Program-made: the position numbers and the translations under genes | From: an uncultured Methylophilaceae bacterium | Lineage (GTDB): Bacteria > Pseudomonadota > Gammaproteobacteria > Burkholderiales > Methylophilaceae | Assembly: GCA_913009235.1 (NCBI GenBank) | Contig: CAJVXS010000002.1 | Coordinates: 124,001-188,000, forward strand | Direction of reading: 5' to 3' | DNA length: 64,000 nt | The notes under the pieces: generated by a model | Database searches by the model: none | What the model was told of the DNA's origin: nothing | The model's input: the letters and a program-made list of their open reading frames with translations, nothing else | Shown here: positions 1 to 64,000 of the stretch, in pieces | Layout: the number at the start of each line of letters is the position of its first letter | How positions within the stretch are numbered: position 1 is the stretch's first letter

Positions 1-144
1 ACAGAAACGATTCCTTTTAATGAAACCAGAAAATATGTACAACGTGTGATGGCAAATATGCATATGTATAATCAGCAACTAGGGATTAAAGGCGTGACGC
101 TCAAGCAATTAATGGCGCGTACACCTGCAAAGCCAGCGAGTTAA
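1..144 (+). CDS. slt: Lytic murein transglycosylase, C-terminal end (partial)
   Basis: The reading frame is open from base 1 to a TAA at 142-144 and gives the last 47 residues of a protein that begins outside the window. The segment ETIPFNETRKYVQRVM is typical of the end of the Slt-type lytic transglycosylase domain, which cleaves peptidoglycan glycan strands in the periplasm. The tail after it is short and Ala/Pro/Lys rich. The catalytic Glu lies outside the window, so the assignment rests on this C-terminal motif only. It is followed at once by an epimerase remnant and cca on the same strand. Confidence 0.75.
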   Translation, partial: TETIPFNETRKYVQRVMANMHMYNQQLGIKGVTLKQLMARTPAKPAS

Positions 145-178
145 GTAATACAATTAATTGATGAAGTGGTAGGATGAA

Positions 179-346
179 ATGACAATAAAACAAATAGGTG
201 TGATTGGTGGGTTGGGATTTGTTGGCAGTAGTATTGTCAGTAAATTAGATGCGGTGATGCTAGAATGCATCGTCAATAAAACACTTGGTGCAGCTTATAG
301 CTGGTTTAGAACGGCTGCAGGGCGTACTATTAATGCGAGAAGCTAG
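179..346 (+). pseudogene. Internally deleted NAD(P)-dependent epimerase remnant (NDUFA9-like)
   Basis: An ATG at 179 opens a 55-codon frame starting MTIKQIGVIGGLGFVGSS, a good Rossmann-fold start with a GxxGFVG dinucleotide-binding loop. After about 25 residues the similarity to an SDR enzyme stops. The frame then runs into AYSWFRTAAGR, which resembles the basic C-terminal end of this epimerase family, and stops at 344-346 inside cca. A normal member has about 300 residues, so nearly the whole catalytic part is missing. I infer an in-frame internal deletion that kept both ends and the coupling to cca. The Rossmann start is clear; matching the tail to the family is weaker. Confidence 0.6.
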
Positions 347-1568
347 TAGCTCTTTATCTGTTTACGTCGTGGGCGGTGCTGTCCGTGATGCACTGCTAGG
401 TGTTGCAGTAAAAGACCATGATTATGTTGTTGTAGGCAGTACAGTAGAAGAAATGCTTAGCTTAGGTTACAAAGCAGTTGGTAAAGACTTCCCTGTCTTT
501 TTACACCCAAAAACGCATGATGAATATGCATTAGCGAGAACCGAGCGTAAAACGGGTAAGGGTTACAAGGGCTTTACCGTGTATGCTTCGTCAGATGTAA
601 CTCTAGAAGAAGACCTAGCACGTCGTGATTTTACAATGAACGCGATTGCAAAATCATCGGATGGCCAATTATTCGATCCATATCAGGGTCAATTAGATAT
701 TCAGAATAAAACGATTAGACATGTAGGCGAGGCTTTTGTAGAAGACTCTGTGCGCATATTGCGTGCGGCTAGATTTTCAGCTCGTTTCCCTGACTTTATC
801 ATTGCACCTGAGACAATGTTGTTAATGCAACAAATGGTTGCTGATGGTGAAGTGGATGCTTTGGTGGTAGAACGGGTTTGGCAGGAGTTATCAAAAGGGT
901 TGATGGAAGTAAAGCCTAGTCGTATGTTTGAAGTGTTGCGTGCATGTGGGGCGTTGCAAAAAATACTACCTGAGGTGGATAAGCTTTGGGGTGTGCCGCA
1001 ACCTGAAAAGTACCACCCAGAGATTGATACTGGCGTACATGTGATGATGGCCATTGACTATGCCGCTAAAAAAGACTTCAGCTTGCCTGTGCGTTTAGCA
1101 ACCTTGCTACATGATTTAGGTAAAGTTACGACAGCCAAAGAACTATTGCCAAGACATGTTGGACATGATGTGCGTGGTGCTAAATTGGTTAAGGAAGTCA
1201 GCAAGCGCTTACGTATTCCGAATGATTGTGCTCAGTTGGCATATATGGTCGCTAAGTTTCACATCAAAGAGCACAAAGTGATGCAGATGAAGCCCAGCAC
1301 ATTATTAACCTTCTTGATTGAGTTGGATGCGATTCGTCAGCCAGGCAGGTTTGAATCATTCTTGCAAGCTTGTGAGTCTGATACGCGTGGTCGTTTGGAA
1401 TTAGAAAGCATTGCTATTCCACAAGCAGCACTGATGCGCAAAGCATTGAAGGCGGCAAATATCATTAATGCAGGCGAAGTTGCTAAGCAACAGAATTCAG
1501 CAGAGCAAATCAAGCAGGCAATCTTTGAGGCTAGGTTAGTAGCAGTGAAGGCTGCACTGCAGCAATAA
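333..1568 (+). CDS. cca: Multifunctional CCA tRNA nucleotidyltransferase
   Basis: Adds and repairs the 3' CCA end of tRNA from CTP and ATP. The protein opens with the class II nucleotidyltransferase signature VYVVGGAVRDALLG and carries the catalytic pair in VKDHDYVVVG. The RRDFTMNA motif and the neck region follow. The C-terminal half holds an HD phosphohydrolase domain (ATLLHDLGK), as in the bifunctional enterobacterial enzyme. I chose the ATG at 333, giving 411 residues like E. coli Cca (412), over an in-frame TTG at 285 that would add 16 unrelated residues. A GCAGGG ribosome-binding site lies just upstream. The start overlaps the end of the epimerase remnant, so translation may be coupled. 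A separate poly(A) polymerase relative lies at 42.2-43.6 kb. Confidence 0.95.
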   Translation: MREASSSLSVYVVGGAVRDALLGVAVKDHDYVVVGSTVEEMLSLGYKAVGKDFPVFLHPKTHDEYALARTERKTGKGYKGFTVYASSDVTLEEDLARRDFTMNAIAKSSDGQLFDPYQGQLDIQNKTIRHVGEAFVEDSVRILRAARFSARFPDFIIAPETMLLMQQMVADGEVDALVVERVWQELSKGLMEVKPSRMFEVLRACGALQKILPEVDKLWGVPQPEKYHPEIDTGVHVMMAIDYAAKKDFSLPVRLATLLHDLGKVTTAKELLPRHVGHDVRGAKLVKEVSKRLRIPNDCAQLAYMVAKFHIKEHKVMQMKPSTLLTFLIELDAIRQPGRFESFLQACESDTRGRLELESIAIPQAALMRKALKAANIINAGEVAKQQNSAEQIKQAIFEARLVAVKAALQQ

Positions 1569-1637
1569 GCACAACTTCGTTTCACTGCTTTACCCACAGT
1601 AATTCAATAGACGGCATTTCTCGCGTAAAATAGCGTC

Positions 1638-2651
1638 ATGAATTTATATCCAATTGCTAAACCACTCTTGTTCCAATTAGATGCTGAGCGAGCACATGAC
1701 CTAACTCTAAAAAGCCTAAAAGTCAGTGAGCGATTAGGCTTACTTAATTTTTGTTCAACACCTACTTGTGTATCAAGAGAAGTCATGGGGCTGAGTTTCC
1801 CTAATCCCATCGGGTTGGCTGCAGGCCTTGATAAAAATGGTGTTGTGATTGATGGTATGGCTGCGCTTGGTTTTGGCTTTGTAGAGGTTGGTACAGTGAC
1901 GCCACGACCACAACTAGGCAACCCTAAGCCACGATTATTCCGACTACCAGCTGTAGAAGGCATTATTAACCGTTTTGGCTTTAATAACCTAGGCGTGGAT
2001 CATTTAGTAGAAAATGTAAAGTCCTCTGAATTTAAAGGCATCCTAGGTATTAATATTGGTAAGAATTTTGATACGCCAAATGAGAAAGCTGTGAATGATT
2101 ATCTTATTTGCATGAAAAAGGTGTACGCCCATGCCAGTTATATCACATTGAATATTTCATCGCCGAATACGAAAAATTTACGAGACTTACAAGAAAAAAA
2201 TGTGCTATCAGACTTATTAGCAACATTGAAGCAGTCACAAGAAAAGCTAGCGCAACAACACGGCAAGTACGTGCCTATTGCACTAAAAATAGCACCAGAC
2301 TTGATTGAGGAGCAAGTTGTGGAAATTGCTGATTTGTTAATGCAGCATAAAATAGATGCTGTGATTGCAACCAATACCACATTGGCACGCGACCAAGTGA
2401 AAGACGTTGCCAACGGAGAAGAAAAGGGTGGTTTGTCTGGTGCCCCAGTACGTAATCAATCGACTGTAGTTATTCAACAGTTATCTAAGGAGTTACAAGG
2501 TGCTATGCCGATTATTGGCGTAGGTGGTATTGCAAGTGGCGCTGATGCAGTAGAGAAAATCGCTGCTGGTGCTAGTTTAGTACAAGTCTATAGTGGTTTG
2601 ATTTATAAAGGCCCCGCACTAATTAATGACGTTTGTAAAGCGCTGGGCTAG
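1638..2651 (+). CDS. pyrD: Dihydroorotate dehydrogenase (quinone), class II
   Basis: Oxidises dihydroorotate to orotate in pyrimidine synthesis, passing electrons through FMN to membrane quinone. The 337 residues match the class II family. There is an N-terminal membrane-associating extension ([19 protein letters not shown]), then the FMN barrel with [13 protein letters not shown], the substrate motif FNNLGVD and [14 protein letters not shown] holding the class II catalytic Ser. The C-terminal FMN phosphate loop is [11 protein letters not shown]. It is followed after 3 bp by a glutathione S-transferase on the same strand. Confidence 0.96.
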
Positions 2652-2654
2652 CCT

Positions 2655-3272
2655 ATGACGGCACCTATTTTATATTCTTACCGACGTTGCCCTTACGCGA
2701 TGCGGGCACGCATGGCGCTTCAGTATGCTGGTATCGATGTGGAAATACGTGAGATATCATTTAGTGACAAACCTAAACACCTGCTATTGATTTCACCTAA
2801 AGGAACAGTTCCTGTTTTAGTGTTGTCGGATACCCACCTCATTGATGAAAGTCTAGATATTATCTATTGGGCGCTAGATCAACAAGATGTGGATGGTTGG
2901 TTATCTGTTGATATTGACTTGGTAAAAGCACTCATTGCAGAAAATGATGGCTTTTTTAAAGCGTCATTAGATGCTTATAAATACCCAGAGCGATATCCAG
3001 AAAAGACACAAGCAGAACATCGTGCAAGCGGCGAAGTCTTTTTACAACAACTAGAAGCACAGCTGGAGAAGAGCGGGGGTGGTGGTTTGTTTGGTGAGTT
3101 ACCTACTTTAGCTGATATTGCCATTTTTCCATTTGTACGACAGTTTAGAGGTGTAGATATCGCTTGGTTTGAAACATTACCTTATGCGCAACTAAATGTA
3201 TGGCTCACAGCGCTAATTGAATCGGAGTTATTTGACAGTGTCATGCAAAAACACCCAGCCTATATTGAGTAG
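2655..3272 (+). CDS. Glutathione S-transferase family protein
   Basis: A 205-residue two-domain protein. The N-terminal thioredoxin-like domain starts with YSYRRCPYAMRAR, a Cys-Pro-Tyr site like glutaredoxin 2 and some GSTs, and has the cis-Pro segment KGTVPVLVL. The C-terminal half is the helical GST domain with LADIAIFPFVRQF. It probably acts on glutathione-linked thiols in the cytoplasm; the substrate cannot be told. It begins 3 bp after pyrD and probably shares its transcript. Its last codons form one arm of the transcription terminator shared with clpA. Confidence 0.85.
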   Translation: MTAPILYSYRRCPYAMRARMALQYAGIDVEIREISFSDKPKHLLLISPKGTVPVLVLSDTHLIDESLDIIYWALDQQDVDGWLSVDIDLVKALIAENDGFFKASLDAYKYPERYPEKTQAEHRASGEVFLQQLEAQLEKSGGGGLFGELPTLADIAIFPFVRQFRGVDIAWFETLPYAQLNVWLTALIESELFDSVMQKHPAYIE

Positions 3273-3283
3273 GCTGGGTGTTT
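3249..3283. terminator. Bidirectional terminator between the GST gene and clpA
   Basis: A perfect 14-bp inverted repeat (3249-3262 and 3270-3283) encloses a 7-base loop, with A-rich and T-rich ends that suit termination in both directions. The left arm and loop lie inside the final codons of the GST gene, whose stop codon is at 3270-3272, and the right arm ends just before the clpA stop codon. The two convergent genes therefore share one terminator that overlaps coding sequence. Confidence 0.85.
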
Positions 3284-5581
3284 CTAAAGCTCGCTAATAC
3301 TATTAATTTCAGCTGCCAAATCTTTCTTCTTGCTATGCTTGCTCGATGGGAAAGAGAGTTTAATCTCTTCTTTACTATTAATACCAACATGAACGACACC
3401 ACCATTCACTAAGCGACCAAATAACAGCTCATCGGCCAATGCTTTGCGAATCGTATCTTGAATCAAGCGAGCCATTGGTCTTGCACCCATCAGCGGGTCA
3501 AAACCTTTTTGACCTAGGTGTAATTTCAGTTCATCACTAAAGGTGGCATCGACTTTTTTCTCATGCAATTGATCTTCTAATTGCATTAAGAACTTATCAA
3601 CAACACGGACAATGATTTCTTGTGAAAGCGGCGAAAATGAGACGGTCGCGTCTAAACGGTTACGGAACTCTGGAGAGAACAAGCGTTTAAGGTCGGCTGC
3701 TTCATCACTGACGTCTTTGCTGTTGGTAAAACCAATGCTCGCTTTCGACAAGCTTTCAGCACCTGCGTTGGTGGTCATGATAATTGTCACGTTTCTAAAG
3801 TCAGCTTTACGCCCATTACTATCCGTTAACGTACCGTGATCCATTACCTGCAATAAGATATTAAAGATATCTGGATGTGCTTTTTCAATCTCATCTAGAA
3901 TCAATACAGAGTAAGGCTGTTTACTGATGGCTTCTGTTAATAAACCACCTTGTTCAAAACCAACATAACCTGGAGGAGCACCAATTAAACGAGACACAGC
4001 ATGGCGTTCCATATATTCACTCATATCAAAGCGAATCAGGTCGATTCCCATAATGTAAGCCAGTTGTTTTGCCACTTCTGTTTTACCAACACCAGTTGGG
4101 CCGCTAAATAAGAAGCTGCCAACTGGTTTGTTACCTTGGCCGATGCCGCTACGTGCCATTTTCACAGCAGATGTGAGTGTTTCAATGGCCTTATTTTGAC
4201 CAAATACAATGGCTTTTAAATCGCGCTCTAGTGTTTTTAATGTGCTTCTATCATCATTAGAGATATTTTTAGGGGGAATGCGCGCTACTTTAGCTACAAC
4301 ATCTTCAATCTCTTTATTGCCAATGGTTTTTTTATGTTTTGGCTTGGGTAGAATGCGTTGTGCCGCACCCGCCTCATCAATCACATCAATGGCTTTATCT
4401 GGTAAAAAACGATCATTGATATATTTGGCTGACAGTTCTACTGCAGTGGTTAGCGCGCTAGCACTATATTTAACCTTATGATGGGCTTCAAATTTTGATT
4501 TAAGCCCTTTCAAAATAGCAATCGATTCATCAATACTTGGTTCGACCACATCCACTTTTTGGAAGCGACGTGAGAGTGCATGGTCTTTTTCAAAAATACC
4601 GCGGTATTCTTGATAAGTGGTAGCGCCAATACATTTTAGCTTGCCACTAGATAAGGCAGGTTTAAGCAAGTTGCTTGCATCTAAGGTGCCACCACTCGTT
4701 GCGCCCGCACCAATTAATGTATGGATTTCATCAATAAACAGGATGGAGCCTTCTTCCTGCTCTAGTTGCTTCATGACGGCCTTTAGGCGTTGCTCAAAAT
4801 CACCGCGGTACTTAGTTCCCGCTAATAAAGCACCCATATCGAGAGAGTAGACGATCGCATTTTCAAGGATGTCTGGTACATCTTTTTCAACAATTCGGTG
4901 TGCTAAGCCTTCTGCAATGGCTGTCTTGCCCACGCCGGCCTCACCAACTAAAAGCGGGTTGTTTTTACGGCGGCGGCAAAGTGTTTGAATAACACGTTCT
5001 ATTTCACTATCACGGCCAATTAATGGGTCAATTTTACCTGTTGCCACTTCTTTATTGAGGTTAAACGTATAGCTATCTAATGTACTTTGTGGCGCAGCTT
5101 CATCTTCAATAGTCTCCGCACCCTCTGCGCTGCTAGGGTTCTCTCCTGGAGTTTTTACAACGCCATGAGAGATGAAGTTAACGACATCAAGTCTGGTAAT
5201 GCCTTGTTGATGTAAGAAGAAAACTGCATGTGAATCTTTTTCGCCATAGATCGCGGCAAGTACGTTTGCTCCAGACACTTCCTTTTTTCCGGATGATTGC
5301 ACATGTAACATGGCACGCTGTACTACCCTCTGAAAGCCAAGTGTCGGTTGCGTGTCGACTTCGTCTTTTCCGCCCACGATTGGCGTATGCTCAGCAATAT
5401 GCTGATTGAGTTCTGCGCGTAGCACTTCAAATTGCGCACCACAGGCACGCAAGACATTAGCAGCGGTTGGGTTATCGGTCATTGCTAATAACAAGTGCTC
5501 TATGGTGATCAGCTCATGGCGGTTCTGCCTAGCATCCATAAAAGCCATGTGTAGACTCACTTCTAATTCTTGTGCAATCAT
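3284..5581 (-). CDS. clpA: ATP-dependent Clp protease ATP-binding subunit ClpA
   Basis: AAA+ unfoldase that feeds substrates, including N-degron proteins delivered by ClpS, to the ClpP peptidase. The order is an N-domain of two Clp-N repeats ([14 protein letters not shown]...), a first AAA module with Walker A GEAGVGKT and sensor region, and a second AAA module with GPTGVGKT and the GYVGFEQGG pore-loop region. A conserved C-terminal domain ([14 protein letters not shown]) ends the protein. I chose the ATG at 5581 (765 residues), which has an AGAGGA-type ribosome site; an upstream alternative start adds 15 unrelated residues. It lies 23 bp after clpS, forming the usual clpS-clpA pair. No clpP is in the window. 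Confidence 0.96.
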
Positions 5582-5604
5582 GTATATCCTCTTCTTATTT
5601 GCGA

Positions 5605-5916
5605 TTACGCTAGTTCTATTACACACTGCAAGGGGTGTTGTGATTCTTCTGCACTTTTTAGTACTTGGCTCATTTTGGTTTCTGCAATATCTTTTGGATA
5701 TACGCCGCAGACGCCTGCTCCTTTGGTATGTACTTGGAGCATAATTTCTGTTGCTTGTTCCTGCGTTTTATTAAAAAAGTGTCGTATGATCTCAACTACA
5801 AACTCCATAGAGGTGTAATCGTCATTTTTTAGCAAAACTTTATACATAGCAGGTAATTTTGGTTTTATTTTGCTAGGCTCTATAGCAAGATCACCTGTGG
5901 GTTGTTTTGTCGCCAT
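5605..5916 (-). CDS. clpS: ATP-dependent Clp protease adapter ClpS
   Basis: Adapter that binds destabilising N-terminal residues and hands N-degron substrates to ClpA. The 103-residue protein has the usual disordered N-terminal arm (to about residue 22), then the core with the hallmark [16 protein letters not shown], in which Asn and Asp line the N-degron pocket. Next come the [15 protein letters not shown] helix and [12 protein letters not shown]. It is directly upstream of clpA on the same strand. Confidence 0.95.
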
Positions 5917-6017
5917 TTTCTTCTTTAAGAATTCTATATTCCCTATTTTGAGCTAAATGATAGAAAATTCAAGCCTAATCTTAGTAGAGTTTTATAATGG
6001 ACTTGATTTAGGGATGC

Positions 6018-7295
6018 TTAAGGGAAGATCTTAACGCTTTTTACTACTCTATCCTGCGTGTGTACGATTTCTAAGATATGTGAGTGAATTTTAAAGCAAG
6101 TGTTTGATTCAGGAATATTTTGAAAGTGTTCTAAAACCAGGCCATTTAATGTGCGTGGGCCATCTAAGGGTAAGCTCAGATTTAATTTCTTATTTAGGTC
6201 GCGTAATGAACTGCTACCATCCACTAGCCACCCACCATCCTCTTCCTGATGGAAGCAACTAACACGGCTCGGTAACTGGGTGGTAAAGTCGCCAATCAAT
6301 TCTTCTAAAATATCTTCTAGTGTCACCAAGCCTTTCATTTCACCATACTCGTTAACAACTAAAGCAATACGTTCATTTTTTTCTTGAAACTGCTGTATCT
6401 GCGTATAAAGCGGTGTGCCGGAGGGGATAAAATAGGGTTTCCTAATCACTGAACGCAATGTGTCTTTGCTCATCGCACCATCATCTTTTTTATGGTGTAA
6501 ACGCAACTGGTTCATTACTTTTCGAATATGTAGTATACCGAAAATTTCTTCTGTATCACCTTCGCGTACAGGCAGTCTTGTATGTTGGCTATTCGTAATG
6601 CGTTCCAACATATCATCTAATGAGATATCAAAATTAAGGACCTCAACTTGTGTGTGTGCGGTCATTACGTCATCAACTTCAATTTTTTCTAATTCAAATA
6701 AATTGAGCAGAATGGAACGGTGTTTACTGGGTAGGAATTTGCCAGCATCGGTGACTATGCTATGCAGCTCATCCATACTGAGTGATTTGATGCCATCGCC
6801 GAAATTAATCTTAATGCCTAGTACCCTGAGCCATGCCTCTACAAATAAATTTACAAAGCAAACAACGGGATATAAAACACGCAGGAGTGGATGTAGAATA
6901 TAGCTGACAAAAATACTGACTTTTTCAGCATGGGCTGCGGCGATAATTTTGGGTGATATTTCACTGAAAATAAGAATGGCAAAGGTGACCGCAACCGTGC
7001 TGCACATCAGCGTCCACTCTCCTTCTCCAAATAAGTTGACCGTAATGACGGTAACTAAGGTGGCTAATGCGGTGTTGACGAAGTTATTGCATAATAAAAT
7101 AACGCCCAACAGCTTATCTGTTTTAAGCAGTAGTGCGTTGGTGAGTTTTGCACCGCGATGGCCTTCTTTGACTAAGTGGCGCAAACGGTAGCGATTGACT
7201 GACATCAACGCAGTTTCAGACATTGAGAAGAATGCTGAGAGTGTTAGCAATAGGGCTAGCCCGCCAAATTGCCAAGAAAGAGGAATATTGTCCAA
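6018..7295 (-). CDS. CNNM/CorC-HlyC family membrane protein with CBS domains (YfjD-like)
   Basis: A 425-residue membrane protein. The N-terminal DUF21 (CNNM transmembrane) domain has about four hydrophobic segments, including LLTLSAFFSMSETALMS at the start and NFVNTALATLVTVITV. Two CBS domains follow (around residues 210-330, with NEYGEMKGLVTLEDILEEL). The C-terminal CorC_HlyC domain begins at about residue 345. Family members are linked to Mg2+ or Co2+ export and resistance; the exact ion cannot be read here. The start used is TTG, because the nearest ATG would remove the first membrane segment; no clear ribosome site is visible. In E. coli the relative yfjD adjoins ypjD, which here lies at 17.8 kb instead. 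Confidence 0.85.
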   Translation of the reverse strand: MDNIPLSWQFGGLALLLTLSAFFSMSETALMSVNRYRLRHLVKEGHRGAKLTNALLLKTDKLLGVILLCNNFVNTALATLVTVITVNLFGEGEWTLMCSTVAVTFAILIFSEISPKIIAAAHAEKVSIFVSYILHPLLRVLYPVVCFVNLFVEAWLRVLGIKINFGDGIKSLSMDELHSIVTDAGKFLPSKHRSILLNLFELEKIEVDDVMTAHTQVEVLNFDISLDDMLERITNSQHTRLPVREGDTEEIFGILHIRKVMNQLRLHHKKDDGAMSKDTLRSVIRKPYFIPSGTPLYTQIQQFQEKNERIALVVNEYGEMKGLVTLEDILEELIGDFTTQLPSRVSCFHQEEDGGWLVDGSSSLRDLNKKLNLSLPLDGPRTLNGLVLEHFQNIPESNTCFKIHSHILEIVHTQDRVVKSVKIFP

Positions 7296-7332
7296 GCGTA
7301 TTTTTAAATCGTTTTTAAGATAAGGCTAGTTT

Positions 7333-7363
7333 AACCCATTAACAGGTCTGCTGTTAATGGGTT
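7333..7363 (-). terminator. Hairpin downstream of secF
   Basis: A perfect 13-bp inverted repeat (7333-7345 and 7351-7363) with a 5-base loop lies between the secF stop and the next minus-strand gene. The following T-run is short (GGGTTAAA on the minus strand), so it may be a weak terminator or a 3'-end stabilising hairpin for the yajC-secD-secF transcript. Confidence 0.55.
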
Positions 7364-7378
7364 TCAATCATTGCGGGC

Positions 7379-8326
7379 TTACGCAGTAATTTCTTCTTCG
7401 CCTTCAGTCCTTTTCTTTTTACCCACATCACCAATCAGATTGGCACGACTAACGCCAAGCAATAGTGCAACAGGGCAGGCAACCAGTACAGCAGAGTAGA
7501 TGCCGAATAGAATCCCGATAGTTAGTGCTAGTGAGAAATAATGCAGTACTTCACCACCAAATAGCAGCATAGAGCCAACCATGGTGAGTGTTAATGTATG
7601 CGTAATTACTGTACGGGAAAGCGTGCGTGTAATCGCATTGTCAATCACCTCTACCGTACCTGCTTTACGCATTTTTCGGAAGTTTTCGCGTACACGATCA
7701 AACACCACAACTGATTCATTCACAGAGTAACCAAGCACAGCCAGAATCGCAGCCAATACGGTCAAGCTGAACTCCCATTGGAAGAAAGAAAAAAAGCCCA
7801 GAATAATCACTACATCGTGCATGTTAGCAATAATGGCCGAAATAGCGAAGCGCCATTCAAAACGCATTGCAAGGTAAGCAGCAATACCAAATAAAACGAT
7901 TAACAGAGCTAAAGCACCATTTTCAAATAATTCATCACCGACTTGAGCGCCGACAGACTCTACTCGACGTATTTCTACGCTGTTATCAGTTGCTTTTAGT
8001 GCGCTAGTAACTTCTTCAGATAGTTGTGCAATAGACAATTCTTTTTTGATAGGCAAGCGAATTAATACATCTTGGCTAGTACCAAAGTTTTGTACAGTGG
8101 CATCTTTTAAGTCAATACTATTAATGGCTTGCCGAATTCCATCAAGATCAGCAGCGTGTGGATAGCTGACTTCCATGACCGTACCGCCAGTGAAGTCGAC
8201 ACCGTAATTTAAGCCGCGGGCGCCTAAAAAGAAGACCGCAAGGATGAAGGTTGCTAGAGAGATTGTCGTTGTTAGGCGGCCATAACTCATGAACGGGATG
8301 TCTTCTTTAATTCTAAAAAATTCCAT
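7379..8326 (-). CDS. secF: Protein translocase subunit SecF
   Basis: Inner-membrane partner of SecD that uses the proton motive force to help exported proteins leave the SecYEG channel. The 315 residues show a first membrane helix, then the periplasmic domain with LNYGVDFTGGTVMEVSYP. Five C-terminal membrane segments follow, with the conserved GYSVNESVVVFDRVREN and TRTLSRTVITHTLTL. The C-terminus is charged (KKKRTEGEEE). It sits 38 bp after secD in the yajC-secD-secF order. Confidence 0.96.
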   Translation of the reverse strand: MEFFRIKEDIPFMSYGRLTTTISLATFILAVFFLGARGLNYGVDFTGGTVMEVSYPHAADLDGIRQAINSIDLKDATVQNFGTSQDVLIRLPIKKELSIAQLSEEVTSALKATDNSVEIRRVESVGAQVGDELFENGALALLIVLFGIAAYLAMRFEWRFAISAIIANMHDVVIILGFFSFFQWEFSLTVLAAILAVLGYSVNESVVVFDRVRENFRKMRKAGTVEVIDNAITRTLSRTVITHTLTLTMVGSMLLFGGEVLHYFSLALTIGILFGIYSAVLVACPVALLLGVSRANLIGDVGKKKRTEGEEEITA

Positions 8327-8364
8327 AATATTGACTCTTTAAATTATGATTGTTAATTGGCTTT

Positions 8365-10221
8365 TTAATCTTGGCCAATAGAAAGTTTATTGATTTTATT
8401 GCGGCGGTAACCATAAATTAAGTTCACAATGCCACGTGAAACCATAACAGCACTAAACATAGAGGTTAGGATGCCTAACACGTGAACGACGGCAAAGCCT
8501 TTAATAGGCCCTGTGCCGAACATGAATAAAGCCGCGCCCGCAATCAGTGTGGTGATGTTGGAGTCCATAATCGTACCGAATGCTTTATCGTATCCAATAC
8601 GAATGCTGGCTTGTGGCGTATTGCCATCACGTAGCTCTTCTCGAATACGTTCATTAATCAATACGTTAGCATCAATCGCCATACCCAAGGCTAAAGCGAT
8701 CGCTGCTAAGCCAGGGAGCGTAAGTGTCGCTTGCAACATCGATAGTAACGCGACTAATAGCAGTAGGTTAATGGCCAAAGCTGTTACCGATACCGCACCG
8801 AATAACATGTAATAGAACATCATCATTAAGGCAATAGCAGCAAAACCCCATAGGGTAGAGTTTACGCCGCTTTGGATATTTTCTTCACCCATACTTGGGC
8901 CAACAGTACGTTCTTCAATAATCTCCATTGGTGCAGCTAATGCGCCAGCGCGCATAAGTAAGGACAAGTCGCTTGCTTCACTTAAATTCTCCATGCCAGT
9001 AATTACGAATTTGGATGAAAGTTCAGCTTGAATGGTTGGTGCGGTTAAGACTTCTTTTTTACCTTTTTCAACCAAGATGACAGCCATTCTTCTGTTAATG
9101 CCATCTCTGGTTGTTAACTTCATTGAGCCAGCACCTTTAGAGTCTAGGCTCACGGAAATTTCAGCACCGCCACCTTGTTGGCTAGGCTTTGGGCTGGCTG
9201 AAACTAAGTTCTCACCTGAGAACACGACTCTTTTAGAAACCAGCAGCGGTTCTTGGATTCTTGAATAGAGTAATTCGCTGCCTGCTGGAATAATGCCTTT
9301 AAGGGCATCTTCAATTTTCCTAGGGTCGTAATTTCTTGCATCACTTCGTGTGCCATGTCCTGTGACCATGCGGACTTCCAAGGCTGCGGTGCGACCTAAA
9401 ATCTCTTTGGCTTTTGCTGTATCTTGCACCCCTGGTAGTTGCACCACAATGCGGTCTAAACCTTGTTGTTGCACGATAGGCTCAGCCACGCCGAGCTCGT
9501 TAATACGGTTATGTAGTGTGAGCAAGTTTTGTTTTAGTGCAAATTCTTGAATTTGATTTTTAGCTTGTGGGCTTAACGTTGCTGTTAACGTATAGGCTGA
9601 ACCACTACCAGCTGCGGTATACGTTAAATCAGGATAGCTCGTACCGAGGAATCGGCGCGCTTTCTCCATTTCAGCTTCACTCTCAAAGTTGATTGCGATG
9701 TTGAGCTTGTCGCGAGATACGCCTGTGTAATTGATTTTTTCAGTCCGCATTGCCGATCGAAAATCGCCAACGCTGCTTTCAACCGATTTAGTTAGCGCTG
9801 CATCCATATCAACTTGTAATAAGAAATGTACACCGCCACGTAAGTCCAAACCTAAGTACATCGGTTTAGCACCAATGGCTAATAGCCAATCGGGTGTTTG
9901 AGAAAGTAAGTTAAGGGCAATGGTGTAGTCTTTTCCTAAGTTCTCAATTAGCCTATCTTTTGCTTTTAACTGTTCTACTGGGCTGCTAAAGCGAACTTTA
10001 ACACCAGATTCGTCAAGGTAAATACCTTCGAACGGAATGGCGGCTAAGTTTAGCGCCGCTTCAACTTTTGTCAGTAAAGATTGGTCTACTTTCAGAGAGG
10101 CTCTAGCGGGGCTTATTTGTACCGCAGGAGACTCTCCATATAAATTAGGGATGGTATATATCAACCCAATGATGACAGATGCGGCAATGAGAATATATTT
10201 CCACGTTGGATAGCGGTTCAT
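8365..10221 (-). CDS. secD: Protein translocase subunit SecD
   Basis: RND-type subunit of the Sec translocon accessory complex. The 618-residue protein has an N-terminal membrane helix and a large periplasmic region with MYLGLDLRGGVHFLLQVD and the NRINELGVAEPIVQQQG repeat domain. Six C-terminal membrane segments follow, with LALGMAIDANVLINERIREEL (signature Asp) and DSNITTLIAGAALF. Its length is normal for the family. It follows yajC on the same strand and precedes secF. Confidence 0.96.
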   Translation of the reverse strand: MNRYPTWKYILIAASVIIGLIYTIPNLYGESPAVQISPARASLKVDQSLLTKVEAALNLAAIPFEGIYLDESGVKVRFSSPVEQLKAKDRLIENLGKDYTIALNLLSQTPDWLLAIGAKPMYLGLDLRGGVHFLLQVDMDAALTKSVESSVGDFRSAMRTEKINYTGVSRDKLNIAINFESEAEMEKARRFLGTSYPDLTYTAAGSGSAYTLTATLSPQAKNQIQEFALKQNLLTLHNRINELGVAEPIVQQQGLDRIVVQLPGVQDTAKAKEILGRTAALEVRMVTGHGTRSDARNYDPRKIEDALKGIIPAGSELLYSRIQEPLLVSKRVVFSGENLVSASPKPSQQGGGAEISVSLDSKGAGSMKLTTRDGINRRMAVILVEKGKKEVLTAPTIQAELSSKFVITGMENLSEASDLSLLMRAGALAAPMEIIEERTVGPSMGEENIQSGVNSTLWGFAAIALMMMFYYMLFGAVSVTALAINLLLLVALLSMLQATLTLPGLAAIALALGMAIDANVLINERIREELRDGNTPQASIRIGYDKAFGTIMDSNITTLIAGAALFMFGTGPIKGFAVVHVLGILTSMFSAVMVSRGIVNLIYGYRRNKINKLSIGQD

Positions 10222-10279
10222 GTTGAGGCTCGCTTAATACTTTTAAAAATGATTTAAGTTAGTCGTTCTATTTTATGGT

Positions 10280-10600
10280 TTATGCAGACTTTAATGTGCC
10301 CGGCGGGAGTAATGTTTGTACCGCATGTCTTTGCACATTAATGACTGTGTTAGCAGCAACCTCAATTGAAATAAAATTGTCGCTTATTTTTGTGATTTTA
10401 CCGATAACACCACCTGTGGTTGCAACTTCGTCACCTGTTGCTAATGCAGCAATCATGGCTTTTGTTTCTTTTGCTTGCTTCATTTGTGGACGTATCAACA
10501 TGAAATAAAACAAAACAAAAATAATGAGCATTGGCGCGAAACTCATTAAGCTAGTACTTGGCGCTGCTGATACAGCTGCATATGCGTTAGAAATGAACAT
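10280..10600 (-). CDS. yajC: Sec translocon accessory complex subunit YajC
   Basis: Small inner-membrane protein of the SecDF-YajC complex. The 106 residues show one membrane helix (about residues 18-37, PMLIIFVLFYFMLIRPQ). The conserved cytoplasmic segment MKQAKETKAMIAAL and the YajC signature GDEVATTGGVIGKI come next. It is the first gene of the yajC-secD-secF cluster. In many proteobacteria tgt lies directly upstream; here the bfd/bfr iron genes lie in between. Confidence 0.95.
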   Translation of the reverse strand: MFISNAYAAVSAAPSTSLMSFAPMLIIFVLFYFMLIRPQMKQAKETKAMIAALATGDEVATTGGVIGKITKISDNFISIEVAANTVINVQRHAVQTLLPPGTLKSA

Positions 10601-10689
10601 GTGAGTTTTCCTATATGAAATTTAAGGCAGGATTTTAACACAGAGTTTAGTTGCTTAGCATCGCGTATGCGGTGTAACGGGATTCTTTC

Positions 10690-10908
10690 CTATGCAGCTT
10701 CAGTTTTTGCAATAGAAAATACGTTCCTAGGGAGTTTTTTCTCGGGTGCCTGCGCTTTTGATAAGCACTCTTTTGTGCAGCCAATACAAATGCCGCACTG
10801 TGTTCCAACACCTAGTTGGCGACTTAATGCCTTAACAGTTGTTGCACCCGCGTCTATGGCTTCATACACTTGACACTCTGTGACTGCATTACATACACAA
10901 ACGTACAT
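10690..10908 (-). CDS. bfd: Bacterioferritin-associated ferredoxin
   Basis: A [2Fe-2S] ferredoxin that reduces iron stored in bacterioferritin so that it can be released. The start MYVCVCNAVTE has the first Cys-x-Cys pair, and VGTQCGICIGC supplies the second pair; the extra Cys residues after it are unusual for the short form. I chose the ATG at 10908, giving the standard N-terminus and 72 residues; an ATG at 10920 would add four residues. A Fur-box-like dyad lies 22 bp upstream, which fits induction in iron limitation. It lies downstream of two bacterioferritin genes on the same strand but behind a terminator. Confidence 0.92.
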   Translation of the reverse strand: MYVCVCNAVTECQVYEAIDAGATTVKALSRQLGVGTQCGICIGCTKECLSKAQAPEKKLPRNVFSIAKTEAA

Positions 10909-10930
10909 ACTTAAACTCATGAATAGAAAC

Positions 10931-10949
10931 GATATTGAGAATTATTATC
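10931..10949 (-). promoter_or_regulatory. Fur box upstream of bfd
   Basis: The minus-strand sequence GATAATAATTCTCAATATC matches the classical 19-bp Fur consensus at 15 of 19 positions. It sits inside a wider dyad with AAACGATA / TATCGTTT arms (10927-10953). It lies just upstream of the bfd start, where bound ferric Fur would block transcription. Regulation is inferred from sequence only. Confidence 0.75.
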
Positions 10950-10992
10950 GTTTGCAGGCGTTTTGTCAAGTTAGAAGGCTTTGATTAAGGGC

Positions 10993-11016
10993 AATAAAAA
11001 GCCGTTTATTCGGCTT
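10993..11016 (-). terminator. Terminator after the bacterioferritin genes
   Basis: On the minus strand a 6-bp AAGCCG/CGGCTT stem with a 6-base loop is followed by a T-rich run (TTTTTATT). It lies 40 bp past the stop of the second bacterioferritin gene and separates that transcript from bfd. Confidence 0.7.
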
Positions 11017-11056
11017 AATTCAATGATTACTACTTAAGATTTAGCAATAGAAAACC

Positions 11057-11533
11057 TTAGTCTGATTCTATTTGTGACTGTAAATAGTTTGGTAATGACA
11101 CATCGCTAATCAGTGTTTGTTGTGTTTCTAACCAGTCAATTGCATCTTCACAAGCAGCTAGGAGTTCTTCAAATAACTCACGTGACACAAAGTCTTGCAT
11201 CTCCTCACATAAGGCAACAGCTTCAATCAATGTAGGGCGGTGTACCTCTTGTTCCAGTTTCAAATCGCTAGCTAAGCACTCAACAAGATCTTCACCGATC
11301 ATTAATCGGCCAAGGTCTTGTAAGTTAGGTAATCCCTCTAGGAATAAAACGCGCTCAATCACTTTATCCGCTTCTTTCATGGTGCGAATGGACTGTTTGT
11401 ATTGGTAATCGTTGAGTTTCTCTAAGCCCCAGTTCTTAAACATACGAGCATGCAGAAAGTACTGATTAATAGCTGTTAACTCATTCTTAAGTACGGTGTT
11501 TAATGTGGCAATAATTTTTTTATCTGTTTTCAT
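11057..11533 (-). CDS. bfr: Bacterioferritin, haem-binding subunit with degenerate ferroxidase site
   Basis: Iron-storage protein of 158 residues, the same length as E. coli Bfr, with the motifs [19 protein letters not shown] and [13 protein letters not shown]. Aligned by eye to E. coli Bfr, the haem-ligand Met52 is kept (RTMKEAD). Several di-iron ligands are changed: Glu51 is Thr, His54 is Glu, Glu127 is Cys and His130 is Ala. This resembles the haem-type subunit of two-subunit bacterioferritins. I chose the ATG at 11533, which has an AAGGAG site 5 bases upstream, over a GTG at 11539. It follows the other bfr gene by 9 bp, so the two are probably co-expressed and co-assembled. Confidence 0.92.
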
Positions 11534-11542
11534 TACCACTCC

Positions 11543-12028
11543 TTAGGCGGTTGGCGCATCTTGCATTTTGTTTTGTTGATAGTTCTCAAGACCGACTAGT
11601 TTGATGAGTTTGAGTTGTTTCTCAATCCAATAAGCATGGTCCATCTCAGTATCATCTAGCTGCGTGACTAACATGTCACGGGTGACGAAGTCATTCGCTT
11701 TTTCACAGGCTTCAATCGCTTCTTTCAAATGTTTCACCACGCTATATTCCAGTGCCAAATCATTTTCTAACATAGCCTTTACGTTGTCGCCAATATTAAG
11801 CGCATCGCGTTTTGCCACATTAGGCTTGCCTTCTAAAAACAAAATGCGCTGGATAATGAGTTTTGCATGTAGGTGCTCATGTTCAGATTCATGCAGCATA
11901 TGCGCCGCTAGTTGGAGCAGCCCTAAATCAGCAACCATTTCACCGTGAATTAAATATTGATCGCTAGCAGACAATTCACCTGTTAATAGCGTATTTAAAA
12001 TATCGATTATTTTTTTATCACCCTGCAT
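11543..12028 (-). CDS. bfr: Bacterioferritin, ferroxidase-competent subunit
   Basis: A 161-residue ferritin-like protein. The di-iron ligands that are missing in the neighbouring subunit are present here: Glu18 in GELSASDQY, Glu51 and His54 in HESEHEHLHAKL, Glu94 in NDLALEY, and Glu127/His130 in TEMDHAYWIE. The haem Met52 is replaced by His. This is the ferroxidase partner of a heteromeric bacterioferritin that stores iron as a ferric mineral. It is the promoter-proximal gene. About 100 bp upstream, 12132-12150 holds a loose Fur-like dyad that I regard as weak. Confidence 0.92.
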   Translation of the reverse strand: MQGDKKIIDILNTLLTGELSASDQYLIHGEMVADLGLLQLAAHMLHESEHEHLHAKLIIQRILFLEGKPNVAKRDALNIGDNVKAMLENDLALEYSVVKHLKEAIEACEKANDFVTRDMLVTQLDDTEMDHAYWIEKQLKLIKLVGLENYQQNKMQDAPTA

Positions 12029-12155
12029 TGTGGAGAACCTTTATTTAATAGTGTCTATATTACGTAAGTTCACAGAGGGAAGCAATAAAATTTTTAGTTT
12101 ACTTATTGATTGTAAAGGTAATTTTAATAAAAATAACAATCGAAATCATTCTTAA

Positions 12156-13628
<1,473 letters not shown>

Positions 13629-14441
13629 ATGGCAAAAAAAACTTCCGAGTTAGCAAAGCGTGCAACAGATGGCGTGGATAATCAGAGTTTACGGGCAAGA
13701 GGTATTTATTTATTACCCAACCTGCTTACATCAGCAGCATTATTTTCGGGCTTTTTTGCCATTGTGAGTGCGATGAATTCTAAATATGAGCAAGCCGCGG
13801 TTGCTATTTTCATCGCGATGGTGCTAGACGGTTTGGATGGGCGCGTTGCGCGGATGACGAATACGCAAAGTACATTTGGTGCGGAATATGATAGCTTGTC
13901 AGATATGGTGTCATTTGGCGTTGCGCCAGCGTTGATTGTTTACGTTTGGGCGCTTAAACCACTGGGTAAAATTGGTTGGATTGCGGCGTTTATTTATTGT
14001 GCTTGTGGGGCGCTGAGGCTGGCAAGATTCAATTCTAAAACAGAAGACTCCCTTCAAGATAAACGTTTTTTTCAAGGCTTGCCTAGTCCGGCAGCAGCAG
14101 CTTTGGTCGCTGGTTTTGTCTGGGTGTCTTATGAATATGGCATTACTGGTCGTGAGATATTTTTTGGCGCCATTAAAATGCAGTGGTTGGCTTGGGGTTT
14201 GACCGTGTTTGCAGCAGGATCCATGGTCTGTGATTTACCTTTTTATAGCGGAAAAGATATTAATATGAAAAAAAGCGTCCCATTTGTGACTATTTTAGCC
14301 ATTATATTGGCTTTTGTTTTAGTCTCATATAGCCCACCTGAAGTGTTGTTTATCGTGGTGTTAGTGTATGCACTGTCCGGATATTATTTCTGGATTAGGT
14401 CGGCGATAGGTAAAGCTAAAAACAAAGCAGACTCAATATAG
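13629..14441 (+). CDS. pssA: CDP-diacylglycerol-serine O-phosphatidyltransferase
   Basis: Inner-membrane enzyme joining CDP-diacylglycerol and serine to make phosphatidylserine, the precursor of phosphatidylethanolamine. The 270-residue protein has about eight hydrophobic segments. It carries the CDP-alcohol phosphotransferase signature DGLDGRVAR followed by GAEYDSLSDMVSFG, which supplies the metal-binding Asp residues. It resembles the type II integral-membrane PssA, not the peripheral E. coli type. leuA follows after 60 bp; the PssA-LeuA neighbourhood is common in betaproteobacteria. Confidence 0.93.
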   Translation: MAKKTSELAKRATDGVDNQSLRARGIYLLPNLLTSAALFSGFFAIVSAMNSKYEQAAVAIFIAMVLDGLDGRVARMTNTQSTFGAEYDSLSDMVSFGVAPALIVYVWALKPLGKIGWIAAFIYCACGALRLARFNSKTEDSLQDKRFFQGLPSPAAAALVAGFVWVSYEYGITGREIFFGAIKMQWLAWGLTVFAAGSMVCDLPFYSGKDINMKKSVPFVTILAIILAFVLVSYSPPEVLFIVVLVYALSGYYFWIRSAIGKAKNKADSI

Positions 14442-14501
14442 TTAAAAACAAATATTTTAATCTCTATTAGTTGAAAATAGTGCATTGATTAGGAATAAAA
14501 G

Positions 14502-16055
14502 ATGAAACAAGACCAAATAATAATATTTGATACCACCCTACGTGATGGCGAACAAAGCCCGGGGGCTGCCATGACAAAAGAAGAAAAAATTCGCATTGCG
14601 CGCCAATTAGAAAAATTAGGCGTGAATGTGATTGAAGCAGGCTTTGCTGCGGCAAGTCCTGGGGATTTTGATGCGATTCAAGCGGTTGCAGGCTTAATTA
14701 CTAAGTCGACTGTTTGTTCGCTTGCAAGAGCGAGTGAAAATGATGTGCGTCGTGCAGGTGAGGCGATTACGCCAGCGATGCAACATGATGAAAAGAATGG
14801 TCGTATCCATACCTTTATCGCAACGAGTAAAATCCACATGGTAAATAAATTACGCATGACGGAAGACCAAGTGGTCAAACGAGCGGTGCAAGCGGTGAAG
14901 TGGGCGTTGGAATATACGTCTGATGTTGAGTTCTCTGCTGAGGATGCAGTGCGTTCTGAGATGGATTTTTTAGTTCGTATTTTTGATGCGGTCATCGAGG
15001 CAGGTGCAACGACAATTAATGTGCCTGATACAGTCGGCTATAGCATTCCAGAACCTTGGGGTAAGTGCATGGCAACCTTGATTAAACGGGTTAAAAACGC
15101 AGATAAAGTAGTGTGGAGTACACACTGCCATAATGATTTAGGGATGGCTGTTGCCAACTCATTAGCTGCAGTCGCTAATGGTGCACGCCAAGTAGAATGT
15201 ACGGTTAATGGTTTGGGTGAGCGTGCTGGTAATGCGAGCTTGGAAGAAGTCGTGATGGCGATTAATACGCGTAAAGATTACTTCAATTTAACAACCCGTA
15301 TTGATGCGACACAAATCGTGCCTGCGTCTAAATTAGTGTCGACGATTACGGGTTACCCAGTGCAGCCGAATAAAGCAATTGTCGGAGCTAATGCGTTCGC
15401 ACATGAAAGTGGTATTCACCAAGATGGCGTGTTGAAGCATAGAGAAACCTATGAAATCATGCGTGCTGAAGATGTTGGATGGAACACAAACAAGTTAACC
15501 TTGGGTAAGTTGTCTGGCCGCAGTGCCTTTAGAGTACGCTTAAAAGAACTTGGTATCGAGTTAAGCAGTGACGATGCCTTAAATGCGGCCTTCGCTCGAT
15601 TTAAGGCGTTAGCTGATAAGAAGTCCGAAATCTTTGATGAGGATTTGCATGCTTTGATGAGTGATGAGTTTATTGGTGAAGCTAGTGAGCACTTTAAATT
15701 AGTGTATTTACAGGTGGCTTCGCAAACGGGTGGAACACCACACTCTAAGATTACATTATCTGACGATGGGGTTGAGAAAAAAGCAGAAGCCGATGGCGGC
15801 GGCCCTGTTGATGCCACATTTAAAGCGATTGAAGATATCGTTAATAGTGGTGTGGAGCTACAGCTTTATTCTGTAAATAATGTGACCAAGGGTACGGATG
15901 CGCAAGGTGAAGTCACCGTTCGTTTGTCCAAAGGCGGGCGTATTGTCAATGGGCAGGGTGCCGATACGGATATTGTGATTGCTTCGGCAAATGCATATTT
16001 GAATGGGTTGAATAAGTTATACACCAAGTCCGAAAAACTAAACCCGCAACTTTAA
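14502..16055 (+). CDS. leuA: 2-isopropylmalate synthase
   Basis: Condenses acetyl-CoA with 2-oxoisovalerate, the committed step of leucine synthesis. The 517 residues give an N-terminal HMGL-like TIM barrel with [16 protein letters not shown], the metal-binding [13 protein letters not shown] and [10 protein letters not shown] linker with the HESGIHQDG motif leads to the C-terminal LeuA regulatory domain (about residues 390-510), where leucine feedback normally acts. No leader peptide or attenuator is visible in the 60 bp upstream. A small hairpin terminator follows. Confidence 0.96.
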
Positions 16056-16139
16056 TTTTTCGTGAAATCGAGCAAATACGGCGTTGTACTCACTTGTCGT
16101 GCTAATTGTAAATTGCAAATGCTGTGACGCCAGCACAAG

Positions 16140-16157
16140 AGCTGTGACAGCTTTTTT
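16140..16157 (+). terminator. Terminator after leuA
   Basis: AGCTG-TGA-CAGCT forms a short 5-bp hairpin with a 3-base loop and is directly followed by a run of T residues. It lies 85 bp past the leuA stop. The stem is short, so termination may be partial. Confidence 0.55.
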
Positions 16158-16220
16158 AGTTGAGCGCGTGAGTATTCACAATAATTACGCGAAATTTAGA
16201 TTTCTACACAAAATGTATTG

Positions 16221-17099
16221 ATGACTCGTAATAAACAAACCTTTTTAATCGTAATCGCTTTGTTTTTCACCTACTTCATTTGGGGCTCAACGTACTTGGC
16301 GATACGCTTTGGCATAGAAAGCTTCCCACCATTTTTAATGGCCAGCGTACGCTTTACTGTGGCTGGGATTATTTTGTATGTCGTGATGCGTTTTTGGGGA
16401 AGTGAAAATCCAACTTGGGCTGAGTGGAAAGGCGCATCGATTGTTGGTTTGCTATTGCCTGCTTTGGGTAATGGTACTGTCTGTTATGTACAGCAAACGA
16501 TTAGTTCTAGTGTGGCTGCTTTGGCCATTGCAACTGCACCGATTTGGATGGCGATTTTTTCTACTGTTTGGGGCCACCATATTACTCGCCAAGAGTTGGT
16601 TGGTATTTGCCTGGGTGTGCTCGGCATTGTTTTTCTGAATGTCGGTGGTAGCTTACATGGTAACTATGTCAGTGCTTTGCTCTTAATTTTCGCGGCAGCT
16701 AGTTGGTCGTTTGGCTCTATTTGGGGAAAGCATTTGCCGATGCCAAAAGGGTTGATGGGTGCAGCATGTCAAATGATCGCTGGCGGCATTGCTTTGATGA
16801 TAGCAAGCACTTACTTTAATGAGTCTTGGCCTGATAATATCTCAGCCAAGTCTTGGGGGGCAATGTTGTTTTTAATCGTGCTTGGTTCTATAGTCGCTTA
16901 TAGCGCTTTCCAATATTTGCTTAAAACGGTACGGCCTTTGATTGCGAGTAGCAATACCTTTGTGAATCCGATTGTGGCTTTTACTGTTGGCATTTGGTTT
17001 GCCAATGAGCACGTGACACAATATGAATATATTGCATTGGCAGTGATATTATTAGGCGTTACTTTAATTTTAACGGCTAAAAATATAGATGTGTTTTAG
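16221..17099 (+). CDS. EamA/DMT superfamily transporter
   Basis: A 292-residue inner-membrane protein with ten hydrophobic segments arranged as two EamA repeats. The start FFTYFIWGSTYLAIRFGI and the second-repeat start WSFGSIWGKHL are typical of drug/metabolite exporters of the YedA type. The substrate cannot be assigned. I used the ATG at 16221; a TTG one codon earlier is also open. It is followed after 18 bp by a HAD phosphatase on the same strand. Confidence 0.88.
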   Translation: MTRNKQTFLIVIALFFTYFIWGSTYLAIRFGIESFPPFLMASVRFTVAGIILYVVMRFWGSENPTWAEWKGASIVGLLLPALGNGTVCYVQQTISSSVAALAIATAPIWMAIFSTVWGHHITRQELVGICLGVLGIVFLNVGGSLHGNYVSALLLIFAAASWSFGSIWGKHLPMPKGLMGAACQMIAGGIALMIASTYFNESWPDNISAKSWGAMLFLIVLGSIVAYSAFQYLLKTVRPLIASSNTFVNPIVAFTVGIWFANEHVTQYEYIALAVILLGVTLILTAKNIDVF

Positions 17100-17117
17100 A
17101 ATAGGTAAAGAAAGAAT

Positions 17118-17786
17118 ATGACGCAAAACTTAGCCTTATTTGATTTAGACAACACCTTGCTAGCAGGGGATAGTGATTACAGCTGGAGCTTGTTTCTAAT
17201 TGGTGAAGGGTTGCTGGATGAAAAAGACCATCACGATAGAAATGAACAGTTTTATCAAGATTACCACAATGGTTGTTTAGATATTTTCGCCTTTCTGAAA
17301 TTCCAGTTGCAACCGCTGTCGCAACATCCTAAAGTCTTTTTAGATGAGCTGCATTTGAAGTACATGCATAAAGTGATTCGTCCGATGATGACGGATAAAT
17401 CGCAAGCGCTTGTGAGTCAACATAAAGCGAATGGTGATTTATGTATCATCATCACGGCAACGAATAGCTTTGTCACCAAGCCGATTGCAACAGCCTTTGG
17501 CATTGAGCATTTGATTGGCACTGACCCTGAAATGGTGGGTGGAAAATTTACAGGTAATGTGAGTGGTGAGCCTAGCTTTCGGGCGGGAAAGGTATCGCGT
17601 TTAAACACATGGTTAGCTGAGCGCGGACAACAATTAGAGAGTTTTGAAACTAGTTGTTTTTATAGCGATTCACACAATGATTTACCGTTAATGAAGTTGG
17701 TGACCAACCCTGTTGCAGTGGATGCCGATGAGACCTTAATGGCTTATGCGAAACAGCAAGGCTGGCCGAGAATTAGTCTAAGGTAA
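17118..17786 (+). CDS. HAD-IB family phosphatase (SerB-like)
   Basis: A 222-residue cytoplasmic phosphatase. Motif I is LFDLDNTLLAGDSD with the nucleophile Asp. A helical cap region follows (FYQDYHNGCLDIFAFLKF). Motif II is IIITATNSFVT and motif III/IV is YSDSHNDLPLMKLV. The layout is that of the HAD-IB subfamily near phosphoserine phosphatase, but many such proteins act on other phosphomonoesters, so the substrate is open. It converges on ypjD with only 3 bp between the stop codons. Confidence 0.85.
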   Translation: MTQNLALFDLDNTLLAGDSDYSWSLFLIGEGLLDEKDHHDRNEQFYQDYHNGCLDIFAFLKFQLQPLSQHPKVFLDELHLKYMHKVIRPMMTDKSQALVSQHKANGDLCIIITATNSFVTKPIATAFGIEHLIGTDPEMVGGKFTGNVSGEPSFRAGKVSRLNTWLAERGQQLESFETSCFYSDSHNDLPLMKLVTNPVAVDADETLMAYAKQQGWPRISLR

Positions 17787-17789
17787 ATG

Positions 17790-18614
17790 CTATCGATTCA
17801 TTAGCATTTGTAAGACAAAGTGACTGCCGACATAAGCGAGCAGTAACAAAGTAAAACCGAATAGCGTCCATCTAATAGCGGTTTTACCCCGCCAGCCATG
17901 GCGGAAGCGGCCATAGAGCAGCCATGCATAAATACACCATGAGGCAATAGAGAACACGACTTTATGTGTAAATTGTAGAGGTTTTCCAAAAATTTCCTCA
18001 CTAAACAACATGCCGCTGAACACCGTTAACGTTAGCAAAGTAAAACCAATACTAATAACTTCAAACAATAAGCTTTCCATCACCATCAGTGGTGGAAAAC
18101 TAGGTAGCTTAATCAATGTTGGTTTGTTGTGTAAGCTGCGCTCTACGATTGCCATGAGCAATGCGTGTAGGGATGCGAAAGTAAATAAGCTATAAGCAAG
18201 AATCGCAATGGAAACATGTGCAATGAACAAAGCACTGGTGTTTTCTGCTGGTGGCGCATAGCTTTGAATGTTGATGGCAGATAACAATACAAATAATGCG
18301 GCAGGAGGCAACACAAAGGCCTGTAAGCTGTGTAATTGGTGTTTGATGTTTGCTAGCCAATAAATAAGCGCGGTAAGCCATAGAATGGCAGACAGCGCAT
18401 TAAAAAGTCCTAAATTAAAGCCACCAGCAGTAAAAATGTCTCGATAGAGCAAGTTGCCATGCAATATCAAGCCTAATGCAATCATGGCAGTATGCAGTTT
18501 TAAGGATAACGTCGCTGCGCTAGTATTCGGCTTTAGCTTTGCTGATCTCCAAAAATCGAAGGAGACAGTTAGGTAAATAAAAGCGACAGCTAAGTATGGA
18601 ATTAAATGATGCAT
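17790..18614 (-). CDS. ypjD: Cytochrome c assembly / CcsA-like inner-membrane protein (YpjD)
   Basis: A 274-residue protein with about eight hydrophobic segments and the CcsA/CcmC-type core region. The protein ends in LLAYVGSHFVLQM. The family is related to haem-handling proteins of cytochrome c biogenesis; the role of YpjD itself is not firmly known. It lies divergently next to ffh, as in many proteobacteria, where ypjD and ffh are neighbours. The identification rests on this neighbourhood together with the membrane layout. Confidence 0.82.
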   Translation of the reverse strand: MHHLIPYLAVAFIYLTVSFDFWRSAKLKPNTSAATLSLKLHTAMIALGLILHGNLLYRDIFTAGGFNLGLFNALSAILWLTALIYWLANIKHQLHSLQAFVLPPAALFVLLSAINIQSYAPPAENTSALFIAHVSIAILAYSLFTFASLHALLMAIVERSLHNKPTLIKLPSFPPLMVMESLLFEVISIGFTLLTLTVFSGMLFSEEIFGKPLQFTHKVVFSIASWCIYAWLLYGRFRHGWRGKTAIRWTLFGFTLLLLAYVGSHFVLQMLMNR

Positions 18615-18718
18615 CCCGCAATTATGTCAAAACTCGCGCCAATCGCATAGCATGATGTAAAATTAGGGCAAATTAATTGAGTGATTCAAATTAGATGAGT
18701 CAGGTAAGGTAGTAAAAG

Positions 18719-20083
18719 ATGTTAGAAAATTTAACTGGACGGCTTCAGGGCGTTATTAAGAATCTGCGTGGCCAAGCACGTCTAACCGAAGATAATATCG
18801 CAGATACGATGCGTGAAGTGCGGATGGCCATGCTTGAGGCTGATGTGGCATTGCCAGTTGTAAAAGATTTTATTGCCAAAGTAAAAGCCCGTGCTAATGG
18901 TCGTGACGTATTACAAAGCTTAACCCCTGGTCAAGCCGTGATTGAAGTGGTCAACGAAGAGCTAACCGAGTTAATGGGTAAAGCTAACGTAGCTCTTAAC
19001 CTAGCGGCTGTGCCGCCTGCCGTGATATTAATGGCGGGTTTACAAGGTTCTGGTAAAACGACTACCTCAGCAAAATTGGCAAAATTATTAAAAGCCGATA
19101 AGAAGAAAGTATTACTGGCTAGTGCTGACGTTTATCGTCCTGCTGCCATTACCCAGCTACAAACATTAGCCAAGCAGTTAGACGTAGATTGCTTTGATAG
19201 TAATGTTGAGCAAAAACCTAGCGAAATTGCTGAGCTAACGATGGCACATGCTAAAGCTAATTACTACGATGTTGTGATTTTTGATACGGCAGGTCGTTTA
19301 GGCGTTGATGACGTCATGATGGCGGAAATTAAAGCCTTACACACACAACTTAAGCCAGCGGAAACCTTGTTTGTAGTTGATGCGATGCAGGGTCAAGATG
19401 CCGTGAATACTGCGAAAGCCTTTGGTGAAACACTACCATTAACAGGCGTTGTGCTTACCAAGCTAGATGGTGATTCACGTGGTGGTGCCGCACTTTCTGT
19501 ACGTCATGTCACAGGTCAGCCGATTAAGTTTATTGGTGTCAGTGAAAAAGTGGATGGCTTGGAACCATTCCATCCGGATCGTATGGCGAGTCGTATTTTA
19601 GGCATGGGTGATGTGCTGGGTTTGATTGAGCAAGCACATAAAAATGTTGATATGGCAGAGGCAAAAAAAGTCGCTGATAAAATTAAATCAGGTAGTAAGT
19701 TTGATTTAGAAGACTTTAAATCGCAAATGGTACAGATGCGTAATATGGGTGGGATGGGCGCATTGATGGATAAAATGCCTGCACAGATAGCGGACATGGC
19801 TTCTAAGGTGCGTAGTGATGATGCTGAAAAATCATTGCGCCGTATAGAAGGCATTATTAACAGTATGACACCATTAGAGCGTCGCAAGCCTGAGCTAATT
19901 AAAGCAACCCGTAAAAAACGTATTGCTGCTGGTAGTGGAGTGCAAGTGCAAGAGGTTAACCGTTTGCTAAAACAATTTGGTGAAACGCAGAAAATGATGA
20001 AGATGTTTAGCAAGGGCGGCATGGGTAAGCTCATGCGGGGTATGGGCGGCATGATGGGAAAAAAATTACCCGGTATGCGTTAG
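18719..20083 (+). CDS. ffh: Signal recognition particle protein Ffh
   Basis: GTPase subunit of the signal recognition particle, targeting nascent membrane proteins to FtsY and SecYEG. The order is an N-domain helical bundle, then the G-domain with GLQGSGKTTTSAKLA (G1), DTAGRLGVD (G3) and TKLDGDSRGGAALS (G4). The C-terminal Met-rich M-domain binds 4.5S RNA and signal peptides (MRNMGGMGALMDKMP and the end GKLMRGMGGMMGKK). The 454-residue length is normal. The 4.5S RNA gene was not found in this window. Confidence 0.97.
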   Translation: MLENLTGRLQGVIKNLRGQARLTEDNIADTMREVRMAMLEADVALPVVKDFIAKVKARANGRDVLQSLTPGQAVIEVVNEELTELMGKANVALNLAAVPPAVILMAGLQGSGKTTTSAKLAKLLKADKKKVLLASADVYRPAAITQLQTLAKQLDVDCFDSNVEQKPSEIAELTMAHAKANYYDVVIFDTAGRLGVDDVMMAEIKALHTQLKPAETLFVVDAMQGQDAVNTAKAFGETLPLTGVVLTKLDGDSRGGAALSVRHVTGQPIKFIGVSEKVDGLEPFHPDRMASRILGMGDVLGLIEQAHKNVDMAEAKKVADKIKSGSKFDLEDFKSQMVQMRNMGGMGALMDKMPAQIADMASKVRSDDAEKSLRRIEGIINSMTPLERRKPELIKATRKKRIAAGSGVQVQEVNRLLKQFGETQKMMKMFSKGGMGKLMRGMGGMMGKKLPGMR

Positions 20084-20239
20084 TTGACCGCTTAATAAGC
20101 TGCCGACCCTGTTATTTTAAAAAATATTCATTAATATTTCGTATAAATCGCTAAACGTTATTGACCTAAGTACTGGTTTCCAGCATAATCGCGTTCTTGC
20201 ATTTTTGGGTGGTAAACAAAAAGCAAGAAATCAGTAAAT

Positions 20240-20315
20240 GGGGATTTAGCTCAGCTGGTAGAGCAGTGGACTTTTAATCCATTTGTCGCGGGTTCGACCC
20301 CCGCAGTCCCTACCA
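20240..20315 (+). tRNA. tRNA-Lys (TTT)
   Basis: A 76-base cloverleaf including an encoded CCA end (20313-20315). The acceptor stem pairs GGGGATT with AGTCCCT, with one G-U pair at the top and one inside. The D-arm is GCTCAGCTGGTAGAGC, the anticodon loop CTTTTAA gives TTT, and the T-arm contains GGTTCGACC. A strong terminator follows. Confidence 0.98.
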
Positions 20316-20321
20316 AAATAT

Positions 20322-20352
20322 AAAGCTTAGTCAGAGATGACTAGGCTTTTTT
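20322..20352 (+). terminator. Terminator after tRNA-Lys
   Basis: A 12-bp stem (20322-20333 with 20338-20349, one G-T pair) closed by a 4-base loop is followed by T residues to 20352. It lies 7 bp after the tRNA and should end its transcript. Confidence 0.88.
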
Positions 20353-20454
20353 ATTACGTTGGAATTCTCTGCTGGACAATGAACGCACTTTGTTAGTAAA
20401 AACCATGCCTGAAAGTGTTATTCTTAACACCGTTAAATACCTTAAGTAACCAAC

Positions 20455-21114
20455 ATGAACGAACATATTATTTTTGATTTGGATGGCACCCTAATTGATT
20501 CGGCTCCCAGTATTGTAGAAAGCTTTATTTATGCTTTTGCTAGTCATGGAATAACACCATCTAAAACTATCACCTCAGAGGTGGTCGGCCCACCTTTGAT
20601 GCCAACCTTGACCATGCTTACAGGGCAAGATGAACCTGAGCTATTACAACAATTAGCGACGAAGTTTAAAGCGCATTATGATGCAGATGGGTATAAAAAA
20701 TCCACTGTATTTCCAGGGGTTCAAGCGTTGCTAGACCGATTGAAGAAAACGGATGCAACACTGTATATTGCAACAAACAAACGTGATTTTCCCACCCAGA
20801 AAATAATGGAGCATTTAAATTGGGAGCATTATTTCAAAGGCATATTTTCTTTAGATACCTATACGCCGCCACTGGCCTCTAAGCCATTAATGGTGGCCAG
20901 AATATTGGATGATTATCAAATCGACCCAGCAAAGGCTATTTATATTGGTGATCGTTATGAGGATGGCTTGGCTGCAGACCACAATCACATGGATTTTGTG
21001 ATGGCGACTTGGGGGTATGCTGACCAAGTGAATACGCAACTAAAATCAAGTTGGGTTGAGTGTCTTAATGTAAAAGCATTGCAAAGCTTCCTTGTGGGTG
21101 CTGATTTATCCTGA
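20455..21114 (+). CDS. HAD hydrolase, phosphoglycolate-phosphatase-like
   Basis: A 219-residue HAD protein with motif I IIFDLDGTLIDSAPS and a four-helix cap domain (about residues 15-80). Motif II is YIATNKR, a Lys lies near KPLMVARIL, and motif IV is YIGDRYEDGLAA. It belongs to the Gph/PGP-like group that hydrolyses small phosphate esters such as 2-phosphoglycolate. The motif II Thr-Asn-Lys pattern fits, but the substrate is not proven. It is followed by a decayed EAL-domain fragment. Confidence 0.85.
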   Translation: MNEHIIFDLDGTLIDSAPSIVESFIYAFASHGITPSKTITSEVVGPPLMPTLTMLTGQDEPELLQQLATKFKAHYDADGYKKSTVFPGVQALLDRLKKTDATLYIATNKRDFPTQKIMEHLNWEHYFKGIFSLDTYTPPLASKPLMVARILDDYQIDPAKAIYIGDRYEDGLAADHNHMDFVMATWGYADQVNTQLKSSWVECLNVKALQSFLVGADLS

Positions 21115-21144
21115 GATGCAAGAAACTGTGAGTGTGTGTGCTTC

Positions 21145-21397
21145 TATGGAGCTTGGGCTGGATAATTTTACCAGCTTTCCTCTTTGTGGCACCTTAAGCA
21201 CTTACCGCTGTCACAGTTGAAAATTGATCAATCTTTTGTGCGCGATATTGTAGTCGATAGTAGTGATTAAGGAAGGAGTTGAGACGGAAGAGCAGCGACA
21301 ATACTTACTAGAAAATCGATGTATGAATTTTCAAGGTTATTTGTTTAGTAAGCCGCCACCCATACCTGTACTTGAGGTGTTGCTTCAATCAAGTTGA
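21145..21397 (+). pseudogene. Remnant of an EAL-domain (c-di-GMP phosphodiesterase) gene
   Basis: Three pieces in different frames read as the end of an EAL domain. The first is ELGLDNF (like the LDDFGTG segment). The second, frame-shifted, is LKHLPLSQLKIDQSFVRDIV (about 21190-21252), ending in VDSSD and a stop. The third, after a deletion, is [14 protein letters not shown]...[10 protein letters not shown] (21272-21397). The N-terminal part with the catalytic EAL motif is missing. The gene cannot make an active enzyme. It lies between the Gph-like gene and kbl and is decayed but still recognisable, so the loss is probably fairly recent. Confidence 0.8.
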
Positions 21398-21409
21398 TGG
21401 CGCAGTATT

Positions 21410-22603
21410 TTATACTCCCATTTCATCTCGTGTTTCACTAAACGCTTTAATGGCTTTATCTAGATCTTCCTTAGTGTGTTTTGCTGAAATTTGCGTTCTA
21501 ATGCGCGATTTTCCTTTTGGTACAACTGGGAAGAAGAATCCAATTGCATAAATGCCTTTTTCTAGTAGCCGCTTACTCATCTCTTGCGCTAAGTTTGCAT
21601 CGCCTAACATCACTGGTACAATTGGGTGGTCGCCATCATCCACTGCAAAGCCTGCTGCTTGCATACCTTTTCTAAAGTAGTGAGTATTGCTCTCTAGTTT
21701 GTCACGTAGTTCAGTCGATTGCTCAAGCCGCTCAAGTATCGATAGCGAGGCTGCACAGATAGAAGGTGCAACCGAGTTTGAAAATAAGTATGGACGAGAG
21801 CGCTGGCGCAACATATCAATAATTTCTTTACGGCCTGATGTAAAGCCACCAGAAGCACCACCTAATGCTTTGCCAAATGTACTGGTGATAATATCGACTC
21901 TACCCATCACGCCACAATATTCATGGACGCCACGACCTGTCTTGCCCATAAAGCCTGTAGCATGACAATCATCGTGATGGACCATGGCATCAAACTCGTC
22001 AGCCAAATCACAAATTTTACCCAGTTGTGCCACCGTGCCATCCATAGAAAATACACCATCGGTAGTAATCAAAATGCGACGGGCATTATTCACTTTGGCT
22101 TCTTCTAGCTTAGCGCGCAAATCTGCCATATCATTATTCTGGTAGCGGTAACGTGCTGCTTTGCATAAACGTATACCATCAATAATGGAGGCATGATTCA
22201 GCGAGTCAGAAATGACAGCATCTTCTGCCGTTAGGATGGATTCAAATAAACCTCCATTAGCATCAAAGCAGGCGGCATAGAGTATCGTTTCTTCCATACC
22301 CAAGAACTCACTGACTTTCTGTTCTAGTGTTTTATGCAAGGTTTGTGTCCCGCAAATAAAGCGCACTGAAGCTAAGCCAAAGCCCCACTGATCTAAACTT
22401 TCTTTAGCTGCATTGATGACGTCATGATCATTGGCTAGACCTAAGTAGTTATTGGCACACATATTCAATACTTCACTACCATCAGCGAGCGTGATATTGT
22501 TTTTCTGGTCAGAGCTGATAAAACGCTCTGTTTTCCATAAGCCAGCTACGTGAATGTCGGCTAAATCTTTTGCGATACTTGTTTTTGCACTTTTAAAACT
22601 CAT
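21410..22603 (-). CDS. kbl: Glycine C-acetyltransferase (2-amino-3-ketobutyrate CoA ligase)
   Basis: PLP enzyme that splits 2-amino-3-oxobutyrate with CoA into glycine and acetyl-CoA. The 397 residues show the alpha-oxoamine synthase pattern: [43 protein letters not shown] and [10 protein letters not shown]. The PLP Lys lies in [14 protein letters not shown]. It is the second gene of the tdh-kbl pair, 9 bp after tdh, and the pair converts threonine to glycine plus acetyl-CoA. Confidence 0.95.
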
Positions 22604-22612
22604 GTTCTGCCT

Positions 22613-23647
22613 TTAATCTTCCCAGTTCAAAATAACTTTTCCAGACTCGCCAGAGCGCATCACATCAAAACCTTTCTGGAAGTCGGTGTAATGGTAGCTA
22701 TGGGTAATCATTTTATCCAGAGGCAATCCGCTTTGCACCATCATCAAGCCTTTGTACCAAGTCTCAAAAATCTCACGGCCGTAAATTCCTTTAATGGTCA
22801 AGCCTTTAAATACGACTAAATCCCAATCAATACCAGCACCTGTCGGCATGATGGCAAGCATGGCAATATGACCGCCATTAATCATTTTACTCAGCATATC
22901 GCCAAATGCAATTGGCGAACCAGACATTTCTAGCCCAACATCAAAACCTTCAAAAATACCGAGGGAGTTCATGAATTCTTTATCAATACTTTCCTTGGAT
23001 ACATTAACCGTAATCACATTTGGCAATATGGATTTAATCATATCAAGCCGATATTGATTTAAGTCGGTAATCACTACATTCCTAGCCCCTGCGTGTTGAG
23101 AAACCATAGCTGCCATCATGCCAATTGGCCCGGCGCCAGTAATTAAGACATCCTCGCCCACCATATTAAAGGAGAGCGCAGTATGCACAGCATTGCCATA
23201 AGGATCAAAAATAGCTAACAAAGCAGGGTCTACTGGACGACTTGGTTTAAAGATATTTTTGGCAGGAATGGCTAAATACTCAGCAAAAGCACCTGTTCTA
23301 TTGACCCCCACACCAATGGTATTTGGACACAAGTGGGTGTGACCACCTAAGCAGTTACGGCAACGACCACAAGTAATATGACCTTCGCCAGAAACGATAT
23401 CTCCGACTTTTAAACCATCAACATTTGAGCCAAGATCGGCGACTTCTCCTGCAAACTCATGGCCAGTAATCATTGGCACTGGAATGGTTTTTTGTGCCCA
23501 TTCATCCCAATTGTAAATATGAATATCGGTGCCACAAATGGCGGTTTTTTTAATTTTGATTAGCACGTCGTTATTACCCATCGTTGGCATGGGCATATCA
23601 TCTAGCCACAATCCTTCTTTTGGATATTTTTTGACTAAAGCTTTCAT
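22613..23647 (-). CDS. tdh: L-threonine 3-dehydrogenase
   Basis: Zinc- and NAD-dependent oxidation of threonine to 2-amino-3-oxobutyrate. The 344-residue MDR-family protein has the catalytic zinc site CGTDIH and GHEFAGEV, and the structural zinc site [15 protein letters not shown]. The NAD loop is [14 protein letters not shown], and [13 protein letters not shown] is also present. It heads the tdh-kbl unit. Its 230-bp upstream region shows no glycine riboswitch or other structured leader that I can recognise. Confidence 0.96.
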
Positions 23648-23843
23648 TAAGATAACCTAATAATAAATGTAGGATTAACTTAACATCAGTAGAGGTGAAA
23701 GTAAATGTGGGTTTAATGTAATTGAGTTGGCTGGTATTTAAGGTCTAACCAGTACAGTCATTACTGACTTTTAATGACGCCTTGAAAGGGTCTGACTGAA
23801 TGGTTGTTTTATATTTTTAGCTGGATTGCTGCTGTTTGAAAGA

Positions 23844-23874
23844 ACAAAGGGCTAGCGCAATGCTAACCCTTTGT
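23844..23874 (-). terminator. Terminator after tRNA-Arg
   Basis: On the minus strand a 13-bp stem with one mismatch (ACAAAGGG... / ...CCCTTTGT) and a 5-base loop is followed by TCTTT. It lies 7 bp past the tRNA-Arg 3' end and is the likely end of its transcript. Confidence 0.75.
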
Positions 23875-23880
23875 ACTATT

Positions 23881-23957
23881 TGGTGCGCCCGAAGAGATTC
23901 GAACTCCTGACCCCTTGGTTCGTAGCCAAGTACTCTATCCAGCTGAGCTACGGGCGC
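23881..23957 (-). tRNA. tRNA-Arg (ACG)
   Basis: A 77-base tRNA with encoded CCA. The acceptor stem GCGCCCG pairs with CGGGCGC. The D-arm is GCTCAGCTGGATAGAGT and the anticodon loop CTACGAA gives ACG, read as ICG after A-to-I editing. The T-arm GGAGTTCGAATCTC is standard. It bounds one side of the AT-rich islet that ends at tRNA-Ser. Confidence 0.98.
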
Positions 23958-24245
23958 GTTAAGGCGAGAATTATACAATAAAAAACAATTAAGTTAAGTA
24001 TATATGCATAGATGTGGATAATATATTCTAGGTTGACGATAAAGTTGAAAATATTACTGGAGAATTCCTGGATGGTTTTTTGTTGATTTGTATAATAAGG
24101 GGCAGTAGTTTAATTAATATGTAAGATATTTAGATGGGATTGATGCGCCAGAGAAGAAACAAACATATGTTTAGCAATCTAAACAATCTCTAGTTGGTAT
24201 GGATTGATTCTTCGTGTTATTAAAGGGTGTGCAGTTCCATTAAGC
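23958..24245. other. AT-rich intergenic stretch beside tRNA-Arg
   Basis: This 288-bp stretch holds the promoter region of tRNA-Arg and the 3' flank of the WaaP-like kinase. It is AT-rich and many frames are closed. I see no coding sequence, RNA gene or strong hairpin. Confidence 0.4.
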
Positions 24246-25016
24246 TTAGTGACCTTTTGTTGATGCTTCTTTTTCTATTGCATGCCAAAGACCTTTAGAT
24301 TTACCTGAAAGCTTAGATTCTTCAACATAATATTTGAATGTAGCGATATGATCTTTTTTAGACCACGATTGGGCATGACGGTGTAGGGTTGATAGGTCTC
24401 GAAAAATTGCATTCTTTTTAGAAAAACGCCATTTAAGTTTCTCAAGATCAATAATTTTGATGCCCCATGAATCACCATCAGCTTTGACAAAGATATGTTT
24501 TAAATAAAAGCAATTATGTTGGTAGTGATAGCGATGCATATTACGTAAAACAGTAGCAATAGATTCGAATAAACGATGCTTATGTTGTTTATCTTTGAAT
24601 ATATCCTCTGAGAGGAAATGTTCAGAATCAAGGGGGGTGTATCCTTCCAACTCCTCGGTAATCAGAATGGCCTGAATATCACCATTGATAGTTCTTTTGG
24701 CAAAGTAAACGGGGGTCAGTGTCGGAAGCTTATGTTTGGTAAGTCGAACAATATTTTTGAATTCTCGCTCAAAAGTAGGATAGCCTTTAATGGGATGAAA
24801 AAGCGTTTTAGAAGTATGATTCTGCTGCCGCTTGATAAATATATTCACTTTCCCATTAGTGGTGTTGAGTTTAACTTTAACGACCCCACTCCAGCCCCCG
24901 CGTCTGATATTAGGCTCTTCAAACCAGTCAGATTTTAAATCCCAGATAGCATCAAAATCAACTAAATTATTTTCTTTAAGAATCTCTTGCCAGTCTTTAT
25001 TAATATATTCAGTCAT
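24246..25016 (-). CDS. Lipopolysaccharide-kinase (WaaP/Kdo kinase)-like protein
   Basis: A 256-residue protein of the lipopolysaccharide kinase / InaA superfamily. Seen in order are a Gly-rich start GGWSGVVKV, a possible phosphate-binding Lys in IFIKRQQ, and FEREFKNI as the Glu helix. A hinge ILITEELEGYTPLD and a catalytic loop region MHRYHYQHNCFYLKHIFV lead to GIKIIDLEKLKWR, which holds the metal-binding Asp. Family members phosphorylate sugars of the LPS core. The predicted protein lacks membrane segments. It sits in an AT-rich islet between two tRNAs with no LPS-core genes nearby, so its in vivo substrate is uncertain and it may have been acquired. Confidence 0.82.
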   Translation of the reverse strand: MTEYINKDWQEILKENNLVDFDAIWDLKSDWFEEPNIRRGGWSGVVKVKLNTTNGKVNIFIKRQQNHTSKTLFHPIKGYPTFEREFKNIVRLTKHKLPTLTPVYFAKRTINGDIQAILITEELEGYTPLDSEHFLSEDIFKDKQHKHRLFESIATVLRNMHRYHYQHNCFYLKHIFVKADGDSWGIKIIDLEKLKWRFSKKNAIFRDLSTLHRHAQSWSKKDHIATFKYYVEESKLSGKSKGLWHAIEKEASTKGH

Positions 25017-25068
25017 ATTTGTACATTACGTAATACGTAGAGTCTTAACATAGTGTGGAGGGTTGTTC

Positions 25069-25094
25069 TACACATAAAGTTACACACAAAATAG
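25069..25094. repeat. Direct repeat, copy 1 (TACACAYAAAGTTACACAC type)
   Basis: A 26-base element that matches 25832-25857 at 24 of 26 positions in the same orientation. It lies just upstream of the WaaP-like kinase gene. With the second copy it brackets a 763-bp segment containing the integrase remnant. Such short AT-rich repeats resemble integrase arm-type sites; this role is inferred. Confidence 0.7.
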
Positions 25095-25114
25095 AGTTAT
25101 TTATTCCTATACTC
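25080..25114. repeat. 35-bp direct repeat, copy 1
   Basis: Positions 25080-25114 match 25380-25414 in the same orientation with two mismatches. The first 27 bases are identical. The copies are exactly 300 bp apart and bracket the small lipoprotein gene at 25151-25309. Confidence 0.85.
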
Positions 25115-25150
25115 ATCTACTATTATACTATGTGATATATGGCTACAATA

Positions 25151-25309
25151 TTAATCATCATCACTTGGAGTGACTGAATCAATAACCACGCCAGCAGCAT
25201 CAACACCAACTTCAACTGTTGTTGTAACTATAGTGCTAGCCGTCGATACAACAGCACACCCTTGCATGCATGTGAATGGCATCAATACCATCGCCAGGTA
25301 TTTCTTCAT
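25151..25309 (-). CDS. Small putative lipoprotein
   Basis: A 52-residue frame starting MKKYLAMVLMPFTCMQGC, with a basic start, a hydrophobic stretch and a lipobox-like MQGC, so Cys18 would be the lipidated residue. The mature part is small-residue and Val/Thr rich (AVVSTASTIVTTTVEVGVDA) and ends in acidic SDDD. It resembles the many tiny lipoproteins of unknown function in proteobacteria. I used the ATG at 25309 and not one eight codons earlier, because it gives a normal signal peptide. It is bracketed by the 35-bp repeats. Confidence 0.6.
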   Translation of the reverse strand: MKKYLAMVLMPFTCMQGCAVVSTASTIVTTTVEVGVDAAGVVIDSVTPSDDD

Positions 25310-25379
25310 TATATTTAATCCAATATCAATCATAGCTAGAATCGTGAAATTCTACCTTAAGAATCAAGGCGCAGGCTCA

Positions 25380-25414
25380 TTACACACAAAATAGAGTTAT
25401 TTATTCTTCTACTC
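25380..25414. repeat. 35-bp direct repeat, copy 2
   Basis: Second copy of the element at 25080-25114, with 33 of 35 positions identical, in the same orientation. It lies between the two lipoprotein-like frames of the islet. Confidence 0.85.
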
Positions 25415-25431
25415 TGGATGATATTAAGATT

Positions 25432-25611
25432 TCATAAAAACCTCCAAGTTGGCTTATTAACTGCTGGCTTGCTCGCCTTTGTTCCCGGAACCCACCCCTC
25501 ACACCTCATACTTTCTCGTTGGAATGTTGCGTTATTCTTCTTCTCTGCAGATGGGTGCACCCAGTACTTTGGAGCGCAGCCTGATAAAAGGAACAAGCTA
25601 ATAATTAATAA
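25432..25611 (-). pseudogene. Lipoprotein-like frame without a start codon
   Basis: The minus strand reads LLIISLFLLSGCAPKYWVH and continues for 59 residues to a TGA. The hydrophobic run followed by LSGC is a textbook lipoprotein signal end, and the mature part contains a second Cys (SMRCEGW). No ATG, GTG or suitable TTG lies in frame before the signal stretch, so either the start was lost to a mutation or an unusual start is used. No family can be named. It lies directly behind the integrase remnant. Confidence 0.5.
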
Positions 25612-25633
25612 GTGAAGAACAAGAGGATATTGA

Positions 25634-25793
25634 CTATAACGACAGATGTGCTTTACGTTCAGCCTCTACAAGACTCACATTACCGAGGCTAAATAGGTAT
25701 TCTTTTGTTTCTATGGGTAGATAGGGAAGTAGCGCTTTCTTGGGCTTTATTCTCAGCCAATAATAACCATTTCTTTTGTGATAGATACTTCAT
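25634..25793 (-). pseudogene. Tyrosine-recombinase integrase remnant (N-terminal arm domain)
   Basis: The minus strand from 25789 gives SIYHKRNGYYWLRIK, then PYLPIETKEYLFSLGN and VSLVEAERKAHLSL, ending in TAG at 25634-25636. This is the layout of the N-terminal domain of phage integrases: a basic strand motif, a short linker, then SLGxxxxxEA and a basic helix. An ATG at 25793 is out of frame by one base, so a one-base insertion broke the start. The core-binding and catalytic Arg/His/Tyr parts are absent. It lies about 110 bp from the 3' end of tRNA-Ser, the classic place for an integrase gene. Confidence 0.7.
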
Positions 25794-25831
25794 ATGAGCA
25801 AACCTCCACTGAATGATTCCAGTCTATAGTT

Positions 25832-25857
25832 TACACACAAAGTTACACACAAAAAAG
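25832..25857. repeat. Direct repeat, copy 2, near tRNA-Ser
   Basis: Second copy of the 26-base element of 25069-25094 (24 of 26 identical). It contains two tandem TTACACACAAA units. It lies between the tRNA-Ser 3' end and the integrase remnant, where an attachment region would be expected. Confidence 0.7.
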
Positions 25858-25903
25858 ATTTACGACTGCCCGCAAACCCTTGCTACAGCTCATTTCTATA
25901 TGG

Positions 25904-25996
25904 TGGCGGAGAGCGAGGGATTCGAACCCTCGATACAGGTTGACCCCGTATGCTTCCTTAGCAGGGAAGTGCCTTCGACCACTCGGCCAGCTCTCC
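25904..25996 (-). tRNA. tRNA-Ser (GCT)
   Basis: A 93-base type II tRNA with a long variable arm and encoded CCA. The acceptor stem GGAGAGC pairs with GCTCTCC. The D-arm is GGCCGAGTGGTCGAAGGC, the anticodon loop CTGCTAA gives GCT, and the T-arm is GAGGGTTCGAATCCCTC. Its 3' end points toward the integrase remnant. No second copy of the 3' end is visible in the islet. Confidence 0.98.
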
Positions 25997-26119
25997 GTTT
26001 TGAAACTTTTAATGCGATTGCAAGGCCGCGATGTTACGCGAAACCCATCTGAAAATCAATTGAAACAGGTTAATCAATGAAACTAATTCGCCCACGATAT
26101 AAAACCAGTGATTATTATT

Positions 26120-27352
26120 TTATGTTTCTTCTAATTTAAATGCTTTGTGTAGCGTAAGTACGGCTAGTTCCATATGCTTTTCTTCAATCACAACTGCAAT
26201 TTTAATTTCGCTAGTCGAGATCATTTGAATGTTGATGCCTGCTTCAGATAATGAGAGGAACATTTGCTTCGCAATGCCAACGTGTGAGCGCATGCCAACA
26301 CCAACTGCAGATACTTTAGCGATATTATCATCGCCAATTATTTCACGGGCATTAATATTTGACTGCACTTGTGTGTTGAGAATTTCAAGGGCCTTTCCCA
26401 TTTCATTCTTATGTACCGTAAAGGTGAAGTCTGTCGTTTTGGCGCCTTGGTTTTGGATAATAATATCCACATCAATATTCGCATCAGCAATTGGGCCTAA
26501 GATTTGGTAAGCAATGCCTGGGGTGTCTGGTACGCCTAGCACCATAATTTTCGCTTCATCTCGGTTAAATGCGACACCTGAAATCAGTGGTTGTTCCATA
26601 TTGTCATCCTTACTATTTTCTTCAAACGTAATGAGTGTGCCGTCTCCTTCTTCTGCAAAGCTAGAAAGCACACGTAATTTAACTTTATATTTTCCTGCAA
26701 GCTCCACTGAGCGCGTTTGTAATACCTTGCTACCTTGTGATGATAGCTCTAACATTTCTTCAAACGTAATTTTGTCTAAACGGCGCGCTTTTGGCACAAT
26801 ACGAGGGTCGGTTGTATAGACACCATCCACATCGGTATAAATTTGGCACTCATCGGCCTCTAATGCAGCAGCTAGTGCAACACCAGTCGTATCTGAGCCA
26901 CCACGGCCTAGTGTTGTGATATTACCGTCTTCATCACAGCCTTGGAACCCCGCAACGATGACCACATAACCATCTTCCAAATCCTTTTTTATGGTTTGGC
27001 CATCAATATCAAGAATGCGCGCCTTACCATTGGATGCGTCAGTTAATATTTTGATTTGTGAACCCGTATAGCTTTTTGCTTTTAAGCCGAGCTCTTGCAA
27101 TGCCAACGCTGTCATGCCAATGGTCACCTGTTCGCCAGTAGAAATAATGACATCTAACTCTCTTGGGTCTGGGTTATGTGTGATTTCATTGGCTAATTTA
27201 ATCAAACGGTTCGTTTCGCCAGACATGGCTGAAACGACGACGACAATTTGATGTCCTTGTTTTTTAAAGCGCCCAACTCTGCTTGCCAGACTTTTAATGC
27301 ATTCTGGGGTTGCAACAGAAGTGCCACCGAATTTTTGTACAATTAATGCCAT
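26120..27352 (-). CDS. lysC: Aspartate kinase
   Basis: Phosphorylates aspartate, the entry to the lysine, threonine and methionine pathways. The 410 residues show the kinase start VQKFGGTSVATPE, the TLGRGGSDTTGVALAA loop and YTDVDGVYTTDPR. Two ACT domains fill the C-terminal third (from about residue 265) and normally bind lysine or threonine for feedback. It is the monofunctional ACT type, not fused to homoserine dehydrogenase. It lies 45 bp after alaS on the same strand. Confidence 0.96.
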   Translation of the reverse strand: MALIVQKFGGTSVATPECIKSLASRVGRFKKQGHQIVVVVSAMSGETNRLIKLANEITHNPDPRELDVIISTGEQVTIGMTALALQELGLKAKSYTGSQIKILTDASNGKARILDIDGQTIKKDLEDGYVVIVAGFQGCDEDGNITTLGRGGSDTTGVALAAALEADECQIYTDVDGVYTTDPRIVPKARRLDKITFEEMLELSSQGSKVLQTRSVELAGKYKVKLRVLSSFAEEGDGTLITFEENSKDDNMEQPLISGVAFNRDEAKIMVLGVPDTPGIAYQILGPIADANIDVDIIIQNQGAKTTDFTFTVHKNEMGKALEILNTQVQSNINAREIIGDDNIAKVSAVGVGMRSHVGIAKQMFLSLSEAGINIQMISTSEIKIAVVIEEKHMELAVLTLHKAFKLEET

Positions 27353-27397
27353 AGTTTAGTTCTTAATAATTAATGCTTCAATAATAATTACGGGCAG

Positions 27398-30031
27398 TTA
27401 AATTTTTTCTTTTACCCACGCTTGAACACTCGCTAGTGCTTGCGGAAGTCGACTAGCATCCGTGCCGCCCGCCATGGCCATATCTGGCTTGCCACCACCT
27501 TTACCACCAACTTGTTTCGCCACATGGTTCACTAGGTCACCCGCTTTGAATTTTGGAATAACATCTTTGGTTACGCCAGCAGCAATGCTGACTTTTTCAC
27601 CATTAACCGCTGCTAATACAATGGCTGCAGATGTTAACTTATCTTTTAGCTTATCCATTGTCTCACGTAGTGTATTGGCATCAGCGCCTTCTAATGTAGC
27701 AGCGAGAACCTTAATGCCGCTAATATCGATGGCTTGTGTGGCTAAATCATCGCCTTGTGATGAAGCGAGCTTGCCTTTGGCTGTTGAAAGATCATGCTCT
27801 AGTTTTTTGACTTGATTTAGTAAGCCAGCAATTCTTGTTGGCACTTCTGCGGGCAGCACTTTCAATGTGCCAGCAACGCCACCTAGTGTTGCTTCCATGT
27901 CTTGCATATAGCTGAGCGCATTAGCCGCCGTTACGGCTTCGACACGGCGCACACTGGCGGCAATACCACCTTCTGCTACAATCGTGAATAAACCAATGTC
28001 TCCGGTGCGTTTCACATGGGTACCACCACAAAGCTCACAAGATGAGCCAATGTTTAATACGCGCACTTCGGCGCCATACTTTTCACCAAATAGCATGAGG
28101 GCGCCAGTTTCTTTTGCTGCGTCAATATCCATCATGCGTGATTGGGTTTCTAGGTTGGCAAATATTTCTGCGTTCACAATTGACTCAACCTGGCAAATTT
28201 CTTCGTTGGTCATCGGTGCGTTATGTAGAAAATCAAAGCGCGTTTTATCAGCATCAACCAAGCTGCCTTTTTGTTGCACGTGGTCGCCTAGTACTTTACG
28301 TAATGCTTTATGCATTAAATGCGTCGCTGAGTGATTGCGCATGGTTGCGGTACGTGCTTGTAAATTCACTTGTGCGGTAATGCTTTCGCCGACAGATAGT
28401 GTGCCAGTTGTTAACGCGCCATGATGGCCGAAGACGGTAGCCTGGACTTTCTGTGTGCCCTCTACATCAAACAGACTATTGCTACCTTTAAGTTGACCTA
28501 TATCACCTACTTGACCACCAGACTCGGCGTAGAAAGGTGTGTTGTCTAGAATGACAACGCCTTTCTCACCCGCTGATAATTGATCAACCGCTGTACCGTC
28601 TATATATAACGCGGTAATTTTCCCGCTGGTTTCTAGCTGCCCATACCCATAGAATGTGGTGGCAACCCCATCGTATTCCAAATTAGTGGCTATTTTAAAC
28701 TTGCCTGCTGCACGTGCTTGGTCTTTTTGACGTGCCATGGCAGTATCAAAGCCAGTCGTATCGACAGTGACGTCACGTTCGCGACAGATGTCAGCGGTTA
28801 GGTCTAGTGGGAAGCCATAAGTGTCATGTAATTTAAATGCAGTTTCACCATTGAATTGGTCTTTAGTATTTTTCAATTCAGTTTCTAGAATCGTCATGCC
28901 ATTTTCAATGGTCTCGAAGAAACGTTCTTCCTCTTGCTTAAGTGAGGTATGAATGCGCTTTTGTTCAGTCACCAGCTCTGGATAAGCTTCGCCCATTTCA
29001 TCAACTAAGTCTTGTAGCATTTGGTTGAAAAATGCTTTACGCACACCTAGTTTATAACCATGACGCACTGCACGACGAATAATGCGGCGTAACACATAGC
29101 CGCGACCTTCGTTACCAGGAATCACGCCATCAGCAATTAAAAAGGAACATGCGCGAATATGGTCGGCAAGCACTTTAAGGCTGGGATTTTTTAAGTCTCT
29201 TGTTTTGGTTTCACGTGCTGCCGCTGCAATGAGATTGGTAAATAAATCAATCTCATAATTAGTATGCACACCTTGCAGAATGGCTGAAATACGCTCTAAG
29301 CCCATGCCAGTATCAACACTAGGTTTTGGCAGCAGCAACATGGTGCCAGTTTCATCGCGGTTATACTGCATGAAGACGTTATTCCAAATCTCGATAAAGC
29401 GATCACCGTCTTCATCTGGGCTCCCAGGCTGCCCACCTGGAATGTGCGAGCCATGGTCATAAAAGATTTCAGAGCATGGACCACAAGGGCCAGTATCGCC
29501 CATCATCCAGAAGTTATCCGAGGCGTAAGGCACACCTTTGTTGTCGCCAATGCGGATAATTTTGTCTGCAGGCAAGCCGATGTCTTTAGCCCAAATGTCA
29601 TAAGCTTCATCATCGTCTTTGTAGACGGTGACCAGCAACTTGTCTGTTGGTAGTTGATAGACTTCTGTTAGTAGTTCCCAAGCGAACTTGATGGCATCTT
29701 GCTTAAAGTAATCACCAAAGCTAAAGTTACCTAACATTTCAAAGAAAGTGTGGTGACGGGCTGTGTAGCCGACATTCTCTAAATCATTATGTTTGCCGCC
29801 AGCGCGTACGCATTTTTGGCTAGAAGTCGCACGGGTATAGGCGCGTTTATCAAAGCCTAGAAACACATCTTTAAACTGATTCATACCTGCATTGGTAAAG
29901 AGCAGGGTAGGATCTTCGTGCGGGACTAATGAAGCAGACGCAACAGCGGTATGGCCTTTAGACACATAAAAGTCTAGAAAGGCTTTTCTAATCTCATTGC
30001 TGCTTGGATTGTTGCTTAATTTAATTGTCAT
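27398..30031 (-). CDS. alaS: Alanyl-tRNA synthetase
   Basis: Charges tRNA-Ala and edits mischarged Ser or Gly. The 877 residues show class II motifs in the N-terminal catalytic part ([40 protein letters not shown]), then a tRNA-recognition region. The editing domain has zinc-binding HSATH and CELCGGTH. The C-Ala oligomerisation domain closes the protein with [14 protein letters not shown]. Its start overlaps the recX stop by 4 bp, giving a recA-recX-alaS-lysC run. Confidence 0.97.
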
Positions 30032-30507
30032 GGTGTTTCATCGTTATCGTCTTCTGCTGCTTTTAATGCTGCTTTAATCGTATCAAAACTAAAACCGCGG
30101 CTCTGTAAGAATCGTGCTTGTTTTGCCCATTCATTACGATCGCTGGCTGGCTGGTTGTATTTTTTACGCCAGACTTCCGTCGCATTTTCCAATTCATTTT
30201 CTTTTACATCTGAGACTGCTTCAGCGATTAACTCGTCTGATATGCCTTTTTCTCTTAATTCATTCGCTATTTTTGCGCCACCAAATTTCACTTTTCTGAT
30301 GCGAACAAGTTGTTCCGTGAATCGGACATCTGATAGCCATCCTCGCTCTTTAAACTCAGAGATTAAGGCTGGAATATCATCGGCTTCGTCAGTGTAGGCT
30401 TGAAGCTTATTGGCTAGTTCGTATGCTGAGTATTCACGTTTACCTAAATATTCTAGTGCACGCTGACGCAACGATTTTTCTTGACCGTGTTTCAGATTAC
30501 GCGTCAT
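30028..30507 (-). CDS. recX: Regulatory protein RecX
   Basis: Binds RecA filaments and limits recombinase activity. The 159-residue helical protein has the three-helix repeats of the family, seen in [29 protein letters not shown] and [11 protein letters not shown], plus [16 protein letters not shown] near the end. I used the ATG at 30507, which overlaps the recA 3' end by 11 bp; a TTG six codons earlier is less likely. It also overlaps alaS by 4 bp, so the three genes are probably translationally linked. Confidence 0.93.
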
Positions 30508-31528
30508 CCTCTTCGCGAGGTGCAATCATGTCATCAAGCAATACGGTCGAGTTAGCGCGAATTTTCGCATCAATTTCTACGGCAATGGCGGGGTTCTCTT
30601 TTAAGAATTGACGAGAGTTGTCCTTGCCTTGGCCAATTTTTTCGCCATTGTAGCTATACCAAGAGCCTGATTTTTCTACAATTTTAAGGTCGACGCCTAG
30701 CTCAATCATTTCACCTTCAAGTGAAATGCCTTCGCCGTAAAGGATGTCGAATTCAGCCTTCTTAAATGGTGGCGCCACTTTGTTCTTAATGATTTTGACG
30801 CGTGTTTCAGCACCAACCACTTCATCACCATGTTTAATCGCGCCAGTACGGCGGATATCTAAACGAACTGATGAGTAGAATTTCAATGCATTGCCGCCAG
30901 TTGTGGTTTCTGGGTTACCAAACATCACGCCAATTTTCATGCGGATTTGGTTAATAAAGATCACTAGTGTGTTCGTGCGTTTGATATTGCCAGTCAGCTT
31001 ACGTAACGCCTGGCTCATCAAACGTGCTTGCAAGCCCATGTGTGAATCACCCATATCACCTTCAATCTCTGCACGTGGTGTTAACGCCGCGACGGAATCG
31101 ATCACGACAATATCGACAGAGCCGGAGCGGACTAGCATATCCACAATCTCTAATGCTTGCTCGCCAGTATCAGGCTGAGAGATTAGCAAGTCAGGTACGT
31201 TAACGCCTAGCTTTGCTGCATATTGTGGATCTAGCGCATGCTCCGCATCAATAAAGGCTGCTGTGCCGCCAGATTTTTGCATCTGTGCAATCACGGAAAG
31301 CGTTAATGTCGTTTTACCTGATGCCTCAGGACCATAGATTTCAACAACACGGCCGCGCGGCAAGCCTCCTATGCCAAGCGCAATATCTAAGCCTAAAGAG
31401 CCTGTTGATACGGACTCAATGTCTGTTACAACGTCCTTATCACCCATTCGCATAATAGAGCCTTTACCAAACTGTTTATCAATTTGAGATAGGGCTGCTG
31501 CTAATGCTTTGCTTTTGTTGTCATCCAT
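30497..31528 (-). CDS. recA: Recombinase RecA
   Basis: DNA strand-exchange ATPase and SOS co-protease. The 343 residues start [19 protein letters not shown] and carry Walker [10 protein letters not shown], Walker B VIDSVAAL and the DNA-binding loops L1 and L2 ([19 protein letters not shown]). The C-terminal domain is normal, with an acidic tail. The ATG at 31528 has an AAAGG site upstream and replaces a GTG nine codons earlier. I found no clean CTGT-N8-ACAG LexA site upstream. Confidence 0.97.
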
Positions 31529-31684
31529 GTTGTTTTTACCTTTAATATGAGCCACTTTAATTAACTTGTAATTATTTCACAGTTTGTCTTATAAGGTAAG
31601 CGTTAAGGTGATGTGTTAGTGTGCTGGACAGCGACAAAAACACAGTGTAACGATGTGCATGATGACTCGTTGTTTGCTAGCATG

Positions 31685-32188
31685 TTAAATTAAGTGCACT
31701 AGACTCATCAGTCCGTTAATCAGCTGAGTAACCGACTGATGGCGAACTGTTTTGCGGTCACCTTCAAACTGTTTTTCCTCTGTAATTAACTGTCCATTTT
31801 TGATTGAGTAAGCGAAACAAACGGTCCCGACGGGCTTGTTGGCAGAGCCGCCAGATGGGCCCGCAATACCGGTAATGCTTCCCGCAATATCCGCATTGCT
31901 ATTGTTGAGCGCCCCGATGACCATTGCCTGTGCAGTTTCTTCGCTTACAGCGCCATATTGGGTTAATATTTTTTTCGAAACGTTTAACATTTCATGTTTT
32001 GCTGCATTACTATAAGTGATAAAACCTCTATCAAACCAAGCCGAACTACCTGCCACATCGGTAATGGCTGCTGAGGCTAAACCACCAGTACAGGATTCCG
32101 CTAGTGCCATCGTAAAGCTCTTGTCCTTGAGTAGCAGACCTAGCTGGGAGCTAAGTTTTGTGAGGTCGTGCGTTATGAGAGTATCCAT
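31685..32188 (-). CDS. pncC: Nicotinamide-nucleotide amidase (CinA C-terminal domain)
   Basis: Deamidates NMN to nicotinate mononucleotide in NAD salvage. The 167-residue protein is the stand-alone CinA C-terminal domain, with LAESCTGGLASAAITD and VSEETAQAM. The active-site stretch AGSITGIAGPSGG and KPVGTVCFAY follow. The N-terminal molybdopterin-like domain of full CinA is absent, as in E. coli PncC. Its start overlaps the end of pgpA by 16 bp. It lies between pgpA and recA, a common neighbourhood. Confidence 0.92.
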   Translation of the reverse strand: MDTLITHDLTKLSSQLGLLLKDKSFTMALAESCTGGLASAAITDVAGSSAWFDRGFITYSNAAKHEMLNVSKKILTQYGAVSEETAQAMVIGALNNSNADIAGSITGIAGPSGGSANKPVGTVCFAYSIKNGQLITEEKQFEGDRKTVRHQSVTQLINGLMSLVHLI

Positions 32189-32655
32189 AATAAACCTTTC
32201 AAGCTAATCATGGCGTAGATGGCAGCGAGAATGTCATCAAACATCACGCCAAGTCCTCCTTTGAGTTTTGCATCACATTGGCGAATGGGAAATGGTTTCC
32301 ATATATCAAATAGTCTAAACAAACAAAAAGCAACTAGCCACCACGGCCATTGGTTTGGTGTAATCGTTAGCACTAACATCATCGCGACGATTTCATCCCA
32401 AACAATGCTGCCATGATCACTAACACCTAACGCTTTCCCAGCGATATCGCAAAAGTAAACGCCAGCAATAAACAGACCAGCAATAATGGCCAGCTGTACG
32501 GTTATACTGTAACCCGCTATTAAGTAAAAAAGTGGGAGGCCAGCAATGGTGCCAAACGTACCCGGTGCTTTTGGCGGAAGGCCACTACCAAAACCCAATG
32601 CTAAAAAGTGGGCTGGGTGTGCGAGTAAGAATTTAAAATCGGGTTGTTTAATCAT
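32173..32655 (-). CDS. pgpA: Phosphatidylglycerophosphatase A
   Basis: Inner-membrane phosphatase that makes phosphatidylglycerol from its phosphate. The roughly 160-residue protein has HPAHFLALGFGSGLPPKAPG at the start and several hydrophobic segments. VWDEIVAMML carries the conserved acidic residues, and DIWKPFPI with MFDDILAA complete the pattern. The ATG at 32655 overlaps the thiL end by 8 bp; an ATG at 32676 adding seven residues is also possible. The thiL-pgpA-pncC order is typical of proteobacteria. Confidence 0.93.
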   Translation of the reverse strand: MIKQPDFKFLLAHPAHFLALGFGSGLPPKAPGTFGTIAGLPLFYLIAGYSITVQLAIIAGLFIAGVYFCDIAGKALGVSDHGSIVWDEIVAMMLVLTITPNQWPWWLVAFCLFRLFDIWKPFPIRQCDAKLKGGLGVMFDDILAAIYAMISLKGLLWILS

Positions 32656-33616
32656 ACTTGTACGCAAAATGCTCATAGCCTAATTGTGAAATATTGAGTG
32701 CCTTGTTATTAAGTGTCACGGTTAGCTTCCCTGTTGTATCGGTTCCACCAATACGTGTGAGGTTAAGGTGGAGCTTCTTTCCTAAGGCTAAAATTGCTTT
32801 TCGTTGTTGTTGAGCAGCTGTAAAACATAGCTCGTAATCATCGCCGCCAGCTAATATAGCTTGTTGGATATTGGATTTTTGGCTATGTGCTTTTATTGTA
32901 TCTAGGCATGGAATTTTTTCTAATTGCAATGCTGCCCCTATAGCACCGGATGCTTTTAGGATGTGGCTCAAGTCAGCTAGTAGACCATCAGAAATATCAA
33001 TACAGCTACTTGCAATATCACGTAAAGCCAACCCTAGTGAAACACGCGGTTGAGGCTGGTTTAAAGCGTATAAACAAAGATCTCGTGTTTCGTCATCTAA
33101 GGTCACTTTTTCTTGTAAGTACGCTAACCCTAAAGCGGCATGGCCAACTGGACCGCTGACCCAAATGTCATCACCTACTTTTGCATTACTACGAGTAATT
33201 GCTTTACCAGTAGGGGTTTCACCCATAATAGTCACGCCAATATTAAGTGGGCCCCGAGTTGTGTCGCCACCAATTAAATCAACTTCGAATTGGTTGGCAC
33301 AAGCAAAAAACCCACTTGAGAAAGCTGATAGCCAGGCATGATGAACTTCTGGCAATGCAACGGAAAGTGTTGCCCACTTTGGGTTTGCACCCATCGCGGC
33401 CATGTCGGAAATGTTGACAGCTAGTGATTTCCAGCCGATGTCATAAGGCGCAGCTTCTTGAAGGAAGTGAGTGCCAACGACCGACATGTCAGTTGATATT
33501 GCTAACTGATGATTAGCTGAGGCTTGAATGAGCGCAGCATCATCGCCAATGCCCAAGTCAGTATTTTTAGGTGCCCGTATAAAGTATTGCTTAATCAGAC
33601 TAAATTCAGTGGACAT
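32648..33616 (-). CDS. thiL: Thiamine-monophosphate kinase
   Basis: ATP-dependent phosphorylation of thiamine phosphate to the active diphosphate cofactor. The 322 residues show GIGDDAALIQ, the metal-binding STDMSVVGTHF, NISDMAAMGANPKWA and DLIGGDTTRGP. CIDISDGLLADL and the end segment GGDDYELCFT follow. It is followed by pgpA with an overlap. The usual partner nusB is not in view. Confidence 0.95.
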   Translation of the reverse strand: MSTEFSLIKQYFIRAPKNTDLGIGDDAALIQASANHQLAISTDMSVVGTHFLQEAAPYDIGWKSLAVNISDMAAMGANPKWATLSVALPEVHHAWLSAFSSGFFACANQFEVDLIGGDTTRGPLNIGVTIMGETPTGKAITRSNAKVGDDIWVSGPVGHAALGLAYLQEKVTLDDETRDLCLYALNQPQPRVSLGLALRDIASSCIDISDGLLADLSHILKASGAIGAALQLEKIPCLDTIKAHSQKSNIQQAILAGGDDYELCFTAAQQQRKAILALGKKLHLNLTRIGGTDTTGKLTVTLNNKALNISQLGYEHFAYKYD

Positions 33617-33738
33617 AGTGCTTTATAAAGTGTGGCGTTAACTTGTTTAAGATGGTGAAGCACAATAATACACCAGTAGTATCTTCTGGCCAGTCATAAA
33701 GGCCAGTATTGCGGGTTAAATAAGCCGACATGGTTTTG

Positions 33739-34314
33739 CTATTTTTTCTTAGGCCGAAATGTTTTGACTAGGGCTTCGTTCGTTTCAATAAATGGAGCGC
33801 CAATTAAATCCAAGCAATAAGGCACTGCGGAAAAGATTCCGTGTACCTTGGTATTACCAGCATCGTCTTTCAAGCCTTCTAGTGTTTGTGCAATCGCTTT
33901 CGGTTGACCAGGTAAATTGATGATTAAGCATTGCTGTCGAATCACAGCGACTTGGCGGGACAAAATGGCTGTGGGAACAAAGCTCAGGCTAATCTGACGC
34001 ATTTGCTCACCAAAGCCAGGCATTACCTTGTCACTAACTGCTAGCGTGGCTTCTGGTGTGACGTCTCGTAATGCAGGACCTGTGCCGCCAGTTGTTAGTA
34101 TTAAGTGGCAATCTTCATTATCTGCTAAATCGATGAGTGTTGTTTCTATTGCGGTTTGCTCATCAGAGATTAAGCGTCTTTCTAATGTGAAGCGGGAGAT
34201 TAATGCCTTGGTTAGCCATGCTTCCAAACTTGGAATGCCGAGGTCTTCATAAACGCCTTTCGAAGCACGGTCGCTAATGGAAACTAATCCAATTTTAATT
34301 ATTTTGTCTTGCAT
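33739..34314 (-). CDS. mog: Molybdopterin adenylyltransferase
   Basis: Adenylates molybdopterin before molybdate insertion. The 191-residue protein has the MoaB/Mog fold: start IGLVSISDRASKGVYED, then LILTTGGTGPALRDVTPEA as the nucleotide motif, and INLPGQPKAIAQTLEG with the Pro-Gly-rich loop. Length and motifs fit Mog more than MoaB. No other molybdenum cofactor gene is in the window. A 122-bp gap separates it from thiL. Confidence 0.92.
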   Translation of the reverse strand: MQDKIIKIGLVSISDRASKGVYEDLGIPSLEAWLTKALISRFTLERRLISDEQTAIETTLIDLADNEDCHLILTTGGTGPALRDVTPEATLAVSDKVMPGFGEQMRQISLSFVPTAILSRQVAVIRQQCLIINLPGQPKAIAQTLEGLKDDAGNTKVHGIFSAVPYCLDLIGAPFIETNEALVKTFRPKKK

Positions 34315-34387
34315 ATGAATTGTTTGTTTAATATTGTGTCAATGAGATTACTAGATTATAACGATAAACTTTCAAGGGCTTGGAACT

Positions 34388-35125
34388 ATGATGAAAAAAA
34401 TGCTGGGTGTGGCTTTGTTTGTTTTGTGCATTCAAACAGCACAAGCGACTGAAAATTTATACGAGCAACATTATAAAGCGCAAAACAGTGGCAATCTAAA
34501 GTCCATGCAAGCCAGCCCTGAGACTAAGATGTATGTCAGCAATCACTCAGATGAAGACAATATTAGCATGTTAGAAACGGGCTATGACATGATAGGTAGC
34601 AGCGGCTTCGAAGCAGGCAGCATTGCACCAGACTTGGCATTAACACATGCAAAGTCGATTAAAGCCGATGTTGTATTGGTTTACAGTAAATATGCTTCAA
34701 AAAAATCAGCACTTTCAAAGCTGGTAATGATTAAAGAAGCGGCAAAGACAATGGGTGAAGTTAATCCTGAAGTAATGGAAGATGAAGAAGCCTACCAATA
34801 CTATGCAAGCTATTGGGCGAAACTGCCCATGCCATTGCTTGGCTTACATGTGATTAAGTTGAAACATAAAGAAAAAAATAGTGACACGGTTGTTGCCGAT
34901 GAAGGACTGAAGGTATTAGCCGTCATCAAGGGTTCTCCAGCTTTTAACGCAGGTTTGAAACGAGGTGATACGTTATTGAGTTTGGGCGGTGTTGCCTTGC
35001 AACAGCCTCAAGTGTTTCCGCAGGTGGTTAGACAGTATCAGGGTGAAAGCGTCAGTATTATTTATGAGAGAAATGGACAGTCTTCACAAGCACAAACAAC
35101 GCTCAACGGGGAACCTAGAGGGTGA
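34388..35125 (+). CDS. Secreted PDZ-domain protein
   Basis: A 245-residue protein with a signal peptide (MMKKMLGVALFVLCIQTAQA, cleavage likely after QAQA-type ATA) and a PDZ domain at about residues 170-235: VLAVIKGSPAFNAGLKRGDTLLSL, given here as its start and end halves VLAVIKGSPAF and AGLKRGDTLLSLGG. The middle part has no family that I can name. No protease motif is present, so it is probably a periplasmic or outer-membrane-associated binding protein. It is transcribed divergently from mog and converges on darP. Confidence 0.7.
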   Translation: MMKKMLGVALFVLCIQTAQATENLYEQHYKAQNSGNLKSMQASPETKMYVSNHSDEDNISMLETGYDMIGSSGFEAGSIAPDLALTHAKSIKADVVLVYSKYASKKSALSKLVMIKEAAKTMGEVNPEVMEDEEAYQYYASYWAKLPMPLLGLHVIKLKHKEKNSDTVVADEGLKVLAVIKGSPAFNAGLKRGDTLLSLGGVALQQPQVFPQVVRQYQGESVSIIYERNGQSSQAQTTLNGEPRG

Positions 35126-35157
35126 GTTAAAGGGTTGAAACAAGTGGTACAGCTTAA

Positions 35158-35700
35158 TTAGCCACTGTCATTTTCGTTAATATTTTCTTGACTCTCTGTA
35201 ATCTCACGAATAAGTTTAAACAGATCTCTACTGCTTTTGAGTGTTTTATTTGCTGCTTTTTCCTTATTTGCATTACGTATTAATGTGCGCAATTTCTGGA
35301 TGTCCGCATGTGGGTGCTTTGTTACAAACTCTTGTAAGGTGTCTGATTGTGAGGTCGCTACCTCATCAATTAAACGATCACGCCAGCGTTCTAATGCATG
35401 AAAGCGCGCATTCTCAGCATTGTTCTTACCTTCCCAGCCGGCTAACATCTTTTTAATGGGTTCGATGTCGGCGGTGCGCATTAATCGCCCAATATATTGT
35501 AGCTGACGTTTTATTGCGCCATTTGAAGTGAGACGTTTGGCTTCTACTATTGCAGTATACAAATTTTCATCAAGATTCAACTTAATCACTTGGTCTTTTG
35601 TTAAGTTGAGTAGTTTTTTACCTAACATTTGCTGAGCCTCAGCCTCAGCCTTGAGCTGGGTTTTGCTAATATACTCTAAATCGTCGTCTTCGTTTTGCAT
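35158..35700 (-). CDS. darP: Ribosome biogenesis factor DarP (YjgA family)
   Basis: A 180-residue highly charged protein that in E. coli associates with the 50S subunit precursor. Family features are KTQLKAEAEAQQMLGKKLL, NGAIKRQLQYIGRLMR and the FHALERWRDRLI region. It is transcribed divergently from pmbA with about 100 bp between them; this darP-pmbA pairing is widespread in beta- and gammaproteobacteria and supports the call. Confidence 0.92.
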   Translation of the reverse strand: MQNEDDDLEYISKTQLKAEAEAQQMLGKKLLNLTKDQVIKLNLDENLYTAIVEAKRLTSNGAIKRQLQYIGRLMRTADIEPIKKMLAGWEGKNNAENARFHALERWRDRLIDEVATSQSDTLQEFVTKHPHADIQKLRTLIRNANKEKAANKTLKSSRDLFKLIREITESQENINENDSG

Positions 35701-35805
35701 GGATTACGTTCTCTTGTTTCAGGTTTTCTGTAAGAAAGTGCCGATACGTGGCATATGCGATGTATCATAACATTTTAAGCGATTTACTTTAATGACTGAG
35801 GAATA

Positions 35806-37128
35806 ATGAACCAAGATACTTTAAAACAAATTAGTGAAGATGCGCTTAATCTTGCTAAGCAAGCAGGCGCATCAGATGCAGCAGTGGATGTGAGTTTTGG
35901 TATAGGACAAAGCGTTTCTGTACGTAAAGGCGAAACTGAGAATATAGAATATAACCGTGATAAAGGCATTTCGATTACGGTTTTTTTTGGGCATAAAAAG
36001 GGCTATGCAAGTAGCTCTGACTTTAGTTCAAAAGCCATTCAAGATACAGTTGAGGCAGCTTGTAATATTGCTAAATTCACCGCGGAAGACACATTTTGCG
36101 GCTTGGCAGATGCTGGCCTTATGGCAAAGGATGTTGTTGATTTAAATTTACATCACCCATGGCACGTTAGTGTTGAAGAGGCGCTGGGAATTGCTAAGCG
36201 TTGTGAATCTGCTGCGTTTAACGTCGATAAAGCGCGTATTAAAAATTCAGAAGGTGCTAGCGTTTCAACGAATGAAGGGTTGTTTGTCTATGCCAATACA
36301 CATGGTTTTGTTGGTGGTTATTCAAGCTCTCGACATAGTATTAGTTGCTCTGTGATTGCTGAGCAAGATGGTGCGATGCAGCGTGATTATTGGTACACCA
36401 ATGCCAGAGATGCCAATGATATGCGCTCGGCTGAGTCTGTTGGTAAGCTGGCAGGAGAACGCACAGTACGCCGTTTAGGCGCTAAGCCGATTAAAACAGG
36501 CCAATACCCGGTTTTATTTGAAGCGGCGCTGTCGAGCAGTCTGATCGGTTCGCTAGTAGGTGCAATTTCTGGCGGCAATTTATATCGGAAATCATCTTTT
36601 CTTCTTGATAGCCTTGGAAAGCAAGTCACCTCTTCATTGCTTAATATTGAAGAATTGCCACATATTGAAAAAGGGATTGCAAGTAGTCCATTCGATAATG
36701 AAGGTGTTGCCACTCAGCCACGTATGCTGGTGGAGAATGGTGTGTTGCAAGGTTATATGTTGTCTAGTTACTCAGCAAGAAAGTTAGGGATGAAAACAAC
36801 AGGCAATGCAGGCGGCGCGCATAATTTAGTTGTGCAACATACCAAGCAGACGTTTGCCGACTTATTAACCTTGATGGGAACAGGGCTGCTAGTGACGGAG
36901 TTGCTAGGACATGGCTTGAATATGGTGACAGGTGATTATTCACGTGGTGCCGCAGGGTTCTGGGTGGAGAATGGCGTAATTACACACGCGGTAGAAGAAA
37001 TTACGATTGCAAGCAATATCAAGGAGATGCTGAATCAAATTATTGCAATTGGTAATGATGCATTAGTGCCCAGTTCAAAACAAACAGGTTCTATCTTAAT
37101 TGAACGGATGACGGTGGCGGCAGGTTAG
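35806..37128 (+). CDS. pmbA: Metalloprotease TldE/PmbA
   Basis: Forms with TldD a protease that processes modified peptides such as microcin B17 and degrades unfolded peptides. The 440-residue protein has the U62/PmbA pattern: early ENIEYNRDKGISI, the SSSLIGSLVGAISGGNLY region and the late LLVTELLGHGLNMVTGDYS followed by GAAGFWVENG. Like other PmbA proteins it lacks the HExxxH zinc site that TldD carries. No tldD is in this window. A bidirectional terminator separates it from mlaA. Confidence 0.94.
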   Translation: MNQDTLKQISEDALNLAKQAGASDAAVDVSFGIGQSVSVRKGETENIEYNRDKGISITVFFGHKKGYASSSDFSSKAIQDTVEAACNIAKFTAEDTFCGLADAGLMAKDVVDLNLHHPWHVSVEEALGIAKRCESAAFNVDKARIKNSEGASVSTNEGLFVYANTHGFVGGYSSSRHSISCSVIAEQDGAMQRDYWYTNARDANDMRSAESVGKLAGERTVRRLGAKPIKTGQYPVLFEAALSSSLIGSLVGAISGGNLYRKSSFLLDSLGKQVTSSLLNIEELPHIEKGIASSPFDNEGVATQPRMLVENGVLQGYMLSSYSARKLGMKTTGNAGGAHNLVVQHTKQTFADLLTLMGTGLLVTELLGHGLNMVTGDYSRGAAGFWVENGVITHAVEEITIASNIKEMLNQIIAIGNDALVPSSKQTGSILIERMTVAAG

Positions 37129-37148
37129 TTAGCAGGGTTGTAAGTAAT

Positions 37149-37177
37149 AAAAAAGCCTCTTAAATAGAGGCTTTTTT
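37149..37177. terminator. Bidirectional terminator between pmbA and mlaA
   Basis: A perfect 12-bp inverted repeat AAAAAAGCCTCT / AGAGGCTTTTTT with a 5-base loop lies between two convergent genes. The A/T-rich outer ends give a T-run on both strands. Confidence 0.93.
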
Positions 37178-37196
37178 ATGGTTTGCATTTTAGTGA

Positions 37197-37886
37197 CTAT
37201 AAGGCGTCCTGCACATGGCTTTCACGGCCTTGTAAATAAGCATCACGGGTAAAAGCATACGGATCTAATGAAGCATTTTCTAAAATATCTGAAATATCCA
37301 GTAGCCCAGCACGTCTGTCTATCAACTGAGTAGCACGCAATTGATTATGTAAGCGTATTTGACCAATGTTGTGAGCATAAGTAATCGGGTCACTCGTTGT
37401 TGTATCAATCACAAAGCCAGTCGCATCACGTATAGTGCTTGGGCCTAGAAAAGGAAGTACTAAATAAGCACCATTTTCCACACCCCAGTGCCCCAGTGTT
37501 TGACCAAAGTCTTCGTGGTGGACAGGGATGTAATCCATGCTTGCGACATCAATAAGTCCAGCTAAACCAAAAGTGCTATTGATAACGAATCGACCAGTGT
37601 CCTTAAATGCATGCTCAAATTTCAACTGTAAAAGATCGTTCAACACGGTTGTAAGGGACTTCAGGTTATTAAAGAAATTATTAATACCTTTACGAACAAA
37701 GGATGGCGTGACTGCTTTGTACGTACCTGCTACAGGCTTAAGGACCGCACCATCTACTGCGTCATTAAATCTATACACACCACGGTTAACTGTTTCTAGC
37801 GGGTCGTTATTTTCTAACGTAGCACAGCCCGTTGCGACGACTGACAACAAGCAACCAAGTAGTAAATTAATAAATTTTAACTGCAT
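37197..37886 (-). CDS. mlaA: Intermembrane phospholipid transport lipoprotein MlaA (VacJ)
   Basis: Outer-membrane lipoprotein that removes mislocalised phospholipids from the outer leaflet. The 229 residues start with a lipoprotein signal ending ATGC (Cys about residue 21). They continue DPLETVNRGVYRFNDAVD, PSFVRKGINNFFNNL and TFGLAGLIDVAS, then DFGQTLGHWGV and YLVLPFLGPSTIRD, all family hallmarks. The MlaFEDCB transporter genes are not in the window. Confidence 0.95.
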   Translation of the reverse strand: MQLKFINLLLGCLLSVVATGCATLENNDPLETVNRGVYRFNDAVDGAVLKPVAGTYKAVTPSFVRKGINNFFNNLKSLTTVLNDLLQLKFEHAFKDTGRFVINSTFGLAGLIDVASMDYIPVHHEDFGQTLGHWGVENGAYLVLPFLGPSTIRDATGFVIDTTTSDPITYAHNIGQIRLHNQLRATQLIDRRAGLLDISDILENASLDPYAFTRDAYLQGRESHVQDAL

Positions 37887-38079
37887 ACTTTGCTCTCTTT
37901 AGGAGTTGTTATTAGTTAGTGGCTGGAGTTTCTTAGCAGCAAAAAATCACTACAAGCACATTATCGCTTAATAACTAACTTTTTGTCTATAAATTAAATT
38001 AATGGTCCATTTTATGGGTGAGAGGGCCTTGTTAAAAAACTGCTTAATGGTGTTTAACATGTGCTTCAGATCCAATAAA

Positions 38080-38547
38080 TTACTCGCGGTGATAAGGGTG
38101 ATTCTGTATGACCGTATTAGCACGGTAGAGTTGCTCGGTGAGCAATACACGGACAAAAGCATGCGGTAAGGTGAGCTTGGAGAGTGACCAACAAAAGTCG
38201 GCGCGTTTAATGAGTGAAGGGTCTAAACCATCAGCACCGCCGACAACGATGCTGATATCACGCCCCATTTCCTGCCACGACTTCATCATGGTTGCCAATG
38301 CGATGGTCGTTTTTTCTTTGCCATTTTCATCGCAAGCAATGATGTAGTCTTTATTCACTGCTTTTAAAATACGCTGCGCTTCAGCGCCTTGTACAGCAGG
38401 ATTCTTTTTGCCATCAGAACGTTTGTCTGGCTTGATTTCTATGACTTCAACTGATAACTCACGCGGCATGCGCTTGATGTATTCAGCACAAGCCGATTCA
38501 ACCCAGTTTGGCATTTTGTGGCCAACTGAGATAATCTTGAGTTTCAT
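38080..38547 (-). CDS. rlmH: 23S rRNA (pseudouridine1915-N3)-methyltransferase RlmH
   Basis: Methylates pseudouridine 1915 in helix 69 of 23S rRNA using S-adenosylmethionine. The 155-residue SPOUT protein shows VGHKMPNWVESACAEYIKRM and ACDENGKEKTTIALA. The trefoil knot region ISIVVGGADGLDPSLI follows, and the end LPHAFVRVLLTEQLYRA is typical. The order panD-rsfS-rlmH places it 23 bp after rsfS, a usual pair. Confidence 0.96.
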   Translation of the reverse strand: MKLKIISVGHKMPNWVESACAEYIKRMPRELSVEVIEIKPDKRSDGKKNPAVQGAEAQRILKAVNKDYIIACDENGKEKTTIALATMMKSWQEMGRDISIVVGGADGLDPSLIKRADFCWSLSKLTLPHAFVRVLLTEQLYRANTVIQNHPYHRE

Positions 38548-38570
38548 ATTTAAAAAATGAGCGTTAAGTT

Positions 38571-38939
38571 TTATGATGCTGTAGTATCTAGGTCATCCGC
38601 AGAGATATGGCCGCCTTCGCCGCCCCATAACTGTTCTAGATTATAGTAGGTGCGGATGGTTGGAACCATGATGTGGACAATAATATCATCTAAATCTACC
38701 AAAACCCATTCACCCTCTTTTTCACCCTCCATACCACGAGGATCAAAACCTTTGGCTTTTAGTTCTACATAGATGTTGCTAGCAATCGCTTTGGTTTGAC
38801 GTGAGGAGTTTGCACTGCAAATAATCATGTAACTCGTCATGGCAGTGAGTTTTGTAACATCCAAAACAGTAATATCAAAACCTTTGATATCCTCGATAGC
38901 GTTAACGACCGCATCTTTCATGGTGTCTAAATCGGACAA
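38571..38939 (-). CDS. rsfS: Ribosomal silencing factor RsfS
   Basis: Binds ribosomal protein L14 and blocks subunit joining in starvation. The 122-residue protein aligns with E. coli RsfS from its start: VVNAIEDIKGFDITVLDV, MIICSANSSRQTKAIA and EGEWVLVDLDDIIVHIM. The start is TTG at 38939 with an AAAGGG site upstream; the next ATG at 38921 would cut six residues of the family N-terminus. It precedes rlmH. Confidence 0.93.
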   Translation of the reverse strand: MSDLDTMKDAVVNAIEDIKGFDITVLDVTKLTAMTSYMIICSANSSRQTKAIASNIYVELKAKGFDPRGMEGEKEGEWVLVDLDDIIVHIMVPTIRTYYNLEQLWGGEGGHISADDLDTTAS

Positions 38940-38965
38940 ATGATGACCCTTTAACTAATTGTTTA

Positions 38966-39334
38966 TTAAACAGATTGTGCTGGAATATTCTTTTTTAATT
39001 CTTTAATACGGTTTTGATCATCAACGTACACTAAATCCGGTTGGTATGTTGCTAACTCAAGTTCTGTATAGTCTGAGTAAGTTGCAATGATGACAATATC
39101 TTCAGGCATCGCTTTATGCGCGGCAGCACCGTTGATCGAGATAATGCCTGAATCACGTTCGGCACGAATAGCATAAGTACTAAAACGCTCAGCATTCGTG
39201 ACATTGTAAATCTCAATTCTTTCATATTCATGGATATTCGCCGCTTCAAGCAACACTTCATCAATGGCGCAACTGCCTTCATAATGAAGCTCACTATGGG
39301 TGACCGTTACACGGTGAAGTTTAGATTTAAGCAT
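38966..39334 (-). CDS. panD: Aspartate 1-decarboxylase
   Basis: Pyruvoyl enzyme making beta-alanine for pantothenate. The 122-residue pro-enzyme starts [20 protein letters not shown] and has the self-cleavage site Gly-Ser in YEGSCAIDE. The pyruvoyl group forms from that Ser. YATRIERG-like [17 protein letters not shown] and later GDIVIIATY-type [12 protein letters not shown] follow. I used the ATG at 39334, giving the family N-terminus; an ATG four codons earlier exists. It belongs to the panB-panC-panD set. Confidence 0.94.
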
Positions 39335-39385
39335 CGTTCTTTGCATCAGGTATGACCACTCAATCTTACAAAGGTAGCATTGTAA

Positions 39386-40246
39386 TCAATTCAAAGGTTT
39401 AGCGCAAAACTCAATATTGTCAATTAAACGGGTATTGGATAATGTAGCGGCACCTAAGATGACTAATTTTTCGTCATCTTGACGTGCGGGCATCAGCGTT
39501 AATGCAGAGCGAATGGAGATGTAATCAACTTCCCAGCCTTGGTTTGTTAGAGCTTCAGCCGCTTTTTTTTCGATATTTATAAAAATGGCTGGTGCGGCCT
39601 TGACCACATCTATAGCCGCCTTCAGCGCTTGGTTCAGTTCTGCAGCCTGTGTTTTTTGTTGTGTCGTAAAGTACCCATTACGTGAACTCATCGCAAGTCC
39701 GCTTTCTTCGCGCACAATATCGCCCGCAATGATTTCTATAGCAAAGTTGAATTGTTTGACCAGCTCGCGAATGATGACTAACTGCTGAAAATCTTTTTTA
39801 CCAAATATCGCAACATTAGGCTGGACGAGATTAAATAGCTTGGTAATGACAGTCGCAACGCCGGAAAAGTGACCTGTCCTGCCTGTACCACATAATGCAC
39901 TCGCAATGTATGGCGGCGTAATGGTCATTGTTTGATTAAGTTTCTGACCATCAAAGTCAGGGTATATTTCGGACACATCAGGCGCAAAAACTATGGTGAC
40001 ACCGGCTGTTTCTAATTTGGCACAATCTATTTTTAAAGTGCGCGGGTATTTGTCTAAATCAACGTTGGAATCAAACTGCAGTGGGTTCACAAAAATACTG
40101 ACTACAACACAGTCTGCTTGTTGTTTTGCGATGTCGACTAGTTTGAGGTGGCCGTCATGTAAGTTACCCATAGTGGGTACAAAAGCCACTTTATTATGTG
40201 CTTTTAATGCGACCTTTAAGTCTGCACTGGTATGAATGACTTGCAT
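39386..40246 (-). CDS. panC: Pantothenate synthetase (pantoate-beta-alanine ligase)
   Basis: Joins pantoate and beta-alanine with ATP. The 286 residues show FVPTMGNLHDGHLKLVD (HIGH-like site), VSIFVNPLQFDSNVDLDKYP and TGRTGHFSGVATVITKLF. NVAIFGKKDFQQLVIIREL and the KMSxS-like SGLAMSSRNGYF follow. I took the ATG at 40246; a GTG five codons earlier overlaps the panB stop. It sits between panB and panD. Confidence 0.95.
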   Translation of the reverse strand: MQVIHTSADLKVALKAHNKVAFVPTMGNLHDGHLKLVDIAKQQADCVVVSIFVNPLQFDSNVDLDKYPRTLKIDCAKLETAGVTIVFAPDVSEIYPDFDGQKLNQTMTITPPYIASALCGTGRTGHFSGVATVITKLFNLVQPNVAIFGKKDFQQLVIIRELVKQFNFAIEIIAGDIVREESGLAMSSRNGYFTTQQKTQAAELNQALKAAIDVVKAAPAIFINIEKKAAEALTNQGWEVDYISIRSALTLMPARQDDEKLVILGAATLSNTRLIDNIEFCAKPLN

Positions 40247-40260
40247 TGGATTGAGCTTCA

Positions 40261-41091
40261 CTAGTAACTATGCTCTTCCGCTGGAAAGGACTGATCCTTG
40301 ACTGCGATGATGTAAGCTGCAATTGCTTTTTGTATGCTGTTGGTGTCTTTCAAAAAGTTACGGACAAAACGAGGCGATTTGAATTCACTCGGTAGTTTGT
40401 CAGCAGGACCTGTATAGATGCCAATCAAGTCTTGCAACACTAATACTTGCCCGCTACAATGCATGCCAGCGCCAATACCGATAGTTGGCGCTTTGATTGT
40501 GCTGGTAATTTGTTCAGCTAGTGTTGCAGGCACCATTTCCAACACCACCATGCTTACGCCTGCATCATCCATAGCTTTAGCATCGGTCATGATTTTTTGG
40601 GCAGAAGCTTCAGTTTTTCCTTGAATTTTATAACCGCCAAATTGATTCACTGATTGTGGCGTAAAGCCTAAGTGCGCACAAACAGGCACACCATACGAAA
40701 CTAAGTAACGTGCTGTTTCAACTCGGTCGCCACCGCCTTCAAACTTAACCATACTGGCACCAGACTTAATCAACCATTGCGCATTTTTCAGCGCAGCTTC
40801 ATTGTCATGCTCGTAACTTCCTAATGGCATGTCCGCAACGATTAATGTATTGGGCGCACCCTCAGCAACGCTTTTGGTGTGGTAAGTCATGTGATGCATG
40901 CTGACGTTAAGCGTGTTATCGGCACCTTGTAGGACCATGCCTAGTGAGTCACCTACTAGCAACACATCCATTCCAGCGAGCTCCATTACTTTAGCAAACG
41001 AGGCGTCATAGCAAGTGAGCATGGTGATTTTTTCACCAAATGCGGCTAGCTTGCTCAGTTTGTTTATTTTATTGCTAGTGTTAGATGACAT
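40261..41091 (-). CDS. panB: 3-methyl-2-oxobutanoate hydroxymethyltransferase
   Basis: Makes ketopantoate from 2-oxoisovalerate and methylene-tetrahydrofolate. The 276-residue TIM-barrel protein shows ITMLTCYDASFAKVMELAG, VLLVGDSLGMVLQG, MHHMTYHTKSVAEGAP and MVKFEGGG. PTIGIGAGMHCSGQVLVL is late in the protein. I used the ATG at 41091; a GTG eleven codons earlier lies within the kinase gene. It draws a precursor shared with valine and leucine synthesis. Confidence 0.94.
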   Translation of the reverse strand: MSSNTSNKINKLSKLAAFGEKITMLTCYDASFAKVMELAGMDVLLVGDSLGMVLQGADNTLNVSMHHMTYHTKSVAEGAPNTLIVADMPLGSYEHDNEAALKNAQWLIKSGASMVKFEGGGDRVETARYLVSYGVPVCAHLGFTPQSVNQFGGYKIQGKTEASAQKIMTDAKAMDDAGVSMVVLEMVPATLAEQITSTIKAPTIGIGAGMHCSGQVLVLQDLIGIYTGPADKLPSEFKSPRFVRNFLKDTNSIQKAIAAYIIAVKDQSFPAEEHSY

Positions 41092-41095
41092 GTGT

Positions 41096-41743
41096 TTATT
41101 CGAAATTAGGGTTGAAATATTCACGACGACCTTGGAATTGGTCGATACGGCCGACGAGCAAGTTCAGCGCAGATTCGTTTTTAATAATGTTGAGTTTTTC
41201 ATTATTCACAATCAGTACAGGCGCAGCATCATAGTCATGAAAGTGTTCGCTATAAGCAGTTGCAAGCCGTTCTAAATACTCGGGTGGCATATTGTTTTCA
41301 TAGTTAATATTGCGCTCAGCAATACGACCAGTTAAGACCCTCACAGGGGTTTGTAAATAAATTACCAAGTCTGGCTTGGGTGACTCTAACTGTAAGTGGT
41401 GAAAAACCTGATGATACAGCGCATACTCTTCATTATTCAAATTTAAGCGCGCAAATAGCGGGTCTTTTTCTAAAAAGAAGTCGGCTGTAATTGGCTGCGA
41501 AAACATATCAACTTGACTGGTGTCTGCAATTTGCCGCGCACGTTGAAACAAGAAAAATATCTGCGTCTGCAGGGCGTAACGTTTCGGATTTTTATAAAAG
41601 CGCTCTAAAAAAGGATTTTCTTCTGCTTTTTCCGATAGTAACTGGGTTGAGAATTTCTCTGACAGCATGCGTGCTAACGTCGTTTTCCCGCTGCCAATTG
41701 GGCCTTCTACAACGATAAATGGAAATTTGTCAAAAATGGTCAT
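41096..41743 (-). CDS. Deoxynucleoside kinase
   Basis: A 215-residue kinase of the dNK/dGK family. There is a P-loop in VVEGPIGSGKTTLARML, then a substrate region with FFLFQRARQI and the DRY-like segment SQPITADFFLEKD. The lid region has RTVPxxxRIAERNxxYE-like RIAERNINYENNMP. It phosphorylates deoxynucleosides for salvage; the preferred base cannot be told. It overlaps folK by 4 bp and lies between folK and panB, a common betaproteobacterial arrangement. Confidence 0.88.
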   Translation of the reverse strand: MTIFDKFPFIVVEGPIGSGKTTLARMLSEKFSTQLLSEKAEENPFLERFYKNPKRYALQTQIFFLFQRARQIADTSQVDMFSQPITADFFLEKDPLFARLNLNNEEYALYHQVFHHLQLESPKPDLVIYLQTPVRVLTGRIAERNINYENNMPPEYLERLATAYSEHFHDYDAAPVLIVNNEKLNIIKNESALNLLVGRIDQFQGRREYFNPNFE

Positions 41744-42255
41744 ACTGAATGATTGCTAAGTTTCGTAATGCCTTGGTTTTGGAAAGGTTCTGCTAATTTT
41801 ACAACATTCGCGTGCTTAGGAATAATATCGTGATAGCTAATTTCTAACTCTGGTACAATTTCTGCCAGCGGTAATAATACAAAGCCACGTAAATGCATGC
41901 GCGGGTGTGGCAATGTTAAAGAGTCTGTTTTTTGGTCGACATCGTCATAACAAAGCAAATCCAAATCGAGAATGCGTGGTGCATTCGGGAAAGGGCGTTC
42001 ACGTCCAAAACCCTGCTCAATATCTAGCAACGCTTTTAACAAGGTTTCTGGGCTTGCATCAGTATGCACTTCTGCTACGGCATTAATAAAATCAGGCTGG
42101 TTGTCATGACCAACAGGCTCTGACTGGTAGAGGCTAGAGCACTGTATGACTTTTGTTTTCGGTATTTTTTCGAGCGCAGAAAATGCTTTTCTGACTTGTG
42201 TGGCAGGGTCGCATAAGTTACTGCCTAATGCGATATACGCTTTATGCACTGCCAT
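41740..42255 (-). CDS. folK: 2-amino-4-hydroxy-6-hydroxymethyldihydropteridine diphosphokinase
   Basis: Transfers pyrophosphate from ATP to the pterin precursor of folate. The 171-residue protein starts MAVHKAYIALGSNL and contains SSLYQSEPVGHDNQPDFINAV-type motifs (SSLYQSEPVGHDNQP), GRERPFPNAPRILDLDLL and LPHPRMHLRGFVLLPLAEI. The ATG at 42255 is the family start; a longer open frame to 42492 lies inside pcnB and is not coding for FolK. It overlaps pcnB by 14 bp. Confidence 0.95.
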   Translation of the reverse strand: MAVHKAYIALGSNLCDPATQVRKAFSALEKIPKTKVIQCSSLYQSEPVGHDNQPDFINAVAEVHTDASPETLLKALLDIEQGFGRERPFPNAPRILDLDLLCYDDVDQKTDSLTLPHPRMHLRGFVLLPLAEIVPELEISYHDIIPKHANVVKLAEPFQNQGITKLSNHSV

Positions 42256-43588
42256 TATCCGTGGGGGTAGATTTCTTTTTCGACTTGCGTCTACGTTTTC
42301 TTTTGAGCGCTGTGTCTGGCAATAACATCGCTGTACGTTGCTCCGTCTTTGCATCAGCAAAGGTTGTCCACCACTCACCAATTTCCATTGGGATTTCACC
42401 AGATTCACAACGTAACAACATAAAGTCATAAGCTGCACGGTAACGTGGGTTGGCGAGCAGGCCAAATGGGCGCTTGCCTGCGCGTTGCTCAAAGCGTGGT
42501 TGCATCGCCCAGATTTCTTTCATGGTGGCAATAAAACGGTTATGTATCGCTAGTTTCATGGCTTGGATCTGAATCACTTCATCCATTGCATTATACAAAG
42601 CAGGAATCATTGGCGCGTGTTCTTGATGTGGTTCCCATGCTTTTAATACTTCATGCCATAGTAGTGTCGCGAATAAAAAGCTTGGGTTAGATGACTTGCC
42701 TTGTATGATACGGTCATCAGTATTCTTTAATGCCAACATGACAAACTTTTCACCCATTGGCTGCTCTAACACCACATCCAATAAAGGCAGCAAGCCATGA
42801 TGTAAATGTTGCGCGCGTAATATGTTAATGCTTTCGATCGCATGACCAGATAAAAATAGTTTTAACATTTCATCAAATAAACGGCTAGGCGGCACGTCAT
42901 GTAATAAATCGGCTAATGCAGCAATTGGATTTTCTGTCGCTTGATCAATCTTTAAACCGAGCTTTGCAGACAACCTCACAGCACGTAGCATCCGGACAGG
43001 GTCTTCTTTGTAGCGTGTGATTGGATCACCGATCATGCGTAATACGCGCGACTTAACATCGGCAACACCATTATGGAAATCCAACACATCTTGTGTTTGT
43101 GCGTTGTAGTAGAGCGCATTGGCAGTAAAGTCGCGCCGCGCCGCATCATCTTCTAAACTACCGAAAATATTGTCGCGCAAAATACGACCACTATCACTGG
43201 TTTTAGCATCACCTTTACTGTCATGATGACCACGAAAAGTTGACACTTCAATCGTATCTCTACCCCACATCACATGCACGAGGCGGAAGCGTCTGCCGAT
43301 AATGCGAGAACGGCTGAATATTTTATTCACCTCTTCAGGTTTGGCATTGGTAGCAATATCAAAGTCTTTTGGCTTAGAGTCGAGTAGTAAATCTCTGACC
43401 GCACCACCCACGATGTAAACATCAAAGCCAGCCTTGTGTAAGCCTTCGCAGGTTTTGAGAGCGGCTGAGCTAATTAATGTTTGATCAATTTTATGTTTAT
43501 TAGCGGGGATTGTTTTGGCAGCGCTCGGTAAGTTACTGTCTACTGATTCACTTTTATTAAATACTTTATGCAGAAATTTTCTAATCAT
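42242..43588 (-). CDS. pcnB: Poly(A) polymerase I
   Basis: Adds 3' poly(A) tails that direct RNA decay. The 448-residue class II nucleotidyltransferase shows FDVYIVGGAVRDLLLDSKPKD (catalytic Asp pair in PKDFDIAT), RRFRLVHVMWGRDTIEVSTF, RRDFTANALYYN and DPVRMLRAVRLSAKLG. It lacks an HD domain and ends in a very basic tail (KRKRRRKSKKKS), both typical of PcnB and distinguishing it from Cca. It precedes folK on the same transcript. Confidence 0.95.
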   Translation of the reverse strand: MIRKFLHKVFNKSESVDSNLPSAAKTIPANKHKIDQTLISSAALKTCEGLHKAGFDVYIVGGAVRDLLLDSKPKDFDIATNAKPEEVNKIFSRSRIIGRRFRLVHVMWGRDTIEVSTFRGHHDSKGDAKTSDSGRILRDNIFGSLEDDAARRDFTANALYYNAQTQDVLDFHNGVADVKSRVLRMIGDPITRYKEDPVRMLRAVRLSAKLGLKIDQATENPIAALADLLHDVPPSRLFDEMLKLFLSGHAIESINILRAQHLHHGLLPLLDVVLEQPMGEKFVMLALKNTDDRIIQGKSSNPSFLFATLLWHEVLKAWEPHQEHAPMIPALYNAMDEVIQIQAMKLAIHNRFIATMKEIWAMQPRFEQRAGKRPFGLLANPRYRAAYDFMLLRCESGEIPMEIGEWWTTFADAKTEQRTAMLLPDTALKRKRRRKSKKKSTPTDNGSA

Positions 43589-43616
43589 CTAATTTGGACC
43601 ATCTCATTTGAATCAT

Positions 43617-44168
43617 CTATTTGTTGGACGCATTGTTCCATAGCACATCAGGCACGCCTGCTTCTTTGTTTAAAATGCGACACAACACAAAGAGCAGGTC
43701 TGATAAGCGGTTAATATATTGTAGGGAAGTCTCAGTCAACTTTTCTTCCGAATTTAATGTATGCATCACACGTTCAGCACGCCTACATATCGTTCTGGCC
43801 AAGTGGCAATGTCCAGCTGCACGGCTGCCACCTGGTAAAATGAATTCTTTCAGCGGCTCAAGATTATCATTAAATGCATCTAGTGTCGTTTCTAATTCCG
43901 TAATACGCTCAGCTTTAATCAACTTCATATTAGGCATGCAAATTTCACCGCCAAGATTGAACAAATCATGCTGCACAGCGATTAAACAATCGGTAATTTG
44001 GTCAGGAATTGGCTCGGCTAGCATAATGCCAATCACGGCATTCAACTCATCAACATTGCCCATGGCATGAACGCGCAAGCTATCTTTAGGCACACGCGTT
44101 CCATCACCTAAGCCTGTAGTGCCGCCATCACCCGTCCGAGTGTAAATTTTACTTAATCGATTACCCAT
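43617..44168 (-). CDS. Cob(I)alamin adenosyltransferase, PduO type
   Basis: Makes adenosylcobalamin from cob(I)alamin and ATP. The 183-residue protein opens with the ATP-binding signature YTRTGDGGTTGLGDGTRV, continues HAMGNVDELNAVIG and LPGGSRAAGHCHLARTICRRAER, and ends SDLLFVLCRILNKEAG. This is the PduO-like fold, not CobA. No B12 riboswitch or B12-dependent enzyme is seen here. It lies 28 bp upstream of pcnB and divergent from murI. Confidence 0.93.
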   Translation of the reverse strand: MGNRLSKIYTRTGDGGTTGLGDGTRVPKDSLRVHAMGNVDELNAVIGIMLAEPIPDQITDCLIAVQHDLFNLGGEICMPNMKLIKAERITELETTLDAFNDNLEPLKEFILPGGSRAAGHCHLARTICRRAERVMHTLNSEEKLTETSLQYINRLSDLLFVLCRILNKEAGVPDVLWNNASNK

Positions 44169-44204
44169 TGCTCATGTTTCTAATATAATTAGTCATTATA
44201 AATC

Positions 44205-45047
44205 ATGCATAACCATTTACAGAAAAATAAGCAGACTAATACCAATACAATCTCAGCCAGCACAGAGGCAATTGGTGTGATGGACTCTGGCGTGGGTGGC
44301 CTTTCTGTTCTGCAGCATATTCACCGCCTGTTACCGTACGAGCATCTCAACTTTGTGGCAGATAGCCAATATGCACCCTATGGCAGCTTAAGCCCTAAAG
44401 AAGTCACGGAGCGTTGCTTCACCATTGCGGACTTTTTAATCGAGCAAAACGTTAAAGCCTTAGTCGTCGCCTGCAATACCGCAACTGCGGCTTCCATTCA
44501 ATTAATGCGCGCTAAATACAAGCTGCCGATTATCGGCATGGAACCAGCCGTCAAGCCAGCTGCACTAGCCAGTAAAAATGGCATTATTGGCGTGCTAGCC
44601 ACCGTCGGTACACTCGGGAGTGCACAGTTTGCCGCATTATTAACTAATTATGGACAAGATATTCAAGTTAATACCCAAGGTTGTATCGGTTTAGTCGAAT
44701 GTGTAGAGCGTGGTGAAATCAATACTGCTAGTACTAAAGCATTAGTTGCACAATATTGTGCGCCACTACTTGCAGCAGGGGCGGATACGGTTGTATTGGG
44801 CTGTACACATTATTTTTTTGTGCGGGAAGTGGTTCAAGAAATTATGGGTGGTGATGTTGCGATAATTGACACTGGTGAAGCGGTTGCTAAGCATTTGCAA
44901 GCGACGTTAGAGGCGCAGTCATTATTAACACCTTCAGAAGTGGAATCTAATATTTCGATTTGGACTAATAATGCATCTGAGGATAGGGGTGATGTGATTC
45001 AGCAGCTATGGGGTAAGAAAGGTGCTAAGATTGAACGCATTAAGTGA
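44205..45047 (+). CDS. murI: Glutamate racemase
   Basis: Supplies D-glutamate for peptidoglycan. The 280 residues show IGVMDSGVGGLSVLQHI, FVADSQYAPYGSLS, and the first catalytic Cys in VVACNTATAASI. EPAVKPAALAS and the second catalytic Cys in VVLGCTHYFF are also present. The N-terminus has a 20-residue polar extension before the core. It is transcribed divergently from the adenosyltransferase. Confidence 0.95.
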   Translation: MHNHLQKNKQTNTNTISASTEAIGVMDSGVGGLSVLQHIHRLLPYEHLNFVADSQYAPYGSLSPKEVTERCFTIADFLIEQNVKALVVACNTATAASIQLMRAKYKLPIIGMEPAVKPAALASKNGIIGVLATVGTLGSAQFAALLTNYGQDIQVNTQGCIGLVECVERGEINTASTKALVAQYCAPLLAAGADTVVLGCTHYFFVREVVQEIMGGDVAIIDTGEAVAKHLQATLEAQSLLTPSEVESNISIWTNNASEDRGDVIQQLWGKKGAKIERIK

Positions 45048-45346
45048 ATGGTTTAGTTGGCTTTGAAGCCAATCATGCTCAAACTAGGACATCTCCTCCA
45101 GGACTGCTGGCATGGTTGCAAATTGATTCGATGAGCAGTATAAAGTACGTAACTTTTGTAAAGTGATCTAAATTATCAGGCAGTGATGATGGGCACGTCA
45201 CCTGGTAGATCGAGAATTCCTAGCGCGTCTGATAAATCGTATATTTCGGTTGGGAAGGTGGGAAGGCCACAAGGTAGTTTAAGTTGCGTTTCAGCTTGTA
45301 ATTGGCGAGGATTGAGTCCGCTATTGATGTTAAAAAGCGGTAACGA
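45048..45346. other. Region between murI and the zf-CHCC gene
   Basis: The half next to murI shows no gene; a TTGGCTT/AAGCCAA dyad near 45056-45071 has no T-run and is a weak terminator candidate at best. The other half (45176-45346) contains the coding-like minus-strand segment described separately. Confidence 0.4.
45176..45346 (-). pseudogene. Coding-like tail directly after the zf-CHCC stop codon
   Basis: In the same frame as the zf-CHCC gene, the 56 codons after its TAG remain open and read like protein, for example PLFNINSGLNPRQLQ, LKLPCGLPTFPTEIYDL and ALGILDLPGDVPIIT, before a TGA at 45176-45178. No ATG, GTG or TTG lies in frame, so it has no start of its own. It could be the C-terminal remnant of a lost gene, or an extension made by stop-codon readthrough. 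I do not recognise the family. Confidence 0.4.
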
Positions 45347-45535
45347 CTAATGGTGTGAAACCACTTCGCCCTCTTTTAGAGTGTACTTAGTGCCACAGTA
45401 AGGGCAGGCGACTTCACCTGTCCTTGAGATATCTAAAAACACACGCGGATGTGATGCCCATAGCGCAACTTCTTTTGTTGGACAGTGGAGTGGTAAATCT
45501 TTCGCAGTCACTTCAAGTTCTTTCACATCAGACAT
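45347..45535 (-). CDS. Zinc-finger CHCC domain protein
   Basis: A 62-residue protein of the zf-CHCC family, related to the zinc-binding NDUFS6 subunit of complex I. The zinc ligands fit Cys-x(n)-His-x(n)-Cys-x2-Cys: LHCPTKEVALWASHPRVFL followed by VACPYCGTKYTL. The protein ends in GEVVSHH, a normal end for the family. Its cellular role in bacteria is poorly known. It lies 38 bp after ilvE on the same strand, a frequent betaproteobacterial pairing. Confidence 0.88.
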   Translation of the reverse strand: MSDVKELEVTAKDLPLHCPTKEVALWASHPRVFLDISRTGEVACPYCGTKYTLKEGEVVSHH

Positions 45536-45573
45536 GGCGCCCCTTTAGATAATGAGTAGACCACAGCAGCGGT

Positions 45574-46506
45574 TTAAATGTGAGTCAGCCAATTTGCATG
45601 TTTCTCAGAGCGGCCATGAACGATATCAAAATACATGGTTTGTAATCTCTCCGTAATAGGGCCACGTGTACCAGTACCAATCGGGCGGTTATCTAGCTCG
45701 CGAATTGGCGTCACTTCAGCAGCAGTGCCAGTGAAGAATGCTTCATCAGCGGTATATACTTCATCACGCGTAATGCGCTTTTCAACCACTGTTAGGCCAA
45801 TTTCGGCAGCCAGTTGCACGATGGTGTCACGCGTGATGCCTTCTAGTGCGCTGGTGAGGTCTGGTGTGTACAGCTTGCCTTTGCGGATTATAAAAATGTT
45901 CTCTCCAGAGCCTTCAGCGACAAAGCCATCAACATCTAATAATAAGGCTTCTTGGTAGCCATCTTGTGTCGCTTCTTGATGCGCTAAGATGCTATTCATA
46001 TAGTTACCATTGGCTTTGGCTTTACACATCGTAATGTTTACATGGTGACGTGAGAAAGACGATGTTTTCACGCGAATGCCGTTAGTCAGCGCATCATCAC
46101 CCATATAAGCACCCCAGCTCCAAGCTGCAACGATAACGTGTGTTGATAATGTGGTAGCAGAAATCCCCATCGCTTCAGAACCGTAAAAAGCCATTGGGCG
46201 TATATAAGCAGATTCCAACTTATTTTCACGGACAGCGGCTTTTTGCGCTTCGATTAATGCGGCTTTATCAAAAGGCATCTTCATACCTAAGATTTTCGCA
46301 CTATTGAATAGGCGGTCTGTGTGATCTTTTAAACGAAAAATAGCAGGGCCTTTGACCGTTTTATAAGCGCGGACGCCTTCAAATACACCCATGCCATAAT
46401 GTAGTGTGTGTGTGAGCACGTGCGTAGTCGCATCGCGCCAGTCAACTAATTCACCGTCGTACCAGATAAGACCATCGCGGTCAGACATAGAGGTTGGTAT
46501 TGCCAT
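45574..46506 (-). CDS. ilvE: Branched-chain amino acid aminotransferase
   Basis: PLP enzyme for the last step of leucine, isoleucine and valine synthesis. The 310 residues of the class IV fold show THTLHYGMGVFEGVRAY, IRPMAFYGSEAMG, and the PLP Lys in CKAKANGNYMNSILA. YQEALLLDVDGFVAEGSGEN and EVYTADEAFFTGTAAEVTPI complete the pattern. It works with LeuA, encoded at 14.5 kb. Confidence 0.95.
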   Translation of the reverse strand: MAIPTSMSDRDGLIWYDGELVDWRDATTHVLTHTLHYGMGVFEGVRAYKTVKGPAIFRLKDHTDRLFNSAKILGMKMPFDKAALIEAQKAAVRENKLESAYIRPMAFYGSEAMGISATTLSTHVIVAAWSWGAYMGDDALTNGIRVKTSSFSRHHVNITMCKAKANGNYMNSILAHQEATQDGYQEALLLDVDGFVAEGSGENIFIIRKGKLYTPDLTSALEGITRDTIVQLAAEIGLTVVEKRITRDEVYTADEAFFTGTAAEVTPIRELDNRPIGTGTRGPITERLQTMYFDIVHGRSEKHANWLTHI

Positions 46507-46607
46507 TTTTCTGCCTTACAATTCGTTAAAGGTCTATTGTAAACTAAAGGTCGCATTTCTTTCAGCATGTTAAAATCAAAAACTTAATATTTATTGGAAT
46601 TTTTGCT

Positions 46608-47207
46608 ATGTTCGCCCTTATTGTTAGACTAAGTTGTTATCTGTTGCTGGCGTTCACATTATGTTTGTTAGTCGCGTGTGATGGGAATCAGGCTGCTAAG
46701 GGGTTTGTTGGGACTGATATTGCAGGGGCGGACTTTCCGAAACCATTGGCATTAACTGATCATACGGGTATGCCGCGTACCATGAGTGATTTTAAAGGAA
46801 AACTAGTCGTCATGTTCTTTGGTTTTACTCATTGCCCTGATGTCTGCCCAACTAGTATGTTGGATTTGAAGAATTCGATGAAGCTATTAGGCGATAAAGC
46901 CAATGAGGTACAAGTATTGTTTGTGACAGTTGATCCAGAACGTGACACACAAGAAGTATTAGCCAAGTTTGTTCCGTCTTTTGATGAGCGTTTTATTGGC
47001 TTGCGAGGCAATGCTGAAGAAACAGCTGCAACCTTAAAAAACTTTAAAGTCTACTATGCAAAAGTGCCGGGCACGAGAGGTAACGATTACTCTATTGATC
47101 ATAGTGCTGGCATGTATGTGTTTGATAAGCTGGGCAAGGTTAGAGTTTATTTGGGCTATGGACAAAAACCTAAAGATATTGCGAGTGACATTCAGAAGCT
47201 TCTATAA
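46608..47207 (+). CDS. SCO1/SenC family copper chaperone or thiol-redox lipoprotein
   Basis: A 199-residue protein with a hydrophobic signal ending VACDGN, a possible lipobox (Cys about residue 24). The thioredoxin-like SCO domain has the copper/redox motif FGFTHCPDVCPTSM, LFVTVDPERDTQEVL, and the conserved His in YSIDHSAGMYVFD. SCO proteins deliver copper to the CuA site of cytochrome oxidase or protect against oxidation. No oxidase gene is nearby. It is divergent from ilvE. Confidence 0.92.
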   Translation: MFALIVRLSCYLLLAFTLCLLVACDGNQAAKGFVGTDIAGADFPKPLALTDHTGMPRTMSDFKGKLVVMFFGFTHCPDVCPTSMLDLKNSMKLLGDKANEVQVLFVTVDPERDTQEVLAKFVPSFDERFIGLRGNAEETAATLKNFKVYYAKVPGTRGNDYSIDHSAGMYVFDKLGKVRVYLGYGQKPKDIASDIQKLL

Positions 47208-47231
47208 CGCCAGTGTGCGAGGGTGCGAGAA

Positions 47232-47942
47232 TTACATCCGATGCAATTGATGTGATAGTTGTTTAAGTTCTTTTTCAGCCGTTTTATAGCTAGGGTAAAT
47301 GCTGCCAACGACTGCCCAGAATTTGGCAGAGTGATTCATTTCTTTTAAGTGCGCCAGCTCATGGCAGACAACGTAGTTGATAATGCTCGGTTGTGCTTGT
47401 AGTAAGCGCCAGTTGAGGCGAATATCACCACGGATAGTGCAGCTGCCCCAACGGGATTGTGCGCTAGATAACTTCAGTGGCGGTGTAGATACCCCTAACT
47501 TTGCGGCGAATAGTTCAATGCGCCGACTAAAGTCAGTGAGTGCTTGTTTTTTATACCACTGAATCACTTTTCGCTTCACCACTTCTTCGTCATCGGATTC
47601 TGGTGAGGTGATTGTTAAACTACTATGGTTAAATTGTGGCTGTTTGTTTTTTATGCCATTCAAAACATACAGCGTGATGTCCGTGCCGAGTAATGGTATT
47701 GTTTCGCCATCTCGACAAACAATAGGCGGCACATGGTTTTGTTTACGTGTTTCTAATTTGTTAAGTATCCAGTTTGATTTTTCTTGGATTAACTTTTTTA
47801 GCTGAATTTCCAGAATGTATTTTGGCGCATGGACGACTAAGCCACCTAAAACAATTTTTAAACCAACGGTACGGCGCGGCCTGCGTTCTAATTGGTACTC
47901 AATCGTTTCGCCATTGAGAAGCATGATGGATTTCTTTTTCAT
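47232..47942 (-). CDS. YgjP-like (M48-related, DUF45) metallopeptidase
   Basis: A 236-residue protein of the YgjP/DUF45 family. The zinc site is VVCHELAHLKEMNHSAKFW (HExxH plus a later His-x-x-x-Phe-Trp), preceded by the family signature SRWGSCTIRGDIRLNWRL. The N-terminal half has basic beta-rich sequence. There is no signal peptide, so it is probably cytoplasmic; the substrate is unknown. It lies 8 bp after plsC on the same strand. Confidence 0.88.
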   Translation of the reverse strand: MKKKSIMLLNGETIEYQLERRPRRTVGLKIVLGGLVVHAPKYILEIQLKKLIQEKSNWILNKLETRKQNHVPPIVCRDGETIPLLGTDITLYVLNGIKNKQPQFNHSSLTITSPESDDEEVVKRKVIQWYKKQALTDFSRRIELFAAKLGVSTPPLKLSSAQSRWGSCTIRGDIRLNWRLLQAQPSIINYVVCHELAHLKEMNHSAKFWAVVGSIYPSYKTAEKELKQLSHQLHRM

Positions 47943-47949
47943 CAGTTTG

Positions 47950-48654
47950 TTAATTAAGCGTCAACATTGTAGTTTCTATCCATGCCTCTACCTGTTTATT
48001 AACTTGGTCTGGTGTTAAACCGGAGGGCTCTATTGGTGGGCCAATCACGACTTGAATGGTACCAGGGTGTTTGATGAATGCATTTTTACACCAATATTTG
48101 CCAGCATTATGAGCAACAGGGACGATGGTCGTCTCGGTCTTAGTAGCTAACCAAGCTCCGCCGATGTGGTATTTGCCTTTTACACCTGGTGTGGTGCGGG
48201 TGCCTTCAGGAAAAATCACCACCCATAGGCCACGTGCCAATCGATCTTTGCCGTTCTCAACGAGTTTTTTAAGCGCTTTACGACCTGCGCTACGGTCAAT
48301 CGGGATGGCGGCTAAGGCAACAAAAGCCCAACCTAAAAATGGAATGAGCAGTAATGAACGTTTCATTACCCATACTTGTGGTGGAAAGATGGTTTGTAGC
48401 CCCATGGTTTCCCAAGCTGATTGATGCTTGGATAAAATGATAGAAGGGTGGTCTGGCATATTTTCTTGCCCGTGCACCTCATAATTCAAGTTACAAGTAA
48501 AGCGTAGCCAGAACATGGCAAAGTGGGCCCAACCGCTAGCAATGCGAGAGCGTGTCACATTCGGGAGTGGAAGCAACAGAATAACCAAGATTGAGAATAT
48601 TGGCGTGACTATGAGTAAGCCCAGTAAGAATAGAACAGATCGAATCCACAACAT
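47950..48654 (-). CDS. plsC: 1-acyl-sn-glycerol-3-phosphate acyltransferase
   Basis: Adds the second acyl chain to make phosphatidic acid. The 234-residue membrane protein has two N-terminal hydrophobic segments, the acyltransferase motif I as KHQSAWET (His with an acidic residue four positions on), motif III VVIFPEGTRTTPG, and motif IV IVPVAHNAG. The start is the ATG at 48654. It follows gmhB with 4 bp between them; glyQ-glyS-gmhB-plsC is a standard betaproteobacterial order. Confidence 0.93.
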   Translation of the reverse strand: MLWIRSVLFLLGLLIVTPIFSILVILLLPLPNVTRSRIASGWAHFAMFWLRFTCNLNYEVHGQENMPDHPSIILSKHQSAWETMGLQTIFPPQVWVMKRSLLLIPFLGWAFVALAAIPIDRSAGRKALKKLVENGKDRLARGLWVVIFPEGTRTTPGVKGKYHIGGAWLATKTETTIVPVAHNAGKYWCKNAFIKHPGTIQVVIGPPIEPSGLTPDQVNKQVEAWIETTMLTLN

Positions 48655-48658
48655 CAAC

Positions 48659-49195
48659 TTACTCCGAAACGATATGCTGAACAGCTTCAGCGAGGTCGTT
48701 AAATATTAAGGTATTTTCTGGTAAGTCGCCGCCAGATAAGGTCTTTTCACCATTGCCGGTAAGAACTAGCATCGGTTGGCAGCCTGCATTGGAAAATGAC
48801 TGTAGGTCGCGCAATGAATCACCAATACCAGCGACGTTTTTTAAATCGACATTAAATTGCCGCCCAATATCGGTAGCCATTTTACTTTTCGGCTTTCTAC
48901 AGCCGCAATTATCTTCACTGATATGAGGGCAATAGTAAACAGCCTCAATCTTGCCGCCGGCAGACTCAATGGTTTTGTGCATTTTGTCATGAATGGCATC
49001 TAATGTAGCAATGTCATACAACCCTCGCGCAATGCCAGATTGATTGGTGGCAACAGCGACGGTAAAGCCATGCTCGTTGAGTAAGGCAATTGCTTCTGAG
49101 CTACCATCAATCGGCATCCACTCATCAGGGCTTTTGATGAAGTTGTTGTGGTCATCATTAATTACACCATCCCTGTCTAGAATCACCAGCTTCAT
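48659..49195 (-). CDS. gmhB: D-glycero-beta-D-manno-heptose-1,7-bisphosphate 7-phosphatase
   Basis: HAD phosphatase of the ADP-heptose pathway for LPS inner core. The 178 residues show motif I LVILDRDGVINDDHN, motif II VAVATNQSGIARGLY, and a zinc-binding Cys/His loop YYCPHISEDNCGCRKPK. The late motif AGIGDSLRDLQSF supplies the metal-binding Asp. It implies an LPS core with heptose. It lies 6 bp after glyS. Confidence 0.94.
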   Translation of the reverse strand: MKLVILDRDGVINDDHNNFIKSPDEWMPIDGSSEAIALLNEHGFTVAVATNQSGIARGLYDIATLDAIHDKMHKTIESAGGKIEAVYYCPHISEDNCGCRKPKSKMATDIGRQFNVDLKNVAGIGDSLRDLQSFSNAGCQPMLVLTGNGEKTLSGGDLPENTLIFNDLAEAVQHIVSE

Positions 49196-49201
49196 TAAGG
49201 C

Positions 49202-51295
49202 TTAGCTCGCAAGTTTAGACAAATCAGCAACGCGATTCATGGTTTGATGTAGCATGGCTAACAGGCCTTGCCGGTTGGCTTTTAATGCTGGGTCATCGGC
49301 ATTAACCATGACACTGTCAAAGAACGCATCAATCGGCTCTCTTAATGTAGCTAAAGCTTGCAGTGAAGCAGTGTAGTCACCAGCTTCAAATAATTGATCT
49401 GCTCTCGCTCCGGTTGTATTCAGCGCTGCAACCAAGGCTTGTTCAGCTGGTTCTTGCAATAGGTTGTCATCGGCTTCTGCTTCAACTTCGCCTTCAATTT
49501 TACGTAAGATATTACCCACACGTTTATTCGCTGCAGCTAATGCAGGAGCCTCAGCTAAGGTGGTAAACGTTTTAACTGCAGTAAGGCGTTGAGGGATTTC
49601 GCTGAGTAATGCAGGGGCTAATGAAAGCACCGCATCAACCTCTTGTGCACTCGCACCTTGGTCACGTAGGTTCACGCTTAGGCGGTCAAAGCAGAATGCT
49701 TTAATCGCTGCCAACACGTCAGCATCGCTTTTAAATTGCTGCAGAGCTAATTTGATTAATACATCAAATGGCAATGGTAGTTTTGCATCAATCAACATTC
49801 GAATAATACCTAGTGCTTGGCGGCGAAGTGCAAATGGATCTTTATCACCTGTTGGTTTCTCGCCAATGCTAAATAAACCCACTAGCGTTTCTAATTTATC
49901 GGCTAGTGCAACACAAATTCCAACTTGGCTACGTGGCAATTCATCACCTGCAAAGCGTGGTTTGTAATGGTCTTCAATCGCAAAAGCGACTTCGTCATCC
50001 AGGCCTTCATGTTGCGCATAATAGCGCCCCATAATGCCTTGTAAGCCTGGGAATTCACCGACCATATCAGTGATTAAGTCCGCTTTTGATAAGTATGCTG
50101 CTTGTTCTGTTTTTGCAACTAAATTTGTATCCCCCAGCTGTTTAGCAATTTCGCCGGCCAGCTTAACAACGCGTGTATTGCGTTCGCCTTGTGAACCAAG
50201 CTTGTTGTGATAAACCACTTTATCTAAGCTGACAATGCGGCTTTCTAATGTCTTTTTACGGTCTTGGTCAAAGAAGAATTTTGCATCCGCTAAACGAGGG
50301 CGTACAACACGCTCATTACCACCGATAACCGCGCTTGGGTCAGCAGGATTAATATTCGATACGATTAAGAATTTATTCGTCAGTTTGCCATCGTTATCTA
50401 ATAGTGGGAAGTATTTTTGGTTGGCCTTCATGGTTAATACCAAACACTCTTGCGGCACGTCTAAAAATTCAACCTCATACTGACCAAGTAACACATTCGG
50501 CAACTCGACTAATGCGGCAACTTCATCTAATAAGTCTTCATCATCAATCGCGGCTAAGTCTTCTTTATCAGCAGCCTCTTTCAACTGGGCTGCAATATCA
50601 GCTTTACGCGCTTCAAAGCAGGCAATCACTGCGCCTTCCGTTTTAAGCTGCTCTGCATAGCTATCAGCATTATCTAATGTAATGACTTCTTTGAGCGATT
50701 CAAAACGATGGCCTGTTGTCGTGTTGCTAGCGCTTAAACCTAGCGCACTGATTGGTACGATTTTTTCACCATGTAAAGCGACTAGACCATGGGCGGGGCG
50801 CACAAAGTTAACTGACTCCCAGCCATCATTAACTTGGTAAGTCATGACCTTAGGAATCGGCAGCTTAGCAAGCGCCTCATCGATGGCTTTCTGTAAGCCT
50901 TCGCTTAACGTGGCGCCCGTTTTGGTAATATCTAAAAATAGACTATCTGCTTTGCCATCATTTTCTGTTCTCAAGCCTGTAACTGCAGAATCATCTAAGC
51001 CCATGCCGCTTAATCGTTTGAGCAAAGCTGGTGAGGGGTTGCCTTCTGAATCTAAGCCGACTTTGACTGGCATTAGTTTTTGCGCCACTTGTTTATCAGC
51101 TGCTTTAGATGCTACATCGGTGATGTGCGCTGCTAACCGACGTGGTGTTGCAAAGTTGGTGACAACTGTACTGTTACTGCTTAAGCCTTGTGCTTTTAGT
51201 GTTTCTGCTAATAAGCTAGAAAATGATAAGCCTAATTTTTTAAGCGCCTTTGGTGGCAGTTCTTCTACAAATAACTCTACTAATAGGTTGCTCAT
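49202..51295 (-). CDS. glyS: Glycyl-tRNA synthetase beta subunit
   Basis: Beta chain of the alpha2-beta2 glycyl-tRNA synthetase, with tRNA-binding and editing-related domains. The 697 residues start [15 protein letters not shown] and contain [29 protein letters not shown] and [19 protein letters not shown]. The HD-like [20 protein letters not shown] comes next, and a DALR anticodon-binding domain lies near the end. It overlaps glyQ by 4 bp, as expected for co-translated subunits. Confidence 0.97.
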
Positions 51296-52233
51296 GCTGC
51301 GGCCTTCTTACTTTTTTTCTCTTGCTGTTTTTTTAATTGTGCAAGCACTTCATCTGCACGGTTTTTTTGCGCCATCGGGAAGCCCAAGTCTGCACGACTC
51401 TCTAGGTAGCTCGTTGCGACACTACGTGACAGATTGCGGATGCGACCCATATAGGCAGCACGCTCAGTCACGGAAATGGCACCACGCGCATCTAGCAAGT
51501 TAAACGTATGCGCGCTTTTTAATATTTGCTCGTAGGCGGGTAATGCTAATTTGTTTTCTATCAAGTGCTTAGCCTGCTTCTCATGCGCATCAAATGCAGT
51601 CAGTAAGAAGTTCACATCACTATGCTCAAAGTTATAAGCTGATTGTTCTTTTTCATTTTGTAAGAACACCTCGCCGTATTTCACGCTTGGTGAATACTCT
51701 AAATCGTAAACGTTTTCTACGCCTTGTAAGTACATGGCCAAACGCTCTAAACCATAGGTAATCTCGCCTGTAATTGGTTTGCAATTAATGCCGCCGACTT
51801 GTTGAAAATAAGTAAATTGTGTCACTTCCATGCCATTTAACCAGACCTCCCAGCCTAAGCCCCAAGCGCCTAATGTTGGATTTTCCCAGTCATCTTCGAC
51901 AAAGCGTACGTCATTTTCTTTAAGGTCAAACCCAAGTGCTTCCAGTGAACCCAAATATAAATCCATGATGTTCGCTGGTGCAGGTTTAAGCACGACTTGG
52001 TATTGATAATAGTGCTGCAAACGGTTTGGGTTCTCACCATAGCGACCATCATTAGGACGGCGGCTTGGTTGTACATAAGCAGCCTTCCATGGCTCTGGGC
52101 CAATAGCGCGTAGGAAAGTCGCTGTGTGACTAGTGCCAGCACCGACTTCCATATCGTATGGTTGCAACAAGGTGCAGCCTTGTTTGTCCCAGTAGTCTTG
52201 GAGTTTTAAAATGATTTGTTGGAAGGTTAACAT
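51292..52233 (-). CDS. glyQ: Glycyl-tRNA synthetase alpha subunit
   Basis: Catalytic chain of the heterotetrameric glycyl-tRNA synthetase. The 313-residue class II protein shows [38 protein letters not shown] and [51 protein letters not shown] and [18 protein letters not shown] follow. It is the first gene of the glyQ-glyS-gmhB-plsC run and follows lnt by 33 bp. Confidence 0.97.
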
Positions 52234-52266
52234 TGAGTGTGCTTCATAATTTGCAAAGGGTTGATT

Positions 52267-53754
52267 TTACTGTTTTTTGCGACTTATCACAAAGGCAATT
52301 ACACTAAAACTGAAGGTGATAAATGGCCAATTGCCCCAGAGTACGTAAGGCGTAGTTCCTTCATAGCCTTGTGTAATCACGTTTAAGGTGGTTTTAGTGT
52401 CATGTGGAGCATGTGCCAGCACGTAGCCATGTTGGTCGATCAACGCAGTTGCGCCTGTATTAGTTGAGCGCAATACCATGCGACCAGTTTCTAGTGCACG
52501 TGCTTGTGAAAACTGCATGTGTTGATCGGCAGCGTAAGATTGACCATACCATGCGTCATTACTAATGTTTACTAATATCGTGGCTTCTGGCAGCTGTCGA
52601 ATAATCTCTTCACCAAAGACATCTTCATAGCAAATATTGACGGCGACTTTTTGATGATTGAGTAGCATGGGTTGTTGGTGTGTGCCGCCACGTGACAAGT
52701 CGCTAAGTGGGATATCCAACCAATCACGATAAACCCATCCAAGCATTTGTTTTAATGGGATGAATTCACCAAAAGGCACAAGATGGTTCTTGCTATAGGA
52801 CTGCGTTGGCGCTGTACCAAGGCTGAAGGCGCTATTAAAGTACTCCTGCGTGCCTCTATCGTAATCCACCATGCCAACAATGATGTTGCTATTGTTTTGT
52901 TTAGCATGTGTGCTCAGTGCATTGCGGGTGTTGGGGTCTAGCTGGGTCGCAATGACGGGTAATGCTGTTTCTGGCAATACGATTAAATCAGCCTGGCTGT
53001 TTTGTGTCATGGCAACATATTGCGCTATGGTGCTTTCTGTTGCATCAGGTGACCATTTGATATCTTGGCCAATATTGCCTTGAATAAGACTGGCGCTGAA
53101 TGGTTCGCCAACAGGAGATGACCATGGTACAATCTTTAAAATTCCGCCGACAGCAACAAGTAGTGTGATGGTAGTAATCACATTGCTGCGCCTGCTTAAA
53201 CCAACCACTTTATCTTTATTAGCAAGCCAAATGGCGATATAGGCTGCGATGGTGACGGTTATGATGGATACGCCGTAAACGCCAACGATAGGCATGTAGC
53301 CTGCTAATGGGCTATAGGGTGTTTGACTGTAGCCAATCGTTAGCCAAGGAAATCCTGTAAAGATCCAGCTACGAACCCAGTCGGATAAGCCCCACAACAC
53401 AGGCGTGCTAATGGTTAAGAATGTTAGTCTTTTGCTGAAATAACCAACTAAGGCGGGGAACAGCGCCATAAATGCACATAAGAAAAACGTACAAAAGCCA
53501 GCAAACCACCAAGGCATGCTGCCAAAATCGTGTAGGCTGATGTAGACCCAGGAAATCCCAATGCTATATAAGCCTAAGCCGAATTGAAAACCTAGTTTCA
53601 AACAAGCTTTTGCTGATGGTGCTTTCGCCCATAAGTAGATGATGCCTATGAGGGAGATAATGGTAGCTGGAAAAATGTAGAATGGTGCAAAGCCAAGCAC
53701 GGCAAACGCACCAAGTGAAAAAGCAATTAAAGGTTGGAAAAGTTTTTTAGGCAT
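52267..53754 (-). CDS. lnt: Apolipoprotein N-acyltransferase
   Basis: Adds the third acyl chain to outer-membrane lipoproteins. The 495-residue protein has about six N-terminal membrane segments (with WVYISLHDFGSMPW and FPWLTIGYSQ), then a periplasmic nitrilase-like domain. The catalytic triad is Glu in IVLPETALPV, a Lys in the following region (YSKNHLVPFGEFIPL) and Cys in VNICYEDVFGE. A last hydrophobic segment closes the protein. It starts the minus-strand run that continues into glyQ. Confidence 0.95.
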   Translation of the reverse strand: MPKKLFQPLIAFSLGAFAVLGFAPFYIFPATIISLIGIIYLWAKAPSAKACLKLGFQFGLGLYSIGISWVYISLHDFGSMPWWFAGFCTFFLCAFMALFPALVGYFSKRLTFLTISTPVLWGLSDWVRSWIFTGFPWLTIGYSQTPYSPLAGYMPIVGVYGVSIITVTIAAYIAIWLANKDKVVGLSRRSNVITTITLLVAVGGILKIVPWSSPVGEPFSASLIQGNIGQDIKWSPDATESTIAQYVAMTQNSQADLIVLPETALPVIATQLDPNTRNALSTHAKQNNSNIIVGMVDYDRGTQEYFNSAFSLGTAPTQSYSKNHLVPFGEFIPLKQMLGWVYRDWLDIPLSDLSRGGTHQQPMLLNHQKVAVNICYEDVFGEEIIRQLPEATILVNISNDAWYGQSYAADQHMQFSQARALETGRMVLRSTNTGATALIDQHGYVLAHAPHDTKTTLNVITQGYEGTTPYVLWGNWPFITFSFSVIAFVISRKKQ

Positions 53755-53887
53755 CGGTTGCTTTAGTTATAAGTTGTTGGAGCTTAGATTGAGCAGTATA
53801 AGTGAAAAGGAGTAAGTTAGAGTAGTTTAGATTAGGTGATATTAGAGAAGCATCATCCGCCCCAACTTAATTTTTTGCTTCAGCCTC

Positions 53888-54616
53888 TTAGCTTGAATAG
53901 CTTCCTAAAACGGCTTGTTGCTGCATTAAGTTCTGTAGCACGCCATACCCAAAGTCAATAATTGCTTGTGGCTCAGGATGTTGAATCTGCTCTGCAAGTT
54001 CGGTAAGCGCTTGTTTTCCAGTCATGCCCTCTTTAAGCATCTTTAATAGCACATAAGCCATCGGGTTTAATTCAATAAAGTTAACTTCAAACTCAGCATT
54101 TCTAAACACAAATAAATGTGTAGTTTTCTGTTGCTCAGGTCTGAATTGAGCAGAGATTTTCTGTACAGGGTAATCATATTGCAACAACATATGTGCAGGT
54201 GCTAAGACAGGCACTTCATTCAGCAAGTCAGTCTCTTTGCTTAATGTTGGCGTTTCAGTTGGCATTCCGCCAACGGCAAGTTCTACCCATTCATAGTGGG
54301 CGAGTTGTTTAATGTAATCTGAGGTTTCAGTATCAGCTTCTAAGAACGTAACGAGCTCTTTTGGAACCTCTCTAAAGATTGGTGAGCTGGCATGGTGGGT
54401 GGCGATGAAGCGCCTAATTATGGCATCCCAATAATTTGTGCCAACGGTTTCTTGGCATACGGGAAAGCATACGGAGGCAGCTTCAAATATATTGTTATAA
54501 ACGCCTTCTCGATAGACTGCCATACGCTCTTCATCGACATTGTTTGGCTTGGGGTTATTCTCTGGGTCGCGTATATGGGCGGTGAAAGCGTGTTGGTATT
54601 GTTGGAAATCTAACAT
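53888..54616 (-). CDS. DUF2063 partner protein of a bufferin/Hvf-type RiPP operon
   Basis: A 242-residue protein of the DUF2063 family, known as BufC/HvfC, which binds the precursor peptide and the DUF692 enzyme. The N-terminal domain has AFTAHIRDPENNPKP, RMAVYREGVYNNIFEA and SVCFPVCQETVG, then HHASSPIFREVPKELVTFL. The C-terminal domain (from about residue 145) has LLQYDYPVQKIS and a LNPMAYVLLKML segment. It lies 12 bp after the DUF692 gene and ends the operon. The family role is known from relatives; here it is inferred from context. Confidence 0.9.
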   Translation of the reverse strand: MLDFQQYQHAFTAHIRDPENNPKPNNVDEERMAVYREGVYNNIFEAASVCFPVCQETVGTNYWDAIIRRFIATHHASSPIFREVPKELVTFLEADTETSDYIKQLAHYEWVELAVGGMPTETPTLSKETDLLNEVPVLAPAHMLLQYDYPVQKISAQFRPEQQKTTHLFVFRNAEFEVNFIELNPMAYVLLKMLKEGMTGKQALTELAEQIQHPEPQAIIDFGYGVLQNLMQQQAVLGSYSS

Positions 54617-54628
54617 GGTGTTTTTAGA

Positions 54629-55528
54629 TTAAGCGGCCACAGAGTTGGTGCGCTGTTTAACATCAGCAGCACCCGCTTGTAGAGATGCGATTGTATCGAC
54701 TTCTTTCATTAGGATATCCAATGGTGGAATATTGATATCTCGTTCTAGTAGTGTGGGAAAGGCGCCGAACAAAGCATAGGCTTCTGCCAGCAATGACCAT
54801 ACCGGGTCGCTGACATCAGCGCCATGGGTATCGATTAGTAAATCAGACTTTTGTAGATAATGCCCAGCTACATGGCTGTAAACAATCCGTTCGACGGGTA
54901 CTCCTTTTAAAAATACACTGGCATCAAAGCCAAAGTTAACACTATTGACGTAGATGTTATTAATATCTAAATGTAACCAGCAATCAGCCTCGGCGAGTAT
55001 GGCGTTTAAAAACGTAAGCTCATCCATGGTGGCGATGGGAGGTTTTATGTAAAACGATGCATTTTCAACGGCGATACGTTGCCCTAAAATATCTTGTGTT
55101 TGTTTAATGCGGTCAGCGACGTAGTGTACGGCTTCTTCAGTAAACGGTATTGGCAGTAAGTCGTATAGATAGCCGGGTTTATTCTGATAGAAGTCGCTAC
55201 AGTAGCTTAGGTGCTCGGTATAGAGTGGTATTTTATTGACAGATAAAAATTGTTTTACCTGTTTCAAGAATTTAGTATTCAGTGGGTCTGGCCCGCCGAG
55301 TGATAAGCAGAGGCCGTGGCATGCAATTGGATAGCGCTCGACGAACCAAGCTAGCTGCTTAGCGTATTTTCCGCCCGCTCCTATCCAATTTTCTGGTGCG
55401 ATTTCAATAAAGTCAATATTGCTGATGAGATCATCAGGGGTCTTTTGTTGAAAATGGTGTTGAATTTGCGGAATCAGCTCTCGCTTCAATCCCAAACCAA
55501 CGCCATTAATATCAGTTAATCTTGACAC
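54629..55528 (-). CDS. DUF692 (MNIO) multinuclear non-haem iron oxidase, peptide-modifying
   Basis: A 299-residue TIM-barrel enzyme of the MbnB/BufB/HvfB family, which uses two or three iron ions to turn peptide Cys into heterocycles. Likely metal ligands are seen in CHGLCLSLGG, YTEHLSY, VENASFY, LHLDINNIYVNS, YSHVAGHY, DTHGADV and LLERDINIPP. The start is GTG at 55528 with no clear ribosome site, so translation may be weak or coupled. It follows the precursor gene by 34 bp and precedes DUF2063. Catalytic class is family knowledge; the product here is inferred. Confidence 0.92.
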   Translation of the reverse strand: MSRLTDINGVGLGLKRELIPQIQHHFQQKTPDDLISNIDFIEIAPENWIGAGGKYAKQLAWFVERYPIACHGLCLSLGGPDPLNTKFLKQVKQFLSVNKIPLYTEHLSYCSDFYQNKPGYLYDLLPIPFTEEAVHYVADRIKQTQDILGQRIAVENASFYIKPPIATMDELTFLNAILAEADCWLHLDINNIYVNSVNFGFDASVFLKGVPVERIVYSHVAGHYLQKSDLLIDTHGADVSDPVWSLLAEAYALFGAFPTLLERDINIPPLDILMKEVDTIASLQAGAADVKQRTNSVAA

Positions 55529-55562
55529 TATTTAATAATGCTAAGTGCTAAATAAACGTGGC

Positions 55563-55862
55563 TTATTTGCCACACTTTCCTTCACCGCATTTACCTTCGC
55601 CACATTTTCCATCTTCCATTTTTTTCTCTCCATCGCATTTTTCTTCACCGCATTTGCCATCCTTGGTTTTATCGGAACCACACTTACCTTCGCCACACTT
55701 TCCTTCACCGCCTTTTTTAGCGTGATTATCTGCAACTTGGTAGCCGCTAGAAAGTGTTTTAATTTCAAAAGGGTTGTCTGTTGCTGCAATAGCTGCGGTC
55801 CCCAGTGTTAATGCGAATGCGCCACCGACTGCTATGGCGATTGGCTTTTTAGACATGCTCAT
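55563..55862 (-). CDS. EGKCG-repeat precursor peptide (BufA/HvfA-type RiPP)
   Basis: A 99-residue Cys-rich precursor. Residues 1-27 are a Sec signal peptide (SKKPIAIAVGGAFAL, cleavage near AIAA). Residues 28-50 are a leader-like segment (NPFEIKTLSSGYQVAD) shared by this family. Residues 51-99 are low-complexity with seven Cys (56, 61, 71, 76, 87, 92, 97), four in EGKCG, two in DGKCG and one in EEKCD. In relatives such motifs become oxazolone/thioamide copper ligands. A good AAAGGA ribosome site precedes the ATG at 55862. It heads the three-gene operon; no DoxX gene accompanies it. Confidence 0.9.
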   Translation of the reverse strand: MSMSKKPIAIAVGGAFALTLGTAAIAATDNPFEIKTLSSGYQVADNHAKKGGEGKCGEGKCGSDKTKDGKCGEEKCDGEKKMEDGKCGEGKCGEGKCGK

Positions 55863-55912
55863 GATGATTTCCTTTTATGTAATGTAAATTGTTGTTACAA
55901 ATAAAATGCTAG

Positions 55913-56067
55913 TTACACTTCAGATTCTAATGATTTAGCGATACTTTTTTTGTTTTCAGTTGGCAATGTAATATTGTTATCGTCTTTAATCGCCTCAGCC
56001 CAATGGCCAGTATGGTCGAAGAATTCATCCAATCATACGCATGCTTTCTTGAATTGTCTTTTGTCAT
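55913..56067 (-). pseudogene. Small frameshifted gene coupled to the DUF1841 gene
   Basis: An ATG at 56067 overlaps the DUF1841 stop as ATGA, a usual coupling signal, and opens MTKDNSRKHAYDW. After that codon the original frame loses protein character. A shift by one base gives DEFFDHTGHWAEAIK, then DDNNITLPTENKK and the end SLESEV before TAA at 55913-55915. Together they would make a protein of about 50 residues. I infer a one-base deletion near 56027. No family is recognised; a sequencing error is possible. Confidence 0.5.
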
Positions 56068-56510
56068 TGCGTGCTTTTGCCAATCTTATTATGAAGTAAT
56101 TCTAGATAGTGAGCGCTATCCAGTCCAGTTTCATTCTGTTGTGCCAACCAAATGGTCTCTCCCAAGCAATCTAAGACATCATGCTGTGCAGAATGTTCCT
56201 CTTGATGTTTGGTTTTTAAAGTTTCATAAACAGCGGAGATGCCAATCGGCTGATTAATGCCAATTTGCTCTAAGATAGATAAGTGTAAGCTCATGTGCAA
56301 GAATGGATTGGTTTCACCTAATTCCGGGAAGTAAGCTTGCTGTTTATACTGTTCTGGCTTATCTAAGATAGCGTGATATTCGGGGTGAATTTGCATCACA
56401 CTAACCGCAATCTTTTCTAAATCCGTTAGCGGGTGTTGCTGCTTGAATTTAGCCCAGCTATTAAAAAAGAAGTTGCGCACTTCATCGCGTGATGGGTTGA
56501 ATAAACTCAT
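56064..56510 (-). CDS. DUF1841 family protein
   Basis: A 148-residue protein of the DUF1841 family, found mainly in beta- and gammaproteobacteria, with no known function. Family segments are FNPSRDEVRNFFFNSWAK, LTDLEKIAVSVMQIHPEYH and ETNPFLHMSLHLSILEQI, then AQHDVLDCLGETIWLAQ. It is largely helical and has no signal peptide or membrane segment. It lies about 100 bp after nth and upstream of the bufferin-type operon on the same strand. A small frameshifted frame overlaps its stop. Confidence 0.85.
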   Translation of the reverse strand: MSLFNPSRDEVRNFFFNSWAKFKQQHPLTDLEKIAVSVMQIHPEYHAILDKPEQYKQQAYFPELGETNPFLHMSLHLSILEQIGINQPIGISAVYETLKTKHQEEHSAQHDVLDCLGETIWLAQQNETGLDSAHYLELLHNKIGKSTQ

Positions 56511-56609
56511 GATTTTATATTGAATGGTTTAGTGTTGAATAATGAGAATTAAATGGATTCATATTGAATGTTGCGCTTTTGTCCATGGCTGCCTCAGTAG
56601 CAACACTAC

Positions 56610-57272
56610 TCATAGCTCGCCCGCCATCAGATGTGGTGAAGGAATTACTTTATCTTTGTATTCGCATAAGTCGACAATGCAACATTCACCACATTTTGGA
56701 TTGCGTGCTGTGCAAGTATAACGGCCATGCAAAATAAGTAAGTGATGGGCGTCCTGCATAAATTGTTTTGGGATGGTTTTTAAGTATTTCAGTTCCACGG
56801 CTAAGACATTCCTACCTGTTGCTAGTTTAGTCCGGTTGCCTAGTCTAAATAAATGGGTATCTACCGCAATCGTGGGTTGCCCAAAAGCAGTATTTAAAAT
56901 GACATTGGCTGTTTTTCGACCCACGCCCGGTAGTGCTTCTAAGGCTTCGCGTGTGTTCGGTACTTCGCTATTGTGTTGGGTAACAAGCATGTGGCAGGTA
57001 GCAATGATATTTTTAGCTTTCGCGTGATATAAGCCGATGGTTTTAATGTAACGTTCTAAGCCTTCAATGCCTAAATCATAAATATCCTGTGGCGTATTGG
57101 CGACAGCATAGAGTTTATTGGTCGCCATATTGACGCCTTTATCTGTAGCTTGTGCCGACAAAATGACGGCGATGAGCAGCTCAAATATTGAGGCATGCTC
57201 AAGTTCAGTTATTGGTTCTGGGATAGCCTTGCTTAAGCGTTCAAAAATTTGAAATCGTTTATCAGCGTTCAT
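56610..57272 (-). CDS. nth: Endonuclease III
   Basis: DNA glycosylase/AP lyase for oxidised pyrimidines. The 220-residue protein has the helix-hairpin-helix LEALPGVGRKTANVILN with the catalytic Lys in GVGRKTAN and the catalytic Asp in AVDTHLFRLGNR. The [4Fe-4S] cluster loop is CTARNPKCGECCIVDLC. It follows rnfE by 44 bp; rnf/rsx genes followed by nth is also the E. coli arrangement. Confidence 0.96.
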   Translation of the reverse strand: MNADKRFQIFERLSKAIPEPITELEHASIFELLIAVILSAQATDKGVNMATNKLYAVANTPQDIYDLGIEGLERYIKTIGLYHAKAKNIIATCHMLVTQHNSEVPNTREALEALPGVGRKTANVILNTAFGQPTIAVDTHLFRLGNRTKLATGRNVLAVELKYLKTIPKQFMQDAHHLLILHGRYTCTARNPKCGECCIVDLCEYKDKVIPSPHLMAGEL

Positions 57273-57316
57273 TGCTATAAGCCGTTAATTTTAAAGAGCC
57301 ATCAATTAAGACCAGA

Positions 57317-58018
57317 TTAATACGCTGGCTTGAGTGGTTCGCTTAGTTCTGATTCTGGTCCAGGGGTTATTGTTGGTTTTTTATTGGTTTTGTACTGTTC
57401 GGCCCAATTATGCGCGGCAATTAAAAAGGCTAAGCCAAGAAATGCGCCAGGTGGTAAAGCGGCGAGTAGAAAGCCTTGGTAATCAGGGATGACGGTTAAC
57501 ACTACATGCTTAAAGTTTTCCCCTAAGGCTAAATCCAAACCTGAGAATAAGGTGCCCTTGCCTAATACTTCACGCATCCCACCCAGTAACGCTAATACGA
57601 TGGTGAGGCCAATGCCCATGATAAACCCATCCCAAATAGCATGCGCTGGCGGGTTCTTTGCTGCAAAGGCATCGACTCTACCTAATACAATGCAGTTGAC
57701 CACAATCAACGGAATGAAAATTCCAAGCACTTTATGCAGCGGTAATGCATACGCATGAATCAGCAAATCAATCACAGTCACCAAAGCAGCAATCACTAAG
57801 ATAAATACAGGCAGGCGAATTTCATTCGGTATAAATTTACGTACTGGCGAAACAGCGCCACTTGAAGCAGCCATTACGACAGCAGTTGCTAAGCCTAAGC
57901 TGACACCGTTGACTACAGTGGTCGTTACTGCCAGCGTTGGGCACAAGCCAAGTAATTGCACCACGCCTGGGTTTTGTTTCCATATGCCATTTTCAGTAAT
58001 GTCTTTAAATTGACTCAT
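57317..58018 (-). CDS. rnfE: Rnf/Rsx electron transport complex subunit E
   Basis: Integral membrane subunit of the Rnf complex, which moves electrons between ferredoxin and NADH with ion pumping, or keeps SoxR reduced as Rsx. The 233-residue protein has six membrane segments with NPGVVQLLGLCPTLAVTT and VVNCIVLGRVDAFAAKNP. GGMREVLGKGTLF is also seen. I used the ATG at 58018 and not an upstream TTG. It overlaps rnfG by 14 bp and is last of the six rnf genes. Confidence 0.94.
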   Translation of the reverse strand: MSQFKDITENGIWKQNPGVVQLLGLCPTLAVTTTVVNGVSLGLATAVVMAASSGAVSPVRKFIPNEIRLPVFILVIAALVTVIDLLIHAYALPLHKVLGIFIPLIVVNCIVLGRVDAFAAKNPPAHAIWDGFIMGIGLTIVLALLGGMREVLGKGTLFSGLDLALGENFKHVVLTVIPDYQGFLLAALPPGAFLGLAFLIAAHNWAEQYKTNKKPTITPGPESELSEPLKPAY

Positions 58019-58703
58019 TTTTACCAACCTTGTTTGCTTTCTTATCTTCTTTAACTACGTCTTTTATGATTTCTTTTGCAGTTTCTTTTAATAAGACTGT
58101 TTTGTTCTCTTTAAAATATTGTAACGCTTTATTCACTGCTTTAATCACTACTCGTGGTGTAATGGTCGCACCAGCCATGTAATCAAAAGTGCCACCATCC
58201 TTAGTGACTGTCCAATTAGAACTGTTAGTCTTTATGAGCGATTCTTGATCAAATAGTTTAATCCATTGTGATTTAGCAATGTCGATATAGTCACCTAGTC
58301 CAGGAGTTTCTGTATGTTGGATCACGCGCACTCCTGAAATAACTCCGTTATAATCAATCGCAACCAGTAGCTTAATATCACCACTATAGCCATCATGGGC
58401 GACGGCTTCTAAAATTACTGCTACTGGTTTGTCGTTCATGCGTGCAATGTTGGCTGTGGTTGGCTTTTTATTACCTAATAAAGCACTGGGTAGAATATCA
58501 ATCGTATCGTTTAATACGGCATTATCATAGCGGTCGTGTGGAATGACCTGCTGAAATAAAGCAATGCGTGCAGCAGCTTCACTTTCGGCAATTGGCGTTT
58601 TTGTTACTTGGTATACGACCGTCATTAATAAGGTGAACGTGAATGCAAACGCGACCAAAGTAATAGCAGTTTTGATGGTGTGTTTGAAAATGGTTTCTGG
58701 CAT
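58005..58703 (-). CDS. rnfG: Rnf/Rsx electron transport complex subunit G
   Basis: Membrane-anchored flavoprotein subunit of the Rnf complex. The protein has one N-terminal membrane segment, then a periplasmic FMN-binding domain with HTETPGLGDYIDIAKSQW and the covalent FMN attachment site MAGATITPRVV, where the flavin is bound to the second Thr region of the S/A-G-A-T motif. The ATG at 58703 lies just past the rnfD stop; an ATG at 58715 adding four residues is also possible. The Lys/Glu-rich C-terminal tail is unusually long. Confidence 0.92.
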   Translation of the reverse strand: MPETIFKHTIKTAITLVAFAFTFTLLMTVVYQVTKTPIAESEAAARIALFQQVIPHDRYDNAVLNDTIDILPSALLGNKKPTTANIARMNDKPVAVILEAVAHDGYSGDIKLLVAIDYNGVISGVRVIQHTETPGLGDYIDIAKSQWIKLFDQESLIKTNSSNWTVTKDGGTFDYMAGATITPRVVIKAVNKALQYFKENKTVLLKETAKEIIKDVVKEDKKANKVGKNESI

Positions 58704-58704
58704 C

Positions 58705-59724
58705 TTATTTCTCATGTCCAAACACGCGTGGTTGCGTATACATGTCAATCAACGGCACGCAAATGTTCATAAAGATAACGGCAAAAGCGACGCCATCAGG
58801 GTAGCCGCCGTACACACGAATCAAATAAGTAATAATGCCAGCGCCAGCCGCAAAATAGAGTTTGCCTTTGAGTGTGGTTGGGCCGCTAATCGGGTCAGTC
58901 AGAATAAAGAATGCCGCAAGCATGCTGGCACCACTAAGTAAATGAAAACCTGGGTTAGCAAACTGTAATGGATCAATCAGCCAGAAAATGCCAGCCATCG
59001 CTGCAATCGAACCTAAAAAAGCGGCTGGTAAATGCAAAGTGATAATACGTTGCTGCCATAAAAATAGACCACCCGCTAAATAGGCTAATGCAATAGCCTC
59101 GCTTCCTTTTCCACCTAATACACCAAAAATTGGCGCAGCTTGAATCGCATCCATACTCTGGTTTAATTTGAGCTGCGTTTTTAGGTAATCTAATGGCGTA
59201 GCTGATGTTACTGCATCCATGCTGATACTAGCAGGCAATGCATGATTGAAAATATAGTTGAACTGGTCCATGAAGCTGAGCTTGGTTTCTGCAAAGCTCA
59301 ACGCTGCTGGCCATTTCGTCATGATGACTGGAAATGAAATCAATAAGACGGCATAGCCAATCATCGCAGGGTTGAATGGATTGTAACCAAGCCCTCCGTA
59401 TAATTGTTTAGCAATGATGATGGCAAATGCGACACCAACCACCACCAACCACCAAGGTGCGAGTGGTGGGATTGCTAATGCTAATAACCATGCCGTAATC
59501 ACCGCGCTGTAATCAGATAAGAAAGGCTGCACTGGGCGTTTACGTAGCTTCAACACCAGCGCTTCTGTGGTTAGGGCTGTGATTGTTGCTAATGCCAGTG
59601 TAATTAAAATGCCACCACCATATAACCATGCATAGACAATAATGCCAGGTAGTAATGCCAATAGCACTTTAAACATAATGCTGCTGACGGTTGGTGCATT
59701 CGTAATGTAAGGTGAGCGGTTCAA
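58705..59724 (-). CDS. rnfD: Rnf/Rsx electron transport complex subunit D
   Basis: Integral membrane subunit of the Rnf complex with a covalently bound FMN. The 339 residues begin NRSPYITNAPTVSSIM, the family start, and include about nine membrane segments. GGLGYNPFNPAMIGYAVLL and the FMN attachment motif DAVTSATPLDYLK are visible, and FILTDPISGPTTLKGKL lies near the end. The start is TTG at 59724 with an AGAG site; the next ATG would remove the conserved N-terminus. It lies between rnfC and rnfG. Confidence 0.93.
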   Translation of the reverse strand: MNRSPYITNAPTVSSIMFKVLLALLPGIIVYAWLYGGGILITLALATITALTTEALVLKLRKRPVQPFLSDYSAVITAWLLALAIPPLAPWWLVVVGVAFAIIIAKQLYGGLGYNPFNPAMIGYAVLLISFPVIMTKWPAALSFAETKLSFMDQFNYIFNHALPASISMDAVTSATPLDYLKTQLKLNQSMDAIQAAPIFGVLGGKGSEAIALAYLAGGLFLWQQRIITLHLPAAFLGSIAAMAGIFWLIDPLQFANPGFHLLSGASMLAAFFILTDPISGPTTLKGKLYFAAGAGIITYLIRVYGGYPDGVAFAVIFMNICVPLIDMYTQPRVFGHEK

Positions 59725-59746
59725 GTGGTTCTCTTAGTTATGTTCT

Positions 59747-61510
59747 TTAATTAGCTTTATTGTTTTTTGCATCTAATGCGGCGACTTTTGCTTCTTTTGC
59801 GCGCGCAATCGCGGCGGCTATTTTCGCCTGCTTATCCCCATCGGTTGCTTTTGATTCGGTTAAGCCTGCTGCCGTTCTACGCGCATCGGTCTCTGCAATC
59901 TCTGCTTTCGTTGCTGCGCTGACACCGGTCGTATTTTTAGGCGCTGTACTAACTACATCTTTTTGTGCTTTGGCACGTGCAATCGCAGCCGCTATCGCAG
60001 CTTGCTTATCTGTTGTCGCTAGCGATTTATCTGCAGTTTTCGCTGCTTTAGCACCTTGTGCACGAGCGGCATGTTTAGCAGCACGTTCCTGTTTTTCTCG
60101 TTCAATACGCGCTAGTCGGAACTCATTACGCTCACGTGCAAGGTCGGCCGCCTCTTGTGCTTTGTCGAGTGCAATCACTTCACTCTTAGCGTAGCGATAA
60201 TATTGCACCAGTGGAATGTTGCTAGGACAAACATAGGAGCAAGCGCCACACTCAATACAGTCAAATAAATTGTAATCTTGTGCTTTTTCAAAATTATCAG
60301 ATTTGGCAAACCAATACAGCTCTTGCGGTTGCAATCTGACTGGGCATGCGTCGGCACAGCGTGCGCAACGAATGCACGGCATAGCTGGTGGCGGAGGTTC
60401 AAATAAAGTCGGTGAAGCCGCTATGATACAGTTGGCCGCTTTGGTAATGGGCACATCTTCACTGGGTAAGTTAAAGCCCATCATCGGTCCACCCATGATG
60501 TAATGGCTGGTATCGGCCTTTGCACCACCAGCAGCTTTAACTAAGTGCATGAGTGGCGTGCCAAATAAAACTTCAAAATTTTGCGCTTGATTGACATTGC
60601 CCGTCATGGAAACGATGCGGCTGATTGCTGGCTCACCAAACTCGAAATAACGATATAAGGCGAGTGCCGTCGCGACATTAAAGACTTGAATGCCAAACTC
60701 AGCAGCACGCTTATTATGAGGGACTTCTTTGCCTAACACTAAATACACGAGACGGCGCGCATCACCACTTGGGTAGATGGTTGGCACGACTTTTACTTGA
60801 ATGTCGGTGCCATCAACTGCAGCTTGCATCGCTTTAATGGCTTCTGGCTTGTTATCTTCAATGCCAATCACGACACTACCTGCGTCGAGTAATCGTTGCG
60901 CCACTTCGATGCCATGCACCACTTGAGCGTAACGCTCACGCATGAGTATATCGTCGCAAGTAATATAAGGCTCACATTCCGCCGCATTAATCACTAAGGT
61001 ATGAATAGGTGATCTAGCTGAGCGTAATTTAATTTGCGTTGGAAAGGCGGCACCACCAAGGCCTACAATGCCTGATAAGCGTAAGCTGTCGACGAGTGTT
61101 TTGACGTCGCCTTGGCGCCAGTCTTGCGGATGGCGTTTTGTCCAAGTGCCATTACCATCAGGTGTAATAGTGATGCAACGGTCAGACAGCCCTGAAGGAT
61201 GCGGAAGCACTGCATCGGCAATGGCAGCAATGGTCCCAGAAGTCGGTGCATGTATAGCAGCAGAAACCGTGCCTTCCGCCTCTGCGATTAATTGACCTTT
61301 TAATACATGATCACCAACTGCGACGGTGATATTTGGGATGTTGCCGACATGTTGACGTAGTGGTAATGTCAATTGATTAGGCAGGGGTAACTGACCAATA
61401 GGTGATTGGTTTGATTGCGCTTTATTCTCAGGAGGGTGTACCCCGCCATGAAAATTAAATACGTCTTTTGTCTTTTCTAAAAGGCCTGCAATGTTAATTG
61501 GTGCGTTCAT
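59747..61510 (-). CDS. rnfC: Rnf/Rsx electron transport complex subunit C
   Basis: Peripheral subunit with the NADH-binding, FMN and Fe-S domains that link Rnf to NADH. The 587-residue protein starts with a barrel-sandwich RnfC domain (FHGGVHPPENK). The Rossmann-like part has GLGGAAFPTQIKL and VINAAECEPYITCDD. Two [4Fe-4S] motifs are CIRCARCADACP and CIECGACSYVCP. The last 130 residues are Ala/Lys rich with a repeated unit (QAAIAAAIARAKAQK and QAKIAAAIARAKEAK), probably a coiled tail as in long gammaproteobacterial RnfC. Confidence 0.95.
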   Translation of the reverse strand: MNAPINIAGLLEKTKDVFNFHGGVHPPENKAQSNQSPIGQLPLPNQLTLPLRQHVGNIPNITVAVGDHVLKGQLIAEAEGTVSAAIHAPTSGTIAAIADAVLPHPSGLSDRCITITPDGNGTWTKRHPQDWRQGDVKTLVDSLRLSGIVGLGGAAFPTQIKLRSARSPIHTLVINAAECEPYITCDDILMRERYAQVVHGIEVAQRLLDAGSVVIGIEDNKPEAIKAMQAAVDGTDIQVKVVPTIYPSGDARRLVYLVLGKEVPHNKRAAEFGIQVFNVATALALYRYFEFGEPAISRIVSMTGNVNQAQNFEVLFGTPLMHLVKAAGGAKADTSHYIMGGPMMGFNLPSEDVPITKAANCIIAASPTLFEPPPPAMPCIRCARCADACPVRLQPQELYWFAKSDNFEKAQDYNLFDCIECGACSYVCPSNIPLVQYYRYAKSEVIALDKAQEAADLARERNEFRLARIEREKQERAAKHAARAQGAKAAKTADKSLATTDKQAAIAAAIARAKAQKDVVSTAPKNTTGVSAATKAEIAETDARRTAAGLTESKATDGDKQAKIAAAIARAKEAKVAALDAKNNKAN

Positions 61511-61559
61511 TAATACTTTTATTTAATAGCCTTATTTAATGTTTCTGTTATTTGTAGCT

Positions 61560-62108
61560 TCATAACTGGATTAATGGGATTGTCGGATATTTCCATTTCC
61601 AGTTTTCAGGTGTTTCTTCAATCGGCTCCATGGTGATGCAATCCACAGGGCAGGGTGGTAAGCACAGCTCGCAGCCAGTACACTCACTCGCGACGATGGT
61701 GTGCATATGCTTGGCTGCACCAACAATCGCATCGACTGGACAAGCCTGAATACATAAGGTGCAGCCAATGCAGACGTCTTCTTCAATAAAAGCCACTGCT
61801 TTGGGCTTGGTTTCACCATGCTCTTCATTCAGCGGTTTGTATTCGACCCCTAATAAATCCGCTAATGCATGGACGCCTTCATCACCACCAGGTGGGCATT
61901 GGTTAATCTCGGCCTCTTCGTTGGCAATTGCGGTTGCATACGGCTTGCAGCCGGGATAGCCGCACTGGCCACATTGCGTTTGCGGCAATATGGCGTCAAT
62001 ACGCGCAACCAGCGGGTCACCTTTAACCTTGAATTTTAGCGAAGCATAGCCAAGCACCGCGCCAAGTAGGAGTGCTAAGCCAAGCATGATGTATAAGGCA
62101 GTTAACAT
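61560..62108 (-). CDS. rnfB: Rnf/Rsx electron transport complex subunit B
   Basis: Ferredoxin-like electron-input subunit of Rnf. The 182 residues have one N-terminal membrane helix ([16 protein letters not shown]), then a Fe-S domain with the four-Cys motif [13 protein letters not shown] plus a later Cys in QCPPGG. Two [4Fe-4S] ferredoxin motifs end the protein, [15 protein letters not shown] and [15 protein letters not shown]. It is the second gene of the rnfABCDGE order. Confidence 0.96.
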
Positions 62109-62147
62109 GAATATATCAGTAACCTATTTGATCTACAGTTTTTTAAT

Positions 62148-62735
62148 CTAAAATTTATCAAGGCCAGCAAAACCCATAAAAGCAAGGCTCATTAAAGCCG
62201 CCGTAATCATGGCGATGGCTGAACCTTTGAACGGAGTTGGTACATCAGCCGCTTCTAAACGTTCACGTAAAGAGGCGAACATAATCAGAACCATGGAAAA
62301 GCCAGCCGCGCCACCTAAGCCAAACAAAGCTGATTCAATAAAGCCATGATCCGTTTGCGCATTCAATAATGGAATGCCGAGCACAGCACAGTTACTGGTG
62401 ATCAGTGGTAAAAAGATCCCTAGCATTTGATAGAGAATAGGAAAGCTTTTTTCCATCACCATTTGTGTCAATTGTACGACGCTGGCAATAACCACGATAA
62501 AAGAAAGTGTACGTAGGTATTCCAATTGGTAAGCTTGTAACAAATAGTGATCAATTACCCAGCTCGTCATCGAACCAACCGTTAACACAAACGCAGTGGC
62601 TGCAGCCATACCGATCGAGGCTTCTAATTTATTAGAAACACCCATAAAAGGGCAAAGCCCCAGCACTTTGACCAGCACAATATTATTAACTAATACGGTG
62701 CCAATTAAAATGATGAAATAGTGTTGAAAATCCAT
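62148..62735 (-). CDS. rnfA: Rnf/Rsx electron transport complex subunit A
   Basis: Integral membrane subunit with six membrane segments, homologous to RnfE. The 195-residue protein shows [32 protein letters not shown] and [14 protein letters not shown], all conserved. A Cys in LGLCPF and one in SNCAVL bind the membrane-embedded [2Fe-2S] cluster in studied Rnf complexes. It is the first gene of the operon, so its 360-bp upstream region should hold the promoter for all rnf genes and nth. Confidence 0.95.
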
Positions 62736-63096
62736 AGTTTAGATAGAACGGTTTAATTTAATTGCTTTACTTAGCCAGCATGACCAGATAAACAGCGACA
62801 TGATTAGCTGGTCGGATTATATTGTGTGATTATACCGTGTTTCAGTTTCGCTTAGCAGTGCAATGTTAATATGACAGCCCTTTATCACCCTTGCGTTAAG
62901 TCAAGTACAGCTTAAATTGGAATCAACGAGAGTAAGAATATAAACAATATTTAATATACAAACAAAGAATATGTAATTATAGTTTAATAACTTAATCTAA
63001 TATAAGATTTGTTTTGGTGGTAATTCTGTGGCTTTTCACAAAATTAGTCTCAGTTCAGTTAAAATGAGCGTTGTTTAAAATTTGTAGGTTTAGAAT
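62736..63096. other. Divergent intergenic region between rnfA and dapA
   Basis: This 361-bp region must hold the rnfA (-) and dapA (+) promoters. It is AT-rich with several TATAAT-like hexamers, but I cannot single out a promoter with correct spacing. I see no coding sequence, RNA gene or repeat. Confidence 0.5.
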
Positions 63097-63972
63097 ATGT
63101 TGCAAGGCAGTATGGTGGCAATTGTCACCCCTATGTTTGAAGATGGTAGCTTGGATTTGGATGCATTACGCCAGCTCATTGATTTTCATGTGGAAGCAGG
63201 TACAGACGGTATCGTCATTGCTGGCACAACAGGCGAATCACCAACGGTAGATTTCAATGAGCATTCCCTGCTCATTGAAATCGCAGTCAAACACGTTAAT
63301 CACCGCGTGCCAGTTATTGCTGGTACAGGTGCTAACTCTACAAAAGAAGCCATTGCACTAACGACCAAAGCAAAAGAGTTTGGTGCGGATGCTTGCTTGT
63401 TGGTTGCGCCTTATTACAACAAACCAACACAAGAAGGGATGTTCCAACACTTTTCAGCCATTGCTGAGGCAGTGGATATACCCCAAATTTTATACAACGT
63501 ACCAGGCCGTACTGGTTCCGATATTAGCAATGATACGGTACTAAGGTTGGCTGGAGTCGATAATATAGTAGGTATTAAAGATGCAACGGGCAGCATAGAG
63601 CGTGGCACAGATTTGATTTTACGTGCACCAACAGACTTCGGAGTCTATAGTGGTGATGATGGAACGGGCTTGGCCTTAATGTTATTGGGAGGTCATGGTG
63701 TGATTTCTGTCACGGCTAATGTGGCACCAAAACAAATGCATGCTATGTGCGTTGCTGCTAGAGAAGGCAAGGTCGCGGAAGCTTGTGGAATTAATGCGCA
63801 ACTATTTGGTCTACATCAACAATTATTTGTTGAAGCAAACCCTATTCCTGTGAAATGGGTATTGCAACAAATGGGGTTTATTCAATCTGGCATCCGCTTA
63901 CCAATGGCCAACTGTTCTGCACAACACCACGATGGCTTGCGTGCCGCAATGAAAATAGCAGGAGTTAATTAA
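63097..63972 (+). CDS. dapA: 4-hydroxy-tetrahydrodipicolinate synthase
   Basis: First committed step of lysine and diaminopimelate synthesis, joining pyruvate and aspartate semialdehyde. The 291-residue TIM barrel shows [34 protein letters not shown] (Thr of the catalytic triad) and [15 protein letters not shown]. The catalytic Tyr is in [10 protein letters not shown], and the Schiff-base Lys is in [10 protein letters not shown]. It works downstream of LysC. The next gene starts within 3 bp of its stop, so it is probably part of an operon. Confidence 0.96.
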
Positions 63973-63974
63973 GA

Positions 63975-64000
63975 ATGGTGAGTTTAATGAAGAAAAGTGT
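63975..64000 (+). CDS. Start of the gene after dapA (partial, possibly bamC)
   Basis: An ATG at 63975 (or in-frame at 63987) opens MVSLMKKS at the window edge, like the start of a signal peptide. In proteobacteria dapA is often followed by the lipoprotein gene bamC/nlpB, so that is the likeliest identity, but only eight codons are visible. Confidence 0.3.

Follow-up and report, generated by a model that had tools for sequence, protein, structure and literature searches.

The three minus-strand genes in the window (by which we mean the whole 64,000-nucleotide stretch of an uncultured Methylophilaceae genome analyzed here) raise the question of which kind of RiPP they encode, whether its product would bind copper, and which of its features are particular to this lineage. 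A sequence-only reading had described them as a bufferin/Hvf-type operon comprising a precursor, a DUF692 enzyme and a DUF2063 partner, and had proposed a secreted, Cys-rich and possibly new metal-binding peptide. The order of the genes and the gaps of 34 bp (55529–55562) and 12 bp (54617–54628) between them agree with the open reading frames in Table 1. The informative parts of the locus are a decayed sigma/anti-sigma pair upstream, a specificity residue in the enzyme and a Cys-Asp motif in the precursor, all of them absent from that reading.

Table 1. Features of the operon and its upstream region, in window coordinates.
Feature	Coordinates	Strand	Basis or remark
hvfA-like precursor, 99 aa	55563..55862	-	ORF list; NF050137 over cut-off, NF050188 below
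Cys76-Asp77 of precursor (EEKCD)	55632..55637	-	single Cys without Gly after it
hvfB-like MNIO (DUF692/PF05114), 299 aa, GTG start	54629..55528	-	PF05114, PRK05409.1, alignments, structure model
HvfB Ile265 codon (= FonB Phe250; residue after catalytic Asp)	54734..54736	-	alignment
hvfC-like partner (DUF2063 + NGO1945_C), 242 aa	53888..54616	-	family profiles
ECF sigma, first-codon remnant	56023..56067	-	ATG overlaps DUF1841 stop (ATGA)
ECF sigma, middle remnant, EFFDHTGHWAEAIKD	55982..56031	-	overlaps first piece by 9 bases
Zinc anti-sigma, 3' end remnant, stop included	55913..55990	-	overlaps middle piece by 8-9 bases
DUF1841 gene	56064..56510	-	intact, conserved upstream neighbour; marks locus (family profile match)

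The MNIO matched PF05114 with 324.6 bits (cut-off 25) and the NCBIfam HvfB model PRK05409.1 with 387.8 bits (cut-off 360), which places it in the HvfB family, and its GTG start matches the N-termini of relatives in the alignment. The adjoining gene scored 251.7 bits against the HvfC model NF050145 (cut-off 142), that of a PME1/DUF2063 partner, with 85.6 bits for DUF2063 (cut-off 27.2) and 88.7 for NGO1945_C (cut-off 27). With all of these models over their cut-offs, the proposed RiPP operon of three genes, among them an MNIO and its DUF2063 partner, stands. The precursor carries the KCGExKCG_twice domain (NF050137, 49.2 bits, cut-off 19.5) and did not reach the HvfA equivalog model NF050188 (48.6 bits, cut-off 95); it is therefore placed in the class without being an HvfA equivalog. 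Its seven Cys (residues 56, 61, 71, 76, 87, 92, and 97) lie in four EGKCG, two DGKCG, and one EEKCD motif, and by eye it has an N-terminal Sec-type signal peptide as well as an NPF segment, consistent with the secreted, Cys-rich precursor first proposed. A signal peptide (here judged by eye) and repeated EGKCG-like motifs 5' of an MNIO gene are what mark the precursor of a captophorin.

By profiles and motifs, the operon is of the EGKCG/Hvf class ("captophorins": oxazolin, fontiphorin, gonophorin) and a bufferin operon only loosely. Fontiphorin fonABC (Fontimonas thermophila), oxazolin hvfABC (Haemophilus influenzae) and gonophorin ngoABC (Neisseria gonorrhoeae) have the same set of precursor, MNIO and PME1 partner, and share with the window the signal peptide, the E/DGKCG repeats, the catalytic Asp and the putative iron ligands; the window differs from them in its EEKCD motif and in missing the HvfA equivalog cut-off. 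No DoxX gene adjoins the window operon, as none adjoins fon, and a single weak DoxX match was found elsewhere in the genome. The Hvf half of the original label thus holds and the strict bufferin half does not: bufferins Buf1 (DUF2282) and Buf2 follow the same MNIO and DUF2063 logic and chelate copper, but the window has no DUF2282 match, its MNIO scored 254.9 bits against the BufB model (cut-off 310) and lacks the Asp that the Cys-Lys (BufB2) group has directly after the catalytic Asp. Methanobactin was likewise rejected (MbnB model TIGR04159, 37.4 bits, cut-off 325). MbnABC has the same MNIO fold as our model (7DZ9 and 7TCR are among the Foldseek matches) but another partner and precursor, and the chemistry expected by analogy for the window class is 5-thiooxazole, not oxazolone/thioamide.

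Among solved structures, 3BWW and 3DEE come closest in sequence. The enzyme was modelled with AlphaFold2 from a 23-sequence alignment, with a mean pLDDT of 85.4 and segments 110–114 and 117–124 below 50; the best Foldseek matches of the model were 3BWW (39% identity) and TglH and MbnB entries. The structure prediction that had been suggested as a check on the iron ligands returned MNIO-like folds, the ligand roles themselves coming from papers and the alignment. H71, H106, E155, N156, D188, N190, H219, H223, D233, H235, E262, and D264 are invariant across all 102 aligned MNIOs of our first locus set (defined below). The putative iron ligands and the catalytic Asp (FonB D249) of captophorin enzymes are kept, with roles assigned via papers and alignment; correspondence to FonB D249 and to HvfB N175, D242, and H244 was set by motif position and the 3BWW alignment.

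Fontiphorin, oxazolin, and gonophorin carry 5-thiooxazoles and absorb near 305 nm, fontiphorin losing 4 H per repeat; copper binding is given for fontiphorin and gonophorin, and the products of the class are said generally to bind Cu (PMC13097082). HvfB is described as having a mixed-valent diiron cofactor and requiring its partner protein (PMC13419390), and a copper-chelating RiPP is known from Microbulbifer (PMC12538549). By analogy, the chemistry in the window is predicted to be 5-thiooxazole formation with loss of ∼4 Da per Cys. Because of the class chemistry and the 12 conserved residues, the most likely product is a peptide that carries thiooxazoles, leaves the cytoplasm by Sec and binds Cu(I); we infer its modification, its export and its metal. 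HvfC, the RRE partner, would present the precursor to HvfB, and this mixed-valent diiron MNIO would convert Lys-Cys units to 5-thiooxazoles in the cytoplasm; the modified peptide would be exported by Sec and then bind Cu(I), so that copper would be buffered or detoxified during envelope stress. We hold it probable, taking the sequence evidence as a whole, that hvfABC encodes a periplasmic copper-binding RiPP of the EGKCG class with two lineage features. The copper role proposed earlier as a possibility is likely, and gains from the general copper binding of the class. The suggestion of a new product fails for the EGKCG product as such, the class chemistry having been solved (5-thiooxazole, PMC13097082).

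The published triggers of related loci point partly elsewhere. In H. influenzae, HOCl triggers the homologous cluster through RpoE2, which a 67-aa anti-sigma keeps in check (PMC7907618), and Neisseria sigmaE drives MsrAB (PMC2893595), which would fit a peptide that handles zinc, gold, hypochlorite or thiol stress and not copper. Set against the copper binding of fontiphorin, gonophorin and the class generally (PMC13097082), such a role is unlikely, and these triggers and copper are not mutually exclusive. Copper binding thus stays the preferred reading.

The operon, with lnt and DUF1841 as neighbours, lies in an assembly of three contigs that is 48% complete. A close HvfB occurs in all six genomes of the genus examined (83–87% identity in the five others), and HvfB was over its cut-off in 25 of 37 Methylophilaceae genomes; the presence of the operon across genus and family is more than chance. 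Among the best 80 of 409 candidate loci, the closest relatives are L080, L081, and L082 (HvfB identity 84, 85, and 83%). Most family relatives have the order DUF1841, ECF sigma (∼190 aa), zinc anti-sigma (∼83 aa), hvfA, hvfB, hvfC, and the pair that normally precedes the operon probably controls it. While the EGKCG class is known already, the window instance combines an altered specificity residue and a Cys-Asp site with the deletion of this dedicated switch.

By blastn, the 155 bases from 56067 to 55913 consist of three pieces, namely the start of the sigma gene, its middle and the end of the anti-sigma gene. Pieces matched the nearest relative, L032, with E values of 1e-46 and 1e-14, and the middle piece matched L031 at 1e-8 and L032 at 0.001. 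About 244 + 421 bases are missing relative to L032. Adjoining pieces overlap by 8–9 bases at both junctions, a microhomology expected for deletions between short repeats, and the spacer between the remnant and hvfA matches L032 at 86%, interrupted by a single 2-base gap. L032 itself has a sigma scoring 206.1 against TIGR02943 (cut-off 162.2) and an anti-sigma scoring 66.6 against NF052368 (cut-off 50), the latter with Cys4, His30, Cys34, and Cys37 (positions counted by hand) like those of MseR. The intact ECF sigma and zinc anti-sigma of Neisseria-type hvf control are thus reduced to remnants in the window, and as aligned these remnants show a pair destroyed by at least two deletions.

Decay of this kind is not confined to the window. 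We searched up to 2600 bases upstream of 81 loci with profiles of the sigma (11 sequences) and the anti-sigma (10 sequences), whose source genomes partly recur among the named loci, and counted 52 Methylophilaceae-type loci (HvfB at least 67% identical to that of the window: L080–L131, L135, L142) with at least 1500 bases upstream, the window counted and L080, L090, and L102 set aside. Sigma is a single intact frame in 45 of the 52 and is broken or shortened in L084, L100, L110, L119, and L121; L127 and the window gave no sigma match in this profile search. The anti-sigma is a single frame in 48 of 52 (exceptions L100, L110, L127, and the window), and in G004 the sigma gene is frame-shifted as well. 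Four of 26 other loci, which are mostly gammaproteobacterial and some of which have short upstream stretches, gave weak matches to both genes. A search of the window's own 48% complete genome with the L032 sigma yielded just the middle remnant and a single distant sigma factor, of a kind also present in the five other genomes of the genus; a second sigma copy may lie elsewhere in the genome. A partial assembly invites the suspicion that the remnant is an artefact, yet the remnant has intact flanks, an artefact would require two separate junctions, the spacer aligns with L032, and the same gene is damaged or lost in G004 and six named loci, which together make that reading highly improbable.

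Genuine deletion remains our reading, and judging from the locus the stress control of the window operon has probably been lost. As a regulator the pair is not new, because it has counterparts in Neisseria (NMB2140–2145) and H. influenzae (RpoE2/HrsE), where an ECF sigma and a small zinc anti-sigma control such an operon. Neisseria sigmaE and its zinc anti-sigma form one autoregulated operon (PMC2893595), and the neighbours of NGO1945 in the gonococcus include an MNIO, a periplasmic protein, DoxX and a sigma factor (PMC2954202). Whereas the H. influenzae pair sits elsewhere, beside msrAB, the Methylophilaceae pair lies upstream of hvfA, its sigma ATG overlapping the DUF1841 stop in both L032 and the window, where the pair is destroyed. 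For Buf1 clusters, sigma factors and NrsF are mentioned in PMC12452194, the main text of which has no occurrence of zf-HC2 or Methylo-. What this analysis adds is the position of the pair before hvfA in Methylophilaceae and its repeated decay. Its repeated loss with the operon kept makes it possible to ask whether such peptides are stress products or housekeeping copper buffers.

An operon deprived of its sigma factor could also be untranscribed and in early decay, with hvfABC intact only since the loss is recent. The regulators are reduced to a remnant, the sigma gene decays next to hvfABC in other lineages too, and the dN/dS of hvfA against L032 (0.24) is the highest of the six genes with a ratio, the others ranging from 0.03 to 0.15 (hvfB 0.07, hvfC 0.15). 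Against early decay, two deletions suggest that the loss proceeded in more than one step; hvfA, hvfB, and hvfC all have open frames, and L127 retains the three genes though a search of 2600 bases upstream found neither regulator. No relaxation of selection following the loss of the regulators was seen in hvfB (17 amino-acid changes on the window branch vs. 19 on the sister branch) or hvfC (13 vs. 15); the counts for hvfA are 11 vs. 8. HvfC is a full-length frame in eight of eight loci checked, six with a damaged or missing sigma plus L080 and L081. We consider early decay quite unlikely; the frames and substitution ratios show hvfABC to be intact and, as far as such ratios indicate, under purifying selection.

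Searches for promoters gave less. There was no evidence for a sigma-70 promoter before hvfA, with eight promoter-like sites in 53700–56700 against 7.1 expected in shuffles, and by eye no CGTC box of a Neisseria-type sigmaE promoter was seen in 150 bases by hvfA in the window, L081, and L082. An element resembling GAATC-N16-18-CGTAT was matched loosely in 13 of 53 upstream stretches, against 0.5 expected, and strictly in 5 of 53, and is absent from the window; because it was defined with the sequences already in view, this pattern serves as no more than a lead. Neither lineage feature was found reported at the level of titles and abstract openings, nor was literature found on Methylotenera with DUF692, in a search covering few subscription journals.

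The second lineage feature concerns the enzyme. FonB Phe250, beside the catalytic Asp249, faces, in a model, the residues on either side of the modified Cys, the preceding Lys and the following Gly; a logo of 100 Lys-Cys enzymes shows this Phe as conserved, and F250D changes tolerance (PMC13097082). Compared with FonB, the window has Ile265 for Phe250 and Lys15 for Arg15 and keeps Arg16, and so departs from the FonB Lys-Cys pattern; Lys15 is common to all non-Phe, non-Asp (Methylophilaceae-type) rows of the 102-sequence alignment. The genus mates L017, L020, L021, L022, and L024 have Ser265, and in their precursors Cys is followed by Gly alone (in L020 and L024 the contig end truncates the precursor).

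Our first set joined the best 80 of 409 candidate loci to loci from family genomes, giving 110 HvfB-type sequences, and therefore leans to close relatives; identity of the last 200 residues reduced it to 102. Precursors were read for 90 loci in rank and tree tests or 93 in counts (unread: L003, L010, L025, L028–L030, L128, L141, L149), and in the row for L190 one serine stems from the signal peptide. Across the 93 of 102 loci, Gly follows nearly every Cys where residue 265 is Phe (194/209 Cys, 26 loci), Ser (96/99, 17 loci) or Val (10/10, 2 loci), and far fewer where it is Asn (36/101, 18 loci), Thr (34/94, 16 loci), Ile (20/41, 7 loci), Leu (16/43, 6 loci) or Met (2/8, 1 locus), the non-Gly residues of Asn, Thr, Ile, and Leu loci being mostly Ser. 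Among 65 Methylophilaceae-type loci, column 265 ranked first of 203 columns for Gly after Cys (adjusted R2 0.65, next 0.41) and also for Lys before Cys (0.58, next 0.31), and for the Gly flank it kept first place in 90 of 100 random halves. Leaving out the Ser loci lowered it to 14th of 198 columns; the covariation stems in large part from the contrast between Ser loci and Asn/Thr/Ile/Leu loci.

Shared ancestry could by itself produce such a pattern. On a tree of the 90 loci, most of them from Methylophilaceae, the letter at residue 265 changed 19 times or more, and yet only four independent supported pairs were available, of which random pairings placed 2.6 in the expected direction, 0.0 in the opposite one and 1.4 as equal (median p 0.25), Ser and Val having been grouped with Phe after the table of counts was seen. 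This non-significant result and the fall in rank without Ser loci favor ancestry alone; but all columns share one tree and 265 still ranks first for both flanks, and in most random halves for the Gly flank, while the modelling and mutants of FonB single out the same residue (PMC13097082). A second set, of 109 loci outside the family, points the same way. It comprised 29 returned loci and 80 picked by hand among the matches listed, mostly with a single locus for each family and scores above the model cut-off; 67 were usable by the motif rule, and 42 were dropped with the precursor missing, misread, or motif-less. L205 of this set and the Phe locus L139 of the first set lie on contigs of equal length. 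Gly followed 422 of 431 Cys in 59 Phe loci and 38 of 48 in 8 non-Phe loci. A residue other than Gly occurred in 5 of 8 non-Phe vs. 6 of 59 Phe loci (Fisher p 0.002), and one beyond Gly/Ala in 3 of 8 vs. 3 of 59 (p 0.02), the loci being partly dependent in both comparisons. L268, an Asn locus, has Asp, Asp, Ala, Ala, and Ala after Cys, with KCD motifs as in the window. Counter-examples are three non-Phe loci in which all counted Cys are followed by Gly (L257 and L271 with Asn, L267 with Ala), and L261, with Phe and mostly Ala after Cys. The pattern recurs, more weakly, in other families, and covariation through ancestry only strikes us as somewhat unlikely.

We therefore lean toward a functional reading in which residue 265 would help to set the residues allowed beside the modified Cys, the covariation being observed and its cause proposed. 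Ile265 may allow the EEKCD site here. FonB left substrates with a charged residue after Cys unprocessed (PMC13097082), so EEKCD may simply stay unmodified, and we think modification of this site the somewhat less probable outcome. More tentatively, and at a similar level of doubt, position 265 could be a natural specificity switch turned many times, with Asn, Thr, Ile, and Leu enzymes making thiooxazoles flanked by Ser, His, Ala, Asn, or Asp instead of Lys and Gly. Their products would then form a family of their own, in which the chemistry of the metal site differs; the change from Ser to Ile and the Cys-Asp site would coincide with loss of the switch genes, and synthesis of the peptide would no longer be tied to the stress response. 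Covariation across the lineage gives the most useful lead: more than 24,000 MNIO-PME1 loci are known and the rules that choose the modified Cys are only partly so (PMC13097082), and one column that predicts both Cys flanks and has been mutagenized in FonB offers a testable enzyme-substrate code and product prediction from sequence.

Some of the loci outside the counts add single cases. Among those dropped from the second set, the non-Phe loci number five, L233 (Leu, with G and A after Cys), L240, L269, L270, and L272 (G and S); the Phe locus L253 has G and A. In the first set, L003 has Phe and Gly after each of five core Cys, and L010 has Leu, with Ala, Gly, Gly, and Gly after its Cys.

The ECF sigma gene upstream of hvfA was damaged, truncated or absent in several Methylophilaceae-type assemblies other than the window, namely at hvf loci L084, L100, L110, L119, L121 and L127, which retained hvfA, hvfB and hvfC, and at L160 (genome G004). 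The damage at L121 is a lone stop, read from an assembly, which could reflect a sequencing error.

Upstream of hvfA, a loose pattern search recovered a GAATC-N16-18-CGTAT-like element in 13 of 53 stretches vs. 0.5 expected, a lead only, as the pattern was drawn after inspecting those stretches. This element is a candidate ECF promoter; the same search of the stretch upstream of hvfA in the window did not find it. Where present (e.g., loci L083, L086, L092, L094, and L108), it sits close to the end of the anti-sigma gene.

The genes upstream of the window operon, a DUF1841 gene (to our knowledge without known function) and what we take to be endonuclease III-like and Rnf-like electron-transport genes, were found again in many Methylophilaceae genomes.

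Features located outside the hvf operon in the genome of the window
Feature	Coordinates	Position	Basis
DUF1841 gene, endonuclease III-like (presumed) and Rnf-like (presumed) genes	window 56064-59724	upstream of hvf operon	family search (DUF1841)
DoxX match (L163)	G000:C3:87160-87408	distant from hvf operon	27.9 bits (cut-off 23.6), weak

At loci L145, L233, and L253, the precursor upstream of hvfB carries repeat units such as CGNICGG or CGTFCGG in place of EGKCG, and these precursors may represent a distinct substrate class. Single precursors that combine EGKCG motifs with segments EF-hand-like by eye occur at L167, L175, L238, L248, L250, L251, and L254, a type already described in PMC12452194.
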